This document shows positions 1 to 64,000 of a stretch of 64,000 nucleotides of DNA, piece by piece; the stretch's first letter is position 1, and each line of letters opens with the position of its first letter. The notes beneath the pieces are model-generated. The model searched no databases, had not been told where the DNA came from, and worked only from the letters and a program-made list of their open reading frames with translations. This DNA comes from Saccharomonospora azurea NA-128 (GTDB lineage Bacteria > Actinomycetota > Actinomycetes > Mycobacteriales > Pseudonocardiaceae), in assembly GCF_000231055.2 (NCBI RefSeq), contig NZ_CM001466.1, forward strand, positions 2,953,608 to 3,017,607, written 5' to 3'. The position numbers were made by a program, and so were the translations under genes.

Positions 1-1
1 G

Positions 2-2050
2 GGCGCCCGCCGCAGGGTGGCCCCACCACCTGGTGCCGCACCCGGCGCGCCACCCCCGCCACCGGGAACGCCTCCACGCGGAACGGGGCACGCTCCCCCG
101 GGTGGTCACCCACCGAACCCGCCGGCCGGACCGCACCCCGGAGCACCGTCGGCCGGGCCCAATCCCGTGGCGCCCCGGCGCGGCCGTACCGCACCGCCAC
201 GACGTCAACCGGTGAGGCCGTGGCGTCAGGAAGCACAGCGACGCCGACCCGCACCGCCGCCACCGAGGGACAGCGAGCGGACGATCTTCATCCCGCGGGA
301 ACGCGGCATCCCCCCGGGGGTGCGCTGGCCCGCGGCCGACCCGGACGTCCTCCGCCCCTACGACGAGCTCGCGACGCGGATGATGCCGCGGATCTCTGCG
401 GAGCCGATCGGGGAACGGCTTCCCGAGGTCCAGCTCGACCGGCCGAAGGACGACCAACAGAAGGCGCCGTCGCTGGCCAAGGCCAGTGGCCGGATGGCCA
501 TCGCCACGCTGACCAGCCGCATCACCGGCTTCGCCTGGAAGGTGATGCTGGCGTGGGTGGCCACGCTGGGTGTCCTCTACGACTCCTTCACTGTGGCCAA
601 CACCCTGCCGCTCATCATCAACGAGCTCCTGCTCGGCGGTGTGCTGACCAGCGTGGTCGTGCCGCTGCTCGTGCGGTCGCAGGACGACGAGGACGGCGGC
701 GAGGCCTACACCCAACGTCTGCTGACGCTCGCCATCACGGTGCTCGGTGTGGGCACCGTGGTCTCGACCGCGTGTGCGCCGTGGCTGACCGGGCTGCTGA
801 TGGACGACACCGGCGACGCCGACCCGCAGCTCGCGACCTGGTTCGCGTACCTGCTGCTGCCGGGTCTGTTGTTCTACGGGCTGTTCGCGGTGCTGTCGGC
901 CATCCTCAACGCCAAGCAGATCTTCGGTCCGGCCCAGTGGGCACCGGTGGTCAACAACCTCGTCATCTTCGCCACGATCGCCGCGTTCGCGGTGGTGCCG
1001 GGCGATCCGACGATCGTGCCGACGCAGATGACCGACCCGCAGGTGCTCGTGCTCGGCATCGGCGTGCTCACGGCGATGGTCGCGCAGGCCATGTTCCTCG
1101 TGCCCGCGCTGCGTCGTTCGGGCTTCACGTTCCAGTGGCGCTTCGGCCTCGACGAACGGCTGAAGGAGTTCGGCGGACTCGCCGCCTGGATTCTGGGTTA
1201 CGTCGCCGTGAGCCAGATCGGCATGGTGGTCAACACCCGCGTGCTCACGGGTGGGGCGGCCGGTGGTCCGTCGATCTACTCGAACGCGTGGCTGCTGTTC
1301 CAGCTGCCCTACGGCGTCATCGGCGTCTCGCTGCTCACCGCGCTCATGCCGAAGATGAGCCGGGCCGCGGCCGACGGCGATCACCGCAAACTCGTCGGCG
1401 ACCTGTCGTACGGCTCCCGCATCACCACGATCATGCTGATGCCGGTGTCGGCCGTCATGGCGGTGGCCGGGCCGTCGATCGGTGTGGCCCTGTTCGCCCT
1501 CGGCAAGGGGTCGGTGGAGGACGCGGAACGCCTTGGCCAGGCGCTGGCCGTGTCGGCGTTCGGCCTGGTGCCGTACGCGCTCGTGATGCTGCAGATGCGC
1601 GTGTTCTACGCCATGAAGGACTCGCGCACTCCGACGCTCATCATGTGCGTGATGACGGCGGTGAAGATCCCGCTGCTGTACCTCGCCGCCTCCGTCCTCG
1701 ACCCGGTCAACGTGGTGCTCGGCGTGATGATGGTGAACTCGCTGGTCTTCGTGGTCGGCGCCGTCATGGGCCAGGTGTGGCTCTGGGTGAAGCTCGGCAA
1801 CCTGCGGAGCAGGCGCGTGCTCGGCGTCATCCTGTTCACCGTCGTGGCGAGCGGCCTCGGCGCGCTCGCCGCGGCGCTGGTGGCGCAGCTCGTGCCGAAC
1901 CTGCTCGGCGACATCGGGACGGCGTGGGTGACGCTCGTCCTGCAGGGCGTCGTCGGCCTCGCGGTGTCCTTCGGGGTGCTGATCGCGTTGAAGGTGGACG
2001 AACTCGCGCCCGTGACGCGTCGGATTTCCGGTCTGCTCCGCCGCGGTTAA
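2..2050 (+). CDS. murJ: MurJ lipid II flippase (5' partial)
   Basis: Integral membrane flippase of the MurJ/MviN family, which moves lipid II across the cytoplasmic membrane for peptidoglycan synthesis. The frame is open to the window edge, so the true start probably lies upstream; a GTG at 17 has no clear ribosome binding site. The first ~150 residues are a cytoplasmic, Pro/Arg-rich, probably disordered extension. About 14 hydrophobic segments follow, starting around ASGRMAIATLTSRITGFAWK, which is the typical MurJ entry region. The protein ends directly after the last helix. It lacks the fused C-terminal pseudokinase of mycobacterial MviN; that domain is encoded by the next gene, 96 bases downstream, probably in the same transcript. 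Confidence 0.92.
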   Translation, partial: GARRRVAPPPGAAPGAPPPPPGTPPRGTGHAPPGGHPPNPPAGPHPGAPSAGPNPVAPRRGRTAPPRRQPVRPWRQEAQRRRPAPPPPRDSERTIFIPRERGIPPGVRWPAADPDVLRPYDELATRMMPRISAEPIGERLPEVQLDRPKDDQQKAPSLAKASGRMAIATLTSRITGFAWKVMLAWVATLGVLYDSFTVANTLPLIINELLLGGVLTSVVVPLLVRSQDDEDGGEAYTQRLLTLAITVLGVGTVVSTACAPWLTGLLMDDTGDADPQLATWFAYLLLPGLLFYGLFAVLSAILNAKQIFGPAQWAPVVNNLVIFATIAAFAVVPGDPTIVPTQMTDPQVLVLGIGVLTAMVAQAMFLVPALRRSGFTFQWRFGLDERLKEFGGLAAWILGYVAVSQIGMVVNTRVLTGGAAGGPSIYSNAWLLFQLPYGVIGVSLLTALMPKMSRAAADGDHRKLVGDLSYGSRITTIMLMPVSAVMAVAGPSIGVALFALGKGSVEDAERLGQALAVSAFGLVPYALVMLQMRVFYAMKDSRTPTLIMCVMTAVKIPLLYLAASVLDPVNVVLGVMMVNSLVFVVGAVMGQVWLWVKLGNLRSRRVLGVILFTVVASGLGALAAALVAQLVPNLLGDIGTAWVTLVLQGVVGLAVSFGVLIALKVDELAPVTRRISGLLRRG

Positions 2051-2146
2051 CCCGCTCGGCACGGATGCCACACGGTGACCGGCATCGTTCACGTACCCTT
2101 TTCGCAGGCACTGTGTGATGCGGGACAGCAGGGGGAGGGCGACCGA

Positions 2147-3682
2147 GTGGGCATCCGAACACACGGCGGATCGCTGGCACCCGGCGGGGTCGTCGGCGAC
2201 GGCCGGTACCGGCTGCTCGCGCAGTTCGGCATCGACGAACGCGTCGGCGCCCATCTGTGGAGAGCCCGGGACGGCCAGCTCCGCAGGGACGTCGCGCTGA
2301 CCATCCTCGTGGGTGACCCCGCCGACGTGGAAGCCGCTCGGCAGGGTCGGCGGACGCTCGAACGCGCGGCGCATGCGGCGAAGTTCACACATCCCAGCGT
2401 CGCCCGCGTTCTCGACGTCCTGACCCTCGGCAACGGCATCAGCTCCAGCGAGGGACTGCTGGGCATCGTCGTGTCCGAGTGGACCAAGGGCACCGACCTC
2501 GTCGACCTCGTCCACGAGAAGCGGATCGCGCCGAGTACCGCGGCGAGGATGGTGCAGGCGCTGGCCGAACCCGTCGAACGCGCCCACCAGTCGGGTCTCG
2601 TGCTCGGTATCGACCACCCGCAACGGCTGAGGGTGACCCCGGACGGCAGGCTCCGCCTGGCGTTCCCCGCCCCGCCTCCGGCCACGACGCTGCGCGACGA
2701 CGTCAAGGCACTCGGCGCGGTGCTGTACCTGCTGCTCACGGGCCGGTGGGCGCTTCCCGGCGGCCCGCCCGCGCTTCCCGCCGCACCGCGGGACCCCCAG
2801 GGGCAGCCCGTGCCACCGCACGTCCTCGAACCGCGCGTGCCGCAGGAGATGTCGGCGCTCGCGGTGCGCACCATCTCCGACGGCGGCCAGGGCGGCATCC
2901 GCACCAGCGCCGCCATCCTGCGCGTTCTGGACAAGGTCGCGTCGGCGGAGGAGCGCACCCGCAAGGAACCCGAGGCCGTCGAACCCGACGGCACGGTGTG
3001 GACCACCAAGAAGCCGGTCAAGGACGCCGCGCGTCGCCGCAAGCTGGCGCTCGGCGTGAGTGCGCTCGTCATCGCGGCCGTCGCGGCGCTCGCGTGGGTG
3101 GGCATGATGGCGATCAGCTTCTTCCGCGACGACCCGCCCTCGGGCCCGCCCGTCAACCTCGCCGAGCAGAGCGCCACCCAGAAGCCCGGGCAGGACGGCG
3201 ACGGCGACCAGGGCGACGGCGGCGACCAGGGCGGCTCGCTGGGCAGTCCCGTGAAGCCGTCCGAGGTGGCGGTCTTCAATCCCGAGGGCGAGGGCGACGG
3301 GGTGGCGGACGCCCCGAAGGCCGTCGACGGCGACGAGAGCACCGCCTGGGAAACCGACGAGTACCGCCAGCAGTTCCCGCTGTTCAAGACGGGTGTGGGA
3401 CTGCTCGCCTCGTTCGACGACTCCCTCGAACTCGGTGCTGTCCGGATCGTCTCCGACACCCCGGGCACGGAGGTCGAGATCCGGGTCGCCGACTCGGCCC
3501 AGCCCGAGCTGGAACAGACCACCACCGTGGCGTCGACCCGGCTGGAGAACGGGACCACCGAGGTGACGCTCGACGAACCCGCCAGCGGGCAGTACGTGCT
3601 CATCTGGATCAAGACCCTGGCGGGTGAAGCACCCGAGCTGCAGTCCCGGCTCGCGGAAGTCGCGTTTCTCCCGGTGAACTGA
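2147..3682 (+). CDS. Membrane pseudokinase with extracellular discoidin-like domain
   Basis: Ser/Thr kinase-like protein, probably catalytically dead. The start is the GTG at 2147, behind GGGGGAGGG; an upstream in-frame GTG at 2075 has no such site. Residues ~18-290 have a kinase-like layout, but the usual VAxK lysine reads VALTIL, no HRD motif is present (GIDHPQ instead), and no DFG is seen. One transmembrane helix follows (around LALGVSALVIAAVAALAWVG), then an Asp/Gly-rich linker, then a secreted ~150-residue F5/8 type C-like sugar-binding domain. This matches the C-terminal half of Mycobacterium tuberculosis MviN, whose phosphorylated pseudokinase binds FhaA. Here it is a separate gene after murJ. 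A role in regulating MurJ is inferred from that homology and context. Confidence 0.85.
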   Translation: MGIRTHGGSLAPGGVVGDGRYRLLAQFGIDERVGAHLWRARDGQLRRDVALTILVGDPADVEAARQGRRTLERAAHAAKFTHPSVARVLDVLTLGNGISSSEGLLGIVVSEWTKGTDLVDLVHEKRIAPSTAARMVQALAEPVERAHQSGLVLGIDHPQRLRVTPDGRLRLAFPAPPPATTLRDDVKALGAVLYLLLTGRWALPGGPPALPAAPRDPQGQPVPPHVLEPRVPQEMSALAVRTISDGGQGGIRTSAAILRVLDKVASAEERTRKEPEAVEPDGTVWTTKKPVKDAARRRKLALGVSALVIAAVAALAWVGMMAISFFRDDPPSGPPVNLAEQSATQKPGQDGDGDQGDGGDQGGSLGSPVKPSEVAVFNPEGEGDGVADAPKAVDGDESTAWETDEYRQQFPLFKTGVGLLASFDDSLELGAVRIVSDTPGTEVEIRVADSAQPELEQTTTVASTRLENGTTEVTLDEPASGQYVLIWIKTLAGEAPELQSRLAEVAFLPVN

Positions 3683-3763
3683 GTCCGTCATGACGGTCGG
3701 TGTTCGGGTGACGTCACAGAGGTCGACCGAACGGCGGGTCATCGACTTAGTACGCTCTGGCGG

Positions 3764-4366
3764 GTGACCGCAGCAGCGCCCACGGACGCCGATCTCATAG
3801 CCGCACACGCGGCCGGAGATCCTCACGCCTTCAACGAGCTCGTCCGGAGACATCGCGACCGGATGTGGGCTGTGGCCCTGCGCACAGTCCGCGATCCGGA
3901 AGAAGCAGCCGACGCCCTCCAGGACGCGTTCATCTCCGCCTTCCGCGCCGCCTCCAACTTCCGGGCCGAGTCCCAGGTCACGACCTGGCTGCACCGGATC
4001 GTGGTGAACGCGTGCCTCGATCGGGTAAGGCGCAGGCAGGCGCGTCCCACGGTGCCGTTGCCGGACACCTCCCACCAGGAACCCGCGGTACCTCGCGACT
4101 CCGTGTCGGAGCGCGAGACCCGCCTGGTCATCAAGGACGCACTCGACCAGTTGCCGGAAGAGCAGCGGGTGCCCATCGTGTTGGTGGACGTGGAGGGGTA
4201 CTCCGTCGCCGAGACGGCCCAGATGCTGGGTATCGCGCAGGGGACCGTGAAGAGCAGGTGCGCCCGAGGCCGGGCGAAACTGGCGAAACTTCTTGGTCAT
4301 CTACGGAACCCGAGCAACGAGGGTGACGTCCCAACTCACGAAAGCAAACACGGGGAGGGACGATGA
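3764..4366 (+). CDS. sigM: ECF RNA polymerase sigma factor SigM
   Basis: Extracytoplasmic-function sigma factor of about 200 residues. Region 2 (residues ~22-90) includes DAFISAFRAASNFRAESQVTTWLHRI, shown here only for orientation in parts: DAFISAFRAA and TTWLHRIVVNACLDRVRR. Region 4 (residues ~125-175) includes QLPEEQRVPIVL and the helix-turn-helix YSVAETAQMLGIAQGTVKSR. The GTG start has no clear ribosome binding site, so leaderless translation is possible. The stop overlaps the start of the anti-sigma gene in an ATGA, the usual cotranscribed and translationally coupled arrangement. The position after murJ and before trxBA matches mycobacterial sigM, which controls membrane and secreted proteins. 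Confidence 0.9.
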   Translation: MTAAAPTDADLIAAHAAGDPHAFNELVRRHRDRMWAVALRTVRDPEEAADALQDAFISAFRAASNFRAESQVTTWLHRIVVNACLDRVRRRQARPTVPLPDTSHQEPAVPRDSVSERETRLVIKDALDQLPEEQRVPIVLVDVEGYSVAETAQMLGIAQGTVKSRCARGRAKLAKLLGHLRNPSNEGDVPTHESKHGEGR

Positions 4367-5193
4367 CGGACGTGAGCAGGGGGCATGGCGGGACCGTCGG
4401 CCCCCCATGGTCTGTCGACGTGCTCGCCGACCTGCACGCAGGAGTCTTGGACGAGCAGGACGCGGCCGAACTGTGGCCTCGGGTGAACGCGGACCCGGAC
4501 GCTCGGGCGATCATCGACGCCCTGGAGTCCACCACGTCCGATCTCTCCGGCTTCGCCGACCTGGACGTCGTGCCCATGCCCGCCGATGTCGCGAGCCGGA
4601 TCGACGCGGCCCTGGAACGCGAACGGCAAGCGCAGGCACCGGGATCGAGCACGGCTGTGACTCCGCCGACTCAGCCGCCTCAGTCTCCGGCGCAGGGTTC
4701 GAACGTCGTGAGCCTCGACGCCGCCCGCGCACGGCGCAACAAGCGCCTCGGCTGGGGCGCCGGGTTCCTGGCCGCCGCGGCAGCCGTGGTCGCGGCCGTC
4801 CTCGTCGTGGTGCCCGGCACCGGCACCGACCAGGGCGGGGACAACCTCGCCCAGCCACCCGCGCCGGAGCCGTCGTCCGGAGCCGGGAACGCACCGCCGG
4901 TGGCCGTCGACAGCGGCAACGTCTCCGCCGCGATCGGTGACATCAGCGGGGTCCGGGACTTCGGCCCGTTGGAGAACGAGCAGCGCCTCGACGCGTGCCT
5001 GGAGGCCAACGGTGTCGATCCCGCCGTGCAACCCGTCGGGTTCCGCCCTGTGACCGTGGACGGTGAGCAGGCCGTCGTCGTGCTGCTCACCACGGGTCAG
5101 CGGGGTCAACTGCGGGTACTGGCGCTCGCGCCGGACTGCGGCCCCGAGGACCCCGGCACGTTGATGGACGAGACGGTCGGCCACCAGGGCTGA
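4363..5193 (+). CDS. Anti-sigma-M factor, single-pass membrane protein
   Basis: Probable anti-sigma factor for SigM, overlapping it by four bases. The N-terminal ~100 residues are cytoplasmic and acidic, with a short helical block (WSVDVLADLHAGVLDEQDAA and VMPADVASRIDAALERERQ-type segments) like that of mycobacterial RsmA. No ZAS zinc motif (HxxxCxxC) is visible. One transmembrane helix lies near residues 127-148 (WGAGFLAAAAAVVAAVLVVV). The C-terminal ~125 residues are outside the cell, with a pair of cysteines (LDACLEANG and LAPDCGPED) that could form a disulfide. The assignment rests mainly on coupling to sigM and on topology. The ligand or stress sensed is unknown. Confidence 0.82.
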   Translation: MTDVSRGHGGTVGPPWSVDVLADLHAGVLDEQDAAELWPRVNADPDARAIIDALESTTSDLSGFADLDVVPMPADVASRIDAALERERQAQAPGSSTAVTPPTQPPQSPAQGSNVVSLDAARARRNKRLGWGAGFLAAAAAVVAAVLVVVPGTGTDQGGDNLAQPPAPEPSSGAGNAPPVAVDSGNVSAAIGDISGVRDFGPLENEQRLDACLEANGVDPAVQPVGFRPVTVDGEQAVVVLLTTGQRGQLRVLALAPDCGPEDPGTLMDETVGHQG

Positions 5194-5226
5194 GCGACAC
5201 GGGTGCCCTCCGCCGGACGACGCGCC

Positions 5227-5253
5227 GGGAACAGTCACGCCTACGATGCTGTT
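5227..5253 (+). promoter_or_regulatory. SigR/SigH-type promoter of trxBA
   Basis: GGGAAC at 5227-5232 is followed by an 18-base spacer and GTTG at 5251. This matches the disulfide-stress sigma consensus of actinobacteria (SigR in Streptomyces, SigH in mycobacteria: GGGAAY, N16-18, GTT). It lies 63 bases upstream of the trxB start, and trxBA is a classic target of that sigma factor. The match was found by eye and is not experimentally tested. Confidence 0.72.
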
Positions 5254-5315
5254 GACCAGGGTGAGCAGGCAGTGATCCGACGCGGTTTCTGACGCGTCGA
5301 GTGCGGAGGGCGCAG

Positions 5316-6311
5316 GTGAGCGAAGACATTCGAAACCTCATCATCGTGGGGTCCGGCCCCGCGGGTTACACGGCCGCGGTGTACGCGGCCCGCGCGCAGC
5401 TCGAACCGCTGGTGTTCGAGGGCACGCAGTACGGCGGGGCGCTGATGACCACGACCGAGGTCGAGAACTACCCCGGGTTCCGTTCCGGCATCCAGGGGCC
5501 CGACCTCATGGAGGAGATGAGGGAGCAGGCGAAGGTCTTCGGCGCCGAACTGCGGCAGGAGGACGTCGAAGAACTCGACCTGACCGGACCCGTGAAGTAC
5601 GTCACGGCGCACGGCAAGCGGTACGCGGCACGCGCGGTCGTCCTCGCGATGGGCGCCGCGCCGCGGTACCTGCACGTGCCCGGTGAGCAGGAACTGCTCG
5701 GCCGCGGCGTCTCGTCGTGTGCGACCTGCGACGGGTTCTTCTTCCGCGACCAGGACATCGCGGTGGTCGGCGGCGGCGACTCGGCGATGGAGGAGGCGCT
5801 CTTCCTCACCAAGTTCGCGCGCAACGTCACGATCGTCCACCGTCGTGACGAGTTCCGTGCCTCGAAGATCATGTTGGAGCGTGCGCGCGCCAACGAGAAG
5901 ATCAAGTGGAAGCTGAACTCGCAGGTCACCGAGGTGCTCGGCGACAACGGCAAGGTGGGCGGTCTGAAGCTGCGCGACACCGTCACCGGCGAGGAGTCCA
6001 CCCTGGACGTCACCGGCTTCTTCCTCGCCATCGGCCACGACCCCCGCAGCGATCTCGTGCGCGGACAGGTGGAGCTCGACGAGGACGGCTACGTTCTCGC
6101 GAAGGGCCGCGGTTCCTACACCAACCTCGACGGCGTCTTCGCCGCGGGCGACCTGGTGGACCGCACCTACCGCCAGGCCATCACGGCGGCGGGCTCCGGC
6201 TGCGCGGCCGCCATCGACGCGGAACGCTGGCTCGCCGAGAACGCCGACGTCGCCGAGGCGAACGAAAGTGCCGAACTCGTGGGCGGCGGCTACGCCGCTC
6301 GCGCCAACTGA
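5316..6311 (+). CDS. trxB: Thioredoxin-disulfide reductase
   Basis: FAD- and NADPH-dependent flavoprotein that reduces TrxA. It is about 331 residues, the usual length for the low-molecular-weight bacterial type. The start is the GTG at 5316 after GGAGGG; the GTG at 5301 overlaps that ribosome binding site. The FAD-binding motif is at the N-terminus ([18 protein letters not shown]), the redox-active CATC is at residues 135-138, and the NADPH-binding [13 protein letters not shown] and the C-terminal FAD motif [10 protein letters not shown] follow. trxA lies 28 bases downstream, so the two form an operon. A SigR/SigH-type promoter precedes it. Confidence 0.96.
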
Positions 6312-6339
6312 CCCCGGTCGAACCACGACAGGAGAGAAG

Positions 6340-6666
6340 ATGACGAACACCGTTGCGGTGACCGACTCGACCTTCGCCGACGAGGTCCTCAAGCACGACA
6401 AGCCCGTGCTCGTGGACTTCTGGGCGACGTGGTGCGGACCGTGCAAGATGGTCGCGCCGGTGCTGGAGGAGATCGCCGCCGAGCACGGCGACAAGCTCCG
6501 GATCGCGAAGCTCGACACCGACGCGAACCCGAACACGGCCAGGGACTACCAGGTCATGTCCATTCCCACCATGATCCTCTTCCAGGACGGCAAGCCGGTG
6601 AAGCAGATCGTGGGAGCGAAGCCGAAGGCAGCGCTGCTGTCCGACCTCGCGGACGTGTTGCAGTAA
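6340..6666 (+). CDS. trxA: Thioredoxin
   Basis: Small 108-residue thioredoxin reduced by the adjacent TrxB; it keeps cytoplasmic protein thiols reduced. The active site WCGPCK is at residues 31-36. The cis-proline loop MSIPTMILF and the following KQIVGA are typical. The ATG at 6340 follows GGAGAGAAG. The gene ends shortly before a strong hairpin terminator, so trxBA is a self-contained unit. Confidence 0.97.
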
Positions 6667-6689
6667 GGCGACGCGGTCACGAAGATTCG

Positions 6690-6730
6690 AACCCGGGAAG
6701 CGCCCATCCGGTGGCGCTCCCGGGTTTTCT
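6690..6730 (+). terminator. Rho-independent terminator after trxA
   Basis: AACCCGGGAAGCGCC pairs with GGCGCTCCCGGGTT across an 8-base loop, with one bulged A, and is followed by TTTCTTTC. It lies 24 bases after the trxA stop. Confidence 0.85.
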
Positions 6731-6884
6731 TTCGTTCGGCCATCCGTGTGGGTTATGCGGCGACATAGCCCTTCGTCCTCACGCTCCGTTCGCACGGCAC
6801 AATAGACGTGGAATAGGCCCCCGGCCGACGAGAATCTGCACAACCAACGAGCGCACTTGGTGCCCAAGGAATAGCGAGGAGTGC

Positions 6885-8033
6885 ATGCGGGTACTCCGCC
6901 GCGGCGACACCGGACCGGAAGTCGCCGAGATCAGGTCCATGCTGTCGGCGCTGGAACTCCTTCCGCGCAGCGACGAGGCGAACGGACACGGCTCGACCTT
7001 CGACCTGGCGGTCGAACACGCCGTTCGCGCCTTCCAGCAGCAACGCGGGCTCATCACGGACGGGGTGGTCGGCCCGGCCACCTACCGGGCGCTACGCGGC
7101 TCGACCTACCACCTCGGCAGCAGGCCGCTGGCGTACCTCGTGTCGTCGCCGGTGCACGGGGATGACGTGTTCGCGCTGCAGGAACGGCTGACCGAGCTGG
7201 GCTATGACGCCGGGCGACCGGACGGCGGTTTCGGTCCTCAGACCGAACGTGCCCTGAAGAACTTCCAACGCGACTACGGGCTGGTGGTGGACGGCATCTG
7301 TGGGCCGGCGACCGTGCGGGCGTTGCGGCAGCTGTCGCCGCGCGCGCGTGGTGGCCGGCCGGTCTTCCTGCGCGAGCAGGAGCATCTGCGCAGGTCCGGC
7401 CCGCGCCTCCGCGGCAAGCGGATCGTCATCGACCCGGGGCACGGTGGTCCCGACCTGGGTGTGTCGGTCGCCGGCGTGAACGAGTCGGCCGTCGTCTGGG
7501 ATCTGGCTCGCCGCCTGGAGGGCCGGATGAAGGCCACCGGCATGGAGGCGCTCATCTCGCGTGGCCCGGACCACAGCCCGTCGGAGCTGCAGCGCGCCCA
7601 GTTCGCCAACGACGCCGGTGCGGACCTCTTCCTCTCGCTGCACTGCGACGGCAACCGATCGCCCCGCGCGCAGGGGGTCGCGAGCTTCCACTTCGGCACC
7701 GGCAACGGCACGACGTCGACGGTCGGCGAGTTGCTGGCGGGCTACATCCAGCGGGAGCTCGCGGCCCGCACGGGCCTGCTCGACTGCCGCACCCACCCGA
7801 AGACGTGGGACATCTTCACGCGCACCCGCTGCCCCGCGGTACGAGTGGAGATCGGCTACCTGACCAACCCCGACGACCGGGCGCGAATGTCGGATCCGGC
7901 GTTCCGCGACGTGGTCGCCGAGGGCATCCTCATCGCGGTGAAACGGCTGTACCTGCTGGGGGAGAACGACCAGCCCACGGGCACCTTCACGTTCGCCGAC
8001 GTCCTGGCCCACGAACTGCTCAAGACCGAGTGA
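6885..8033 (+). CDS. cwlM: CwlM, amidase-fold regulator of peptidoglycan synthesis
   Basis: About 382 residues, starting at the ATG at 6885 behind GCGAGGAG. Two peptidoglycan-binding repeats (residues ~5-70 and ~87-150) precede an N-acetylmuramoyl-L-alanine amidase 3 domain (~180-365). The amidase zinc and catalytic residues are kept: H186 in DPGHGG, E200 in VNES, H253 in SLHCDGN and E322 in VEIGYLTN. There is no signal peptide, which matches mycobacterial CwlM. That protein is cytoplasmic, is phosphorylated by PknB, and stimulates MurA. Gene position (after trxA, before parB) matches too. Whether this protein retains hydrolase activity cannot be told from sequence. Confidence 0.9.
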   Translation: MRVLRRGDTGPEVAEIRSMLSALELLPRSDEANGHGSTFDLAVEHAVRAFQQQRGLITDGVVGPATYRALRGSTYHLGSRPLAYLVSSPVHGDDVFALQERLTELGYDAGRPDGGFGPQTERALKNFQRDYGLVVDGICGPATVRALRQLSPRARGGRPVFLREQEHLRRSGPRLRGKRIVIDPGHGGPDLGVSVAGVNESAVVWDLARRLEGRMKATGMEALISRGPDHSPSELQRAQFANDAGADLFLSLHCDGNRSPRAQGVASFHFGTGNGTTSTVGELLAGYIQRELAARTGLLDCRTHPKTWDIFTRTRCPAVRVEIGYLTNPDDRARMSDPAFRDVVAEGILIAVKRLYLLGENDQPTGTFTFADVLAHELLKTE

Positions 8034-8057
8034 GCCCGCGCCGGCACTGAACCTGTG

Positions 8058-8098
8058 CACAACCTGTGGATAACTGGTCGAGTTATCCACAGGTTGTG
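8058..8098. promoter_or_regulatory. Perfect 18-bp inverted repeat carrying two DnaA boxes
   Basis: CACAACCTGTGGATAACT (8058-8075), a GGTCG loop, then the exact reverse complement (8081-8098). Each arm contains a perfect TTATCCACA DnaA box, in divergent orientation. It sits between the convergent cwlM and acetyltransferase genes, so it may also end both transcripts as a bidirectional hairpin, although no clear T-tract follows. Confidence 0.75.
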
Positions 8099-8112
8099 TG
8101 TTGTTCGGACTC

Positions 8113-8751
8113 CTAAGCGCGGACGGCGCTGGACTCGGCTGTGGTGACGCTCACCTGTCCCAGCAACCGCTCCAACGCGGCCTCGACGTCCGCCTTCCAG
8201 GAGATGCCCGCCCGCAGCTCCATCCGCAACCTCGGCCAGCGCGGATGGGGGCGCACGGTCTTGAATCCCACGCTGCGCAGGAAACCGGCGGGCACCACGC
8301 ACACGTGCTCGTCGCCGGACTCCTCCTCGGTCGCGTCCCCGAACGCCTCGATCGCCCGCACCCCACGGCCCGTCAGGTCGGCGACCACCGCCTGCACGAG
8401 CGCCCGCCCGAGACCGCTCCCGCGGAACTCGGGCAGCACGTGGAACGCGGTGAGCAGCACGGCGTCGGCACTCGGCGGTGACGTCGGGAAGGCCGCGGCA
8501 CGCGGGACGGCGTTCGGCGGGGCGTAGAGCACGAAACCCACCGGGATCTCGCCGCTGTAGACGATCCGGCCGCACGAACCCCATTCGAGCAGCACCGACG
8601 ACACCCAGGCCTCCTTCTCGACCTCGGTCTCGCCGAACTGCTCCACCTGTTCCCTCAGGTGCGGAGGGACCTCCCAGTACACGCAGCGCCTGCACCGGCG
8701 TGGAAGCTGCTCCAGGTTGTCCAGCGTGACGCCCACGACCCGTCGCGGCAC
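8113..8751 (-). CDS. GNAT family N-acetyltransferase
   Basis: About 212-residue acetyltransferase. The GTG at 8751 follows GGGGGAGGTTCT, so the longer frame to 8802 is rejected. The acetyl-CoA motif is FHVLPEFRGSGLGRALVQAV, near residues 105-124. The N-terminus carries a Cys pair in CRRCVYWE, a feature of an actinobacterial subfamily found next to parB (M. tuberculosis Rv3916c occupies the same position). A mid-region loop (DATEEESGDEHVCV) is acidic. The substrate is unknown. It converges with cwlM and diverges from the aminotransferase gene. Confidence 0.85.
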   Translation of the reverse strand: MPRRVVGVTLDNLEQLPRRCRRCVYWEVPPHLREQVEQFGETEVEKEAWVSSVLLEWGSCGRIVYSGEIPVGFVLYAPPNAVPRAAAFPTSPPSADAVLLTAFHVLPEFRGSGLGRALVQAVVADLTGRGVRAIEAFGDATEEESGDEHVCVVPAGFLRSVGFKTVRPHPRWPRLRMELRAGISWKADVEAALERLLGQVSVTTAESSAVRA

Positions 8752-8957
8752 AGAACCTCCCCCACGATGAGATGTCTCGCCTGTGATCGAGGCGCACAGC
8801 ATGTCGACGCCGAAAGCCCCGCCCGAGCATATGGGTCTGTGAGAAGCCCCGCCAAGACCGGAGTACGACGAGGGACTGAAGTTACACTCGAAGACACGCC
8901 TTCAGCAGGGATGCCCCGATCGACATGCTTTCTTAGCGAAGCGGAAGCGATGTGTCC

Positions 8958-10292
8958 ATGACTTCCTCCCAGCCGCCGCAGTCGGCGCGGCCGGGCTCCA
9001 CGCCCAGCCGGCAGAACCTCGATCCGCACCTCGACCGGTACGCCGCGCGCACCGCGGGCATGACGGCGTCCGAGATCCGAGCGCTCTTCGCGGTGGCCAG
9101 TCGTCCCGAGGTCGTCTCCCTGGCGGGCGGAATGCCCAACCTGGCCGCCCTGCCGCTCGACTCGCTCTCGACGCAGATGGCGGAGGTCGTCGCCGAGGAC
9201 GGGCTCGTCGCACTGCAGTACGGCTCCGCGCAGGGCGTGCCGACGCTGCGCGAGCAGATCTGTGACGTCATGGCCATGGAGGGCATCAGTGCCCACCCCG
9301 ACGACGTCGTGGTGACCGTCGGTTCGCAGATGGGTCTGGACATGGTCACCCGGCTGTTCTGCGACCCCGGTGACGTCGTCATCGCCGAGGGTCCGTCGTA
9401 CGTCGGCGCGCTCGGCTCCTTCGCCGCCTACCAGGCGAACGTCGTGCACGTCGCCATGGACGACGACGGCCTCGTGCCCGACAACCTCCGTGAGGCGCTT
9501 GCCGCGGCCAAGCAGCGCGGTCAACGGGTCAAGTGCCTGTACACCATCCCGAACTTCCACAATCCCGCCGGCGTGACCCTCGCGGTCGACCGCCGCGCCG
9601 AGATCGTCGAGATCTGCGCCGAACACGACGTCCTGATCATCGAGGACAACCCGTACGGCCTGCTCGGCTTCGACGGCCAGACCTACCCGTCGCTGCGTTC
9701 GATGGCGCCCGAGAACGTCGTGTACCTGGGCTCGTTCTCCAAGACGTTCGCGTCGGGGCTGCGCGTCGGCTGGGTCCTCGCTCCGCACGCCGTGCGCGAG
9801 AAGCTCGTGCTCGCCGCCGAGTCGGCCACCCTCTGCCCGCCGACGCTGAACCAGCTCGTGGTGTCGAAGTACCTCGAGACCCACGACTGGAAGGGGCAGA
9901 TCAAGACCTTCCGCGAGAACTACCGGGAGCGCCGCGACGCGATGCTCTCCGCGCTGGAGCAGCACCTGCCCGCCGGGTGCACGTGGACGCAGCCCGAGGG
10001 CGGCTTCTACGTGTGGGTCACGGTGCCCGAAGGGGTCGACACCAAGGCCATGCTGCCCAGGGCGGTGACGGCTCGGGTCGCGTACGCCTCCGGCACCGGC
10101 TTCTACGCCGACGGCTTGGGCAGCAGGCAGATGCGCCTGTCGTACTGCTATCCGACACCGGAACGCATCCGGGAGGGCGTCCGCCGGCTCGCCGGGGTGC
10201 TGGAGTCCGAAATGGAGCTCATGCGCACCTTCGGTAGCGTGACCACCCGCACCGTGTCGGGTCCGCAGTTCCCGGGCCCCGACACGGCCTGA
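8958..10292 (+). CDS. PLP-dependent aminotransferase, fold type I
   Basis: About 444 residues, class I/II aminotransferase of the 2-aminoadipate/MocR-catalytic-domain type without the GntR DNA-binding part. The PLP lysine is K262 in GSFSKTFASGLRVGW. Other family signatures are VSLAGGMPNL near the N-terminus, YGSAQGVPTLREQI, the NFHNPAG motif, IIEDNPYG, and the arginine-containing MRLSYCYPTPERI near the C-terminus. A GTG at 8952 is an alternative start; the ATG at 8958 is better spaced from GCGGAAG. The next gene, a Ddl-like ligase, follows 64 bases later in the same direction. Neither gene is in the mycobacterial version of this region. The amino acid substrate cannot be told. Confidence 0.85.
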   Translation: MTSSQPPQSARPGSTPSRQNLDPHLDRYAARTAGMTASEIRALFAVASRPEVVSLAGGMPNLAALPLDSLSTQMAEVVAEDGLVALQYGSAQGVPTLREQICDVMAMEGISAHPDDVVVTVGSQMGLDMVTRLFCDPGDVVIAEGPSYVGALGSFAAYQANVVHVAMDDDGLVPDNLREALAAAKQRGQRVKCLYTIPNFHNPAGVTLAVDRRAEIVEICAEHDVLIIEDNPYGLLGFDGQTYPSLRSMAPENVVYLGSFSKTFASGLRVGWVLAPHAVREKLVLAAESATLCPPTLNQLVVSKYLETHDWKGQIKTFRENYRERRDAMLSALEQHLPAGCTWTQPEGGFYVWVTVPEGVDTKAMLPRAVTARVAYASGTGFYADGLGSRQMRLSYCYPTPERIREGVRRLAGVLESEMELMRTFGSVTTRTVSGPQFPGPDTA

Positions 10293-10356
10293 CGTGCCGC
10301 GGCGCCGGCCGCGCACGTCCTTCGCCCCACACGTCGAACATCACGAGGAGACCGCG

Positions 10357-11307
10357 TTGGCCGAGGGTACTGTCGCCGTTCTCGCAGGCGGGCTGTCACA
10401 CGAGCGAGACGTCTCTCTGCGGTCGGGCCGCAGGCTGTCCGTCGCGTTGCGGGACCAGGGCCTGACGGTGCACGAGTGGGACACCGACTCCGGACTGCTC
10501 GAACGGCTGCAGAACGACCGCCCGGACGCCGCCGTCGTCGCCCTGCACGGCGGCGCGGGGGAGAACGGATCGGTGCAGACCATCCTCGAAATGCTCGGTG
10601 TGCCGTTCGTGGGGACGAGTTCTCAGGGCTGTCGCAAGGCCTGGGACAAGCCGATCGCGAAGGCGCTCGTGGAGAGCGCCGGCTTCAGCACGCCCCCGTG
10701 GGTGTCGTTGCCGCACAGCACGTTCCGCGAACTGGGCGCGCAACCGGTACTCGATGCGATGGTGGAACGACTCGGGCTTCCGCTGCTCCTCAAGCCCGAT
10801 CAGGGTGGTTCGGCACTGGGCGCCCAGGTCGTGCGCGACGCCGCCGACCTGCCCGCCGCGATGGTGGGGTGCTTCGCCTACGGCGACACCGTGCTCGCCG
10901 AGCGTTTCGTCGACGGTGTCGAGGTCGCGGTGGCGGTGGTCGAGCGCGACGGCGGCCCGGAGGCGCTGCCGCCGGTGGAGATCGTTCCGGAGGGCGGCGT
11001 CTACGACTACACGGCGCGCTACACGGCGGGGCTCACCGACTTCTTCGCGCCGGCGCGGTTGTCCGACGAGTCGCGGGACGCCGTGCAGGAGCTCGCCGTG
11101 CGTGCACACTCGCTGCTGGGACTGCGCGACATCTCCCGCACCGACGCGATCGTCGCGGAGGACGGCACCGTGCACTTCCTCGAAGTGAACTCGTCGCCCG
11201 GACTCACGGAGACGTCCACGGTGCCGATGGCGTTCGAAGCCGCCGGGACGTCGCTCGGCGCGGTGTTCACCGACCTCGTGCGGAGGGCTGTCCAGCGGGG
11301 CAGTTGA
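10357..11307 (+). CDS. D-alanine--D-alanine ligase family ATP-grasp enzyme
   Basis: About 316 residues. The start is probably the TTG at 10357, six bases after GAGGAG. The codons upstream of it look non-conserved. Family motifs: AGGLSHERDVSLRSGR, ALHGGAGENGSVQ, LLKPDQGGSALG, the omega-loop YDYTARYTAGLTDFF, and DAIVAEDGTVHFLEVNSSPGL with the metal ligands. The YDY-x3-Y omega loop resembles D-Ala-D-Ala rather than D-Ala-D-lactate ligases. Actinobacteria usually have their main ddl elsewhere (near gpsA and cofC), so this may be a paralogue. The 3' end faces parB. Confidence 0.82.
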   Translation: MAEGTVAVLAGGLSHERDVSLRSGRRLSVALRDQGLTVHEWDTDSGLLERLQNDRPDAAVVALHGGAGENGSVQTILEMLGVPFVGTSSQGCRKAWDKPIAKALVESAGFSTPPWVSLPHSTFRELGAQPVLDAMVERLGLPLLLKPDQGGSALGAQVVRDAADLPAAMVGCFAYGDTVLAERFVDGVEVAVAVVERDGGPEALPPVEIVPEGGVYDYTARYTAGLTDFFAPARLSDESRDAVQELAVRAHSLLGLRDISRTDAIVAEDGTVHFLEVNSSPGLTETSTVPMAFEAAGTSLGAVFTDLVRRAVQRGS

Positions 11308-11311
11308 TCCG

Positions 11312-11340
11312 CCATGGGGCGGCGGGCCGCCGTCCCATGG
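11312..11340. terminator. Hairpin between convergent ddl-like gene and parB
   Basis: CCATGGGGCGGCGG pairs with CCGCCGTCCCATGG, with a single G-U wobble, immediately after the ddl-like stop and 40 bases before the parB stop. No T-tract follows, so termination strength is uncertain. Confidence 0.5.
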
Positions 11341-11379
11341 CCGATTCGTCAATCGTCACCGTGACGAAATGACCCGGTG

Positions 11380-12384
11380 TCATCGGTCGTCGGTTTCCGA
11401 TGTCCGATTTGCCCCTTTCGGGGACATCAGCGCGACGATCCGTTCCAGATCCTCCACCGAGCCGAACTCGACCACGATCCGGCCCTTACGGCGTCCGACA
11501 TCCACCTTGACCTTCGTGTCGAACGCGTCGGACAGCCGGTCGGCGAGGGCCTCGACGCCCGGCATCGTGGCCGGCTTGCGAGCCGCCTTCTTGGCCTTGG
11601 GCTTCGCCTCGCCCTTCGCGAGGGTGACGGCCTCCTCGGTCGCCCGGACCGACAACCCCTCGGCCACGATGCGCGCCGCGAGCTCCTCCTGGCGGTCGGC
11701 GTCCTCCAACGACAGCAGAGCACGGGCGTGTCCTGCCGAGAGCACACCGGCCGCCACGCGCCGCTGCACGGGGAGCGGCAGACGCAGCAGCCGGATCGTG
11801 TTCGTGATGACCGGGCGGCTCCGGCCGATCCGGGACGCGAGTTCCTCGTGGGTCACGCCGAACTCGTCGAGCAACTGCTGGTACGCCGCTGCCTCCTCCA
11901 GCGGGTTCAGCTGCACCCGGTGGATGTTCTCCAGCAGTGCGTCACGCAGCATCGCCTCGTCCGCAGTGCTGCGGACGATCGCCGGGATCGTCTCCAGACC
12001 CGCCTGCTGCGAGGCGCGCAACCGGCGCTCGCCCATGACGAGTTCGTACTCGCCCGGCCCCAGCTGCCGCACCACGATGGGCTGCATGAGCCCGAACTCG
12101 CGGATCGAGTGTTCCAGCTCCGCGAGCGCGTCCTGGTCGAACACCTGACGCGGCTGCTTGGGGTTGCGCTTCACCGCGTCGATGGGAACCTCGCGGTACA
12201 CCGCGCCGGCGACCTCGCCACCCACGGGCTGCACCGCACCGTTGGCGGCGAACCACCCCTTGTCGCCCGGCGCCGGCGCCGGGCGACGTGCGTCGCCCCG
12301 ACCGGCGTCAGCGGCCGAGTCGACCGGCCCGGTGGGAATCAAGGCGGCCAGGCCGCGGCCGAGCCCCCCTCTGCGTTCGCTCAT
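11380..12384 (-). CDS. parB: ParB chromosome-partitioning CTPase
   Basis: About 334 residues. ParB loads at parS sites as a CTP-dependent clamp and spreads to organise the origin. The start is ATG 12384, giving [17 protein letters not shown], the conserved N-terminal ParA-contact motif. The ParB/Srx CTPase domain has [14 protein letters not shown] and the [12 protein letters not shown] motif. Then come a helix-turn-helix ([14 protein letters not shown] and [12 protein letters not shown]) and a C-terminal dimerisation domain after a Lys/Ala linker. It overlaps the end of parA by four bases (ATGA). Four parS sites lie in the window. Confidence 0.95.
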
Positions 12385-13283
12385 CGTTGTCGCCCCTTGC
12401 TCGATCCACGTTCGGCGACCTCTCGCGCCGCGTCCACGTAACTCATCGCGCCCCGGGAACCCGGGTCGTACGCCAACACCGTCTGGCCGTAGCCAGGCGC
12501 CTCCGAAACCTTCACGCTGCGCGGAATCACCGTCTTCAGCACGACGTCCCCGAAGTGCCGACGGACCTCCTGAGTGACCTGGTCGGCCAACTTCGTCCGC
12601 CCGTCGTACATCGTCAGCAGGATGGTGGAGACGCTCAAAGACTGGTTGAGATGCCGCTGCACGAGCTCGATGTTGTTGAGCAGCTGCCCCAGACCCTCCA
12701 GCGCGTAGTACTCGCACTGGATGGGGATGAGCACCTCGTGTGTCGCCACCAGAGCGTTGACGGTCAGCAGGCCGAGCGAGGGCGGGCAGTCGATGAAGAC
12801 GTAGTCGACCCCCAACGCGTCGAGTGCTTCCTGGGTCAGCGCCTCCTTCAGCCGCGACTCGCGCTGCGCCATCGACACGAGCTCGATCTCGGCGCCGGCG
12901 AGATCGATGGTCGCCGGCACACAGAGGAGATCCTGCGACTGGCTGCTCGCCTGCACCGCGTCGACCAACGACACCTCGCCGAGCAGAAGCTCGTAGATCG
13001 ACGGGGTCCCGGAACGGTGGTCGACGTCGAGTGCGGTGCTGGCGTTGCCCTGCGGGTCCAGGTCGATGACCAGGGTCCGCACACCGTGAAGCGCGAGCCC
13101 CGCCGCGAGGTTCACCGTGCTGGTCGTCTTGCCGACGCCACCCTTCTGGTTCGCGACGGTGATGATGCGTCGCCGCACCGGACGCGGCATGAAGTCGGCA
13201 TCGGGGTGGAGGACGCGTGCCGCACGCACTGCCTCCTCGGCGATCGGCGTACCACCGAGGCCGGCGTCGGGGGAGGGGCTCAT
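12381..13283 (-). CDS. parA: ParA chromosome-partitioning ATPase
   Basis: About 300 residues from the ATG at 13283, preceded by GGTGGTG. The deviant Walker A motif is [19 protein letters not shown], and the Walker B-type motif is [13 protein letters not shown]. It binds DNA nonspecifically as an ATP dimer and moves ParB-parS complexes. Longer in-frame starts to 13439 exist but run over a parS site and into rsmG. The gene order rsmG-parA-parB on one strand is typical of actinobacteria. Confidence 0.94.
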
Positions 13284-13313
13284 CGGACACCACCCCGCGC
13301 CGTCGCGCCGCAC

Positions 13314-13329
13314 TGTTTCACGTGGAACA
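13314..13329. other. parS site 1
   Basis: TGTTTCACGTGGAACA, a near-palindrome matching the parS consensus TGTTTCACGTGAAACA at all but one position. It lies just upstream of the parA start. Confidence 0.93.
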
Positions 13330-13371
13330 TCCGCCGCTCCGTACTGGTCGTCATTCGCTGCGCCAATCCTC

Positions 13372-14070
13372 TCAGTGCTTCTTCCGTCCGCGTTTCCGCG
13401 CAACTCCGGGCGCGCCCGACTCCACCCGTTCGATGGCAATGACGGTGGTCGGCGTCTCCAGAACGGCCGCGCCGCAGCGCACGATCCTGGGGTCGCCTCC
13501 TCCGGCCTTGCGCACGGCAGACCGATCGCGCTCGATCTCCTCGGCTGCCGTCTGCCCCTTCAGCGCGAGCAGCTCTCCCGACGGCTTGACGAGCGGGAGA
13601 CACCACTGCGCGAGCCTGGCGAGCGGGGCCACCGCTCGGGCGGTGACGACGTCCGCCACGTCGATCCGGCGTCGCACCACCTTCTCCTCCGCGCGGCCGC
13701 GCTCGACGCTCACCGAGAGCGCGAGCGTCTCGACCACCTCGGTGAGCCACTCCACCCGGCGAGCCATGGGTTCGAGGAGAACAATATCGAGATCAGGTCG
13801 CGCGATGGCGAGAGGTATTCCCGGGAAGCCGGCACCGGAGCCTACGTCGACCACCCGTGCCCCTTCCGGGATGAGCTCGGCGAGCACAGCGGAGTTCAGG
13901 ACGTGACGGTCCCAGAGGCGATCGACCTCTCGCGGCCCGATCAGGCCGCGCTCCACCCCGTGTGAGGCGAGCATCGCGACGAACTCGGCGGCTGACTCCG
14001 CGTGCTCACCGAACACGGTGCGCACTGCGGTCGGCGTCCGTGATTCCAGGTCTTCAGGCTCCAATGACAC
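13372..14070 (-). CDS. rsmG: 16S rRNA (guanine527-N7)-methyltransferase
   Basis: About 232 residues, GTG start after GGGAGGAGT. RsmG (GidB) methylates G527 of 16S rRNA with S-adenosylmethionine; loss gives low-level streptomycin resistance. The SAM-binding motif is VVDVGSGAGFPGIPLAIARP; upstream is the RLWDRHVLNSA motif, and downstream are VVTARAVAPLARLAQW and LALKGQTAAEEI. The C-terminus is a basic KRGRKKH tail. It lies between jag and parA on the same strand, flanked on both sides by parS sites. Confidence 0.94.
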   Translation of the reverse strand: MSLEPEDLESRTPTAVRTVFGEHAESAAEFVAMLASHGVERGLIGPREVDRLWDRHVLNSAVLAELIPEGARVVDVGSGAGFPGIPLAIARPDLDIVLLEPMARRVEWLTEVVETLALSVSVERGRAEEKVVRRRIDVADVVTARAVAPLARLAQWCLPLVKPSGELLALKGQTAAEEIERDRSAVRKAGGGDPRIVRCGAAVLETPTTVIAIERVESGAPGVARKRGRKKH

Positions 14071-14087
14071 TCCTCCCGGAACGGCCC

Positions 14088-14103
14088 TGTTTCACGTGGA
14101 ACA
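14088..14103. other. parS site 2
   Basis: TGTTTCACGTGGAACA, identical to parS site 1, 18 bases upstream of the rsmG start. Confidence 0.93.
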
Positions 14104-14168
14104 GGCTGTGCATGATTCTCCCCGACACCGTCCCCCCTCGCCGGTGCCGCCCAGCCGGCCGCGGCCCG

Positions 14169-14184
14169 TGTTTCACGTGAAACG
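14169..14184. other. parS site 3
   Basis: TGTTTCACGTGAAACG, matching the parS consensus in 15 of 16 positions. It lies 65 bases from parS site 2 and abuts the hairpin at 14188. Confidence 0.93.
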
Positions 14185-14187
14185 CAG

Positions 14188-14220
14188 AGCGGCCCGCCAG
14201 GACACACCTGGCGGGCCGCT
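14188..14220 (-). terminator. Strong hairpin after jag
   Basis: Perfect 13-bp stem AGCGGCCCGCCAG / CTGGCGGGCCGCT with a 7-base loop, downstream of jag in the minus-strand direction. It probably ends the rpmH-to-jag transcript. No T-tract; the sequence beyond it is parS site 3. Confidence 0.7.
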
Positions 14221-14243
14221 CCCGCTGAGGAAAAGCTCTGACG

Positions 14244-14783
14244 CTACTCGGGCTTCACCACGACCCGGCGCTTCGGCTCCTCGCCCTCGCTCTCACTCGT
14301 GACGCCGTCGACCGTCGCGACGGCGTCGTGCACGATCTTGCGCTCGAACGGGCTCATCGGCTGCAGGCGGATCTTCTCGCCGGAGTCGCGGACCGACTCC
14401 GCGGTGGAGCGACCGATCTCCCGGAGCTCCTCCCGGCGAGCCGCGCGCCACCCCGCGATGTCGAGCATCAGCCGGCTCCGCGTACCGGTCTCCTGCTGCA
14501 CCGCCAACCGGGTCAGCTCCTGCAGCGCCTCCAGCACGGTGCCGCGCGGGCCGACGAGCTTGTCCAGGTCGTCACCGCCGTCGATGCTCACCACCGCGCG
14601 ACCGGCTTCGACATCGAGGTCGATGTCGCCGTCGTAGTCGAGGATGTCGAGCAGCCGCTCCAGGTAGTCGCCGGCGATGTCGCCTTCCTGTACCAGAAGG
14701 TCCTCGTTGTCGTCAGCGTCACTCACCACCGCAGGCGCGGTGTCGTTCTGTCCCGCACCGACCGCCTCGGCCGTATCGGACAT
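14244..14783 (-). CDS. jag: Jag/KhpB, KH-R3H RNA-binding protein
   Basis: About 179 residues from the ATG at 14783 after GGGAAGGGAG. An acidic N-terminus (~50 residues) is followed by a KH-type domain with DKLVGPRGTVLEALQELTRL (the GxxG loop is GPRG). Then comes an R3H domain with the typical SPFERKIVHDAVATV, ending in an RRVVVKPE tail. The N-terminal Jag-N domain of firmicutes is absent, as in other actinobacteria. It binds RNA and is linked to membrane-protein and envelope biogenesis. yidC starts the preceding gene, 25 bases away. Confidence 0.9.
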   Translation of the reverse strand: MSDTAEAVGAGQNDTAPAVVSDADDNEDLLVQEGDIAGDYLERLLDILDYDGDIDLDVEAGRAVVSIDGGDDLDKLVGPRGTVLEALQELTRLAVQQETGTRSRLMLDIAGWRAARREELREIGRSTAESVRDSGEKIRLQPMSPFERKIVHDAVATVDGVTSESEGEEPKRRVVVKPE

Positions 14784-14808
14784 GTCGTGTCTCCCTTCCC
14801 GCCCCGCG

Positions 14809-15873
14809 TCAGCGCCGCTTACGTCCCTGCGTCTTCTTGCCGCCTGTCGGCTTCTGCTGGTTCCCGCCGTTCTTCGCCCAGGCACCACCACGCACGTTGC
14901 TGCCGCTGTTCTTCGGGGACTTGCCGTTCTTGGTGTTGTCGCTCGAGTTCTGCTGCTTGGGCTGACCCGCCTTCGGAGCCGGCTTCTGGCCTGGCCGCGG
15001 CTTCTGACCCACCTGTGGCTTCTGGCCGACCTGCGGCTTCTGGCCCGGCTTCGGAGCCAGGTCGTCACGCTTCTGCTTGGCGGCTTCCTTCTTGGCTTCC
15101 TCTTCCTTGTCGATCCGCGTGTAGACGAAGCGCTGCTGGCCGAGCGTCCACATGTTGTTGGCGAGCCAGTAGATCAACAGACCGATGGGGAAGAAGGCAC
15201 CGAACACCAACACACCGGCGGGGAAGATCCACAGCGTCAGCTTGTTCATCACCGCGGTCTGCTGCGTGGCCGCGGCCGGGTTCTGTCGAGCAACGGAGTG
15301 CCGGGCGGTGAAGTGCGTCGCGACGCTGGCCACGATCATCAGCGGCACCGCGACCGGGGCAACGTCCCACTGCCAGCCGGACTCGCCGCTGCCGCCCATC
15401 ATGCCGAAGTGGTTGATGGCGTCACCGAGGTTGACGCCGAAGATCTGCGCGTCGACGTAGGACGCCACGTCGTCGGCGTCGAAGAAGTAGTTCGACTCCG
15501 CACCCGGACGGAAGTTCCGCAGCACCCAGTTCAGACCGATGAACACCGGGATCTGGAGCAGCATCGGCAGACAGCTGCCCAGCGGGTTGACGCCGTGCTC
15601 CTTCTGGAGCCGCTGCATCTCCATCGCCTGACGCTGGCGGTCGTTGGCGTACTTCTTCTGGATCTTCTTGACCTCGGGCGCGAAGTCCTGCATCTTCCGC
15701 ATCGACCGCACCTGGTTCACGAACGGCTTGAACAGCAGCCCACGGACCGTGAAGGTCAGGAAGATGATGCCCAGGATCCAGGCGATGGCGTTGTCTTCAC
15801 CGAAGACGAAACCGAAGACCTTGTGCCACACCCAGAGGATGAACGACACAGGGTAGTAGATGAAGTCGAGCAC
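14809..15873 (-). CDS. yidC: YidC membrane protein insertase
   Basis: About 354 residues. The start is the GTG at 15873 behind GAGGAG; longer frames run into yidD. The N-terminal helix (VLDFIYYPVSFILWVWHKVFG) comes first, then the conserved hydrophobic core with LLFKPFVNQVRSMRKMQ and the cytoplasmic coiled-coil hairpin. Further helices include MLLQIPVFIGLNWVLRNF and the C-terminal TLGQQRFVYTRIDKEEEAKK. The last ~90 residues are a Lys/Gln/Pro-rich tail with tandem QKPQVGQKP repeats, likely ribosome-contacting or disordered. It inserts membrane proteins alone or with SecYEG. It is cotranscribed with yidD, rnpA and rpmH. Confidence 0.95.
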   Translation of the reverse strand: MLDFIYYPVSFILWVWHKVFGFVFGEDNAIAWILGIIFLTFTVRGLLFKPFVNQVRSMRKMQDFAPEVKKIQKKYANDRQRQAMEMQRLQKEHGVNPLGSCLPMLLQIPVFIGLNWVLRNFRPGAESNYFFDADDVASYVDAQIFGVNLGDAINHFGMMGGSGESGWQWDVAPVAVPLMIVASVATHFTARHSVARQNPAAATQQTAVMNKLTLWIFPAGVLVFGAFFPIGLLIYWLANNMWTLGQQRFVYTRIDKEEEAKKEAAKQKRDDLAPKPGQKPQVGQKPQVGQKPRPGQKPAPKAGQPKQQNSSDNTKNGKSPKNSGSNVRGGAWAKNGGNQQKPTGGKKTQGRKRR

Positions 15874-15878
15874 TAGAG

Positions 15879-16211
15879 CTACTCCTCGGTAGACATACCA
15901 GGGCCTTGGTACCGGAAGCTGAACTTCTCGGGAACCGGGTCTCGCCCCGGTGGGGTCCACGGTCCGCAGCGCAGCAACCGGCGCACGGCGAGGTAGGTGC
16001 CGCGAGCGGCGCCGAAGCGAGTGAGTGCTTGGGCCGCGTAGGTGCTACAGCTCGGATAGAACCGGCACATCGGGGGAAGGTACGGGGAGATCGCCTTGCG
16101 GTAGAAGCGGATCGGCAGCAGCAAGACCCACGCCACCGGCGTGGGCCGGGGTGGCGCACCGGTGTCGTGCTGGTCGACCGGGGTGGTGCCGGCCGAGTGA
16201 TCTTCATTCAC
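15879..16211 (-). CDS. yidD: Membrane protein insertion efficiency factor YidD
   Basis: About 110 residues from the GTG at 16211, which overlaps the rnpA stop by eight bases. The family core is [28 protein letters not shown] (given here as its parts [15 protein letters not shown] and [15 protein letters not shown]) with three conserved cysteines, followed by [16 protein letters not shown]. It is a small membrane-associated helper of YidC-dependent insertion, found between rnpA and yidC in most bacteria. Confidence 0.92.
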
Positions 16212-16572
16212 GCCGTGATCCAGTGTTGTCGCGGGACGACGACAGTCCCAGCCGCCGCAGTGCCGCGTCGAGGTCCGCGCCGAGCTCCGCACTCGTGGCG
16301 GTAGCGGCCGCAGGAAGTGCTCGAACGACCAACGCACTGCCTTCGGGTAAGGTTCCGAGCCTTTGCGCGACGAGGTGCCGGAGTCGCCGCGTCACCCGGT
16401 GTCGGACGACGGAGTTGCCCACAGCCTTGCTCACGACGAAGCCCGCTTTGCGCGGCTGTCCGGGCTCGACGAGTGCGTGCAGCACCAAACGGCGGCGCCC
16501 GGTACGGACGCCGCCCCGCATCACGGCACGAAACTCGTCGCTACGCCGCAGACGAGCGTCGGCTGGTAACAC
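16204..16572 (-). CDS. rnpA: Ribonuclease P protein component
   Basis: About 122 residues from the GTG at 16572 ([20 protein letters not shown]). The RNR signature region is [20 protein letters not shown] followed by RRLRHLV. It binds the catalytic RNase P RNA and helps process tRNA 5' ends. It lies 32 bases after rpmH in the same transcript, as in nearly all bacteria. Confidence 0.95.
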
Positions 16573-16604
16573 GCCGCGCCCCGTCGTCGCAGGCTGCGAT
16601 GTAA

Positions 16605-16742
16605 TCAGGCGGAGAGCCGGTTGCGGCCCTTGCGACGGCGGGCCGCCAGGATGGCGCGGCCTGCACGCGTCCGCATCCGCAGCCGGAACCCATGGGTCCG
16701 CGCGCGACGACGGTTGTTCGGCTGGAAGGTGCGCTTGCTCAC
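16605..16742 (-). CDS. rpmH: 50S ribosomal protein L34
   Basis: A 45-residue, strongly basic protein from the GTG at 16742. It begins [20 protein letters not shown] and ends in GRNRLSA, the standard bL34 sequence. It is the first gene of the rpmH-rnpA-yidD-yidC-jag block and diverges from dnaA. Confidence 0.97.
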
Positions 16743-17290
16743 GGCAGTCGTTCTCCTGGTCTTGCGGCGATCGGTCGTCGGTGCCTCCGCGACGAGCGAC
16801 TCGATCCGCGCCCGGCACAGTGAGGCGGGCAGGCGAAGGCGCCGCTGTCAGCGGTAGACCTTACGAGGGTACGCAGTGGCCGCCTGTCCAGCGACACCAC
16901 CCCCCCTGGTCGGCGGCGACGGCGGGTCCCCGCGCCGCCGTCCGGACGTCGCGTCACCCGTTTGTACAACTGCGCTGGCGGCGTGCCAAAGCCCGTGGTT
17001 TCCTTGCCCTCGCGCGCGGCTTGTGGGTACGCCCACAGCTTGTTAGCGTGCCCCTCCTCGGTCGTCACGACCTCGACCGGGGCGGTGATGTCGGCGCCAG
17101 GAGTGCAAGACTCGTTCGGGGCGGGAGCGTGGTCCCGCGGGGTGGAGGGTCCGCGGGTCGGGCGTACATTGGTGCACAAGTTGTGGACAACTCTGTGGAT
17201 ACCTGCTGCGCGGGTGGCCACACCGACCTGCCGTGACGCTCCGCCGAGCCGTCGAGGAGGGAAAGGTCGAGGGGAGGGGAGCGGAGCAGC
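16743..17290. promoter_or_regulatory. rpmH-dnaA divergent intergenic region
   Basis: 548 bases without a credible gene. It must hold the promoters of rpmH (leftward) and dnaA (rightward); no single promoter pair stands out by eye. Two DnaA-box-like sequences lie ~100 bases before dnaA: TGTGGACAA at 17182-17190 (perfect TTGTCCACA on the minus strand) and TGTGGATAC at 17194-17202. These would allow DnaA autoregulation. A purine-rich GGGGAGGGGAGCGG stretch ending near 17284 is the dnaA ribosome binding site. Confidence 0.7.
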
Positions 17291-19042
17291 GTGTCTGAGC
17301 ATCAGCTGAATCTGGCTGTTGTCTGGGAGCAGGTTGTCGCAGAACTCTCCGACGGAACGCTGTCCCCGCAGCAACGTGCGTGGATGCGCGTGACCAGGCC
17401 CATCGGGCTGCTGGACGGCACGGCGTTGCTGGCCGCTCCGAGCGACTTCGCCAAAGAGGCCATCGAGCGCGCGCTGCGCGAACCGATCACGTCCGCGCTG
17501 TCCCGGCATCTCGGCCGTGAGGTGTCGCTCGCCGTGAAGGTCGACACCACGGAGAGCGCTCCACCTCCTCCGCCGGCGCCGCCGAGCAATCCCGCTCCGG
17601 CGAGCCCGCCTCCCGGTCGTTACGGATCGGGCCCGGCCGCCCCGCAGTCGCATCCCGACCGGCCTCCGGTGCCGCCGACCATGCCACCGAGCATGTCGTC
17701 GAGCGAGGACACCATCATCATCCCGGCGATCCGGCCGCGCTCCGAGTCCGAGCCCCGGGTTCCCGGCCTTCCCCATCGCACGCACCCGCCGACGATGCCG
17801 ACGGCCCATCCGCCGCCGCGACCGGGAGGCCCGCCCCAGCCCACGACGACCCATCCCAAGCACTCGGCCGAGAACGACGAGGCCGAGGAAGAGGTCGACG
17901 AGGAAGGCGAGGCGCTGGCCGCGGTCCACGAGATCTGGCCGACCTTCTCGGGTCAGCCGATCGCCGGGCAGCCCTACACCGCGCCCGCGCAGCCGCAGAC
18001 GTCCAAGACGCGGCTGAACGAGAAGTACAACTTCGACACCTTCGTCATCGGCGCGTCGAACCGGTTCGCGCACGCCGCCGCCGTCGCGGTGGCCGAGGCG
18101 CCGTCACGCGCCTACAACCCGCTGTTCGTGTGGGGTGAGTCGGGCCTCGGCAAGACTCACCTGCTGCACGCGGTCGGACACTACGCGCAACGACTGTTCC
18201 CGGGGATGCGGGTGCGCTACGTGTCGACGGAGGAGTTCACCAACGACTTCATCAACTCGTTGCGTGACGACCGCAAGGTGGCCTTCCAGCGCCGCTACCG
18301 CGACATCGACATCCTGCTCGTCGACGACATCCAGTTCCTCGAAGGCAAGGAAGGGACTCAGGAGGAGTTCTTCCACACCTTCAACACGCTGCACAACGCC
18401 AACAAGCAGATCGTGGTGTCGTCCGACCGGCCGCCCAAGCGGCTGGAGACGCTCGAGGAACGGCTGCGTACCCGGTTCGAGTGGGGGCTGATCACCGACA
18501 TCCAGCCGCCGGAACTGGAGACGCGCATCGCGATTCTCCGGAAGAAGGCCGCGCAGGACCGGTTGGCCGTTCCCGGCGAGGTGCTGGAGTTCATCGCGGC
18601 ACGCATCGAGGCGAACATCCGCGAGCTCGAAGGCGCGCTGATCCGCGTGACGGCGTTCGCGTCGTTGAACCAGCAGCCGGTGGACGTCGGTCTCGCCGAG
18701 ATAGTTCTGCGCGACCTCATTCCCACCGACGCACAGGCGCCGGAGATCAGCGCGTCCACCATCATGCGGGTGACTGCGGAGTTCTTCGACGTCACGCTGG
18801 ACGATCTGTGCGGCCCTGGCAAGACGAAGGCGCTGGCAACCGCGCGGCAGATCGCGATGTACCTGTGTCGGGAACTCACCGACATGTCCCTGCCCCGGAT
18901 CGGCCAGACCTTCGGTGGTCGGGACCACACCACGGTCATGCACGCGGACAAGAAGATCCGCAAGGAGATGGCGGAGCGGCGCCGGATCTACGACCAGGTG
19001 CAGGAGCTGACCTCCCGTATCAAGCAACGCGCCCGCCAGTAG
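17291..19042 (+). CDS. dnaA: Chromosomal replication initiator DnaA
   Basis: 583 residues, GTG start after a GGGAGCGG stretch. Domain I (residues ~1-90) is the self-interaction domain. Domain II (~90-240) is an unusually long Pro-rich linker with an acidic patch ([16 protein letters not shown]), longer than in E. coli as is typical of actinobacteria. Domain III is the AAA+ ATPase with Walker A GESGLGKT at 282-289, Walker [10 protein letters not shown] near 340 and the arginine finger region [11 protein letters not shown]. Domain IV carries the DnaA-box-binding signature [15 protein letters not shown] near 541-555. It binds the boxes of oriC immediately downstream. Confidence 0.98.
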
Positions 19043-19264
19043 ACGCAGGCGCCCGCCGGTAGCGGCGGACCTTTCCCCGGGGTTCTCCCGGCTCTCTCAG
19101 GCTCTCCCCGCGCGCGTCACAGCCCTTTCCACCTGCCCCGAGGGCGCGGTGAGGCTGCCTCGTCGTCTCTCCGATTCGGATCGAGCTGCTCGAACGAGCG
19201 CATCAAGGGGCGCAGCACGGGCGAAACGGTGACGACACGAAAAAAGTCACAGTCGCTGGTTTTC

Positions 19265-19645
19265 CGAGTTATCCACAGGGTAACCCGATTGGGGATAAGT
19301 CTGTGGATACCTGCCCGGACGAGCACCGACATCGAGTTGTCCACACCTATCCACAGCGTTTCCACAGGTAATCCACAGGGTTGCCCACAGTTTCGTCCAC
19401 AGTGCTCGGTTCATCACCCTTTCCGGTGGTGGACCTGTGTGTGGGCGGTGGACAACCTGGGTACAACTCGGCCGAAATCTGTGGATAGAACTGTGGACAA
19501 CTTCGCCGAGATGTGGATAGTTCCTTGTTGGCACTCATCCATCCACCGACCCGCCGAGTTGTCCACGGATCCATCACCAGGCTGTCCACACCCCGACACG
19601 GCAAGTGACCTGGGGAAACAAGGGTTATCCACACTATCCACAGCC
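19265..19645. other. oriC: Replication origin oriC, DnaA-box cluster
   Basis: Between dnaA and dnaN, about 17 sequences match or nearly match TTRTCCACA. Plus-strand oriented: 19269 (TTATCCACA), 19337 (TTGTCCACA), 19347 (CTATCCACA), 19358, 19369, 19381, 19393, 19559, 19582, 19625 (TTATCCACA) and 19634 (CTATCCACA). Minus-strand oriented: 19302, 19447, 19480, 19492 (TTGTCCACA) and 19512. Two pairs are directly abutting or overlapping in phase (19625/19634 and 19480/19492). Box spacing and gene context define this as the origin. Confidence 0.95.
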
Positions 19646-19654
19646 CCTACTACT

Positions 19655-19705
19655 ACGACTGAACTTCTTCTCCCTTTAGAGAGAAAAGAAGAAAAACAGG
19701 CTCGG
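19655..19705. other. AT-rich element beside oriC (candidate unwinding element)
   Basis: The only clearly AT-rich stretch of the intergenic region, with a purine/pyrimidine switch: CTTCTTCTCCCTTTAGAG followed by AGAAAAGAAGAAAAACAGG. It directly follows the last two DnaA boxes, which suits a duplex unwinding element. The assignment is by position and composition only. Confidence 0.6.
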
Positions 19706-19998
19706 CTTCAAGTTGGGGACAACTCGCCCCGAAGAAGCCCCGAGAAGCTCGGGGGCCGACTCCGGAGAACCCCTGGGCCGAGGTGACGGCGCCGATCGGC
19801 ACGCTCTACCGTGGGAGTCCACACGTCGGTGTGCTCGGCGGCCGAGGCTGTGGAGGCTGTGGAGGCTGTTGGCGGCTGTTGCCGGTGGTCACCCCCGCAG
19901 CGTCGCCGTGCGGACCCACAGGCCTCGCCGGGAGTCATCCACCGGCGGTATGCGATCTCACGAGCTCCAACCGGCTCGGCTGTCGAAAGGATGGGCGC
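19706..19998 (+). promoter_or_regulatory. dnaN leader region
   Basis: 293 bases between the oriC AT-rich element and dnaN. It contains a 7-bp-arm hairpin CCCCGAG-AAG-CTCGGGG (19738-19754), which may mark the end of the origin unit or a leader structure. It also has three tandem copies of the 9-mer GAGGCTGTG/T (19844-19870), with a related fourth copy. An open frame continues upstream of the dnaN start, but it is not supported by family length. Confidence 0.5.
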
Positions 19999-21126
19999 AT
20001 GAAAATCCGCGTCGAGCGCGACGGGCTTGCCGACGCCGTCGCCTGGGTGGCCCGGAGCCTGCCGTCGAGGCCGCCCGTTCCCGTGCTCGGTGGTGTCCTG
20101 CTCGACGCGGGTGGAGACGGCGACGCGCTGACGGTCTCCGGTTTCGACTACGAGGTCTCGGCGACGGTCGGAGTGCCGGCGACGGTCGCCGACCAGGGGC
20201 GCACACTCGTGTCGGGTCGGCTCCTCGCCGACATCACGAAGGCGCTGCCCGCCCAGCCGGTGGACATCGCCGTTGAAGGCGCTCGGGCCACCATCACCTG
20301 CGGGAACGCCCGATTCAGCCTGCCGACCATGCCGGTCGAGGACTACCCGCAGCTGCCCGCGCAGCCGGAGCTCGCCGGGGAGGTCGCGGGCGACGCGTTC
20401 GCCCAGGCGGTCGCCCAGGTGGCCGTCGCTGCGGGCAAGGACGACACCCTCCCGATGCTCACGGGTATGCGGGTCGAGATCACCGGCAGCACGTTGACCC
20501 TCGTCGCCACCGACCGGTTCCGGCTCGCGATGAGGGAGTTCAACTGGAAGCCCGCCGACGGCATCGCCGACTCCGCCGTTCTCGTGCCCGCCCGGACGCT
20601 GGCCGACGCGGCCAAGGCGCTCGGGTCCGCCGGCACCACGGTGCAGATCGGCCTCGCGGGGGGTGACGGCCTGCTCGGACTGTCCGGAGCGGGCAAGTTC
20701 ACCACCACGCGGCTGATCGACGCCGAGTTCCCCCCGTACCGGCAGCTGCTGCCCGCCGACCACTCGTCGCGGGCGGTCCTGCACGTGCCCGCGCTGACCG
20801 AAGCGATCAAGCGGGTGTCACTCGTCGCCGAACGGGGCACCCAGGTCAGGTTGGAGTTCGCGGACGGTTCGCTGCGGCTGTCGGCGGGCGGTGACGACGA
20901 GGGCAGTGCGGAAGAGGAGCTCCCCGTCGACTACGAGGGAGAACCGGTGACGATCGCGTTCAACCCCACGTACCTGGTCGACGGCCTCGGGGCGCTGCAC
21001 TCCGATCGGGCCGAGTTGACGTTCACGACGCCCAACCGGCCCGCGTTGATCAAGCCTGCCGACGACAACGGTGACGTCGTGCCCGGCTATCTCTACCTCC
21101 TGATGCCGGTTCGGCTCCCGGGCTGA
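19999..21126 (+). CDS. dnaN: DNA polymerase III beta sliding clamp
   Basis: About 375 residues from the ATG at 19999 after GAAAGGATGG, beginning [22 protein letters not shown] as in other actinobacterial clamps. The three similar clamp subdomains are visible through [10 protein letters not shown], the [14 protein letters not shown] motif and the C-terminal [13 protein letters not shown], the last being the peptide-binding pocket end. The ring tethers polymerase III and many repair proteins to DNA. Confidence 0.97.
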
Positions 21127-21157
21127 CCGCGGCACACTCGACAAGGGGAGTATGCGA

Positions 21158-22054
21158 ATGGCACAGCTTGGACTCGTCGGTCTGGGCAAGATGGGCTTCA
21201 ACATGCGGGAACGCCTTCGGGCGGCCGGCCACGACGTGGTCGGTTACGACCGCAACACCGAGGTCGGCGACGTCGCGTCGCTGCAGGAGCTGGCCTCGGC
21301 ACTGTCGGCCCCTCGCATCGTGTGGGTCATGGTGCCCGCGGGGGAACCGACCCGGCAGACGATCGCCGAGCTCGCGGACCTGCTCGACGAGGGCGACCTG
21401 GTGATCGACGGTGGCAACTCCCGCTACACCGACGACGCCCACAACGCCGAGCTCCTCGGCCGCCACGGGATCGGTTACCTCGACGTCGGTGTCTCGGGCG
21501 GCGTCTGGGGCAAGGACAACGGGTACGGCCTGATGGTCGGCGGCTCGGAGGCCGACGTCGAGCGCGCGATGCCGTTCTTCGACGCGCTGCGGCCCGAGGG
21601 CCCGCGCGAGGAGAGCTTCGCGCACGCGGGCGGGGTCGGTGCCGGGCACTACGCGAAGATGGTGCACAACGGCATCGAGTACGGGCTGATGCAGGCGTAC
21701 GCCGAGGGCTTCGAGCTGCTCGACGCCTCGAAGGTGGTGCAGAACGTGCCCGCCGTCGTCAAGGCGTGGCAGCGCGGCACCGTGGTGCGGTCGTGGCTGC
21801 TGGAGCTGCTGGTCCGCGCGCTGGACGAGGACCCGGAGCTCGACGACCTCGAAGGCTACGTCGAGGACTCCGGTGAGGGTCGCTGGACGCTGGAGGAAGC
21901 GGTGAACAACGCCGTGCCCGCGCCGGTGATCTCGGCGGCCCTGTTCGCACGGTTCTCCTCGCGCCAGGAGGACTCGGCGGCCATGCGTGCGGTGGCCGCG
22001 CTTCGGGAACAGTTCGGTGGACACGCCGTCAAGACGAAGAAGGTATCCGGATAG
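21158..22054 (+). CDS. gnd: 6-phosphogluconate dehydrogenase, short NAD-type
   Basis: About 298 residues, decarboxylating 6-phosphogluconate dehydrogenase (pentose phosphate pathway) of the short GndA/YqeC class. The ATG at 21158 is chosen over 21152 because AAGGGGAG needs the extra spacing. Motifs: LGLVGLGKMGFNMRERL (dinucleotide binding), DGGNSRYTDD, DVGVSGGVWGKDNGYGLMVGG (substrate binding) and AGHYAKMVHNGIEYGLMQAY with the catalytic lysine. The short form lacks the extra C-terminal domain of the ~470-residue enzymes. Its place between dnaN and recF is common in Streptomyces and Pseudonocardiaceae. Confidence 0.93.
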   Translation: MAQLGLVGLGKMGFNMRERLRAAGHDVVGYDRNTEVGDVASLQELASALSAPRIVWVMVPAGEPTRQTIAELADLLDEGDLVIDGGNSRYTDDAHNAELLGRHGIGYLDVGVSGGVWGKDNGYGLMVGGSEADVERAMPFFDALRPEGPREESFAHAGGVGAGHYAKMVHNGIEYGLMQAYAEGFELLDASKVVQNVPAVVKAWQRGTVVRSWLLELLVRALDEDPELDDLEGYVEDSGEGRWTLEEAVNNAVPAPVISAALFARFSSRQEDSAAMRAVAALREQFGGHAVKTKKVSG

Positions 22055-23224
22055 GTGTACCTGCGGCACCTCCAGGTGACCGACTTCCGGTCGTGGGAGC
22101 ACGTCGATCTCCCGCTCGACCAGGGCCCCACGGTGTTGGTGGGGCCGAACGGGCGGGGTAAGACGAACCTGCTCGAAGCCATCGGCTACGTGGCCACGCT
22201 CGGATCGCACCGGGTCTCCACCGACGCACCTCTGGTCCGGCACGGGTGCGACCGGGCACTGGTTCGTGCGGCGGTGGTGAACGAGGGCCGCGAACTGACC
22301 GTGGAGCTGGAGATCGCGCCGGGGCGCGCGAACCGTGCGCGGGTCAATCGCGGCGCGGTCGGCAGGCCGAGGGACGTCCTCGGCATCCTGCGCACCGTGC
22401 TGTTCTCTCCGGAGGACCTGTCGCTCGTGCGAGGCGATCCGTCCGAGCGTCGGCGGTTCCTCGACGAGCTGCTCGTGCTGCGAGCGCCTCGGTACGCGGG
22501 TGTGCGGTCCGACTACGACCGGGTCCTGCGGCAACGGAACGCGCTGTTGAAGACCGTGGGCAGGTCGGCGGCGCGCCGGGGCCGCCGGGAGGAGGATCCG
22601 TACGCGCTGTCGACCCTGCAGGTGTGGGACGACCACCTGGCGGAGGCCGGTGCCGAACTGCTGGCCGCGCGTCTCAACCTGGTGGCCGACCTGGCTCCGT
22701 TCGTGGCGTCGGCCTACGCGGACGTCGCACCCGACTCCCGCCCGGCGTTGATCTCGTACAGGTCCAGCCTGGGGGAGGCGCTTCCCGAGGGCAGCGGTGT
22801 CCCGGAGGGCCCGCGGGTCACGGCCGAGCAGATGTCGGAGATCCTGTTGCGTGCGCTCCACGAGTCGCGGGACGCGGAGTTGGAGCGCGGGGTGAGTCTC
22901 GTGGGGCCGCACCGGGACGATCTCGACCTGGTACTGGGGCAGATGCCCGCGAAGGGCTACGCGAGCCACGGTGAGTCGTGGTCGTTCGCGCTCGCGCTGC
23001 GCCTGGCGTCGTATCAGTTGTTGCGCGACGAGGCGGGTGGAGAGCCGGTGCTGCTGCTCGACGACGTGTTCGCCGAGCTCGACTCGCGGAGGCGGGCGCG
23101 GCTGGCCGACGTGGCGGCGAAGGCGGAACAGGTGCTGGTGACCGCGGCCGTCGAAGGGGACGTCCCCGCTGAACTCGATGGCGCGCGGTACCACGTTTCC
23201 GAGGGCGAGGTGACTCGTGGCTAG
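22055..23224 (+). CDS. recF: DNA replication and repair protein RecF
   Basis: 389 residues, SMC-like ABC ATPase that loads RecA at gaps with RecO and RecR. The GTG start directly abuts the gnd stop, suggesting translational coupling. Walker A is [16 protein letters not shown] (residues 30 onward), the signature region is [20 protein letters not shown], and Walker B is [21 protein letters not shown]. The 3' end overlaps dciA by eight bases. Confidence 0.96.
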
Positions 23225-23963
23225 GCGACCCACCCCGCACGATGTGACGGCCGACACCGAAGTTACCCACCGATCTGGGGATAACTCTGTGGATAGTGTG
23301 GATAACTCGGGTAGCGCGCTACCACACGGGGGGCCGGTGAGCGCGCGCGGGGGGAAACGGAGTCCAGAGCGTAACAGCGCCGCCGGGGTCGAGAATGCCG
23401 GGGGCCCGGCCGACTCGACGCGCTCCGGAGCGGGGCAGCCGCAGGGGCGCGACCTCGCCCGCGCCGCCCTGGCCGCGGCGAAGGAGCGCGCCGCGGCACG
23501 CGGAACCGAACCCGGAGTCCGCCGGCCCGGGTCGACGAAATCGGGCGTCCGCGCGCTGCCGGGACAGAACCCGCGGCGACGCCGCTGGTCGGGACCGGGC
23601 GCCGACGAGCGGGACCCGCAACCCTTCGGACGTCTGGTGTCGCGGATGTCGACCCAGCTCGGGTGGACCGACCGGCTCGCGAACGGGCGGGTGTTCGGGC
23701 AGTGGTCGGCGTTGGTGGGCGCCGAGGTCGCCGAACACGCCCAACCGGTGTCGCTGAACAACGGTGAGCTGACCGTGCGGGCCAGCTCCACGGCATGGGC
23801 CACGCAGTTGCGCTTGCTGCAACGTCAGCTCCTGGCAAGAATCGCAGCGGGCGTCGGACACGGAGTGGTCACGACGATGCGGATTCAGGGGCCGACCGCG
23901 CCGAGTTGGCGCAAGGGGCCACGGCACATCCCGGGAAGGGGACCTCGTGACACCTACGGTTGA
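23217..23963 (+). CDS. dciA: DciA (DUF721), replicative helicase operator
   Basis: About 248 residues. DciA is the ancestral bacterial protein that helps load the DnaB replicative helicase. The GTG at 23217 overlaps recF by eight bases. The first ~130 residues are low-complexity and basic/Ala-rich. The DUF721/KH-like domain is at ~140-230, with [20 protein letters not shown], a set of [20 protein letters not shown] residues and [17 protein letters not shown]. Its own 5' coding sequence contains two abutting DnaA boxes (23288-23305), translated as the VDSVDNS stretch. Confidence 0.9.
23288..23305 (-). promoter_or_regulatory. Two abutting DnaA boxes inside dciA
   Basis: TGTGGATAG (23288-23296) followed at once by TGTGGATAA (23297-23305, a perfect TTATCCACA on the minus strand). 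They lie in the variable N-terminal codons of dciA. Confidence 0.7.
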
Positions 23964-24021
23964 GGCGGGGAGCGGGGCGGCGCCCGACCCCGTCGGCGAC
24001 CGTTCGCGTAACGCAGTCTGA

Positions 24022-26217
<2,196 letters not shown>

Positions 26218-26272
26218 CGACGGTGATCCGGCCCGTACCAGACGTTCGACCGTGTGAAAGGAACATCCAGCC

Positions 26273-28822
<2,550 letters not shown>

Positions 28823-28855
28823 TAGCTCGTGACAGACGTAAGGGACTGACCGGTT

Positions 28856-29566
28856 GTGACACCACCTGACAACACCGAACAGCGCGGCTCCGGTGGGACC
28901 GACACCAGTACGGGGGACGTTCCACCGTGGCAGCGAGTCGCCAGGGACGGGACGACGGAATCGTCCGACGGTGACGGCGGCGCCACGCAGTGGCTACCGA
29001 GTCAGTCGAACCAGGAGGGTGTCAGTCCACCTCCGGCGGCACCGACTCAGCCGAGCGGTGCCGCGGAGCCCGCGTTCGCGCCCGCGGGTGCGAACGCGGG
29101 GCTGTTCGCCCAGAGCACCGACCGCGACGCCGGCCAGGCGCCGGGCGGTGCAGGGTCGGGTTCGCTGCGGTCGGGGAGTGCGTTCCGCAGGCCGGGCAGA
29201 GGGCCGAGAAGGGCGAACCTGCAGGTCAAGCGGATCGACCCGTGGTCGGTGCTCAAGCTGTCGCTGGTGCTCGGCGTGGCGTTGTTCTTCGTCTGGCTCG
29301 TGGCCGTCGGTGTGCTGTACATGGTGCTCGACGGCATGGGCGTGTGGGACAACATCAACGGCACCTACGACTCGCTCGTCGCCAACGACGCGGCAGCCGA
29401 CGGTGACGTGCTCATCACGGCGGGCACCGTGTTCGGTGCCGCGGCCATCGTGGGCGCGGTGAACATCGTGCTGATCTCCGCGCTGACCACGGTGGCCGCG
29501 TTCGTCTACAACGTGTGCGCGGGGCTCACCGGCGGGCTGGAACTGACGTTGTCGGAACGAGAGTGA
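28856..29566 (+). CDS. DUF3566 membrane protein
   Basis: About 236 residues, GTG start. The first ~115 residues are polar and Pro/Gly/Ser-rich, followed by a basic PGRGPRRANLQVKRIDPWSV segment, the start of the DUF3566 domain. Two transmembrane helices are seen: KLSLVLGVALFFVWLVAVGV and NIVLISALTTVAAFVYNVCA. The C-terminus ends in the conserved GGLELTLSERE. M. tuberculosis Rv0007 holds the same position after gyrA. The function is unknown; the conserved domain architecture suggests an envelope-anchored adaptor. Confidence 0.88.
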   Translation: MTPPDNTEQRGSGGTDTSTGDVPPWQRVARDGTTESSDGDGGATQWLPSQSNQEGVSPPPAAPTQPSGAAEPAFAPAGANAGLFAQSTDRDAGQAPGGAGSGSLRSGSAFRRPGRGPRRANLQVKRIDPWSVLKLSLVLGVALFFVWLVAVGVLYMVLDGMGVWDNINGTYDSLVANDAAADGDVLITAGTVFGAAAIVGAVNIVLISALTTVAAFVYNVCAGLTGGLELTLSERE

Positions 29567-29615
29567 CCCCTCTGCGACGGCGCTGATCGGCTTGAGGTAA
29601 GCTGGTCAGCGTTCA

Positions 29616-29689
29616 GGGCCCATAGCTCAGGCGGTTAGAGCGCTTCGCTGATAACGAAGAGGTCGGAGGTTCAAGTCCTCCTGGGCCCA
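29616..29689 (+). tRNA. ileT: tRNA-Ile (anticodon GAT)
   Basis: 74-base cloverleaf with acceptor GGGCCCA/TGGGCCC. The anticodon stem-loop CTTCG-CTGATAA-CGAAG carries anticodon GAT, and the T-loop is GTTCAAGTC. CCA is not encoded. It lies 49 bases after the DUF3566 gene, the conserved position in actinobacteria. Confidence 0.97.
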
Positions 29690-29694
29690 CAGTC

Positions 29695-29732
29695 ACCCCG
29701 GTTGTGCTGATCAGCGCAACCGGGGTTTTTCG
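29695..29732 (+). terminator. Rho-independent terminator after tRNA-Ile
   Basis: ACCCCGGTTG pairs with CAACCGGGGT around a smaller self-complementary core (TGCTGATCAGCG), followed by TTTTT. Confidence 0.92.
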
Positions 29733-29774
29733 TTTCCGGCCCGGGCGGACTCGGGCCCCGACGGCGTCCGTGTA

Positions 29775-29966
29775 CGGCACGGTAAAGACCAGCCGCTCGG
29801 ACGAGCTGGGTGTCCATGTACTCGCGGATCTCCCGGCTGAGGCCGTCGCGGATGGCGAAGATCCAGCAGTAGTTGTTGTCGTAGGTGCCCATCCAGCGCC
29901 ACGACACGTCGTCGGCCATCGCGTCGAACAGCGGCTGCCGGTCGGTTCCACCAGCTCCTTGTTCAT
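29775..29966 (-). pseudogene. Remnant of a SnoaL-like (NTF2-fold) protein
   Basis: Pieces of a small SnoaL-like polyketide-cyclase/ketosteroid-isomerase-type protein are split over two frames. It begins MNKELVE from the ATG at 29966, then shifts frame to DRQPLFDAMADDVSWRWMGT, and joins directly to YDNNYCWIFAIRDG and EIREYMDTQLV. In intact relatives the DDVSW segment is separated from the YDNxYCWxF segment by roughly 50 residues. So there is at least one frameshift and one internal deletion. It is too short for the fold and probably inactive. It sits between tRNA-Ile and the antiporter gene. Confidence 0.7.
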
Positions 29967-30074
29967 GTTGGCAGCCTCTCACCACGTAGGCTGGGTCGTG
30001 CAGGTTTTCGGACGGGACGGCCCGTTCGTTCGGTCGGCGCGAGGGACGACCCTCGCGGAAGAGGACTTCGTCCT

Positions 30075-31253
30075 GTGCTCGTGAGTTCCGTACGTTCCGT
30101 CGTCACGCCTGTCGCGATCGTCCGGCTCGTGCTGGGATGGGGCGCGGTCGTCGGCCTGATGTTCGCCGGCCCCGCGCTCGCGCCCCCCGTGGCCGCCCCG
30201 TTGCTGGTCGGGGCTCTCGCGCTCATCATCGGCGTCATCCTGGTCTGTGCCTTCGGCGTGGTCCACGAGGCCGAACACCTCGCGCGCCGCCTCGGCGACC
30301 CCTACGGATCCCTGGTCCTCACGTTGTCGATCGTGCTGATCGAGGTGATCCTCATTTCCGCCGTCATGCTGGGGCCGGGCGAGCACAGCACCATCGCCCG
30401 CGACTCCGTCATGGCCGTGTCGATGATCATTCTCAACGCCGTGGTCGGCCTCTGCCTGCTGGTGGGCGGGCTCAGGCACGGCGGTATGAGCCACAACCGC
30501 ACCGGCACCTCGACCTACCTCGCCCTGATCGTCGTGCTCTCCACGCTGGCGTTCGCGGTTCCCGCGTTCATCGGGCGCGACGGTTCGTACACGCCGGGGC
30601 AGACGGTTCCGATCATCGTGGCCGTACCCGTCCTGTATGCCTTCTTCCTCTTCCGGCAGATGGGTGTGCAGGCCGACGACTTCCGGGAGGTCGATCCGCG
30701 CCTCGCCGTCGGCACCGCCGACAGCACCGACATCGCCGATCCGGACTCACCGGGGAATGGGAGCGGACGGCCGAACATCGAGCAGGTGCTCGTCGAGCAT
30801 CGCGCCGAGGTGGTGCTGCGGATCGCGCTGCTCGTGGTGACGGTGCTGCCCATCGTGTTGCTCTCCCACGACATGGCCACTCTGCTGGACGACGGTCTCG
30901 GACGGCTCGGGGCGCCGGTCGCGCTCGCGGGCGTCCTGATCGCCCTGATCGTCTTCCTGCCCGAGACGATCACGTCCGTGCGCGCCGCGCTGCAGGGTGA
31001 GATCCAGCGAGTGAGCAACCTCTGCCATGGTGCGCTGGTCTCCACGGTCGGGCTGACCATCCCCTCCGTGCTCGCCATCGGTGCCCTGACCGGGCAGACC
31101 GTGGTGTTGGCGGAGTCCCCGGCCAACCTGCTGATCCTCGCGGTGACACTGCTGCTGTCGGTGGCGACGTTCGCCGCACCGAAGGTGACGGCGGTCCACG
31201 GGGCGGCCCATCTCGTCGTCTTCTTCGTCTACTCCCTCGCCCTGTTCGCCTGA
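30075..31253 (+). CDS. Calcium/proton antiporter (ChaA/CAX family)
   Basis: About 392 residues with roughly ten or eleven hydrophobic segments, GTG start after GGAAGAGGA. It has the duplicated alpha-repeat signature of cation/Ca2+ exchangers: FGVVHEAEHLARRLGDPYG plus SLVLTLSIVLIEVILIS in the first half, and VFLPETITSVRAALQGEIQR plus GLTIPSVLAIGALTG in the second. The two halves are linked by an acidic cytoplasmic loop (residues ~205-235). It probably extrudes Ca2+ or Na+/K+ against protons. It stands alone; ions cannot be assigned from sequence. Confidence 0.85.
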   Translation: MLVSSVRSVVTPVAIVRLVLGWGAVVGLMFAGPALAPPVAAPLLVGALALIIGVILVCAFGVVHEAEHLARRLGDPYGSLVLTLSIVLIEVILISAVMLGPGEHSTIARDSVMAVSMIILNAVVGLCLLVGGLRHGGMSHNRTGTSTYLALIVVLSTLAFAVPAFIGRDGSYTPGQTVPIIVAVPVLYAFFLFRQMGVQADDFREVDPRLAVGTADSTDIADPDSPGNGSGRPNIEQVLVEHRAEVVLRIALLVVTVLPIVLLSHDMATLLDDGLGRLGAPVALAGVLIALIVFLPETITSVRAALQGEIQRVSNLCHGALVSTVGLTIPSVLAIGALTGQTVVLAESPANLLILAVTLLLSVATFAAPKVTAVHGAAHLVVFFVYSLALFA

Positions 31254-31327
31254 GCAACCCGGTCGGAGCGTTCGCTGTCCGTCAGAGGCGTGACGCTGCG
31301 CCGGTCGCCGTTCCGGCGGCCTCGTCG

Positions 31328-31362
31328 CGGGTAGGTACTACCCGGAGCCGGTCGGTGACCGG
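31328..31362. promoter_or_regulatory. Two consecutive inverted repeats upstream of the GvpU-like gene
   Basis: CGGGTAG-GTA-CTACCCG (31328-31344) is followed by CCGGTC-GGT-GACCGG (31348-31362). Both have perfect arms and a 3-base centre. They lie 31-65 bases before the downstream ATG, in the place of an operator. No matching regulator is recognised. Confidence 0.4.
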
Positions 31363-31392
31363 TGTGCCCGACCAGGGGCGAAGGAGGCGGGG

Positions 31393-31809
31393 ATGGGAGC
31401 GGCTCGTTCGGATTTCCTTCTGCAGGCGTTCGTGGACGCCGCCAACCAGATGGAGGACTTCGCCATGGGGGTCACGCTGAGTGTGTCGGGCGGAATCGTC
31501 TCCGGCGATCTCGTGACGGCGCCGCGGTGGATGGAGGAAGTCGCCACGCTCGTGGAAATGGAAGGGTCGGAAGCGGCGTATCACATCGCGAACGTGTATC
31601 GAGAACAGGCGGTTCTCTACAAGAAACGCGCGGCGCAGAATCGCGGAGAAGTGCACGGCGAGGTGACCTACATTCATCTGCGCGACGCACAATGGCTCAC
31701 GCAGGAGGGCCACCTCGGTCCGGAACCCGGGGTGCACTGGCGCGGGCTGCTGACCGAGGTGTCAGGGTGGGCGCTGGGGCGCCTCCCGCTGCCGAGCATG
31801 CGTTACTGA
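31393..31809 (+). CDS. GvpU-like protein
   Basis: 138 residues, ATG start after GAAGGAGGCGGGG. The N-terminal part (DFLLQAFVDAANQMEDFAMG followed by VTLSVSGGIVSGDLVTAPRW) resembles the gas vesicle accessory protein GvpU, which also opens with an FV-x3-AN helix and a TLxVxGxxxSG strand pair. The rest is mixed alpha/beta with no membrane segment. No other gas-vesicle gene is present in this window, so a role in gas vesicles is doubtful. The family name is only moderately certain. A parS site follows 10 bases after the stop. Confidence 0.55.
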   Translation: MGAARSDFLLQAFVDAANQMEDFAMGVTLSVSGGIVSGDLVTAPRWMEEVATLVEMEGSEAAYHIANVYREQAVLYKKRAAQNRGEVHGEVTYIHLRDAQWLTQEGHLGPEPGVHWRGLLTEVSGWALGRLPLPSMRY

Positions 31810-31818
31810 GCGTGCCCG

Positions 31819-31834
31819 TGTTCCACGTGGAACG
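31819..31834. other. parS-like site 4
   Basis: TGTTCCACGTGGAACG contains the perfect 14-bp palindrome GTTCCACGTGGAAC. This is the variant of parS common in high-GC actinobacteria. It is about 18 kb from the main cluster, on the other side of oriC, between two convergent genes. Confidence 0.75.
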
Positions 31835-31864
31835 ACCGAGGTGGCCTGCGCAGGCCGTGCGTCC

Positions 31865-32098
31865 CTACTGCTGGCGACGTTCGCGTTCCTCGGCTTCGCG
31901 GGCCTCGCGCTGCGCCTGCTCGGCCTGGGTCTGCTTCTCCGCCGCCGCCTGCTGGGCGTTGCCCTTCTCGCGCTGCGCGCCCCCTTCGCGTTCCATGTCG
32001 TCGTTGCCGAGGAACGTCCCCGCGGCCTCCTTCGCGCGACCCTTCAGGTCCTCGACCGCGCCCTTGATGCCTTCTTGCTTCTCGCCGCCACCGGCCAT
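31865..32098 (-). CDS. CsbD-like small stress protein
   Basis: 77 residues from the ATG at 32098 after GGAAGGAAA. The N-terminal half matches the CsbD pattern (KGAVEDLKGRAKEAAGTFLG followed by NDDMEREGGAQREKGNAQQ). The C-terminal part is an uninterrupted Gln/Glu/Ala/Arg-rich helix. It is soluble and hydrophilic, with no membrane segment. Relatives are general-stress proteins of unknown biochemical role. Confidence 0.75.
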   Translation of the reverse strand: MAGGGEKQEGIKGAVEDLKGRAKEAAGTFLGNDDMEREGGAQREKGNAQQAAAEKQTQAEQAQREAREAEERERRQQ

Positions 32099-32230
32099 GA
32101 CAATTTCCTTCCATTCGTCCGTATCCGTTCCCGCGATCTACCCGACAGGTGGACCGCGTAAACGGGGCCGCGGCGCGGTGCAGTAACATCGCAGGTGCAC
32201 GGTCAGCAGGTTGTCGAGGAGGGCTTCACC

Positions 32231-32422
32231 GTGAAGAAGCTGTTGGCGCTCGCGGTTGTCGCGGGCGGCGTTTTCTTCCTGATCAAGCGCAACAGGGACG
32301 CGAAGGCCGAGGCCGACCTGTGGCGCGAAGCCACCGCACCGACCGAGCGCCCGACCACCGGTGTGTCCTCGAACGGCAGCGCACCGGCGAAGGCCGGCTC
32401 GGACGCCGCGAGCAAGAACTGA
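32231..32422 (+). CDS. DLW-39-type small membrane-associated protein
   Basis: 63 residues from the GTG at 32231 after GAGGAGGG. It starts VKKLLALAVVAGGVFFLIKR, a single hydrophobic helix, followed by RDAKAEADLWREATAP. The ADLWREA motif gives the DLW-39 family its name. The rest is a polar Ser/Ala/Lys tail, longer than the ~39-residue minimal members. In actinobacteria this family is found next to tRNA-Ala near the origin, as here. The function is unknown. Confidence 0.8.
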   Translation: MKKLLALAVVAGGVFFLIKRNRDAKAEADLWREATAPTERPTTGVSSNGSAPAKAGSDAASKN

Positions 32423-32456
32423 AAGCTTTCCCCGCGGGTGATCCTTCCCGCGGTCC

Positions 32457-32529
32457 GGGGCTGTAGCTCAATTGGTAGAGCGCCGCTTTTGCAAGGCGGA
32501 GGTCAGGGGTTCGATTCCCCTCAGCTCCA
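32457..32529 (+). tRNA. alaT: tRNA-Ala (anticodon TGC)
   Basis: 73-base cloverleaf. The acceptor GGGGCTG pairs with CAGCTCC including one G-U, the anticodon loop is TTTGCAA (anticodon TGC), and the T-loop is GTTCGATTC. CCA is not encoded. It lies 34 bases after the DLW-39-type gene. Confidence 0.97.
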
Positions 32530-32666
32530 CAGGGTTTGACCAGCGCACCATCTCCGATTCCGGCATCTTCCCGGGCGTCGTCCCGTCGGTGTCTCCTTCG
32601 TTTCAGCCCTTCCGGCCCGGGTAGGTCGTACGAAAGTACTCGGCCTGCGAGGAGCCTGGAGGGGTA

Positions 32667-32921
32667 ATGGAATCGGACCGTCCGTTGCGGGACGACGACA
32701 TGCAGAGCGTCGGCGGAGGTGGCGCCGGGCCGCGGGGCCAGGACGCGGACAGCACCGACCGGGGTGGCGACACCGACGCGCGGGACACGGACACCGACGC
32801 CAAGGACGTGGACAGCGACGCGACCGACGCCGATGCCGACGCGACGGATGCCGACAGCGACGCCGAGGACGCCGACTCCGACGCCCAGGACGCGGACAGC
32901 ACGGACACGAAGGATTCGTGA
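32667..32921 (+). CDS. Asp-rich heptad-repeat protein
   Basis: 84 residues, ATG start after GGAGGGG. After a short N-terminus with a Gly run (residues 16-23), residues 35-83 are seven tandem heptads of the form D-x-D-A-x-D-A: DTDARDT, DTDAKDV, DSDATDA, DADATDA, DSDAEDA, DSDAQDA, DSTDTKD. The net charge is strongly negative. No signal peptide or hydrophobic segment is present. The stop overlaps the GTG start of the JmjC oxygenase gene, so the two are translationally coupled. No family is recognised. It could be a substrate of that oxygenase, a cation-binding protein, or a disordered spacer. Confidence 0.65.
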   Translation: MESDRPLRDDDMQSVGGGGAGPRGQDADSTDRGGDTDARDTDTDAKDVDSDATDADADATDADSDAEDADSDAQDADSTDTKDS

Positions 32922-34096
32922 GGTCGGTCGTGCAGCCCCTGCAGCGGTGCGTCGGTGACGTTGACCGGTTCGCCGACGAGGTGTGGGGTCGGCGGGCGTG
33001 GGTTCACGGGCCGACGGCGGACGGGTTCGAGGACCTCCTGAGCCTCGACGGCGTGGACGAGCTGTTGACGCAACACTCGCTGCGCAGCCCGGCGTTCCGG
33101 CTCGTCCGGGACGGCCGCACGGTGCCGCTGTCGGACTGCACGCGCACGGCGCGGATCGGTGGCACGTCGGTGAGCGGCGTCGCGGACCCGGCGCGGGTCC
33201 TGGCCGCGGTCGAGGACGGCGCCACTCTGGTGTTGCAGGGCCTGCACCGGTACTGGCCCCCGCTGGTCGGTTTCTGCCGGGAACTGGAACTGGAGCTGGG
33301 GCACCCGTGCCAGGTCAACGCCTACGTCACGCCGCCCGGAGCGCAGGGACTGCGGCCCCATACCGATTCGCACGACGTGTTCGTGCTGCAGGCGTTCGGG
33401 TCGAAGTCGTGGCAGGTGTGGCCCGCGCCGGCCGCGGATGCCGGGGACACCGGGGCGGACGGCGTCGAGGACGTCGAGCTGCGCGCGGGTATGGCTCTCT
33501 ACCTGCCGACGGGCACGCGACACGCGGCCCGCGCGCAACACGTCGTCTCGGGCCACCTCACCGTGGGGATCCATCCCACGCGGTGGCGGGACCTGATCGA
33601 GTCCGCCGTCGCGCGGGTCCTGCGGGAACCGGCGTGGGACGCGCCGCTGCCGGTGCGGTATCACCGGCAGCCGGAGTCGGTGGCCGACGAGCTCCGGCGA
33701 CAGCTCAAACAGGTGGGCGCGCAGCTCATGGCAGCCGACCCGGTCGAGCCGGTGGGCGAACGCGTCGAGCGTTTCCTCACGACCCGGCCGCCGGTGTTGC
33801 GTGGTGGGCTGCACGACCGTCTCCGGTTGTCCACGCTGGACGACACCACGCGGGTGCGTCGACGGGCGGGTTCGGTGTGTGAGCTGCGGGCCGGTGACGC
33901 CGGGGTCCTGCGCGTGCTGCTCGGTGACCGGGAGCTGCGGGTCCCGGACCGGCTCGAACCGGCGATGCGAGAGATCGCCGCCGCGCGGGGCACGGTCACG
34001 GTGGGCGACCTCGCCGGCGGGCTCGATGAGACCAGCCGCCTCGTTCTCGTGCGGCGCCTCGTGCGGGAGGGCCTGCTCGAGGTCGTGGATGCGTAG
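32918..34096 (+). CDS. JmjC/cupin-4 Fe(II)/2-oxoglutarate oxygenase
   Basis: About 392 residues, GTG start after GAAGGA. The JmjC-type double-stranded beta-helix has the facial triad H148, D150 (in LRPHTDSHDVF) and H213 (in SGHLTVGI). The region QVNAYVTPPGAQGL before the triad and FGSKSWQVWP after it are typical of the ribosomal-oxygenase (RoxA/YcfD, MINA/NO66) group. Residues ~230-390 form a helical dimerisation part and a C-terminal winged-helix-like domain. Known members hydroxylate Arg or His in ribosomal proteins. Here the neighbours, an Asp-repeat protein (upstream, overlapping) and a ferredoxin-like protein (downstream, overlapping), suggest a local substrate and electron donor, which is inference. 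Confidence 0.82.
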   Translation: MRSVVQPLQRCVGDVDRFADEVWGRRAWVHGPTADGFEDLLSLDGVDELLTQHSLRSPAFRLVRDGRTVPLSDCTRTARIGGTSVSGVADPARVLAAVEDGATLVLQGLHRYWPPLVGFCRELELELGHPCQVNAYVTPPGAQGLRPHTDSHDVFVLQAFGSKSWQVWPAPAADAGDTGADGVEDVELRAGMALYLPTGTRHAARAQHVVSGHLTVGIHPTRWRDLIESAVARVLREPAWDAPLPVRYHRQPESVADELRRQLKQVGAQLMAADPVEPVGERVERFLTTRPPVLRGGLHDRLRLSTLDDTTRVRRRAGSVCELRAGDAGVLRVLLGDRELRVPDRLEPAMREIAAARGTVTVGDLAGGLDETSRLVLVRRLVREGLLEVVDA

Positions 34097-35003
34097 ACCG
34101 CCGTTCCGATGCCGGGCGCGCAGCATGGATCTGCACGAGTCGCTGCACGGCACCGCGTCCACCGTGCGCAGGTGGTTGCTGCTCGAGGAGCCCGGTCCGT
34201 GGGGACCGGAGGCGGTGCGGGACAACCGTCTGGATCCGGCGCTCATGGCCCGGATCCGTGAGGTGGCGCGGCCGCTGCGGATGCGCGTGGTGCTGATTCG
34301 TCGAGTGCTGCGCCGCAGGGGAGCGAGCCCGGAGCGCCGACGCTGTCTGCTGGCGTGGACCGCGCCCGAGGACGGCTGGGTCGAGGAGGCGGTGCTCGAC
34401 GGTCCCGAGCAGGTGCTGGATCTGGACCTGGAGGCGTTCGCGCGCGGGCGCTCGCCGGGGTTGCGACAGGTCGACCACCCGCTCTACCTGGTCTGTACCC
34501 ACGGCTCCCACGACCCGTGCTGCGCGGAACACGGTCGGCCGGTGGCGCGGGCTCTGGCGGACGGTCTTCCGCAGCAGACGTGGGAGGTCTCGCACATCGG
34601 CGGGGACAGGTTCGCCGCCAACCTGCTGGTCCTTCCCCAGGGGCTCTACTACGGGCGCGTGCCCGCGGATGCCGCCGTGTCCCTGGCTCGCACGCACGAG
34701 CGCGGGGAGGTCGAGGTGCCGTACTTCCGAGGGCGCACGACCTACGGTTTCGGGGTGCAGGCCGCGGAGTGTCTGCTGCGCGGGCAGACGGGCATCCGCG
34801 GGATCGACGACCTGCCGCTGCGGTCGTCGCGCAGCGAGGGCGACGAGACCGTTGCGGTGTTCGCGGCGCCTCAGGGCGGTTCCTACCACGTGCGGGTCCG
34901 CACCACGGCCGCCTCCGACGACCGGGCGCTCACGTGTCACGCGCAACGCGAATCCGCTCCGCCGCAGCACGAACTCGTGGACTGGCACCTCGCCTCGGAC
35001 TGA
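34089..35003 (+). CDS. Sucrase/ferredoxin-like protein (thioredoxin-fold)
   Basis: About 304 residues from the ATG at 34089, which overlaps the JmjC gene by eight bases; an ATG at 34125 is an alternative. The family core is LVCTHGSHDPCCAEHGRPVA, with C136 and the C144-C145 pair, then WEVSHIGGDRFAANLLVLP, GLYYGRVPADAA and YFRGRTTYG. This Suc_Fer-like family has a thioredoxin-like ferredoxin fold, and some members bind a 2Fe-2S cluster with His/Cys ligands. The name comes from an early sequence fusion; sucrase activity is not implied. The overlap with the oxygenase suggests a redox-partner role. Confidence 0.8.
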   Translation: MRRPPFRCRARSMDLHESLHGTASTVRRWLLLEEPGPWGPEAVRDNRLDPALMARIREVARPLRMRVVLIRRVLRRRGASPERRRCLLAWTAPEDGWVEEAVLDGPEQVLDLDLEAFARGRSPGLRQVDHPLYLVCTHGSHDPCCAEHGRPVARALADGLPQQTWEVSHIGGDRFAANLLVLPQGLYYGRVPADAAVSLARTHERGEVEVPYFRGRTTYGFGVQAAECLLRGQTGIRGIDDLPLRSSRSEGDETVAVFAAPQGGSYHVRVRTTAASDDRALTCHAQRESAPPQHELVDWHLASD

Positions 35004-35022
35004 CCCGTGCTCTGGGGATCGT

Positions 35023-35991
35023 TCAGCGCTGGACCGGGTCCCCTCCGCTGGCGAGGAACGCGTCGAGTTCGTCGGGCGTGGGCGCGGCCTCCCAGTCACC
35101 GGGCATCGTGCACAGCACCGCCCCGCAGGCGTTCGCGCGGCGGAGTTTCTCCTCGACGCTCCAGCCCTGGACGTCGCCGCTGAGGTAACCCGCCACGAAC
35201 GCGTCTCCGGCGCCGACGGTGTCGACCACCTCGATGCGATGTCCAGGCGCGTGGACGACGGAGTCGCCGGCGTGGGTCGACGCACCGTCGGCTCCCCGCT
35301 TCACCACGATTTCGCGCGTGCCGGCGGGATCGAGCGCCGCGACCAGCGCGTCGACCTCGGGTTCGTCCGCGGCACCGCCGGGGGCCACGTGCGCGAGTTC
35401 CTCGGGGGAGCCGAACACGAGGTCCGCCTCCGCGGCGAGTTCGCCGAGCACCTCCGAGGCGACGTGCGCGGGAGCGAGCGTAGAGCGGTAGTTCACGTCG
35501 AAGCTCACGCGCACCCCGGCCGCCCGCGCCCGCCGCACCACGCACAGACACGCCTCGCGCGCGGACTCCGACAGCAGCGGGGTGATGCCCGTGAGATGCA
35601 CGAGCGCGACGCTCTCGACGAGGCCCGGGGGCACGTCGTCCGCCGTCAGTCGGGACCCGGCGGACCCGGCGCGGTAGTAGTACACCCGCGCGGTGCCCGG
35701 TCCCGTGAGTTCCTTGAGCATGAGTCCCGTCGCCGCGCCGGGATCGACGGGCGCCAGCACGTCGACGCCCTCACCGCGGATCTCGCGCACGACGCGCCGG
35801 CCCAGCGAGTCGTCGCCGACCCGGCCGATCCAGGTGACCGGCACACCGAGGCGGCTCAGGCCGACGGCGACGTTGGTCTCCGCGCCGCCGATGCCCACGG
35901 ACATCTCGGAGACGTGGGCGAGCGACCCGATGCGTCCTCCGGTGAGCAGGCCCATCGTCTCGCCGAGGGTGAGGACCCGGGGAGCCGTCAT
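35023..35991 (-). CDS. kdgK: 2-keto-3-deoxygluconate kinase (PfkB family)
   Basis: About 322 residues from the ATG at 35991. PfkB signatures: GETMGLLT near the start, SVGIGGAETNVAVGLSRLG (substrate lid and sugar binding) and the C-terminal DTVGAGDAFVAGYLSG with the catalytic Asp. The conserved YYYRAGSAGSRL region supports KDG as the substrate. It phosphorylates KDG to KDPG, the substrate of the overlapping aldolase gene (ATGA overlap at 35988-35991). Last gene of the catabolic cluster. Confidence 0.87.
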   Translation of the reverse strand: MTAPRVLTLGETMGLLTGGRIGSLAHVSEMSVGIGGAETNVAVGLSRLGVPVTWIGRVGDDSLGRRVVREIRGEGVDVLAPVDPGAATGLMLKELTGPGTARVYYYRAGSAGSRLTADDVPPGLVESVALVHLTGITPLLSESAREACLCVVRRARAAGVRVSFDVNYRSTLAPAHVASEVLGELAAEADLVFGSPEELAHVAPGGAADEPEVDALVAALDPAGTREIVVKRGADGASTHAGDSVVHAPGHRIEVVDTVGAGDAFVAGYLSGDVQGWSVEEKLRRANACGAVLCTMPGDWEAAPTPDELDAFLASGGDPVQR

Positions 35992-36644
35992 CGTGCTCCG
36001 CTCTCCGCGCACACCTCGACGAATCGTCGTGCTCGCTGCGCGAGACCATCGAGGTCAGCGAGGCCACCACGTGAGAGCGCGTCCCCGAGCAGCGGGCCGC
36101 CGACGCTCACCGCCGCCGCCCCGGCGGACAGCCAGGAGCGCGCCGCGTCGAGGTCCACGCCTCCGGACGGGATGACGGCGAGGTCGGGGAACGGGCCGCG
36201 GAGATCGTCGAGGTAGCCCGTGTCCACCTGTCGAGCCGGGAACAGCTTCACCGCGCACACCCCGCGGTTCCACGTGGAGTGCAGCTCGGTCGGCGTGAGC
36301 CCGCCGGGGACGACGGCGATGCCGCGGTCGAGGGCGCGATCGACGACCGTGAGGTCGGCGGCCGGCGTGACGAGGTAGTGGGCTCCTCCGTCGACGGCGG
36401 TGTCGACCTGTTCCGGCCGCGTCACGGTGCCGATCCCGATGTCGGCGCTCGCCCCGTACCGTTCGACGAGCCCGGGCAGGGCGGCGAACGTGCCGGGAGT
36501 GGTGAGGGTGAGTTCGACACTCCGTACACCCGCCTCGACCAGGGTGTCGACGACCGGCACGTAGTCCTCCGCGCGCTCACCCCGGAGGACCACGACGAGG
36601 CGTGAGGCGGCGGTCCGCCCCGGCAGGGCCTGGCGCTGGCTCAT
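35988..36644 (-). CDS. eda: KDPG aldolase (bifunctional KHG/KDPG type)
   Basis: 218 residues, ATG start. Class I aldolase that splits KDPG into pyruvate and glyceraldehyde 3-phosphate. The Schiff-base lysine is K133 in VCAVKLFPA, and the catalytic Glu is E44 in SVELTLTTPG. IGIGTVTRPEQVDTAVDGGA and VIPSGGVDLDAARSWLSAGA (phosphate binding) are standard. Between it and the mannonate dehydratase there are only 16 bases. A parS-like sequence lies inside the coding region (36267-36280). Confidence 0.9.
   Translation of the reverse strand: MSQRQALPGRTAASRLVVVLRGERAEDYVPVVDTLVEAGVRSVELTLTTPGTFAALPGLVERYGASADIGIGTVTRPEQVDTAVDGGAHYLVTPAADLTVVDRALDRGIAVVPGGLTPTELHSTWNRGVCAVKLFPARQVDTGYLDDLRGPFPDLAVIPSGGVDLDAARSWLSAGAAAVSVGGPLLGDALSRGGLADLDGLAQRARRFVEVCAESGAR
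36267..36280. other. Degenerate parS-like sequence in eda
   Basis: GTTCCACGTGGAGT differs from the palindrome GTTCCACGTGGAAC at two terminal bases. It lies inside coding sequence, so it could be chance; position on the same arm as parS-like site 4 makes it worth noting. Confidence 0.35.
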
Positions 36645-36660
36645 TCTGTGCGTCCTCCCC

Positions 36661-37905
36661 TCACCAGTCGTGCACGGTGCCGTCGAGCAGGCGGTTCACC
36701 GGGAGGTAGGCGGCGGTGTAGGGGTGGTGCGCGGCGAGGTCCTCGTCGAGTTCCGCACCGAGACCCGGGGTGTCGCCGGGGTGGAGGAACCCGCGGTCGA
36801 ACGTGTACGAGGTGCGGAACACCTCGAGGGTGAGGTCGCTGTGCGGCATGTACTCCTGGATGCCGAAGTTGTGGATCGCCAGGTCCAGGTGCAACGCCGC
36901 CGCCATGCCGATCGGCGAGACGTCGGTGGGGCCGTGGATGCCCGAACGGATGCCGTAGATGCCGGCGAAGTCGAGCAGCTTCTTCATCCCCGTGACACCG
37001 CCGGTGTGCGTGGGCGCCGAACGCACGTAGTCGATGAGCCGTTCGGTGACGAGCGTCTGGTAGTCGTACACCGAGTTGAAGACCTCGCCCGTGGCCAGCG
37101 GCGTGGTGCTGTGCTGCCGGATGAGCCGGAACGCCTCCTGGTCCTCGCCGGGGGTGGCGTCCTCCAACCAGAAGAGGTCGTACGGTTCGAGGGACTTCGC
37201 CAGGCGGGCCGCCTCGATCGGGGACAGGCGGTGGTGGCTGTCGTGCAGCAACCGCAGCTCGGGCCCGAACTCCTCCCGCACCTTCTCGAAGATCGACGGA
37301 ATGTGCCGCAGGTACGCGGGCGTGTCCCAGTCCTCCTCCACGGGGCGGGTGGCGGCACTGCCGTCGGCGGCCCGGTGCGCGGGTTCGTAGTCGTACTTCT
37401 CCCCGGGCTTCGCCGTCGCCGACACGCCGTAGACGGCGTCGAGCCCGGGGACACCCGTCTGGATCCGGACCGCGGTGTAGCCCTGCTCCACGTACGCGCG
37501 GATCGCCTGGGACAGCGCGGCGTAGTCGTTGCCGGAGGCGTGCGCGTAGACGCGGAGCTTCTCGCGGCTCGCCCCGCCGAGCAGCTGGTACAGCGGGACG
37601 CCCGCCTTCTTCGCCTTGATGTCCCACAGCGCCATGTCGACGGCGGAGATCGCGGCCATCGTCACGGGACCGCGCCGCCAGTAGGCGCCCCGGTACAGGT
37701 ACTGCCACGTGTCCTCGATGCGGTCCTCGTCCCGGCCGACGAGGGTGGTCGCGAGGTGGTCCCGCAGGTACGACGCGACGGCGAGTTCGCGCCCGTTGAG
37801 GGTCGCGTCGCCCCACCCGACGACACCGTCGGAGGTGACGATCTTGAGGGTGACGAAGTTGCGTCCGGGACTCGTGACGATGACGTCGACGGTCGAGATG
37901 CTCAC
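36661..37905 (-). CDS. manD: D-mannonate dehydratase, enolase-superfamily ManD type
   Basis: About 414 residues. The start is the GTG at 37905 after GGAAGGAAG. It is an enolase-fold enzyme that dehydrates D-mannonate to 2-keto-3-deoxygluconate. Typical motifs: [20 protein letters not shown] (capping domain), [11 protein letters not shown] and [12 protein letters not shown] (metal ligands), [46 protein letters not shown] and [10 protein letters not shown]. High-activity mannonate dehydratases of this family carry these; low-activity relatives also act on D-gluconate. Its neighbours UxuB, KdgK and Eda support the mannonate role. Confidence 0.9.
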
Positions 37906-37957
37906 GGTGGTCGCTTCCTTCCGAGGCGGGCGGGGGGAACGGCGGTGTCGGCGCGGG

Positions 37958-39358
37958 TCAGACCGCGTTGCGCGGGTCCCTGAGGTCACGCCCGGCGACC
38001 TCAGGCATGAGGAACGTCGCGATGAGCGGGCAGACCGTGAAGATGCCGAGCATGATCGCGATCGGGATCCACGAGCCGGTGGTCGCGGCGACCCAGGCGG
38101 CCACCACGACGGGACCGAGCCCCGTGGCGATCATCGCGGCGATCTCGCGGACGACGCCGGTGGCGGTGTAGCGGTGGCGGGACCCGAAGAGCTCGGGCAG
38201 CGTGAGGTTCTCCAGCGAGGCGAGCGCCATCACCGACACGTTGTGCATGACGATGTAGCCGACGAACACCTGCGGCACGTCCGCTCCGGCGATCGCCATC
38301 ATCGTCGGCACGATGAGGACGAGCGAGATCACGCTCATGATCCGGTACATGCGGCGGCGGCCGAACCGGTCGCCGAGCGCACCGACGATCGGCACCGTGA
38401 GGAACGCGCACAGCGAGGAGACGATCACGACGTTCGTGCCCACCGAGGGCGACATCGCGAGCGTGACGGTGATGAACGAGACCATGTAGGTCTGCAGGAT
38501 TCCCGAGTTGCCTGCCTGGCCGAAGCGCAGCAGGAACGCCGGAACGAACGCGCGCCACTTGTTCTGTTCGAGCGCCTCCAGCATCCGGGTGTCGTTCTCT
38601 CGCTCCGCCTTCGCCCGGATCTCCTCCGTCGTGAGCGCCACGCCGTCGTCGACGTGGGCGCTCTCCTCGAACACGGGGCTCTCCTTGAGCCGGAAGCGCA
38701 CCCATACGGCGAACAGCAGGATCACGGCGCTGCCGAGGAACGGAATCCGCCAGCCCCAGGAGAGGAGCTGTTCCTCGGACAGGGTGGCGACGAGGACGCC
38801 CCAGATCGCCGAGGCTCCGAGCGTGCCGCAGTTCGTGCCGAGCGCGACGAGCGAGGCGATGATGCCGCGCCGTTTCGTCGGGGCGTACTCGGCGAGCATG
38901 ACACCGGCGCCGGAGATCTCCGCCCCGGCTCCGAAGCCCTGCACGAGGCGAAGTGCCACCAGGAGGATCGGGGCGAGGATGCCGATGTCGTGGGCGGTCG
39001 GCAGGGCACCGATCAGTGTCGTGGCGGCGCCCATGAGGGCGATCGTGATGAAGAGGACCTTCGTGCGGCCCACCCGGTCGCCGAGGCGTCCGAAGTACCA
39101 CGCACCGGCGGGGCGCGCGATGTAGCCGACCGCGTACGTCGCCATCGCGGAGACGACCGCGAGCGCCGGGCTCTCGCCGACGAAGAAGAGCTGGCCGAAG
39201 ACGAGTCCGGCCGCGAGGGAGTAGAGCTGGAAGTCCATGAACTCCAGCGCGGTGCCGAGCCAGCCGGACATCGCGGCCCGGGTGAGGTCACCGGTGCTGC
39301 GCTGGGCGGGGCCGTCCTTCGGGGCACCCGTCTCGGACAGCGGTGCAGAAGTGGACAT
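37958..39358 (-). CDS. MFS transporter, metabolite:H+ symporter type
   Basis: About 466 residues from the ATG at 39358 after GAAGGAAC, with about 12 hydrophobic segments. The loop between helices 2 and 3 has [14 protein letters not shown], and the repeated version [14 protein letters not shown] lies in the second half, both classic [24 protein letters not shown] and [10 protein letters not shown] are typical of the MHS branch (ShiA, KgtP, ProP). Given the cluster it probably imports the aldonate or hexuronate that the enzymes degrade. Confidence 0.83.
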
Positions 39359-39422
39359 CGTTGTTCCTTCTTCGGACAGCGGCACCCTCGTCGGTGCCGT
39401 GGGATCGGGGAGGGGGCGGGGG

Positions 39423-40436
39423 TCAGAACTCGATGAGAACCTTGCTGGATGACGCGGAGTCCCTCGCGGTCTCGAACGCCGTCACGGCCTCGGTCGCGGG
39501 GAGGACGTGCGTGACGACCTGCGAGATCGAGGGGTTGGCCGCGAGCAGGTCCACCGCTTCGTCGATCTCCGTGGAGAAGCGGAACGTGCCGCGCAGCTGC
39601 ACCTCCTTCGACACGAGCGGCGCGAGGTTCACGCCGATCGTCGTGTCGGCGAGCATCCCCACCTGCACGACGACGCCCGCGTGCGCTGCCGAGGCGATCG
39701 CCTGGGTCAGCGACGCCGGTGCCGCCGAGCACTCGAACACGACGGGGTACGCCGTCGTCGGGATCTCGTCGGTTCCGACGAGGAAGGCCTCGTGGGCGCC
39801 GAGTGCGCGGGCTCGGGCGAGAGCGGACTCCTGGATGTCGCCCACGGCCACGTGCTCGACGCCTCGGGCGGTGAGTGCCGCGACGACGAGGAGGCCGATG
39901 GGCCCGGCACCGAGAACGAGGGCGCGGTCACCGAGGTCTCCGGCGCCGTCGCGCGCGACCGTGAGGGCGTGCAGCGCCACGCCGAGGGGCTCGGCCAGTG
40001 CCGCGTCCCGCAACGACAGCCCGTCGGGCAGCCCGCGGAGCATGTGCTTCTCGACGACGACGTACTCGGCCGCGGCGCCCTGGCGGTGGGGCAGGTTCGC
40101 GGCGCTGCCGAGGTAGTCGCCCCCGGGCCACAGGTGGGGCCGGTCCGCGATCCGCTCCACCGGGGTCCCGTAGCGCGCGGGGTGCACCGTCACCGGAGTC
40201 CCGGGCGCCCACTCTTCGCTCGGGTCGGCCTCGACGGTCGCGGAGAGCTCGTGTCCCGGCGTGAAGGGCTCGCGCACGAGGTTCTCGCCGTTCTTGCCGT
40301 GGAAGTAGTAGTGCAGGTCCGAGCCGCAGATGCCCACGTAACGCACCCGCAGCAGCACCTCGCCCTCGCCGGGTTCGGGCATGGCGACGTCCTCGAACCG
40401 CATGTCCTCGGCACCGTGGATGAACAGGCTTCTCAT
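39423..40436 (-). CDS. Zinc-type dehydrogenase, L-idonate/L-gulonate 5-dehydrogenase-like
   Basis: About 337 residues from the ATG at 40436. Medium-chain dehydrogenase with the catalytic-zinc residues C37 (GICGSDLHYYFHG), H62-E63 (PGHELSA) and the nucleotide motif VLGAGPIGLLVVAAL. The HYYFHG and LPHRQGAAAEYVVV segments resemble L-idonate 5-dehydrogenase. The usual structural-zinc cysteine cluster (CxxCxxC) between residues ~85 and 110 is absent; the segment reads VTVHPARYGTPVERIADRP. L-gulonate or L-idonate oxidation would feed D-fructuronate or 5-ketogluconate; the first suits the neighbouring UxuB-type gene. Confidence 0.8.
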   Translation of the reverse strand: MRSLFIHGAEDMRFEDVAMPEPGEGEVLLRVRYVGICGSDLHYYFHGKNGENLVREPFTPGHELSATVEADPSEEWAPGTPVTVHPARYGTPVERIADRPHLWPGGDYLGSAANLPHRQGAAAEYVVVEKHMLRGLPDGLSLRDAALAEPLGVALHALTVARDGAGDLGDRALVLGAGPIGLLVVAALTARGVEHVAVGDIQESALARARALGAHEAFLVGTDEIPTTAYPVVFECSAAPASLTQAIASAAHAGVVVQVGMLADTTIGVNLAPLVSKEVQLRGTFRFSTEIDEAVDLLAANPSISQVVTHVLPATEAVTAFETARDSASSSKVLIEF

Positions 40437-40456
40437 CGTTGATCGACTCCAGGCGT

Positions 40457-41932
40457 TCAGCGGGCGGAGGCGACGTCGGCGGCCGCGGCCCGCACTCCGT
40501 CGCGCGTGATGATGGTGAGCAGGTCGGCCACCCGGGCCGTGAACTCCTCCCGCGCGGCGAGGACCTCGGGGAAGAAACCGCCGCCCACGATGCGGCGCAC
40601 GTGGTCGAGCACCGTCACTGCGCCGTCGACGGCCGAGGCGAGCCGGTCGCGCGCGGGTTCGACGATGCGCTCGGAGAGTGGGTCGGGGGTGAAGCCCCTC
40701 GGCGGGGCGACGCACGCGATCCAGGCCGCCATGCACAGCGCGAGGTGGTGCGGCATGCGCCCGTCCCGGAGGTGGAAGAGCGCGGCGTCGGGGATGCGCT
40801 GGAGCAGTTTCTGGGACCCGTCGGTGCCCACCTGGGTGGTGGCGTGGCCGATGAGCGGGTTGCGCCAGCGGGCGTCGAGCTGCGCCACGTACGACTCGGC
40901 GTCGAATCCGGTGGGCGGGGTGAACGACGGGAGGTAGTCGTCGGTGATCCCGCCGAGCACCGCCTCCCGCACGAAGTCCTGGCCCCACGCCACGTCGATC
41001 GTCGGCGCGCCGGAGAGGATGCCGAGGTAGGCGATGAGCGAGTGCGAGCCGTTGAGCAGCCGCAGCTTCACCATCTCGTAGGCCTCAAGCTCGTCGGAGA
41101 AGGTGGCGCCCGCCAGGTCCCAGGCGGGACGGCCGCCGGCGAAGTCGTCTTCCAGAACCCACATCGTGAAGTCCTCGGCGGGAACGGGGCAGCGGTCCTG
41201 CACGCCGAGCAGTTCCGCGACGAGGCGCGTGTGGTCCTCGGTGGTCTTCGGCACGATCCGGTCGACCATCGCGTTGGGGAACGACACCGAGGAGGAGACG
41301 AACGCCAGGACGTCGTCGCTCACCCCGGCGGCCTGCAGGAACTTCTCGACCACGGAGCGCGTGACGCCGCCGGAGGACTGCAGGTTGTCACAGGAGAGGA
41401 CGGCGAACGGCTCGCCCGAGGCGGCGCGCTTCTCCAGTCCGCGGGCGAGCATCCCGACGGTGGTCCGCGGTGTGGCGCCGGGAGCGAGGTCGGCGGCGAC
41501 GTCGGGATTGTCGAGGGCCAGGCGGCCGGTCGCGGGGTCCCGGCTGTAGCCGACCTCGGAGATCGTGAGCGTGGCGATGCGGTGGGCCGGGTCGGCGAGA
41601 GCGTCGACGACGGCCTGGGGGTCGTGGACGGCGACGCCGGTGTCGCGGTGGACGTCGACGACACCCGCCTCGGTGCCGTGTTCGGTGAGCTGGAGAACCG
41701 AGTAGACGTTGTCCTGCGCCCGCATGGGGGTGACGACCCGGTCGGACGCGTGCGCGAACCCGCGGATGCCCCAGTTCCCGCCTGCGGCGGCCATGGCCTG
41801 TGCGGTGTAGACGGCACCGTGGGCGCGATGGAAGTTGCCCAGACCGAGGTGGACGATTCCCGTCCGATCCGGCGCGGATGCCCCGATGAGCGAGCCCGCG
41901 GGCACGCTCTGCCGGCCCAGTGGCTGTGTCAT
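40457..41932 (-). CDS. uxuB: Mannitol dehydrogenase family, probable fructuronate reductase
   Basis: About 491 residues from the ATG at 41932; longer frames extend over the regulator's control region. Polyol-specific long-chain dehydrogenase: VHLGLGNFHRAHGAVYTAQA (NAD binding), SVSFPNAMVDRIVP and the catalytic KLRLLNGSHSLIAYLG with the lysine. It converts D-fructuronate to D-mannonate, or acts on D-mannitol/fructose. Next to manD, kdgK and eda, the fructuronate role is far more likely. It is the first gene of the minus-strand cluster. Confidence 0.85.
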   Translation of the reverse strand: MTQPLGRQSVPAGSLIGASAPDRTGIVHLGLGNFHRAHGAVYTAQAMAAAGGNWGIRGFAHASDRVVTPMRAQDNVYSVLQLTEHGTEAGVVDVHRDTGVAVHDPQAVVDALADPAHRIATLTISEVGYSRDPATGRLALDNPDVAADLAPGATPRTTVGMLARGLEKRAASGEPFAVLSCDNLQSSGGVTRSVVEKFLQAAGVSDDVLAFVSSSVSFPNAMVDRIVPKTTEDHTRLVAELLGVQDRCPVPAEDFTMWVLEDDFAGGRPAWDLAGATFSDELEAYEMVKLRLLNGSHSLIAYLGILSGAPTIDVAWGQDFVREAVLGGITDDYLPSFTPPTGFDAESYVAQLDARWRNPLIGHATTQVGTDGSQKLLQRIPDAALFHLRDGRMPHHLALCMAAWIACVAPPRGFTPDPLSERIVEPARDRLASAVDGAVTVLDHVRRIVGGGFFPEVLAAREEFTARVADLLTIITRDGVRAAAADVASAR

Positions 41933-41973
41933 GACGTCCTTGTCCTTCCGCGACGCACGGGAAACGGTGTCGA

Positions 41974-42008
41974 GCGTTTCGAAATGCGAAACGCCTGGTT
42001 CGCATTTC
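41974..42008. promoter_or_regulatory. Nested palindromes, candidate IclR operator
   Basis: Two perfect inverted repeats share one half: GCGTTTCG-AAATG-CGAAACGC (41974-41994) and GAAATGCGAA-ACGCCTGG-TTCGCATTTC (41981-42008, 10-bp arms). They sit between the divergent uxuB-like and iclR genes. A TAAGCT at 42020-42025 could be the -10 of iclR. The regulator encoded next door is the natural binder. Confidence 0.72.
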
Positions 42009-42068
42009 AGAACACAAGCTAAGCTCAGGTTCAGCGCTACGCAAGATCGATCGAAGGACAATGGGGCC

Positions 42069-42860
42069 ATGGAGACCGAAGCCACACCGGACACGCCGCC
42101 CGTCACCAGCCTCGATCGCGCACTCCTGGTGCTCGAGACGGTGGCGGCCGCCGGCCCCGAGGGCCTCGCGCTCGGCGAGATCGCGGCACGCACGGGCATC
42201 AACAAGGGATCGGTCCACCGGCTGCTCCGCGGTCTCGCGCACCGCGAGTACGTCACCCGCGACGGAGAAGACCGCCACTACGTCCTCGGCGAGGCGCTGC
42301 GCCGGATGGTGCGCAGCTTCGGGGCGGGAGACAACCTGCCCCTGCTGTTCCGGCCGCTCCTGCTGGAAATCTCGCGCCGCACGGAGGAACTCGTCCACCT
42401 CGGGACACTCGACGGGCGTCGCGTCGTCTACCTCGACAAGATCGAGCCGGAGCGCTCCGTCCGGGTGTGGTCGCGCGTCGGCCGTCGTGCGCACGTCGCG
42501 ACCACGGCGCTCGGCCGCGCACTCGTCGCCGCGGCACCCCCGAGCGACTCGCTTCTGACCAGCTACGTCGAGGAAGCGGACCCCGACCACGCGACGCCCG
42601 CGCTCGACCGGCGGTTCCGCGACGCGGTCGACGCCGCGCGCCGCCTCGGGTGGGCGATCGAGAACCAGGAGAACGAACCCGGGATCGCCTGCGTCGGGAT
42701 CGCCCTCACCTCCACCACCGCGCAGGACGTCGCGGTCAGTGTCACCGTCCCCGCCGAGCGCATGACGGCCGAACGCCTCGCCGAGGTCGGAGCGCTGCTG
42801 CGCGAACTCGCCAGCGACCTCGCACCGCAGGAGTACACGCTCGCCCCGACCACGGGCTGA
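42069..42860 (+). CDS. IclR family transcriptional regulator of the sugar-acid cluster
   Basis: About 263 residues from the ATG at 42069 after GAAGGAC; the ATG at 42061 is out of frame. The N-terminal winged helix (residues ~14-70) has SLDRALLVLETVAAAG and IAARTGINKGSVHRLLRGLA. The C-terminal ligand-binding domain has VYLDKIEPERSVRVWSRVGR, ATTALGRALVAAA and the ENEPGIACVGIALTS loop. It is divergent from the catabolic cluster and probably controls it in response to a sugar-acid intermediate such as KDG. Confidence 0.88.
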   Translation: METEATPDTPPVTSLDRALLVLETVAAAGPEGLALGEIAARTGINKGSVHRLLRGLAHREYVTRDGEDRHYVLGEALRRMVRSFGAGDNLPLLFRPLLLEISRRTEELVHLGTLDGRRVVYLDKIEPERSVRVWSRVGRRAHVATTALGRALVAAAPPSDSLLTSYVEEADPDHATPALDRRFRDAVDAARRLGWAIENQENEPGIACVGIALTSTTAQDVAVSVTVPAERMTAERLAEVGALLRELASDLAPQEYTLAPTTG

Positions 42861-42978
42861 GCAACCGGCACGCTCGTCGCCGAAAAAAACTCGGGCGGCA
42901 CTGTCGAGGATCGGTTTTCGGCTCCGTCTCCCCGGTGAACGCGACCACAATGGGTCGTACAGCACGGAGGAGAACACC

Positions 42979-43386
42979 ATGGCCAAGTACCTGCTGCTCA
43001 AGCACTACCGGGGCGCCCCGGCCGCGGTCAACGACGTGCCGATGGACAAGTGGACACCCGAGGAGGTCGCGGCCCACGTCCAGTACATGAACGACTTCGC
43101 GAAGCGTCTCGAAGGCACCGGTGAGTTCGTCGACGGCCAGGCGCTCGCACCCGAAGGGACGTGGGTGCGCTACGACGGCGAGGGGCGTCCGCCGGTCACC
43201 GACGGCCCGTTCGCCGAGACCAAGGACCTCATCGCCGGCTGGATGGTGATCGACGTCGACAGCTACGAGCGGGCGGTCGAGCTGGCAGGGGAGCTGTCGG
43301 CCGCGCCGGGAGCGAAGGGCGAGCCCATCCACGAGTGGCTGGAGCTGCGACCGTTCCTGACCTCGCCGCCCACGGTGACCGAGTGA
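42979..43386 (+). CDS. YCII/DGPF-domain protein
   Basis: 135 residues, ATG start after GGAGGAGAA. The DGPF motif is in VTDGPFAETKDLIAGWMVID, with MAKYLLLKHYRGAP at the start and EIRPF-like LELRPFLTSPP at the end. These ferredoxin-like dimeric proteins nearly always accompany ECF42-group sigma factors, as here; the stop overlaps the GTG of the sigma gene. The biochemical role is unknown. Confidence 0.88.
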   Translation: MAKYLLLKHYRGAPAAVNDVPMDKWTPEEVAAHVQYMNDFAKRLEGTGEFVDGQALAPEGTWVRYDGEGRPPVTDGPFAETKDLIAGWMVIDVDSYERAVELAGELSAAPGAKGEPIHEWLELRPFLTSPPTVTE

Positions 43387-44537
43387 ATCCCTCGCTGCTG
43401 CGGGAGCTCGTGCCCGCGGTGATCGGTGTTCTCGTCCGGCGCGGAGCCGACTTCGCGTCGGCCGAGGACGCCGTGCAGGAAGCCCTGATCCGGGCGCTGG
43501 AGGTCTGGCCCGAGGACGTCCCGCGCGACCCGAAGGCGTGGCTCGTGGCGGTCGCGTGGCGCAAGTTCCTCGACGCCACCCGGGCCGAGCGTGCGCGGAA
43601 GGGGCGGGAACTCGCGGTCGGGGTCGCGCCTGCGCCCGGTCCGGCTCCCGCGGTGGACGAGGAGCTCCAGCTCTACTTCCTGTGTGCGCACCCGTCGCTG
43701 ACCCCGGCGTCGGCGGTGGCGCTGACACTCCGCGCCGTCGGCGGCCTGACGACCCGCCAGATCGCCGAGGCCTACCTCGTTCCCGAGCCGACGATGGCCC
43801 AGCGCATCAGCCGGGCCAAGCGGACGGTCTCGGGTGTGCGCTTCGACCAGCCGGGCGATGTGGCCACGGTGCTGCGGGTGCTGTACCTGGTGTTCAACGA
43901 GGGCTACTCCGGTGACGTCGACCTCGCCGCCGAGGCCATCCGGCTCACCCGGCAGCTCGCGGCCGCGATCGACCACCCCGAGGTCGCGGGCCTGCTCGCC
44001 CTCATGCTGCTCCACCACGCGCGGCGGGCCGCCCGCACCGCCGCCGACGGCAGCCTGGTGCCACTGGCCGAGCAGGACCGCGGGCGGTGGGACACCGCGT
44101 TGATCGCCGAGGGCATCGGGATCCTGCAGGCCGCTCTCGCCCGCGACCGGCTGGGCGAGTTCCAGGCACAGGCGGCCGTCGCCGCCCTCCACGCCGACGC
44201 GCCCACCGCCGAGGAGACCGACTGGGTGCAGATCGTCGAGTGGTACGACGAGCTGTGCCGCCTGACCGACAGCCCGGTCGTGCGGCTCAACCGGGCGGTG
44301 GCGGTCGGCGAGGCCGACGGACCCCGCGCGGGTCTGCGCGCCCTCGCGGCGCTGGACACCTCGCTGCCCCGCTACACGGCCGTGGCGGCGTACCTCCACG
44401 AACGGGACGGCGATACAGCCAGGGCCGCGCGGCTCTACGCCGAGGCCGCCCACACGGCGTCCAACCTCGCCGAACGCGACCACCTCACCCGCCAGGCCGC
44501 CCGGCTCAACTCCCGGCGACCCGCCCACGACCTCTGA
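43383..44537 (+). CDS. ECF42-type RNA polymerase sigma factor
   Basis: About 384 residues from the GTG at 43383. The sigma-2 domain (residues ~10-75) has FASAEDAVQEALIRALEVWP and the sigma-4 domain (~105-165) has LRAVGGLTTRQIAEAYLVPE and TMAQRISRAKR. A C-terminal extension of about 200 residues (TPR-like helical repeats) includes VLRVLYLVFNEGYSG and SPVVRLNRAVAVGEADGPRA. This extension, and not an anti-sigma factor, is thought to control ECF42 sigma factors. The adjacent DGPF gene confirms the group. Confidence 0.88.
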   Translation: MNPSLLRELVPAVIGVLVRRGADFASAEDAVQEALIRALEVWPEDVPRDPKAWLVAVAWRKFLDATRAERARKGRELAVGVAPAPGPAPAVDEELQLYFLCAHPSLTPASAVALTLRAVGGLTTRQIAEAYLVPEPTMAQRISRAKRTVSGVRFDQPGDVATVLRVLYLVFNEGYSGDVDLAAEAIRLTRQLAAAIDHPEVAGLLALMLLHHARRAARTAADGSLVPLAEQDRGRWDTALIAEGIGILQAALARDRLGEFQAQAAVAALHADAPTAEETDWVQIVEWYDELCRLTDSPVVRLNRAVAVGEADGPRAGLRALAALDTSLPRYTAVAAYLHERDGDTARAARLYAEAAHTASNLAERDHLTRQAARLNSRRPAHDL

Positions 44538-44569
44538 CAGCCCCCGACGGCCCGGCGCCGGGGTGCCGA

Positions 44570-45022
44570 TCAGCCGACCGCCCGCCGGACGAGCTCGGCG
44601 ATGCGTTCCTCGACCTCGGGGGTCATGTTCACCAGGGCGAAGGACGTCGCCCACATGTCGCCGTCGTCGAGCTTCGCCGTGTCGTTGAAGCCGAGCGTCG
44701 CGTAGCGCACCTTGAACTTCTCCGCGTTCTGGAAGAAGCAGACGACCTTGCCGTCGAGGGCGTAGGCGGGCATCCCGTACCAGAGCTTCGGCGCGAGCGT
44801 CGGGGCGTTCTCCCTGACGATGGCGTGTACGCGCTCTGCGAGGGCACGGTCGTGGTCGGACATCGTGGCGATCTTGTCGAGCACGTCGCGTTCGGCGGCC
44901 GCCGCCTTGTCCGCTCGGGACGCGCGGCGGGCTTCCTTCTTCCGCTCCTCGGCGTGTTCCTTCATCGCGGCCCGTTCCTCGGCGGTGAACGCCTGAGAGG
45001 TGCTGCTCTTGGTGCGGCCCAT
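44570..45022 (-). CDS. DUF1801-like protein
   Basis: About 150 residues from the ATG at 45022 after AAGGGAG. The first ~55 residues are a basic, Lys/Ala/Glu-rich helix. The rest shows the DUF1801/YdhG-like (frataxin-like iron chaperone fold) pattern: IVRENAPTLAPKLWYGMPAYALDG, then KVVCFFQNAEKFKVRYATLGFND (in parts FFQNAEKFKVRYATLGF) and ERIAELVRRAVG at the end. The function is unknown. It converges with the sigma gene and is alone on its strand. Confidence 0.75.
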   Translation of the reverse strand: MGRTKSSTSQAFTAEERAAMKEHAEERKKEARRASRADKAAAAERDVLDKIATMSDHDRALAERVHAIVRENAPTLAPKLWYGMPAYALDGKVVCFFQNAEKFKVRYATLGFNDTAKLDDGDMWATSFALVNMTPEVEERIAELVRRAVG

Positions 45023-45110
45023 GGTCGCGGCTCCCTTCACTCGTGTCGTCGACGCTAGGCGGGATGGGCGGCAACGGGCTTCTCGATTCCTGACCGATCG
45101 GGCAGGCGCG

Positions 45111-46277
45111 TCACACGAGCTCGGTCGTCCGGCTCGGGCGCCCCGTGTACAGCCGGTGGAGGAGCGATTCGAGCGGGCCGCGGGTGAAGCGGCGCAGCCA
45201 CAGCGTGGCCAGCACCATGAACAGCGCGCTCACCCCGGCCCACGCCGCGACGACCCACCACGGCCGGGCGTCGACCAGCGTCGTGGCGAGCCCGAAGCCC
45301 CAGCCGTAGCACAGCACGCTGCACACGAGGTTCTGGAACACGTAGCACGACATGGCCGCGCGGCCCGTCGCGACGAAGCCACGCCGCAACACGCCGCCGC
45401 GGGTTCGCCGGGCGAGCTCCACGATCGCGGCGAGCAGCCCGAAGGCGACGATCGGCGGAAGAAGGTAGCGATCGACGAAGAACCACTCCGGGCCGGCGAA
45501 CGCCGTCACCAGGTTCAACGGCAGGCCCACGCCGAATCCGATCGACATCATGCGCCGCCGGACGCGCGCGCCCCGCTCCGACTCCTCGAACGTGCCCGCG
45601 CGCAGCACCTCGATCCCGGCGAGGAACAACACCGTGGACAGCGGGACGATGAGCAGCAGTTCGCTCCGGAAGTAGACGGCCAGATCGATGCGGGCGACGA
45701 CCTGGTCGAGCCAGCTCGCCGAGGTGTACAGGTGCTCGGCGCCGTCGCTGTCGCCTCCCGCCGAGAGCTGCCCGGTGTGCGCGGCGAGCGTGAACAGGCC
45801 GACGAGCGCCAGATGGACGGAGGTCGCCAACGCCATCCACCCGCGCCGGACCCGGTCGCTGCGGGAGACCAGGAACGCCACGTGGATCGACACGAGCGCG
45901 TAGCCCGCGAGCACGTCGAACTCGAAGATCAGCAGGTAGTGGACGAGGCCCTCGAACAGCAGCAGCATCGCCCGCAGCAGGTACCGGCCGGGCCAGCGCC
46001 GTCCCCGCCGCACGGCGGAGCGGTACTGCAGTTCGAGGCCCACACCGAACAAAATGGACAGCAGCGCGAGGAACTTGCCGTTCGACAGCGTCAGGAGAAT
46101 GGTCTGGACGATGCCGGAGTCCGCCCCGGCGTCCGTGGACACCCAGCCGAAGGCGCCCCGCGGGTCGGTGAAGATCCAGATGTTGGTGCCGAGGGTGCCG
46201 AGGATCGCCACGCCCCGTGCGAGGTCGAGTGCGTCGATGCGCTGCCCGCTGGACGTCGCGGTGTGGTGACTGTTCAC
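45111..46277 (-). CDS. DUF418 family multi-pass membrane protein
   Basis: About 388 residues, with around 9-10 hydrophobic segments. The start is probably the GTG at 46277, giving RIDALDLARGVAILGTLGTN, the family's typical opening; the GTG at 46343 adds 22 polar residues. It ends in the DUF418 region (RAAMSCYVFQNLVCSVLCYG; WVVAAWAGVSALFMVLATLW; RGPLESLLHRL). It belongs to the acyltransferase-3-like membrane protein group; the role is unknown. It stands alone between the DUF1801 gene and the MerR regulator. Confidence 0.8.
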   Translation of the reverse strand: MNSHHTATSSGQRIDALDLARGVAILGTLGTNIWIFTDPRGAFGWVSTDAGADSGIVQTILLTLSNGKFLALLSILFGVGLELQYRSAVRRGRRWPGRYLLRAMLLLFEGLVHYLLIFEFDVLAGYALVSIHVAFLVSRSDRVRRGWMALATSVHLALVGLFTLAAHTGQLSAGGDSDGAEHLYTSASWLDQVVARIDLAVYFRSELLLIVPLSTVLFLAGIEVLRAGTFEESERGARVRRRMMSIGFGVGLPLNLVTAFAGPEWFFVDRYLLPPIVAFGLLAAIVELARRTRGGVLRRGFVATGRAAMSCYVFQNLVCSVLCYGWGFGLATTLVDARPWWVVAAWAGVSALFMVLATLWLRRFTRGPLESLLHRLYTGRPSRTTELV

Positions 46278-46422
46278 ACCCGAAAGATTACGGAGAGCAT
46301 CCTTTGTGCGGCTCGGTCGCGGGACGGAGACGGCACTGGACACTTGGGGGGAGACCGGGTGGGCATTTCGACGGAGTCCGCGGTGAGGCGTATCGGCGGA
46401 CAGGCGTAGAGCACGATCGGCG

Positions 46423-47127
46423 TCAGGGCACCTCGGACAGGTACGCGTGCAGCAGTGCCGACGCTTCGAGCAGCGCCGTCGCCCTGCGGTCCACCTCGTC
46501 CGTGCGTGTGGTCACGGCCGCCTGCAACGCCTCCGTGCTTCCGGTGCGCCGTAGGGCGTCGAGCACCGGACCGATCCGAGGCAGCGGGTAGTGCACCCGG
46601 CGCAGCAGATGGATCAGCTGGGCCTCCCGGACGTCGGTGGGCGAGTACGTCCGGTACCGCGTGCCCTGCTCCCGCGCGGGCGTCAGCAGGCCTTCGGCCT
46701 CCCACACCCGCAACGTGGAGGTACGCACGCCGAGCAGGTGTGCCACCTCGCCGATCCGCAGGCCGGCGCGGGACGGCCGCTGAGGTTGCCGCCCGGCGAC
46801 GGCGTCGAGCCATTCGGTGAGCTCCCGCAACGAACGACGTGTGTCGTGCAGCTCGGCGTGGACGGCGTCGAGCAGCGCCAGCACACGCGGGCGGTCACCC
46901 GCGTTGGCGGCGGCCATGATCGTGCGCGCGGCCGGAAGGCCCGCGCCCGGCACGAGTGCGCGGTAGGCGAGCAGGGCGTCCCGGTGCCTTGGCAGGAACA
47001 CCCTGTGGCCCGAGGCGGTGCGCTCGGCCGGAGGAAGGATGCCCACGTCGGCGTAGTTGCGGATCGCTTGGGCCGACACCCCCGCCGCCCGCGCGAGGTC
47101 CACCGGACGCAGTGCTCGTGGAGTCAC
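46423..47127 (-). CDS. MerR family regulator with two HTH domains (TioE-like)
   Basis: 234 residues, GTG start after GAGGTGAGG. Two MerR-type winged helices are fused: residues ~6-75 (RPVDLARAAGVSAQAIRNYA, with GHRVFLPRHRDALLAYRAL) and ~122-190 (LRIGEVAHLLGVRTSTLRVW, with RYRTYSPTDVREAQLI). The tandem layout is that of TioE-type regulators. No metal-binding cysteines are present. It diverges from the DUF2020 lipoprotein gene, whose control region it may bind. Confidence 0.85.
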   Translation of the reverse strand: MTPRALRPVDLARAAGVSAQAIRNYADVGILPPAERTASGHRVFLPRHRDALLAYRALVPGAGLPAARTIMAAANAGDRPRVLALLDAVHAELHDTRRSLRELTEWLDAVAGRQPQRPSRAGLRIGEVAHLLGVRTSTLRVWEAEGLLTPAREQGTRYRTYSPTDVREAQLIHLLRRVHYPLPRIGPVLDALRRTGSTEALQAAVTTRTDEVDRRATALLEASALLHAYLSEVP

Positions 47128-47183
47128 GTCTGCCTCACCTCGTCACAGAGCCCGATGATCACGTCTGGTTCACTGTGCCAGTT

Positions 47184-47741
47184 ATGCGCACAAGCCTTGT
47201 CGTGATCGGTACGGCCGTCGCCGCGTTGGTGGCCGGCTGCGGCGGAGCAGCCGAGCCGGAGAGTCGGCAATCCGCGACCTCGTCGGAGTCGGGGGCGACG
47301 GGAGCGTCGGGGACGTCGGGGACGTCGGTGCCCCTGCCCCCGGAGCCCGAACCCGCCGCCGAGGGGGAGTGTCCCTACCTCGACACCGAGTTCGTGGCCC
47401 AGACCAACGGCCAGCGGGTCGGCAGTGTCCGGACGTCCTCTGAGGACACCAACCCGGCGTGCTTCTTCTACCGGCCCGACGGCGACGTCCAGCTCACGGT
47501 GCGGGTGTACGTGGGCGAGGAGGAGGTCGCCCGCGCGATCGTCGACGATGCGGCCCCGGTGGCGACCTCGAATCCCACCGCGCAACCCACGGGGTGGGAG
47601 GGCGGTTACGAGTCCGGTGACGACGGTGCCGTGTACGCCGTCTCCAAGGGAGGACACGCCGTGGTCGTGAGGACGAATCAGCAACAGAGCGTGAAGGCGC
47701 GCTCGGTCGCGGTCGAGGCCATCACCAGGCTTGGGTTCTGA
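47184..47741 (+). CDS. DUF2020 lipoprotein
   Basis: About 185 residues from the ATG at 47184; no ribosome binding site is evident, so it may be leaderless. A signal peptide with the lipobox LVAGC puts the lipid-anchored cysteine near residue 18. A Ser/Gly/Thr linker is followed by a ~130-residue domain opening with ECPYLDTEFVAQTNGQRVGS and containing PACFFYRPDGDVQLTVRVYV, which matches DUF2020. The two cysteines in that domain probably form a disulfide. The function is unknown; it is exposed on the outer face of the membrane. Confidence 0.75.
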   Translation: MRTSLVVIGTAVAALVAGCGGAAEPESRQSATSSESGATGASGTSGTSVPLPPEPEPAAEGECPYLDTEFVAQTNGQRVGSVRTSSEDTNPACFFYRPDGDVQLTVRVYVGEEEVARAIVDDAAPVATSNPTAQPTGWEGGYESGDDGAVYAVSKGGHAVVVRTNQQQSVKARSVAVEAITRLGF

Positions 47742-47921
47742 GAGTGACGACAAGACACCGCTGCGTGCAGCCCAGTTTGATCTTGTATTAGGGTTACGCG
47801 CACGCGCAGGCTCACCCCAGAACGGCAAGCCCCGACCGGGTTACCGGCTACACGGCGTGCCGAAGCCGCACTTGCGGCCCTGCGACCAATTCGTGGAATC
47901 AGACTGTGAAGGATGGGATCC

Positions 47922-48365
47922 GTGGCTGACACCCTGAAGGAAATCCTGCTCGACTCGAGCCGCCGTCCGACCGTGGTGGCCGACCTCCAGACTCTGATCG
48001 ACGAGGAGGTCGCGGCCAAGAGCGGCGTCTCGGGCACCGTCATCAAGACCGGCTACGCCGCTGTCAAGAAGATCAAGCCGGGCATCATCGGTGCCGCGGT
48101 CGAGAGCCTGCTCGACGAGTTCGTCGCCGCGCTCGAGCCCATCTACGCCGACTTCAAGGCGAGCGGTGCGGCCGAATTCGGCACCTACCTGCCGACCCGC
48201 CCGGACGCCGCCGACGCTCTGCTGTCGGTGACCGACGCCCGCTCGGAGAAGAGCGACCGCGACAGCATCAAGAAGGTCTACAGCAAGCTCCGCCCGAAGG
48301 GCAAGGAGAACGTCGAGGAGGCCCTGCCCCGCCTCGGCAAGCTGATCGACAAGCACGCCGCCTGA
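47922..48365 (+). CDS. Conserved actinobacterial protein (DUF6918-like)
   Basis: About 147 residues, probably from the GTG at 47922 behind GAAGGATGG; the ATG at 47913 overlaps that site. It is soluble, helical and Lys/Glu/Ala-rich. Recognisable stretches: LLDSSRRPTVVADLQTLIDE, IKPGIIGAAVESLLDEFVAA, LPTRPDAADALLSVTDARSE and LRPKGKENVEEALPRLGKLI. Single-copy homologues occur across actinobacteria; the function is unknown. A strong terminator follows. Confidence 0.65.
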   Translation: MADTLKEILLDSSRRPTVVADLQTLIDEEVAAKSGVSGTVIKTGYAAVKKIKPGIIGAAVESLLDEFVAALEPIYADFKASGAAEFGTYLPTRPDAADALLSVTDARSEKSDRDSIKKVYSKLRPKGKENVEEALPRLGKLIDKHAA

Positions 48366-48380
48366 GCGAACGTGCCACGC

Positions 48381-48421
48381 GAAGACCCCCGGTGACCCTG
48401 TCAGAGGTCCCGGGGGTCTTC
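48381..48421 (+). terminator. Hairpin terminator
   Basis: GAAGACCCCCGG / CCGGGGGTCTTC, perfect 12-bp arms, 16 bases after the DUF6918-like stop. It lies between convergent genes and can work for both. Confidence 0.8.
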
Positions 48422-48450
48422 CCATGTGGACAGTCGCACGAGTGTCCGCG

Positions 48451-49134
48451 TCAGCTCTTGGCGGGCTTGCCCGCCTGCGTCGTCCTGGCGTTGCCCGAGC
48501 TCGACTGCTGCCCTGACGGCGCGTCGGACTTCGGGGACTGCGCCGTGGGCTGCGCGGGTTGTGTCGGCTGCGTGGACGGGTCGGGATTGTCCGTGCTGCG
48601 CGGCGGTACGGGCGCGATGGCCGGTTCCTCCTGCCGGGACTTCATCGCGTAGGCAGCTGCGCCCGCGAGCGCGGCCGTGCCGAGCAGCCACGGCCACCGC
48701 CGCTTACTGCGCTTCGCGACGCCGTGCTTCGACACGGCCTTCGCCTCCGACATCGCGGCCTTGAACTCCTTCTTCGCCGCCCGGAAGTCGCGCTTGGCCT
48801 TGCGCCGCGACTGACCCGCCGCCTTCGCCGCCTTCAACGCGGCCTTCTTCGCCTTGCGGCCGGGGGCGCGCAGTTCCTCCCTGCGCAGCTCGGCCGTCGC
48901 GCGTGCCTCCTTCGCGCTGCGCACGGCTTCCTTCCGCGTCTGGGCGGCCCGGCGGGCGAGCTCCTTGCGGGCGATCTCGGTGCTCTCGCTCAACCGCTGT
49001 TCCGCGACCTGTGCCGCTTGTGCCGCCACGTCGGCGCTCACCCTCCCGACCTCGAGGGCGCGTTCCCGCAGTGTGCGCGCGCCGTTTCTGGTGGCATCAC
49101 CTACTGTCTGAGTGGTTCGAGCCTTCGAACCCAT
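48451..49134 (-). CDS. Lys/Ala/Arg-rich coiled-coil protein with a C-terminal membrane anchor
   Basis: About 227 residues from the ATG at 49134 after GAGGTGAGG. Residues ~1-150 are a highly basic helix: TRNGARTLRERALEVGRVSA, then RKELARRAAQTRKEAVRSAK and a histone H1-like AKKEFKAAMSEAKAVSKHG. One short hydrophobic helix (RRWPWLLGTAALAGAAAYAM, residues ~157-175) precedes a Pro/Ser/Gln-rich tail of ~50 residues. No family is recognised. It could be a membrane-tethered DNA- or polyanion-binding protein. It diverges from ppiA. Confidence 0.6.
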   Translation of the reverse strand: MGSKARTTQTVGDATRNGARTLRERALEVGRVSADVAAQAAQVAEQRLSESTEIARKELARRAAQTRKEAVRSAKEARATAELRREELRAPGRKAKKAALKAAKAAGQSRRKAKRDFRAAKKEFKAAMSEAKAVSKHGVAKRSKRRWPWLLGTAALAGAAAYAMKSRQEEPAIAPVPPRSTDNPDPSTQPTQPAQPTAQSPKSDAPSGQQSSSGNARTTQAGKPAKS

Positions 49135-49234
49135 CGGCCTCACCTCGTCGTTTCGTGGTCTGCGTGGCGCGTGCGCCTGCAGCTCATCCTGCCCCTTTCC
49201 TCCCGATCCCGCCGTGGATGGCACGATGAATCGC

Positions 49235-49783
49235 GTGACTGACAGCAACGCAACCCCCAGTGGCGGGAAGATCAAGGCCACACTGCACACCAACCGCGGT
49301 GACATCCACCTGGTGCTCTTCCCCGACCACGCGCCGAAGACGGTCGCGAACTTCACCGGTCTGGCCGAAGGCACGAAGGAGTACACCCAGCCGAACGCCA
49401 AGGGTGAGAGGTCCGGTCCGTTCTACGACGGCAGCATCTTCCACCGGGTGATCGACGGGTTCATGATCCAGGGCGGTGACCCGACGGGTACCGGCCGCGG
49501 CGGCCCGGGCTACAAGTTCGGCGACGAGTTCCACCCCGAGCTCCAGTTCAACCGGCCGTACCTGCTGGCCATGGCGAACGCGGGCCCCGGCACGAACGGC
49601 TCGCAGTTCTTCATCACGGTGGCCCCGACGCCGCACCTCAACTTCAAGCACACGATCTTCGGTGAGGTGGCCGACCAGGAGTCCCGCGACGTCGTGGACG
49701 CCATCGCCCGTACCGCGACCGGTCCGGCCGACAAGCCCCTCGAGGACGTGGTCATCGAGCGCGTCACCGTCGAACGCGGCTGA
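49235..49783 (+). CDS. ppiA: Cyclophilin-type peptidyl-prolyl isomerase
   Basis: About 182 residues. Either the GTG at 49235 or the ATG at 49226 may be used; no ribosome binding site is clear, and leaderless translation is possible. Cyclophilin core: HTNRGDIHLVLFPDHAPKTV, FYDGSIFHRVIDGFMIQGGD (catalytic Arg in FHRV), MANAGPGTNGSQFFIT and LNFKHTIFGEV. Cytoplasmic; it speeds prolyl isomerisation in folding. Same position as M. tuberculosis Rv0009. Confidence 0.95.
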   Translation: MTDSNATPSGGKIKATLHTNRGDIHLVLFPDHAPKTVANFTGLAEGTKEYTQPNAKGERSGPFYDGSIFHRVIDGFMIQGGDPTGTGRGGPGYKFGDEFHPELQFNRPYLLAMANAGPGTNGSQFFITVAPTPHLNFKHTIFGEVADQESRDVVDAIARTATGPADKPLEDVVIERVTVERG

Positions 49784-49904
49784 GTAGTACCCGGCACCAG
49801 GTAGGTTGGTGGTGGGCCACGCGCGTGTGTCGGCCGCGGGCGCGTGGTGAGCGAATCACCTCGTGGACGGACCAGGCCGTGAACACAGGAGTGTCGACAG
49901 CACT

Positions 49905-50858
49905 GTGACCGAGCCCCCCACCCCTCCGCCGTACGGGCAGCCACCGCAACAAGAGGCTCTGCCCGGTTGCTGGTGGCACCCGGCCAGGCAGACCGGCCTG
50001 CGTTGCGTCCGCTGCGATCGGCCCGCGTGCCCCGACTGTCTCCGGGAAGCGTCCGTGGGCTACCAGTGCATCGACTGCGTGTCCACGGCGCAGCAGCACC
50101 ACCGGGCACAGTCGGTGGCCTACCGCAAGGCCGGTTACGGCGCCCGTACGGTGGCGGGGGCCCGGGTGCCGCAGCGGCTCGTGGTCGTTCCCCTGCTCAT
50201 CGCGATCAACGTCGTCGTGTACGCCCTCACGGCGTTCCAGGCGAGCGACGCGATGAACAACCACAACTCGCCGGTCTTCGCCGACGGCGTGCTGTGGCCG
50301 GAGGCCGTGGTCGTGCTCGACGAGTGGTGGCGGCTGCTGACGTCGGGGTTCCTGCACTACGGCCTGATCCACCTCGCCATGAACATGTTGGCGTTGTGGG
50401 TGCTCGGGCGTGATCTGGAGATGCTGCTCGGGCGGGTCCGGTTCGTGGCCCTGTACTTCCTGTCCATGTTCGCCGGGGGCGCTGCCGTGTTCGCCTTCGG
50501 CGCGGCCGACACCGGGACGGCGGGTGCGTCGGGCGCGATCTACGGGCTGATGGGCGCCATCCTCGTCGCGGTGCTGCGTCTGCGGCTCAACCCGACCACG
50601 GCGATCGGGATCATCGTGCTGAACGTGATCCTGAGCGTCTCGATCCCCAACATCTCCCTGTTGGGTCACCTCGGCGGTCTGGTCGCCGGGGCTCTCGCGA
50701 TGGTGGCGATGGTGTACGCGCCGGAGAAGAACCGCGCCGCGTACCAGGCCGGTGCGCTGGCGATCGTCGCCGCGGCACTGGTCGGTCTGGTGATCTACCG
50801 GGACGCGCAGCTCACCGACCAGCTGTGTCTGGTCTATCCGGCGTTGTGCGGGGTCTGA
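49905..50858 (+). CDS. Rhomboid family intramembrane protease with N-terminal zinc finger
   Basis: About 317 residues from the GTG at 49905. Residues ~20-65 form a B-box-like zinc finger (CWWHPARQTGLRCVRCDRPA followed by CPDCLREASVGYQCIDC). Six to seven membrane helices follow. The catalytic pair is S209 in GASGAIYGLMG and H255 in LLGHLGGLVAG, with the conserved LHYGLIHLAMNMLALWVLG. It cleaves membrane proteins within the bilayer; substrates are unknown. Its 3' end overlaps the convergent PH-domain gene by 25 bases. Confidence 0.93.
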   Translation: MTEPPTPPPYGQPPQQEALPGCWWHPARQTGLRCVRCDRPACPDCLREASVGYQCIDCVSTAQQHHRAQSVAYRKAGYGARTVAGARVPQRLVVVPLLIAINVVVYALTAFQASDAMNNHNSPVFADGVLWPEAVVVLDEWWRLLTSGFLHYGLIHLAMNMLALWVLGRDLEMLLGRVRFVALYFLSMFAGGAAVFAFGAADTGTAGASGAIYGLMGAILVAVLRLRLNPTTAIGIIVLNVILSVSIPNISLLGHLGGLVAGALAMVAMVYAPEKNRAAYQAGALAIVAAALVGLVIYRDAQLTDQLCLVYPALCGV

Positions 50859-51277
50859 CGCAGTCGGACGAGCTCGTCGTACACGTCGTGCGGATCGGTT
50901 CCGAGTTCGATCCAGCCGAGCACGGTGAGGCGGTCGTCGGAATCGAGTTCGACGATCTGCGCCTCGCGGCCGTAGCGCCGGGCCGTGGTGAGTCGCACGG
51001 CGACGTCCGACCACCGCAGCGAGTGGGTGCGACCGAGCGTGCGCAGTCGGACGCCGGAGGCGTCGGCGGTGAGCCGCGGACGCACCACGGTGCCGTGCAG
51101 CGACAGCGCGGCGAACGCGGCGGTGACCACGCTCAGCAGCAGGGTCCCCGGGCGGTCGCCCGAGAGCGCGGTCCACGCGAGCGCGCAGGCCGCGGCCACT
51201 GTGAGAGCCCAGCCGACGCCGACGAGACCGGGTCGCGGAGCCCAGGCTCGGGCCGAGTTGTCCACAGGGTTGTCCAC
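50834..51277 (-). CDS. PH-domain membrane protein
   Basis: About 147 residues from the GTG at 51277, or 143 from the in-frame GTG at 51265. Two hydrophobic segments (GWALTVAAACALAWTALSG; LLLSVVTAAFAALSLHGTVV) precede a bacterial PH-like domain with RLRTLGRTHSLRWSDVAVRL and a LGWIELGTDPHDVYDELVRL tail. M. tuberculosis Rv0010c has the same position beside crgA. Its N-terminal codons coincide with two DnaA boxes. Confidence 0.82.
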   Translation of the reverse strand: MDNPVDNSARAWAPRPGLVGVGWALTVAAACALAWTALSGDRPGTLLLSVVTAAFAALSLHGTVVRPRLTADASGVRLRTLGRTHSLRWSDVAVRLTTARRYGREAQIVELDSDDRLTVLGWIELGTDPHDVYDELVRLRQTPHNAG

Positions 51278-51278
51278 A
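51258..51278 (+). promoter_or_regulatory. Two DnaA boxes over the PH-domain gene start
   Basis: TTGTCCACA at 51258-51266 and again at 51270-51278, same orientation, three bases apart. Both are perfect matches to the actinobacterial box. They overlap both candidate start codons of the PH-domain gene. Confidence 0.7.
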
Positions 51279-51312
51279 GTGGGGATGAGTTACACCGCTG
51301 TGTTTTCGCCTC

Positions 51313-51579
51313 TCAGCGCCATCGCATGGTCATGAGCAGGCCGGTGATCATGAGGGCGAAGCCGATCGCGAAGTTCCAGTCTCCGAGTTCGGTCATGAAG
51401 TCGATCTTGTGGCCGGCCAGGTAGTTGACGACGAGCCAGGCAAGACCGAGCAGCATCAAGCCGAACATCACGACCTTGTAGACCGGATGCGACGGGCCCG
51501 CCGCGCGCACCTTGACAGGCGTGCGGCGATCGGTCGGCGGCGTGTACGCCGTCTTCTTGCGGACCTTGGACTTGGGCAT
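51313..51579 (-). CDS. crgA: Cell division protein CrgA
   Basis: 88 residues from the ATG at 51579. It begins MPKSKVRKKTAYTPPTDRRT, a strongly conserved cytoplasmic stretch, followed by two transmembrane helices (VVMFGLMLLGLAWLVVNYL; NFAIGFALMITGLLMTM) separated by an AGHKIDFMTELGDW loop. CrgA helps coordinate FtsZ, FtsI and the divisome in actinobacteria. Its order with the PH-domain gene and sortase matches mycobacteria. Confidence 0.95.
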   Translation of the reverse strand: MPKSKVRKKTAYTPPTDRRTPVKVRAAGPSHPVYKVVMFGLMLLGLAWLVVNYLAGHKIDFMTELGDWNFAIGFALMITGLLMTMRWR

Positions 51580-51735
51580 CGGAGTCCTCGCGTGCTCTTT
51601 CGGCAGAATGATCGGCAGTGTGCGACTGCCACCTTCCCCACACGTTAACGTAATCGGGCAGGCGCCAGAACCGGGGAGCGAGCGCTGGTCAGCAGATCGT
51701 GATGACCGCGTGCCGCCCGCGCGAGAGGAGCTCGC

Positions 51736-53121
51736 TTGTCGAGGTACGAGGACCCGGAGACCCGCAAGTTCAACGCGCCCCCGCGCGGTCGGGTGCCCGA
51801 CCCGCCCCGTGACGGGATGCCGCCCGCCGGGCGCCGCCGCGGCGAGCCGTATCCGCGACGTCCGCGTCCGCACGATCCGCACGATCGCGCACGCCAGGTG
51901 CCGCGGCGGCCCGTCGAGGATCCGATGCGGGGCACTCTGTCCGAACCCCCGCAGCCTCTCCGCGCTCCGCAACCACCTCAACCACCTCGGTCGGGGCGGC
52001 CGTCGCGCGTGTCCGGGCCCTCGCACCCCCGGCACGTCCCGCAACGCCCACGGCCGGGAGTACCTCCGGCGGAGGCGGCTGGGGACGGCATGGACGGCGT
52101 GGACCGCATGGATGCCCCGACCCGGCCCGTGCTGACACCGGCCGTGCGTCCTCCCCGGCGGCGCCCGGCCCCGCCACCCGAGCAGCCTCCCGCCGACGCG
52201 GAGGACGTGCGCCCCGACGAGGAGGAAACGCCGGAGGAAACGCCGGAGAACCCGGAGGAGTCGGCGCCGACACGGTCGGCGAAGTCAGTGAAGACGCGGA
52301 GGAAGGCGAAGTCGACCGCGGACGACGGTGGCGGCAAGGGTCGCGCGGCGGTGCGCGTCTTCGGCGAAGTGCTGATCACCCTCGGGCTCGTGATGCTGCT
52401 GTTCGTCGTCTACGAGCTGTGGGTCACCAACCTGATGTCCGAGGAACTCCAGCGCGAGGCCAGCGCCGAGTTGGACGAGCTCTGGTCGCAGGAACGGCAG
52501 ATGCACGCCGATCCCATGGACGGGCAAGCGTTTGCGCGCATCTACATCCCGTCGTTCGGCGTCGACTGGAACTTCACGGTTCAGCAGGGCGTGGACGCCG
52601 CGACGCTGGAGGTCGGGCCGGGGCACTACAAGAAGTCGGCGATGCCCGGGCGGCCCGGCAACTTCGCCGTGGCCGGGCACCGCGTCGGCAAGGGCGCGCC
52701 GTTCAACGACCTGGATCTGCTCGGTTCGTGCGACGCGGTGGTGATCGAGACCGTCGACGAGTTCTTCGTCTACCGCGTGCTGCCGATGACCGACGAGGTG
52801 CAGGGTTGGGCGCAGGGCAAGGGCCAGGACCCGCGGTGTGAAGGCGTGCGCCCGCTCACCGAGATCGATCCGACGTACGAGGAGACGGTGGGCCGCCGCA
52901 TCGTGCCGCCCACGCGAGGGGACGCCGTCGCCCCGGTGCCGTACCGGCCCGATTCGCAGCTGGCCGAGGAGGGCCAGGTGGAGCTGCTGACCCTCACCAC
53001 GTGCCATCCGCGGTTCTCCGACCGCGAGCGCATGATCATTCACGGGGTGCTGACGCACGTGTACGAGAAGGAAGCGGGCGCCACCTACGAAGAGCTGTTG
53101 ACGGAGATCGGGGAGGCGTGA
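51736..53121 (+). CDS. Class E sortase
   Basis: About 461 residues, TTG start after GAGAGGAG. Residues 1-205 are a cytoplasmic, Pro/Arg-rich, probably disordered region with an acidic EEETPEETPENPEES patch. One transmembrane helix lies near 208-228 (GEVLITLGLVMLLFVVYELW). The sortase domain has the catalytic H315 in AVAGHRVG, C423 in TLTTCHPRF and the Arg in SDRERMIIHG. Class E sortases anchor proteins with LAxTG signals to peptidoglycan. No substrate gene is seen nearby. Confidence 0.9.
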   Translation: MSRYEDPETRKFNAPPRGRVPDPPRDGMPPAGRRRGEPYPRRPRPHDPHDRARQVPRRPVEDPMRGTLSEPPQPLRAPQPPQPPRSGRPSRVSGPSHPRHVPQRPRPGVPPAEAAGDGMDGVDRMDAPTRPVLTPAVRPPRRRPAPPPEQPPADAEDVRPDEEETPEETPENPEESAPTRSAKSVKTRRKAKSTADDGGGKGRAAVRVFGEVLITLGLVMLLFVVYELWVTNLMSEELQREASAELDELWSQERQMHADPMDGQAFARIYIPSFGVDWNFTVQQGVDAATLEVGPGHYKKSAMPGRPGNFAVAGHRVGKGAPFNDLDLLGSCDAVVIETVDEFFVYRVLPMTDEVQGWAQGKGQDPRCEGVRPLTEIDPTYEETVGRRIVPPTRGDAVAPVPYRPDSQLAEEGQVELLTLTTCHPRFSDRERMIIHGVLTHVYEKEAGATYEELLTEIGEA

Positions 53122-53279
53122 TGTACGGCTGGATCTGGCGACACCTGCCCGGGCCGCTGCCGGTACGGATCGGCCTTGCCGCGGGCCTCGTGCTCGGGGC
53201 CGTGGCGCTGCTGATGTTCGTCGTCTTCCCGTGGGCGGAGCCGTTGCTGCCGTTCAACGACGTCGCCGTGGAGGAGTGA
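53121..53279 (+). CDS. Small single-pass membrane protein coupled to sortase
   Basis: 52 residues from the ATG at 53121, overlapping the sortase stop in TGATG. It begins MYGWIWRHLPGPLPVRIGLA, followed by a hydrophobic helix (AAGLVLGAVALLMFVVFPWA) and the short tail EPLLPFNDVAVEE. Equivalent short proteins follow this sortase in other actinobacteria. The function is unknown, but the coupling suggests that it works with the sortase. Confidence 0.75.
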   Translation: MYGWIWRHLPGPLPVRIGLAAGLVLGAVALLMFVVFPWAEPLLPFNDVAVEE

Positions 53280-53302
53280 CCCCAGGCACGCGTGTCCGCC
53301 GT

Positions 53303-53969
53303 TCAGGGACGCGTGTTCGCACCTCGGCGTCGGGCGATGAGGGAGTCGATCCCGTCGAGCAGCAGGTCGAGGCTCGACCAGAAGTCCCCTTCGTCGATCC
53401 ACGAGGAAACCTATCCGCGCCTCGCGCGCATTTCCCGCGGCCAGGTCTTCGCCGGAGGTGACCCGGCCTTCGTTGCGCGCGTAGCCGCTGAACGTCGTGC
53501 CGATGAGGATCTTCTCGTTGTCGTCGAGCGGCGTGTCGTCGAGCGCGGCCAGCAGGCGTTCGAGCCACAGGAGCCCCCGCGGACCGAGTGGTGGGCGCTC
53601 GGCGATGGACAGCAGCCACGGGCGGGCCACGAACAGGTCGACGTTGGCCCTGGCCCAGCGGGCGAGGTACTCGCGCCGGGACAGGCCGTCGGGGGAGGGA
53701 GGCTCGCCGGCCGCGGCGCCGAGCATCGCGAGCAGGAGCTCGTCCTTGCTGCCCACGTACCGGTAGAGCGACATCGGTGCCACGCCGAGCCGTGAGGCGA
53801 TGTTGTTCATCGACACGGCAGCGAGACCGGCGGCATCGGCGATCTCCGTCGCGGCCTTGGTGATCCGGGCCAGGTCGAGGCTCGGTTTCGGTCCTCGGCG
53901 GGGCGCGGGTTCACGGCCCCACATCCGCGCGAGGACGCCGGGCAGCTCGGGGCGTGTGCTGTCCGCCAT
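53303..53969 (-). pseudogene. TetR family regulator with a C-terminal frameshift
   Basis: The N-terminal 200 residues from the ATG at 53969 are a normal TetR regulator: LARITKAATEIADAAGLAAV and MNNIASRLGVAPMSLYRYVG (HTH), then the C-terminal domain with ARPWLLSIAERPPLGPRGLL and GTTFSGYARNEGRVTSGEDL. Near 53395-53415 the frame changes. The proper family ending (IDEGDFWSSLDLLLDGIDSL then IARRRGANTRP and a stop at 53303) is in the +1 frame, while the original frame runs on over the opposite strand of the sortase gene. A TAG blocks the +1 frame just upstream, so at least a one-base change is needed. A true mutation or a sequence error cannot be told apart. Confidence 0.8.
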
Positions 53970-53971
53970 GG

Positions 53972-54100
53972 GTCTACCTGCTGCTGGGGCTGCCGATGTC
54001 GGACGGCACGGCCTGGACCGTGACGGCGTGGCTCGTCGGTGGCTGCGTGGTGGCCGTCCCGCTGGCCACTGTGCTGTTCCGGCGTCGCGGACAGGCCTGA
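53972..54100 (+). pseudogene. C-terminal stub of a membrane protein, probably ABC-2-type permease
   Basis: An open frame without a start reads VYLLLGLPMSDGTAWTVTAW then LVGGCVVAVPLATVLFRRRG and a stop. The final pattern (W-x3-AW, hydrophobic, VPLA-x3-FRRR) is the usual end of ABC-2-type drug-export permeases. It begins right at the divergent TetR start codon, so the rest of the transporter, and the control region, are missing. Together with the frameshifted TetR gene it looks like a decayed export locus. Confidence 0.55.
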
Positions 54101-54125
54101 CGCGCCCGAGTCGTAGGCTTGCCAC

Positions 54126-54767
54126 ATGCGTGTACTCGTCGTCGACAACTACGACAGCTTCGTCTACAACCTCGTGCAGTACCTCGCCCAGCTGGGCGCG
54201 GAGTGCACGGTGTGGCGCAACGACGTCGTGGACGTCGACGACGTGGTCCGCTTCGACGGGGTGCTCGTCTCGCCCGGCCCGGGGACGCCGGAGAAGGCCG
54301 GACGCAGCGTCGAGGTCGTGCGGCGGTGCGCGGACGAATCCGTGCCGGTGCTCGGCGTCTGCCTCGGCCACCAGGCCATCGGCGTCGCGTGGGGGGCGAC
54401 GGTGGACCGCGCGCCCGAGCTCCTGCACGGCAAGACCAGCGAGGTGGAACATGACGGCGCCGGTGTCTTCGCGGGCCTGCCCAGTCCGTTCACCGCGACC
54501 CGATACCACTCGCTGACGGTGCTGCCCGAGACCGTCCCGGACACCTTCGAGGTCACCGGACGGACCGCCTCGGGGATCGTGATGGGCATGCGACACCGGG
54601 AACTGCCCGTCGAGGGCGTGCAGTTCCACCCGGAATCCGTGCTCACCCAGGGCGGGCACCGGATGCTCGCCAACTGGATGGCCTCCGCCGGACATCCGGT
54701 CCGCGAGCAGCTCGTCGACGAGCTGGAGCAGGCCACCCGCGCGGTGCAGCACGCCGCCATGGCGTAG
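54126..54767 (+). CDS. pabA: Glutamine amidotransferase, aminodeoxychorismate/anthranilate synthase component II
   Basis: 213 residues. The ATG at 54126 follows TAGGCT at 54113-54118 by seven bases, which suggests a leaderless transcript. It is a class I glutamine amidotransferase: LVVDNYDSFVYNLVQYLAQL, the oxyanion region VSPGPGTPEKAG, the catalytic Cys in VLGVCLGHQAIG, and HPES (VEGVQFHPESVLTQGG) with His and Glu. It provides ammonia for folate (PabB) or tryptophan (TrpE) synthesis. The partner gene is not in the window. Same place as M. tuberculosis trpG/Rv0013. Confidence 0.92.
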   Translation: MRVLVVDNYDSFVYNLVQYLAQLGAECTVWRNDVVDVDDVVRFDGVLVSPGPGTPEKAGRSVEVVRRCADESVPVLGVCLGHQAIGVAWGATVDRAPELLHGKTSEVEHDGAGVFAGLPSPFTATRYHSLTVLPETVPDTFEVTGRTASGIVMGMRHRELPVEGVQFHPESVLTQGGHRMLANWMASAGHPVREQLVDELEQATRAVQHAAMA

Positions 54768-54813
54768 CCCCGCACGGGCCGCCGAGCGCACCGACAGACA
54801 TCGACGGACAACG

Positions 54814-54856
54814 ACGAAGGCCACCCCCGACGTCACCGCCGAGGGGTGGCCTTCGT
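54814..54856. terminator. Bidirectional terminator between pabA and pknB
   Basis: ACGAAGGCCACCCC / GGGGTGGCCTTCGT, perfect 14-bp arms with a 15-base loop, between the convergent pabA and pknB stops. Confidence 0.88.
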
Positions 54857-54869
54857 TCGTCAACGCCTC

Positions 54870-56861
54870 TTACCAGGGGATTCCCGGTATGTCGTCGTCG
54901 TCCGAGGGCTCCGTCGAGCCCTCGTCGTCGGCTCCGATGACGAGCGTGATGTTCTGATTCTTGGCGATCGAGTTACCGGCGGACGGGTTTGTGGCGATCA
55001 CCTTGCCCACCAGGTCGGAGTCGTCGGTGGTCTGGGTCTGCTGCGACGCGGTGCCGTTCCAGCCCTCGTCCTTCAGCGCCTTGACCGCCTCCTCGTAGGT
55101 CATGCCCGTGAGGTCGGGTAGCTCGATCTGGCTCTGGGAGCCGTTGGACACGCTCAGCACGACCGTCGAGCCGGTCTCCACGCTGCCGCCGTTGGGCTCC
55201 TGCGAGACCACGGTGCCCTCGGGTTTCTCGTGGTCGACGTCGTCGCGTTCCACGACGAGGTCAAGGCCCTCCAGAGTCGCCTTGGCCTCGTCGTAGGACT
55301 TGCCGGTCATGTTGGGCACCTGCACCATGTCGGGCTGCTTGCCGACCTTGATGCTCACCGAGTGCCCCGGCTCGACCTTCTTGTCCGCCTCCGGGCTTTG
55401 GCCGACCACCTTGCCGTACAGGTTCGGGTCGTCGACCTCCACCTCGTCGTAGTTCGGGTCGAGCGTGAGGTTGGCGTCCGCCAGCTCGGCCTTGGCCGCC
55501 TCGGGCGAGAGGCCGTTCAGGTCCGGAACGGAGACCTTGTTCGGCGCCGTGCCCACGCGGAGGAGGATTCGGGTGTCCAGGGCCACCTCCTCGCCCGGCG
55601 GGGGATCGGTCTCGATGACCTTGCCGATCTTGTCGGACGAGCACGGCGAATCGCCGGACGGAGGGTTGTCCAGGCAGATGACCGCTTCCTGGTCAATGTT
55701 GGTGAAGCCGTCCTCGCGCAGTTCCTGCTGCGCCTTCTCCACCCGCAGGTCCTGAACGTCGGGGATGACGGCCTGCTCCGGAGTGCCCTTGAAACCACCG
55801 TTGATCCACGTGATGAACGCCACGGCGCCGAGGGCGAGGAGGGTGAGCAGCACGGCCGTGATGGTGCGCCGTTTGCGGCGTTGCCGCGCCTCCTCGGCGG
55901 GATCGTCGTACGGCTCCGCCTCGTACGCGTCGTCGACGGGCTCGGGCTTGCGCGGTGCGTTGAGCACCTGGGTGCGCTCCTCCTCGACCGGAACGGCGCC
56001 CACCATCGGGGCGGCGGGCCGCTGACCCGAGAGGGTCCGCACCAGGTCCGACCGCATCTCCGCCGCCGACTGGTACCGCTCGGTCGTGCTCTTCGCCAGC
56101 GCCATCAACACCACGGCGTCCAGCTCGGGGCTCACCGCCGGATTCGACTCCGACGGCGCGTTCGGCGCTTCCCGGACGTGCTGGTAGGCCACCGCGACCG
56201 GAGAGTCACCGGTGAAGGGCGGCTCGCCGGTCACCAGCTCGTACAGCACGCAGCCCGCGGAGTACACGTCCGATCGCGCGTCGACCGTCTCGCCGCGCGC
56301 CTGCTCCGGCGAGAGGTACTGGGCCGTGCCGATGACCGCGGCCGTCTGCGTCATCGCCGCCTGACCGTCGTGCACCGCGCGCGCGATGCCGAAGTCCATG
56401 ACCTTCACCGCGCCGTTGCGCGTGATCATGACGTTGGCGGGCTTGACGTCGCGGTGGATGATGCCGTGGCGGTGGGAGAAGTCCAGGGCGGCGCAGACGT
56501 CGGCCATGACCTCCATGGCCCGCTTCTGCGGCATCGGCCCCTCGGTCTTCACGATGTCGCGCAGCGTCCGGCCCTCGACGTACTCCATGACGATGTAGGG
56601 CAGCGGGCCGTACTCGGTGTCCGCTTCCCCCGTGTCGTACACGGCCACGATCGCCGGGTGGTTCAGGGCAGCGGCGTTCTGCGCCTCCCGCCGGAAGCGC
56701 TCCTGGAACATGGGGTCGCGGGCGAGGTCGGCACGCAGGATCTTCACGGCCACTTCGCGGCCGAGTCGGGTGTCGTGACCGTGGTGGACCTCGGACATCC
56801 CGCCATAGCCGAGTGTGTCACCCAGCTCATAGCGGTTCGAGAGCAGTCGGGGTGCGCTCAT
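54870..56861 (-). CDS. pknB: Ser/Thr protein kinase PknB with PASTA repeats
   Basis: About 663 residues from the ATG at 56861; an ATG at 56879 adds six. The kinase domain (~10-275) has LGYGGMSEVHHGHDT (glycine loop), VAVKIL (lysine), HRDVKPANVM, DFGIAR and the TAAVIGTAQYLSPEQA activation loop with two candidate threonines. One transmembrane helix (TAVLLTLLALGAVAFITWI) is near 345. Four extracellular PASTA repeats follow (PDVQDLRVEKAQQ; PDLNGLSPEAAK; PNMTGKSYDEAK; PDLTGMTYEEAV), which bind muropeptides or lipid II. It phosphorylates CwlM, the MurJ pseudokinase and others in mycobacteria. Last gene of the fhaA-pknB transcript. Confidence 0.97.
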   Translation of the reverse strand: MSAPRLLSNRYELGDTLGYGGMSEVHHGHDTRLGREVAVKILRADLARDPMFQERFRREAQNAAALNHPAIVAVYDTGEADTEYGPLPYIVMEYVEGRTLRDIVKTEGPMPQKRAMEVMADVCAALDFSHRHGIIHRDVKPANVMITRNGAVKVMDFGIARAVHDGQAAMTQTAAVIGTAQYLSPEQARGETVDARSDVYSAGCVLYELVTGEPPFTGDSPVAVAYQHVREAPNAPSESNPAVSPELDAVVLMALAKSTTERYQSAAEMRSDLVRTLSGQRPAAPMVGAVPVEEERTQVLNAPRKPEPVDDAYEAEPYDDPAEEARQRRKRRTITAVLLTLLALGAVAFITWINGGFKGTPEQAVIPDVQDLRVEKAQQELREDGFTNIDQEAVICLDNPPSGDSPCSSDKIGKVIETDPPPGEEVALDTRILLRVGTAPNKVSVPDLNGLSPEAAKAELADANLTLDPNYDEVEVDDPNLYGKVVGQSPEADKKVEPGHSVSIKVGKQPDMVQVPNMTGKSYDEAKATLEGLDLVVERDDVDHEKPEGTVVSQEPNGGSVETGSTVVLSVSNGSQSQIELPDLTGMTYEEAVKALKDEGWNGTASQQTQTTDDSDLVGKVIATNPSAGNSIAKNQNITLVIGADDEGSTEPSDDDDIPGIPW

Positions 56862-56946
56862 TGCTCGGTGCCGTCCCATTCACTCGGTCTTCTACTCACG
56901 CCCGGCCTCTGGCCGGTCCGTGTCGCCAGTGCCGTGCCAACGACAT

Positions 56947-58185
56947 TCACCTGCGGTTCTCCATCGGGGGTGTGACCATCATGCCTTGCCCGCCGCCGCC
57001 ATCGGGTGACTCCACACCCGAGTGCGACCAGTTGGTGCCCATCGGAGCTCGGCTGTCGTCACCATCCGAGTCGCCCTTGCCCCAGACAGTGAGCGCGAGC
57101 ACCAGCACGACGATGATCACCAGGAGTACCGCGGCCACGGCCAGCAACGTCCACGCGGGCGCACGTCGTCGAGCCTGCCCCATCGGCATCGGCGGTGGTA
57201 CCGGCGACATCGACGGGCGTGAACCCGGTCCGATGGGACCGGAGTTCGGTGTCGGCGCCGCTGTCACCATCGGGGCACCCGGTGCGTACGGGGGGTTCGG
57301 GGGCACCGGGTGGGTGAGGTAACCGGCGGCGGCGAGCCTCGACGGCGGTGGGAGCGGATGTCCTGCCCGCACGGCCGCGACCGCGGACGCGAACTCGCCT
57401 CCGTTGGCGTATCGCTGTCGTGGGTCCTTGACGAGGGTAGCCTCGATGACGGCTCGTGCGCCCGGAGGAACGTCGGGCGGGAGCGGCGGCGCGACGTCCC
57501 TGATGTGCATCATCGCCACGCTCACCGCGTGCTCCGAGAGGAACGGTCGGTGGCCCGCGAGGCACTCGTATCCGCAGACGGCGAGGGAGTACACGTCGCT
57601 GGAGGGTTCCGCGTCGTGTCCCACCGCCTGTTCGGGGGCGATGTAGTGGGCGGTACCCATGACCATGCCGGAACGGGTCACGGGCGCCGCGTCGGCCGCC
57701 TTCGCGATGCCGAAGTCGGTGACCTTCACCTCGCCGGTGGGGGTGACCAGGATGTTCCCCGGTTTCACGTCCCGATGGACGAGGCCGCGCTCGTGCGCCG
57801 CCTGGAGCGCCCGCCCGGCCTGTTCGAGGATGTCGAGCGTGCGCTCGGGCGACAACCTGCCCTCGCGGGCGAGGATGGCCGCCAGCGGTTCGCCCTTGAC
57901 GAGCTCCATCACGAGGTAGGCGATGGAACCCTCGCCCGCGTCGGTCTCGCCGTAGTCGTGGACCGCCGCGATGCCGTGATGGTTCAGTGACGCCGTGGTG
58001 CGCGCCTCGGTCCTGAACCTGTGCAGAAACTCGGCGTCGCCGGACAGCTCGGCCTTCAGGATCTTCACGGCCACGGTGCGGTCGAGCCGGGTGTCATTGG
58101 CTTCCCACACCTCGCCCATGCCACCGACCGCGATGCGGTTGTCGAGTCGGTAGCGCTGTGCGAGCAGTTGCCCGGACGACAGCAT
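56947..58185 (-). CDS. pknA: Ser/Thr protein kinase PknA
   Basis: 412 residues from the ATG at 58185. The kinase domain has [30 protein letters not shown] and [10 protein letters not shown], with the [12 protein letters not shown] activation-segment end. A Pro-rich juxtamembrane part of ~65 residues precedes one transmembrane helix ([20 protein letters not shown]) and a short extracellular tail without PASTA repeats. It regulates cell shape and division with PknB. It follows pbpA with only three bases between. Confidence 0.96.
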
Positions 58186-58188
58186 GAC

Positions 58189-59658
58189 TCAGCCACCTCC
58201 GAGCGCGGCGGCGATGGCTGCGCGGCCGATCTCGGCCGCCACCCGGCCGCCGGTCGCCGCCAGCCCGTGGTCACCGCCGGACTCGACGATGACCGCGACG
58301 GCGACCTGCGGGTCGTCGTGCGGGGCGAAGGCGGTGTACCAGGCGTGCGGCGGGGTGCTCTTGGGGTCGGACCCGTGCTCGGCCGTGCCCGTCTTCGAGG
58401 CGATCTTGAGCGACGCGTCCTTGCCTCCGCCCTGCGTGTTGGCTTCCGAGGCGATCATCATGTCGGTGAGCACCTCGGCGTTGGCGGCGGACATGGCGGC
58501 GTCGCCGGTGAGCTCCTCCGGCGAGAACTCCTCGATCTCCGACAGGTCGGGGGCCAGCAGCTTGTTCACGAGCCGCGGTTTCATGGCCACCCCGTCGTTG
58601 GCGACGGTGGCGGAGAGCAGCGCCACCTGCAGCGGCGTCATGCGGACGTCGCGCTGGCCGATGCCGGTCTGGTAGAGCGCGGCGTCGCTTTCCATCTCAC
58701 CGAGGTCGGAGGGCACGACGCTCATGGGAATGGCGAGGTCGTCCATACCGACACCGAAGTTGGCGGCGGTCGCGCGCATCTTCTCGGCCCCGAGTTCGGC
58801 CGCGATCTCCGAGTACGCGGTGTTGCAGGAGTAGGCCAGCGCGTCCTTCAGCGTGTTGCCGGGGCAGGTCTGGCCGTTGTAGTTCTCCAGCGTCGTGGAC
58901 GTGCCCGGGAGTGTGACTCGCGCGTCGGGGGTGACCTTGGTGTCGGCCGATGCACCGTTTTCGAGGGCAGCCGCCGTCGTCAGGATCTTGAACGTCGAGC
59001 CCGGCGGATACGTCTCGCGGATCGCCCGGTTCAACATCGGGTTGTCCGGGTCGTCGGTGTAGTTCTTCCACGCCTCCTGCTGTTCGGGAGTGACGTGGGA
59101 CGCCAGGTCGCTGGGGTCGTACGACGGGGTGGAGACCATGGACAGGATGTCGCCCGTCTTCGGGTCGAGCGCGACGACGGCGCCCTTGTACCCGCGGTCG
59201 GTCATGATCTTGTACGCCGCCTCCTGCACCGCGGGCTGCACGGTGAGCTGGACGTTGCCGCCCCGCGGATCACGGCCGGTGATCATGTCGCTGAGCCGCC
59301 GCACCAGCAGCCGCGAGTCCGAACCGTTGAGGAACTCGTCGTAGGCCGCTTCGAGGCCGCCCGCGCCGTACACCACGGAGTAGTAACCCGTCACCGGCGC
59401 GTACATCGGCCCGTTGAGATAGGTGCGGCGGTAGTTGAAGGTGCTGTCGGTGGGCTTGACGCCCGCCAGGACCTGGCCCGCGTCGTCGGAGGTGATCTTG
59501 CCGCGTTCGCGCGAGTACTCGTCGTACAGCACGCGGTTGTTGCGGCCGTCGGTGCGGTAGTCCTCGGCCTTCACGACCTGGATGTACGTGGAGTTCGCGA
59601 GCAGCATGGCCACCATCACCAGCATGGCGACGCCGACCTTGCGTAGCGGTGTGTTCAC
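58189..59658 (-). CDS. pbpA: Class B penicillin-binding protein PbpA
   Basis: 489 residues, GTG start overlapping the rodA stop by four bases. One N-terminal membrane helix (GVAMLVMVAMLLANSTYIQV) is followed by a short non-catalytic domain and the transpeptidase domain. Active-site motifs: SxxK at S221-K224 (PGSTFK), SxN (YSCNTAY) and KTG (SKTGTAEHG). It cross-links peptidoglycan with the SEDS glycosyltransferase RodA encoded upstream. The order rodA-pbpA-pknA-pknB is conserved in actinobacteria. Confidence 0.96.
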   Translation of the reverse strand: MNTPLRKVGVAMLVMVAMLLANSTYIQVVKAEDYRTDGRNNRVLYDEYSRERGKITSDDAGQVLAGVKPTDSTFNYRRTYLNGPMYAPVTGYYSVVYGAGGLEAAYDEFLNGSDSRLLVRRLSDMITGRDPRGGNVQLTVQPAVQEAAYKIMTDRGYKGAVVALDPKTGDILSMVSTPSYDPSDLASHVTPEQQEAWKNYTDDPDNPMLNRAIRETYPPGSTFKILTTAAALENGASADTKVTPDARVTLPGTSTTLENYNGQTCPGNTLKDALAYSCNTAYSEIAAELGAEKMRATAANFGVGMDDLAIPMSVVPSDLGEMESDAALYQTGIGQRDVRMTPLQVALLSATVANDGVAMKPRLVNKLLAPDLSEIEEFSPEELTGDAAMSAANAEVLTDMMIASEANTQGGGKDASLKIASKTGTAEHGSDPKSTPPHAWYTAFAPHDDPQVAVAVIVESGGDHGLAATGGRVAAEIGRAAIAAALGGG

Positions 59659-61175
59659 GGACGCCTCCCCTCTTCGGGCGGCTGGGGCTGCGCCGGCCCG
59701 AGCGGCCCGGGCTCGGCCGGCGGGCGCTGCACCATCACCGTGTGCGCCTCGGCCAGCGGAGCCTGGGGTACGGGCTTCGGCTTGGCGGGTTGTTGGGGCC
59801 TGCGTGCGGCGTCGGAGATCCGGAGCAGCAGCGCCACCAGAGCGTAGTTGGCGAGCAATGACGATCCACCCGCCGAGAGGAACGGTGTGGTGACACCCGT
59901 CATCGGGATCAGCTTCGTCACACCACCGACGATCACGAACAGCTGCATCACGATCGCGAACGACAGGCCACCGCCGAGCAGCTTGCCGAACGTGTCACGC
60001 ACGGCGAGCGCGCTGCGCATGCCCCGCATGGCGAGCAGCAGGTAGATGACCAGTATCGCGCTCAGCCCTACCAGCCCGAGTTCCTCGCCGAGCGCGGCAC
60101 TGATGAAGTCGGTGTGCGATTCGGGCACCGTGTCGGGGCGGCCGAGCCCCAGCCCGGTGCCGAACATCCCGCCCGTGCCGAGACCGAAGAGGCCCTGTGC
60201 GATCTGGTAGCCACCACCGGCGTCGTGGTAGGTCTCCAGCGGGTCGATCCAGTTTGCCACCCGCTGCTGCACGTGGGTGAACAGCGAGTACGCGATGATG
60301 CCGCCGACGGCGAACATGCTCACGCCGAGCACCACCCAGATGATGCGTTCGGTGGCGACGTACAGCATCACCAGGACGATGCCGAAGAACAGCAGCGCCG
60401 TACCCAGGTCCTTCTCGAACACCAGGATGCCGAGGCAGGCCACGGCCGCGATGATGATCGGCCCGAGGTCGCGCGCTCGCGGGAACTCCACACCGAGCAC
60501 CCGCTTGCCCGCGGTCATGAAGAGATCCCGCTTCGACACCAGGAACGACGCGAAGAAGATCATCAGCAGGATCTTGGCGAACTCACCGGGCTGGATCGAG
60601 AAGCCGGGGAGCTTCAGCCACACCTTCGCGCCGTTGACCTCGGACATCGAGCTGGGCAGCACCGCGGGCAGGGCGAGCGCCACGATGCCCACGAGGCCGC
60701 AGGTGTAGGCGTAGCGGGTGAGCTTGCGGTGGTCCTTGATCAGGATCAGCACGGCGAGGAAGAACGCCAGCGCGACGACGGTGAAGAGGACCTGACGCGG
60801 CGCGTGGGGCGCGTACTCCTGACCCCGGGCGAGCGCGACCCGGGCCTCGGCGAGGTCGATCCTGTGGATGATCACCAAGCCGAGCCCGTTGAGCAGGGCC
60901 ACGCACGGGAGGATCAATGGGTCGGCGTAGGGCGCCCACCGCCGCACGGCGACGTGGGCGACGCTGAAGATGGCGAGGTACGCGAGCCCGTACCAGAGCA
61001 CCGACCAGGACAGCTCCTGCTCCTGGTTCGCCTGCACGAGGACGAACGCGAACGTCACGATGAACGCCGAGAACGCCAGGAGGAGGAGTTCGGTGCTCCG
61101 CCTTGTCGGCAGCTCACGCGGCGGGTTCGTGGTGTACTGAGCCGCCGCGCTGGGGGTACCTGCGGGCTGCGCCAT
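59655..61175 (-). CDS. rodA: SEDS peptidoglycan glycosyltransferase RodA
   Basis: 506 residues, ATG start, overlapping pstP by one base. About 12 membrane helices. SEDS signatures: GAKVWLKLPGFSIQPGEFAK near residue 190, GIPMTGVTTPFLSAGGSS-type GVTTPFLSAGGSSLLANY near the C-terminal part, and the VANWIDPLETYHDAGGGYQI loop followed by GLFGLGTGGMFGTGLG and PESHTDFISAALGEE. It polymerises lipid II into glycan strands together with PbpA. The last ~50 residues are a Pro/Gln-rich cytoplasmic tail. Confidence 0.95.
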   Translation of the reverse strand: MAQPAGTPSAAAQYTTNPPRELPTRRSTELLLLAFSAFIVTFAFVLVQANQEQELSWSVLWYGLAYLAIFSVAHVAVRRWAPYADPLILPCVALLNGLGLVIIHRIDLAEARVALARGQEYAPHAPRQVLFTVVALAFFLAVLILIKDHRKLTRYAYTCGLVGIVALALPAVLPSSMSEVNGAKVWLKLPGFSIQPGEFAKILLMIFFASFLVSKRDLFMTAGKRVLGVEFPRARDLGPIIIAAVACLGILVFEKDLGTALLFFGIVLVMLYVATERIIWVVLGVSMFAVGGIIAYSLFTHVQQRVANWIDPLETYHDAGGGYQIAQGLFGLGTGGMFGTGLGLGRPDTVPESHTDFISAALGEELGLVGLSAILVIYLLLAMRGMRSALAVRDTFGKLLGGGLSFAIVMQLFVIVGGVTKLIPMTGVTTPFLSAGGSSLLANYALVALLLRISDAARRPQQPAKPKPVPQAPLAEAHTVMVQRPPAEPGPLGPAQPQPPEEGRRP

Positions 61176-62605
61176 CAGTTACCGCCTGAGCTGGGCGCCG
61201 GGCGGCAGTCCACGCCCGGACGCTGCCCGCCCTCGTTCCGTCCCGCAGTCGTGTCGGTCGGTTGACCCGCGTCGGAGTCCGGCTTCGCCCCGTCGGACGA
61301 CTCGTGCGACGCGCCGCCCTGTTCGACCCCGCCGAGCCCGCCGCCCTGGGCCTGGTCGGACTCGTCGTCGCAGATTTCGAGCAGGTTGTTGCGGCGCAGC
61401 GTGTTGAGGTACTGCCGCGCGTCCTCGAGGCCTTCGCGCTTGACGCCGTTGGTCACGGCGGCACGAGCGTCCTGCTGGAGGTCCGACAGGCGCAGCGGCT
61501 CGCACAGCGACGCGTTGGGCGGGCACGAGTTCTCGGCCTTCTTCTGCAGGTCCAGACCGAGAATGCTGCCTGGGACACCCTGGTAGACGACGACCTCGTC
61601 GTACTCGTCGACGCCCACGTAGTACTGCCGCAGAACGAAGTACCGGGTGGCGAACGCTGCCGCGGCCAGCAGCACGAGAGCGAGTCCGAATGCCAGGAGC
61701 AGGCGGACCCGCTTACGCCTCTTGGCTTTTGGGTCGGGAGGTGTCTCCAGCTGTTCGGTCTGCGTGGGCTGCGGCGGCGGGGGCGGCGCGGTCAGCGCCC
61801 GGGCCCGAGCCGCCGGGGAGTCGCCCTGCGGACCTTCGTCGGAGCCGTCACCGGCCGCGCCCCCGACGATGGGGGCGTCCTCGCCGAAGTCGACGTCCAC
61901 GACGTCGGCGATGATGACCGTCACGTTGTCGGTGCCGCCGCCCTTGAGCGCCAGCTCGATCATCCGGTCCGCGCACTCCTGAGGGTCGGGAATGCGCAGC
62001 GCCTCGGCGAGCGTCTCGTTGCTCACCATGCCCGACAGCCCGTCGGAGCACAGCAGGTAACGGTCGCCCGCGCGGGCTTCCCGCACCGTGACGCTCGGTT
62101 CGACCTCGTGGCCGGTGAGCGCCTTCAGCAGCAGGGAACGCTGGGGGTGGGTCGCCGCCTCCTCCTCCGTGATCCGCCCTTGCTCCAGCAGCTCGTTGAC
62201 GAAGCTGTCGTCGCGGGTGATCTGGGAGAACTGCCCGTTGCGGAGCAGGTAGGCACGCGAGTCGCCGACGTGTACGAGACCCAGCCGGGAGCCGGAGAAC
62301 AACACCGCGGTGAGCGTCGTCCCCATCCCGTCGAGGTCGGGATCGTTGGCGACCAGTTCGGAGATCGCCTGGTTCCCCTGGTTGACGGCGTCGCGCAGCT
62401 GGGTCACCAGGTCGTCGCCGGGCTCGTCGTCGTCGAGGTGAGCCAAGGCGGCGATGACCACCTTGCTGGCCACCTCACCGGCGGCGTGGCCGCCCATACC
62501 GTCGGCGAGGGCGAGCAGACGAGGGCCGGCATACACGGAGTCCTGGTTGTTGGAACGAACCAGGCCCCGGTCGCTGCGGGCCGCATAGCGTAGGACGAGA
62601 GTCAT
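61175..62605 (-). CDS. pstP: PP2C-family Ser/Thr phosphatase PstP
   Basis: 476 residues, ATG start, overlapping fhaB by four bases. The PP2C domain (residues 1-235) has RSNNQDSVYA, LALADGMGGHAAGEVAS, GTTLTAVLF, VGDSRAYLLRNG, CSDGLSGMVSNE and GTDNVTVIIADV, including all the metal-binding aspartates. A Pro-rich linker precedes one transmembrane helix (LLLAFGLALVLLAAAAFATR, near 305) and an extracellular domain of ~150 residues with a cysteine pair. It reverses PknA/PknB phosphorylation. Confidence 0.96.
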   Translation of the reverse strand: MTLVLRYAARSDRGLVRSNNQDSVYAGPRLLALADGMGGHAAGEVASKVVIAALAHLDDDEPGDDLVTQLRDAVNQGNQAISELVANDPDLDGMGTTLTAVLFSGSRLGLVHVGDSRAYLLRNGQFSQITRDDSFVNELLEQGRITEEEAATHPQRSLLLKALTGHEVEPSVTVREARAGDRYLLCSDGLSGMVSNETLAEALRIPDPQECADRMIELALKGGGTDNVTVIIADVVDVDFGEDAPIVGGAAGDGSDEGPQGDSPAARARALTAPPPPPQPTQTEQLETPPDPKAKRRKRVRLLLAFGLALVLLAAAAFATRYFVLRQYYVGVDEYDEVVVYQGVPGSILGLDLQKKAENSCPPNASLCEPLRLSDLQQDARAAVTNGVKREGLEDARQYLNTLRRNNLLEICDDESDQAQGGGLGGVEQGGASHESSDGAKPDSDAGQPTDTTAGRNEGGQRPGVDCRPAPSSGGN

Positions 62606-63072
62606 GGGCGAAGCTCGATCACCGTCTTGCCTATCCGGATGGGGACACCGAGTGGGACTCGGAGGGGTGCAGTGACCTTAGCCCGGTCGAGGAAGGTGCC
62701 GTTGGTCGAGCCCAGGTCTTCGACGTACCACTCGTCGCCTCGCAGTGACAGGCGGGCGTGCCGTGTCGAGGCGTAGTCGTCGTCGAGGACGAGAGTCGAG
62801 TCGTCGGCCCGCCCGATCAGGATCGGCCTGCCGTCCAGGGCGATGCGCGTGCCGGCCAGCGCCCCGTGGGTGACCACCAGTTGCCGGGGCAGCTTGTTCC
62901 TGCCCCGTAGTGGCTTCTTCTCCTTGTTCCCGCGGCGGAGGCTGGGCACGTTGACCCGCAGCCCCGACGCCGCGTAGAGGTCCGAGCGCACCACGCGCAG
63001 CGCGGCGAACACGAACATCCAGAGCAGGACGAGGAATCCCACTCTGGTGAGTTGTACGACCAGCTCTGGCAC
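62602..63072 (-). CDS. fhaB: FHA-domain protein FhaB (FipA)
   Basis: About 156 residues. The start is probably the GTG at 63072, giving an N-terminal membrane helix (VGFLVLLWMFVFAALRVVRS). The FHA domain is at residues ~85-150 with IALDGRPILIGRADDSTLVL, DDYASTRHARLSLRGDEWYV and DLGSTNGTFLD, all of the phosphothreonine-binding positions. In mycobacteria it links PknA phosphorylation to FtsZ, FtsQ and division under oxidative stress. Confidence 0.93.
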   Translation of the reverse strand: MPELVVQLTRVGFLVLLWMFVFAALRVVRSDLYAASGLRVNVPSLRRGNKEKKPLRGRNKLPRQLVVTHGALAGTRIALDGRPILIGRADDSTLVLDDDYASTRHARLSLRGDEWYVEDLGSTNGTFLDRAKVTAPLRVPLGVPIRIGKTVIELRP

Positions 63073-63267
63073 CGGTTGTGTCAGCTCCCGCCTTCTCGCG
63101 CCCAACCTCTGGCGCCCATCGTCGTACGACCGTCCGCCGTGCGACTCATCGGCTCCACAGGTCACCCCGTGTGGCCGTCATTATGCGGGACACGCGTGTG
63201 GTTACCGTGCGGGACGCCGAAAGTCGTCGGTGGTCGGTCGGCTCCGCTCGTCGGACGCTCGCCGGAC

Positions 63268-64000
63268 TCAGCCCTGGGTGCGGAACACCAGGGAGGAGTG
63301 GCCGACCCTGATCACGTCGCCGTCGGCGAGCTGCCAGGTCTGCACCGGCGTGCCGTTGACCGTGGTGCCGTTGGTGGAGCCGATGTCGGCCAGCGTGGCG
63401 CTCTGCCCGTCCCACGTGATCTCGAGGTGGCGGCGGGAGACACCGGTGTCCGGCAGCCGGAAGTCCGCGTCCTGACCGCGGCCGATCACGTTGCCGCCCT
63501 GCTTCAGCGAGTAGGTCCGGTTGGAGCCGTCGTCGAGCTGCAGCATCGCGCTGAGCGGCCGGTTCGCGGGAGGCATGCCACCGGGGTAGCCGCCCTGCTG
63601 CGCGTAGGGGTCGGCGCCCGGCGCGGGAGCCTGTGCGGGGTAGCCGGCGGGCGGGCTCGGCGGCGCCGCGTAGCCCTGGTCGTAGGCGGGCTGGCCGGTC
63701 GGCGTCGGCTGACCGTATCCCTGGTCGTACCCGGGCTGGCCGTAGCCCTGGTCGTAGCCGCCGGGCTGACCCGGCTGACCGTAACCCTGGTCGTACCCCG
63801 GTTGCCCGTAGCCCTGGTCGTACCCAGGCTGGCCATAGCCCTGGTCGTAGCCCTGCTGGCCATAGCCTTGGTCGTACCCCTGCTGACCGTATCCCTGGTC
63901 GTAGCCCTGCTGGCCGTAACCCTGGTCGTAGCCGCCGGGCTGGCCGGGTTGGCCGGGTTGACCGTATCCCTGGTCGTAACCGGGCTGTCCCTGTCCGTAG
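63268..64000 (-). CDS. fhaA: FHA-domain protein FhaA (5' part outside the window)
   Basis: C-terminal ~243 residues of FhaA; the frame stays open to the window edge, and the DUF3662 N-terminal domain lies beyond. Residues visible: a Tyr/Gly/Gln/Pro-rich stretch with ten copies of YDQGY, an Ala/Pro linker, then the FHA domain: [49 protein letters not shown] and [15 protein letters not shown] at the end. In mycobacteria the FHA domain binds the phosphorylated pseudokinase of MviN and so restrains peptidoglycan export. 195 bases separate it from fhaB. Confidence 0.93.
63600..64000 (-). repeat. YDQGY tandem repeat in fhaA
   Basis: On the minus strand, 24-base units encode (Q/P/G)GYDQGYGQ. Ten YDQGY copies are seen within the window, some separated by PGQPGQ spacers. 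The repeat may continue past the window edge. DNA units vary at third positions, so selection seems to act on the protein. Confidence 0.9.

Follow-up and report, generated by a model that had tools for sequence, protein, structure and literature searches.

The JmjC enzymes MINA53, NO66 and L16 arginine hydroxylase (PF08007) modify histidine or arginine residues of ribosomal proteins. They are not known to share an operon with genes for a short acidic protein and a ferredoxin. The locus described here, found in a 64,000-nucleotide stretch of Saccharomonospora azurea NA-128 DNA (the window), encodes such a trio: an Asp-repeat small protein, a JmjC enzyme that shares the iron triad and an aligned lysine with the three oxygenases, and a Suc_Fer-like protein.

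JmjC enzymes are already known in RiPP pathways; BipG and PbsQ (JmjC/cupin) hydroxylate ornithine in the RiPP precursors of the biphenomycin pathway (PMC12257519, PMC12707348). The likeness is that a JmjC-type enzyme (in the case of PbsQ, a related cupin-like one) hydroxylates a side chain of a ribosomal precursor. In the accessible text of these papers, however, the target is one ornithine, made from arginine in a Phe-Arg-Phe motif, rather than an Asp-repeat precursor. We looked for this core motif in the window precursor and it is absent, the protein being without phenylalanine. The biphenomycin clusters, as far as that text goes, hold an MNIO, a B12-rSAM enzyme, an Arg-to-Orn enzyme and a TldD-type protease, with neither Asp repeats nor a Suc_Fer partner described. 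TvgABC, from the polycyclopropylglycine pathway, also combines a repeat precursor with an alpha-KG enzyme, but according to the available text it differs in having Thr-Val-Gly-Gly repeats, an rSAM enzyme that forms cyclopropyl groups, and transporters (PMC11002830). Finally, a 2025 RRE survey (PMC12710340) reports PF08007 JmjC domains fused to RRE-like folds and bacterial homologues in RiPP-like contexts, briefly mentioning proteins from fish and algae along with their ∼30% identical bacterial homologues, the PF08007 domain being common to both; its main text, as accessible, does not mention cupin, SucFer or hydroxylase. A word search for JmjC or cupin in the accessible text of PMC7470986, PMC7794033 and PMC11002830 gave no hits, and no description of an Asp-repeat/JmjC/ferredoxin class was found in the searchable literature, itself only partly covered.

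The three ORFs overlap by 4 and 8 bases, and the first encodes 84 residues, all as stated in the preliminary description. The ATG of the first gene is preceded by a GGAGG Shine-Dalgarno sequence, and GC3 is 0.90 for the small protein, 0.90 for the JmjC gene and 0.88 for the Suc_Fer-like gene. The 8-base overlap holds if translation starts at the ATG at 34089. This start is the better candidate: all 33 aligned sequences have Cys8, and the alternative ATG, at 34125, would exclude that residue from the protein. The upstream tRNA gene adjoins the operon in only one of three genus relatives (found by ARAGORN at L041, and not at L039 or L040).

Table 1. Features of the locus, in window coordinates
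Feature	Position	Strand	Basis
tRNA-Ala (TGC), upstream landmark	32457..32530	+	ARAGORN
Small acidic protein of 84 aa with Asp repeats, putative precursor/substrate; RPLRDDDMQSV leader followed by DxDAxD repeats	32667..32921	+	ORF, relatives
Leader motif L-x-D-D-D-[IM]-x-[TS] and the residue after it (7-15), putative recognition element	32685..32711	+	Alignment
Six D-x-D-A-x-D units in 7-residue register (residues 35-75)	32769..32891	+	Repeat analysis
JmjC (PF08007) predicted 2-oxoglutarate oxygenase, 392 aa; H148/D150/H213 and K163 conserved	32918..34096	+	Pfam, alignment
Suc_Fer-like thioredoxin-fold ferredoxin subfamily, 304 aa; C136-x8-C145 ... H169-x3-D173 (HxGGD)	34089..35003	+	Pfam, alignment

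The second protein matches Pfam JmjC_2 with an E-value of 2.4e-19 (69.5 bits against a curated cut-off of 22), and PF08007 was matched by all 40 members examined (E ≤ 1). The enzyme has an intact H148-D150-H213 triad, as had been proposed. The triad is kept in 187 of 187 JmjC proteins, as is Lys163, which by analogy with MINA53 is presumably the 2OG-binding lysine. The best solved relatives are MINA53, NO66 and L16 arginine hydroxylase (E 2.2e-11 to 4.9e-05 over ∼102–146 query residues); they carry the names of histidyl or L16-arginine hydroxylases, and none that of an Asp hydroxylase. No RRE or PqqD model from Pfam or NCBIfam matched the enzyme. There is a weak winged-helix hint at residues 350–390, and in a profile search 2 of 40 members gave a weak AbiEi_4 match.

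For the small protein, all Pfam and NCBIfam matches were below cut-off. Seven D-x-D-A-x-D-A heptads had been counted in it, which is too many: four are exact, and six units fit the shorter D-x-D-A-x-D, with starts at 35, 42, 49, 56, 63 and 70. Within the 59-residue core, the lag-7 autocorrelation of Asp is 17, compared with 8.4 in composition shuffles (0/5000 as high), and no adjacent Asp pairs are observed where 9.4 are expected. Therefore, the heptad register is not the product of chance. Among the relatives, the heptad itself was seen only in the genus of the window and a few scattered members. The idea that a conserved heptad register marks the family was thus wrong: the repeats come in several types, of which the heptad is but one, and DxDAxDA was rejected as a hallmark given that most relatives have DGTDGD-type or DGGADGGA-type repeats.

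What the relatives have in common is a short leader, L-x-D-D-D-[IM]-x-[TS], followed by a variable repeat core; the leader is conserved in an alignment of the six nearest sequences. Every one of the 161 cores contains Asp three or more times (up to 46), which holds for no other residue; Gly reaches three copies in 156 cores and Ala in 154. Adjacent Asp pairs are again rare (38 observed, 745 expected), and 150 of the 161 cores are free of Cys, Trp, Phe and Tyr. Small peptides of quite a different kind, with a similar leader, adjoin related JmjC genes (e.g. at L087, L089, L093 and L102). Judged from the alignments, the small proteins are built as RiPP precursors are, with a conserved leader and a variable core. 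Two marks of a RiPP system were found, namely this architecture and a small precursor gene that stays beside its putative modifying enzyme over evolutionary distance.

Apd1 and Aim32 are thioredoxin-like bis-histidinyl [2Fe-2S] ferredoxins with CX8C...HX3H ligands. The third protein had been described as a Suc_Fer-like thioredoxin-fold protein with conserved cysteines, and it matches PF06999 (E 3.6e-21; 76.5 bits against a cut-off of 34.9). It shares the C136-x8-C145 arrangement and H169 with Apd1/Aim32, but not the complete CX8C...HX3H pattern, since residue 173 is Asp. At the presumed cluster motif, operon members have HxGGD, HxGGC or HxGGE. The pattern HD...HxGG[D/C/E] was present in 141 of 141 readable operon Suc_Fer proteins (of 147), and HxGGH in none. 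Where Apd1/Aim32 have the second histidine, these 141 proteins have Asp (107), Cys (33) or Glu (1) and never His; they also differ from Apd1/Aim32 in having one more His, as part of HD, between the two cysteines. HxGGH was seen in seven of eight Suc_Fer matches that had no JmjC in their fetched locus. The operon proteins appear to form a Suc_Fer subfamily in which Asp or Cys has replaced His as the fourth presumed cluster ligand.

We then asked how often the genes occur together. With a fixed rule, a small Asp-rich ORF was found directly upstream in 161 of 187 JmjC loci and at 0 of 2994 control positions; because the rule was drawn up with the sequences in view and similarity guided the choice of JmjC loci, such percentages are not population frequencies. 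Five loci fail the rule although inspection reveals a precursor (L039, L059, L068, L080 and L207), and the 187 include one genome counted twice (L044 and L139, identical). The rule superseded a stricter first regex that found 119 of 187; a tally of 76 of 88 loci contains one false case (L066). In the reverse direction, 127 of 397 genomes from the order carry the precursor DNA pattern (reversed control, 3), and a JmjC gene adjoins it in 19 of 20 fetched loci, one each from 20 of the 127 genomes. Across the phylum, the DGGADGGAD pattern occurs in 12 of 396 genomes (reversed control, 2) with JmjC adjoining in 3 of the 12; outside the order, DGGADGGAD alone is a weak marker. Within the genus, a full-length JmjC orthologue, PF06999 and the repeat ORF are all present in the same 4 of 12 genomes and all missing from the other eight, three of which are only 82–83% complete. 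Three of these eight hold more distant JmjC genes (five loci), with no acidic ORF upstream and no Suc_Fer match alongside.

For 157 testable loci, precursor and Suc_Fer were both present in 136, both missing in 14, and found singly in seven (six with the precursor, one with Suc_Fer). The three-gene set is real and is spread far more widely than the window by itself could show. The six loci with a precursor and no Suc_Fer found suggest that the ferredoxin may not be indispensable. On the tree, the linkage of precursor and Suc_Fer comes down to 4–5 independent contrasts, giving a median sign-test p of 0.25 at low power. The preliminary description had held that oxygenase homologues regularly lacking the acidic gene would speak against its proposal. 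This is not the case inside the clade, but 13 more distant JmjC paralogues do lack the acidic gene, and Suc_Fer too.

The trio is found across actinobacteria and beyond, carriers including Nocardioides, Aeromicrobium, Micropruina and Halosaccharopolyspora; at a threshold of E ≤ 1e-30, a JmjC match is missing from 298 of 390 genomes within the family. In a tree of 186 rows, a quick search with long-branch warnings used solely to place the window, the latter groups with seven other rows from its own and two nearby genera, beside Nocardioides-type rows. One scan of viral contigs gave no relative.

No fourth gene family was present in more than 13 of 161 loci, in a scan that ignored ORFs shorter than 120 aa and recovered JmjC in only 110 of the 161. 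Nor was a recurrent transporter, protease or immunity gene seen, a weak negative given the same two limits. One neighbour family is ABC ATPase-like (12 loci, scattered positions). A minus-strand group lying over the JmjC and Suc_Fer genes in 68 loci was presumed to consist of antisense frames. Boxes resembling those of IdeR, Zur, FurA and Rex (consensus strings, ≤4 mismatches) occurred in 1, 2, 0 and 0 of the 161 upstream regions, compared with 0 each in shuffles; the lack of a clear IdeR/Fur-type enrichment speaks against simple iron control.

Co-occurrence in both directions (161/187 and 19/20) and within the genus (4/12) lends strong support to the proposal that the oxygenase has the small protein as its dedicated substrate, which it very probably modifies. 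We consider it probable, on balance, that the three genes form a compact RiPP-like cassette with leader-guided JmjC oxidation of precursor Asp, a Suc_Fer-like electron donor and a product retained in the cell. The acidic leader of the precursor would be the recognition sequence, gripped by the JmjC enzyme probably through its C-terminal winged-helix-like part, and the repeats would be the modified core. Their evenly spaced Asp side chains would be oxidized successively; beta-hydroxylation is the likeliest chemistry predicted. The Suc_Fer-like protein, with its altered set of putative cluster ligands, would most likely donate electrons to keep or restore the Fe(II) of the oxygenase over the many turnovers per chain. 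Given that no gene for export, proteolysis or immunity was seen to recur, the hydroxylated poly-Asp protein would probably remain intracellular, where it might serve as a metal-binding polymer.

Gly and Ala recur in almost as many cores as Asp does, and the target residue is therefore not proven. The JmjC enzyme might instead carry out another 2-oxoglutarate reaction on the repeat protein, such as cross-linking or macrocyclisation, desaturation, or oxidation of Gly, Ala, Ser or Thr. Cys, Trp, Phe and Tyr, frequent in cross-links, are missing from nearly all cores, and only Asp is both repeated in every core and constrained in spacing. We regard such a reaction as rather unlikely, even with a precedent in the available account of TvgABC, where a repeat precursor meets an rSAM and an alpha-KG enzyme (PMC11002830).

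It is less likely again that the acidic protein works unmodified, for example as a disordered calcium- or iron-binding protein, and that the oxygenase has another target such as a ribosomal protein. The closest solved homologues would fit such a target, and the Asp spacings resemble those of metal-binding repeats. A leader conserved while the core changes argues against this, as do the pairing of JmjC and precursor in both search directions and the quite different peptides with a similar leader beside related JmjC genes; joint absence from eight of 12 genus genomes would be unexpected for a ribosomal role.

We also give a low probability to a variant in which the many Asp residues of a core are converted to beta-hydroxyaspartate by the single JmjC enzyme, the product chelates iron or another metal inside the cell, and the Asp/Cys-ligated ferredoxin reduces bound Fe(III) for release rather than serving the enzyme. 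If true, a widespread new class of ribosomal peptide would act as an iron buffer that is made on the ribosome and comes with a dedicated reductase. Spurious ORFs are common at high GC and low complexity and database matches were below cut-off, but a chance or by-product ORF that makes no protein was rejected as highly improbable in view of the control positions, the Shine-Dalgarno sequence, GC3 and stop/start overlap, the conserved leader and the near-empty reversed control.

Under the favoured reading of leader-guided Asp oxidation, one odd gene trio becomes a testable and broadly distributed peptide-modification class of only three genes. If it is true, Asp-directed JmjC chemistry would be added to RiPP biosynthesis, bacteria would make a protein rich in oxidized Asp, and the ferredoxin subfamily would offer naturally occurring variants in which to study the exchange of [2Fe-2S] ligands.

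Three overlapping genes had been described here, and all three were recovered as a set comprising an Asp-repeat protein, a JmjC (PF08007) oxygenase and a Suc_Fer-like (PF06999) protein. The genome is a single contig of 4.76 Mb, and the coding signals of the trio are good, with a GGAGG Shine-Dalgarno sequence, a 4-base stop/start overlap and a GC3 of 0.88–0.90 across all three genes. Facing the set on the minus strand are a PfkB sugar kinase gene and, following it, ORFs that by eye resemble an aldolase of KDPG type and a dehydratase of mannonate/mandelate type; together they are probably a sugar-acid degradation operon.

Features of the three-gene set and its surroundings (window coordinates)
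Feature	Size	Position	Remark
DLW-39 family small protein (NCBIfam NF038356)		32195-32422	just upstream of tRNA-Ala
tRNA-Ala gene			upstream of the three-gene set
Asp-repeat protein	84 residues	32667-32921	overlaps JmjC gene
JmjC oxygenase	392 residues	32918-34096	
Suc_Fer-like protein	304 residues	34089-35003	
Sugar kinase and following ORFs		35023-37989	minus strand

Near full-length oxygenase orthologues were found in 4 of 12 genomes of the genus, the window's own counted; in the family, 92 of 390 genomes have a match at E ≤ 1e-30. When named bacterial and archaeal genomes were scanned with a JmjC alignment, the best 80 of 575 relatives included Nocardioides, Aeromicrobium, Marmoricola, Micropruina, Propioniciclava, Halosaccharopolyspora and others, as well as Acidimicrobiia, Nitriliruptorales, Egibacteraceae, two Chloroflexi and one deltaproteobacterial MAG. 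These 80, 88 family loci (of 97 matches) and 19 loci fetched with a precursor DNA pattern gave 187 loci for comparison, one genome being present twice (L044 and L139). Because either JmjC similarity or the pattern decided which loci were included, proportions among them are not population frequencies.

A precursor was defined by an acidic four-letter motif near a start codon and, after it, a core that has many D/G/A/S/T/N but few R/K/L residues and ends near the JmjC start. This fixed rule picked out a small Asp-rich ORF at 161 of the 187 JmjC loci and at none of 2994 control anchors, which were placed on both strands of those loci. The 26 misses were five loci with a visible precursor outside the thresholds, 13 more distant paralogues, six loci near a contig end (in one, L141, an Asp-rich ORF is visible), the partly masked L150, where an Asp-rich tail is visible, and one locus seemingly without a precursor (L066). 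As the rule was shaped on these very sequences, the reverse search weighs more. Within the order, 127 of 397 genomes contained the DNA pattern for DGGADGGAD, versus three for the reversed control pattern, and in 19 of 20 pattern-fetched loci, taken one per genome, a JmjC gene adjoined the pattern. Phylum-wide, the pattern was present in 12 of 396 genomes, with JmjC there in only three of the 12. Five distant JmjC loci in the window's genus (L008–L012), serving as a negative control, had no acidic upstream ORF (0/5) and no Suc_Fer match (0/5).

The preliminary description proposed looking for the whole set in other actinobacteria, and it is present there. Linkage was counted in 157 loci that had sufficient flanking sequence on either side, none picked via the precursor pattern: 136 have both precursor and Suc_Fer, 14 neither, six the precursor only and one Suc_Fer only (five precursors seen by eye were counted as present and that of L150 as absent); on the tree this linkage amounts to only 4–5 independent contrasts, and a sign test is not significant. 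Across the 12 genus genomes, PF06999 is confined to the four with a JmjC orthologue and repeat ORF. Outside these four, G010 has a single stray DADxDAxDA pattern match elsewhere in its genome.

A leader near L-x-D-D-D-[IM]-x-[TS] could be anchored in 160 of the 161 precursors, with L at position 1 in 135, D at position 3 in 159, I/M at position 6 in 151 and T/S at position 8 in 151, counts somewhat inflated because the anchoring score and the precursor rule both favour such letters. The cores span 32–165 residues and contain 7–46 Asp. Only Asp occurs three or more times in every core (161/161), followed by Gly (156), Ala (154), Ser (125) and Thr (103). Adjacent Asp pairs number 38 versus 745 expected, and Asp-Asp spacings concentrate at 2, 3 and 4. 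Of the seven D-x-D-A-x-D-A heptads first ascribed to the window's protein, only four are exact, and the shorter D-x-D-A-x-D unit occurs six times; even so, Asp recurs at 7-residue intervals far more than chance would produce. The core repeat differs between lineages. It is DxDAxD in the window's genus and DTQDAD in the two genera nearest to it; Nocardioides has DGTDGDATDTTDGDAS, and DGGADGGA and GPADSGA occur in other family genera and four further families of the order. Within the window's genus, repeat copy number differs between relatives and the leader is almost constant. Searches with the window's small protein against Pfam and NCBIfam gave sub-cut-off matches only, and none of the relatives searched (nine against NCBIfam, five against Pfam) exceeded a cut-off. 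In L068 and L080, from one genus, the precursors are much longer, their Asp repeats being separated by Gly/Phe-rich stretches of the type GGGGFGGGG.

The oxygenase triad H148-D150-H213 is indeed intact, being kept with K163 in 187/187 sequences. Its closest matches among solved structures are MINA53, NO66 and the L16 arginine hydroxylase; K163 aligns with the 2-oxoglutarate-binding lysine of MINA53. Over the last 40 residues there is only a weak winged-helix match (AbiEi_4), in 2 of 40 members. By analogy with JmjC proteins with RRE-like folds, reported in a 2025 survey (PMC12710340), leader binding by this end of the oxygenase is plausible.

Some JmjC paralogues lie beside other ORFs. One clade without Suc_Fer (L087, L089, L093, L102) has a different upstream peptide, with a leader FSL[DG]A[DE]DVEVTRTPP and a core in which a VIADNDPSDPVL-like repeat occurs twice; with its similar leader and unrelated core, it is a putative second type of precursor for this enzyme family. 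At the more divergent L108 and L115, upstream ORFs have leader-like LSDEEI or LRDADI and quite different downstream sequence. In L113, L114 and L117 the paralogue directly follows an ORF that by eye resembles a SagB-type dehydrogenase; such dehydrogenases occur in other RiPP clusters.

Yeast Aim32 and Apd1 are reported to have Cys and His ligands for [2Fe-2S] in a CX8C...HX3H motif. Like them, the operon Suc_Fer proteins retain CX8C and the first His; unlike them, they have an extra His (HD), which lies between the two Cys. The last motif position, readable in 141 of 147 operon proteins, is Asp in 107, Cys in 33 and Glu in one. For comparison, 18 Suc_Fer matches were taken from 31 related genomes. 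In the ten adjoining JmjC, window included, this position is Asp in nine and Glu in one. The other eight have no JmjC in the fetched locus; seven of them have HxGGH and Arg replacing the extra His, and L257 has HxGGD and Lys in that place. Where the precursor was classified, Cys at the last motif position is confined to GPAD-type loci (29 of 50 readable), against 0 of 72 readable DxD/TD-type and 0 of 9 other DGGADGG-type loci. L048, L058 and L061 are examples of GPAD-type loci with HxGGC, in which Cys takes the fourth presumed cluster-ligand position.

The trio is most likely a minimal RiPP-like cassette of precursor, JmjC oxygenase and ferredoxin. Beta-hydroxylation of core Asp by the oxygenase is our best guess at the chemistry, since every core contains Asp at even spacing and JmjC enzymes hydroxylate peptide and protein side chains; the ferredoxin-like protein would keep the catalytic iron reduced over many turnovers. 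A scan of ORFs of at least 120 aa at the 161 loci, which recovered JmjC itself in 110, revealed no further family in more than 13 loci, apart from a minus-strand group over the JmjC/Suc_Fer genes in 68 loci, presumably antisense frames; it thus gives no indication of export or of an antibiotic role. Iron control is likewise not indicated, as IdeR, Zur, FurA and Rex-like boxes were not clearly enriched in the 161 upstream regions versus shuffles. A metal-binding role of the product is speculation. JmjC/cupin enzymes are already known in RiPP pathways, where BipG and PbsQ hydroxylate ornithine according to two reports (PMC12257519, PMC12707348). The open-access papers searched yielded no description of an Asp-repeat precursor with JmjC and Suc_Fer. 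The Suc_Fer proteins, inside and outside such operons, constitute a natural series of Asp, Cys and His swaps at the fourth presumed cluster-ligand position.
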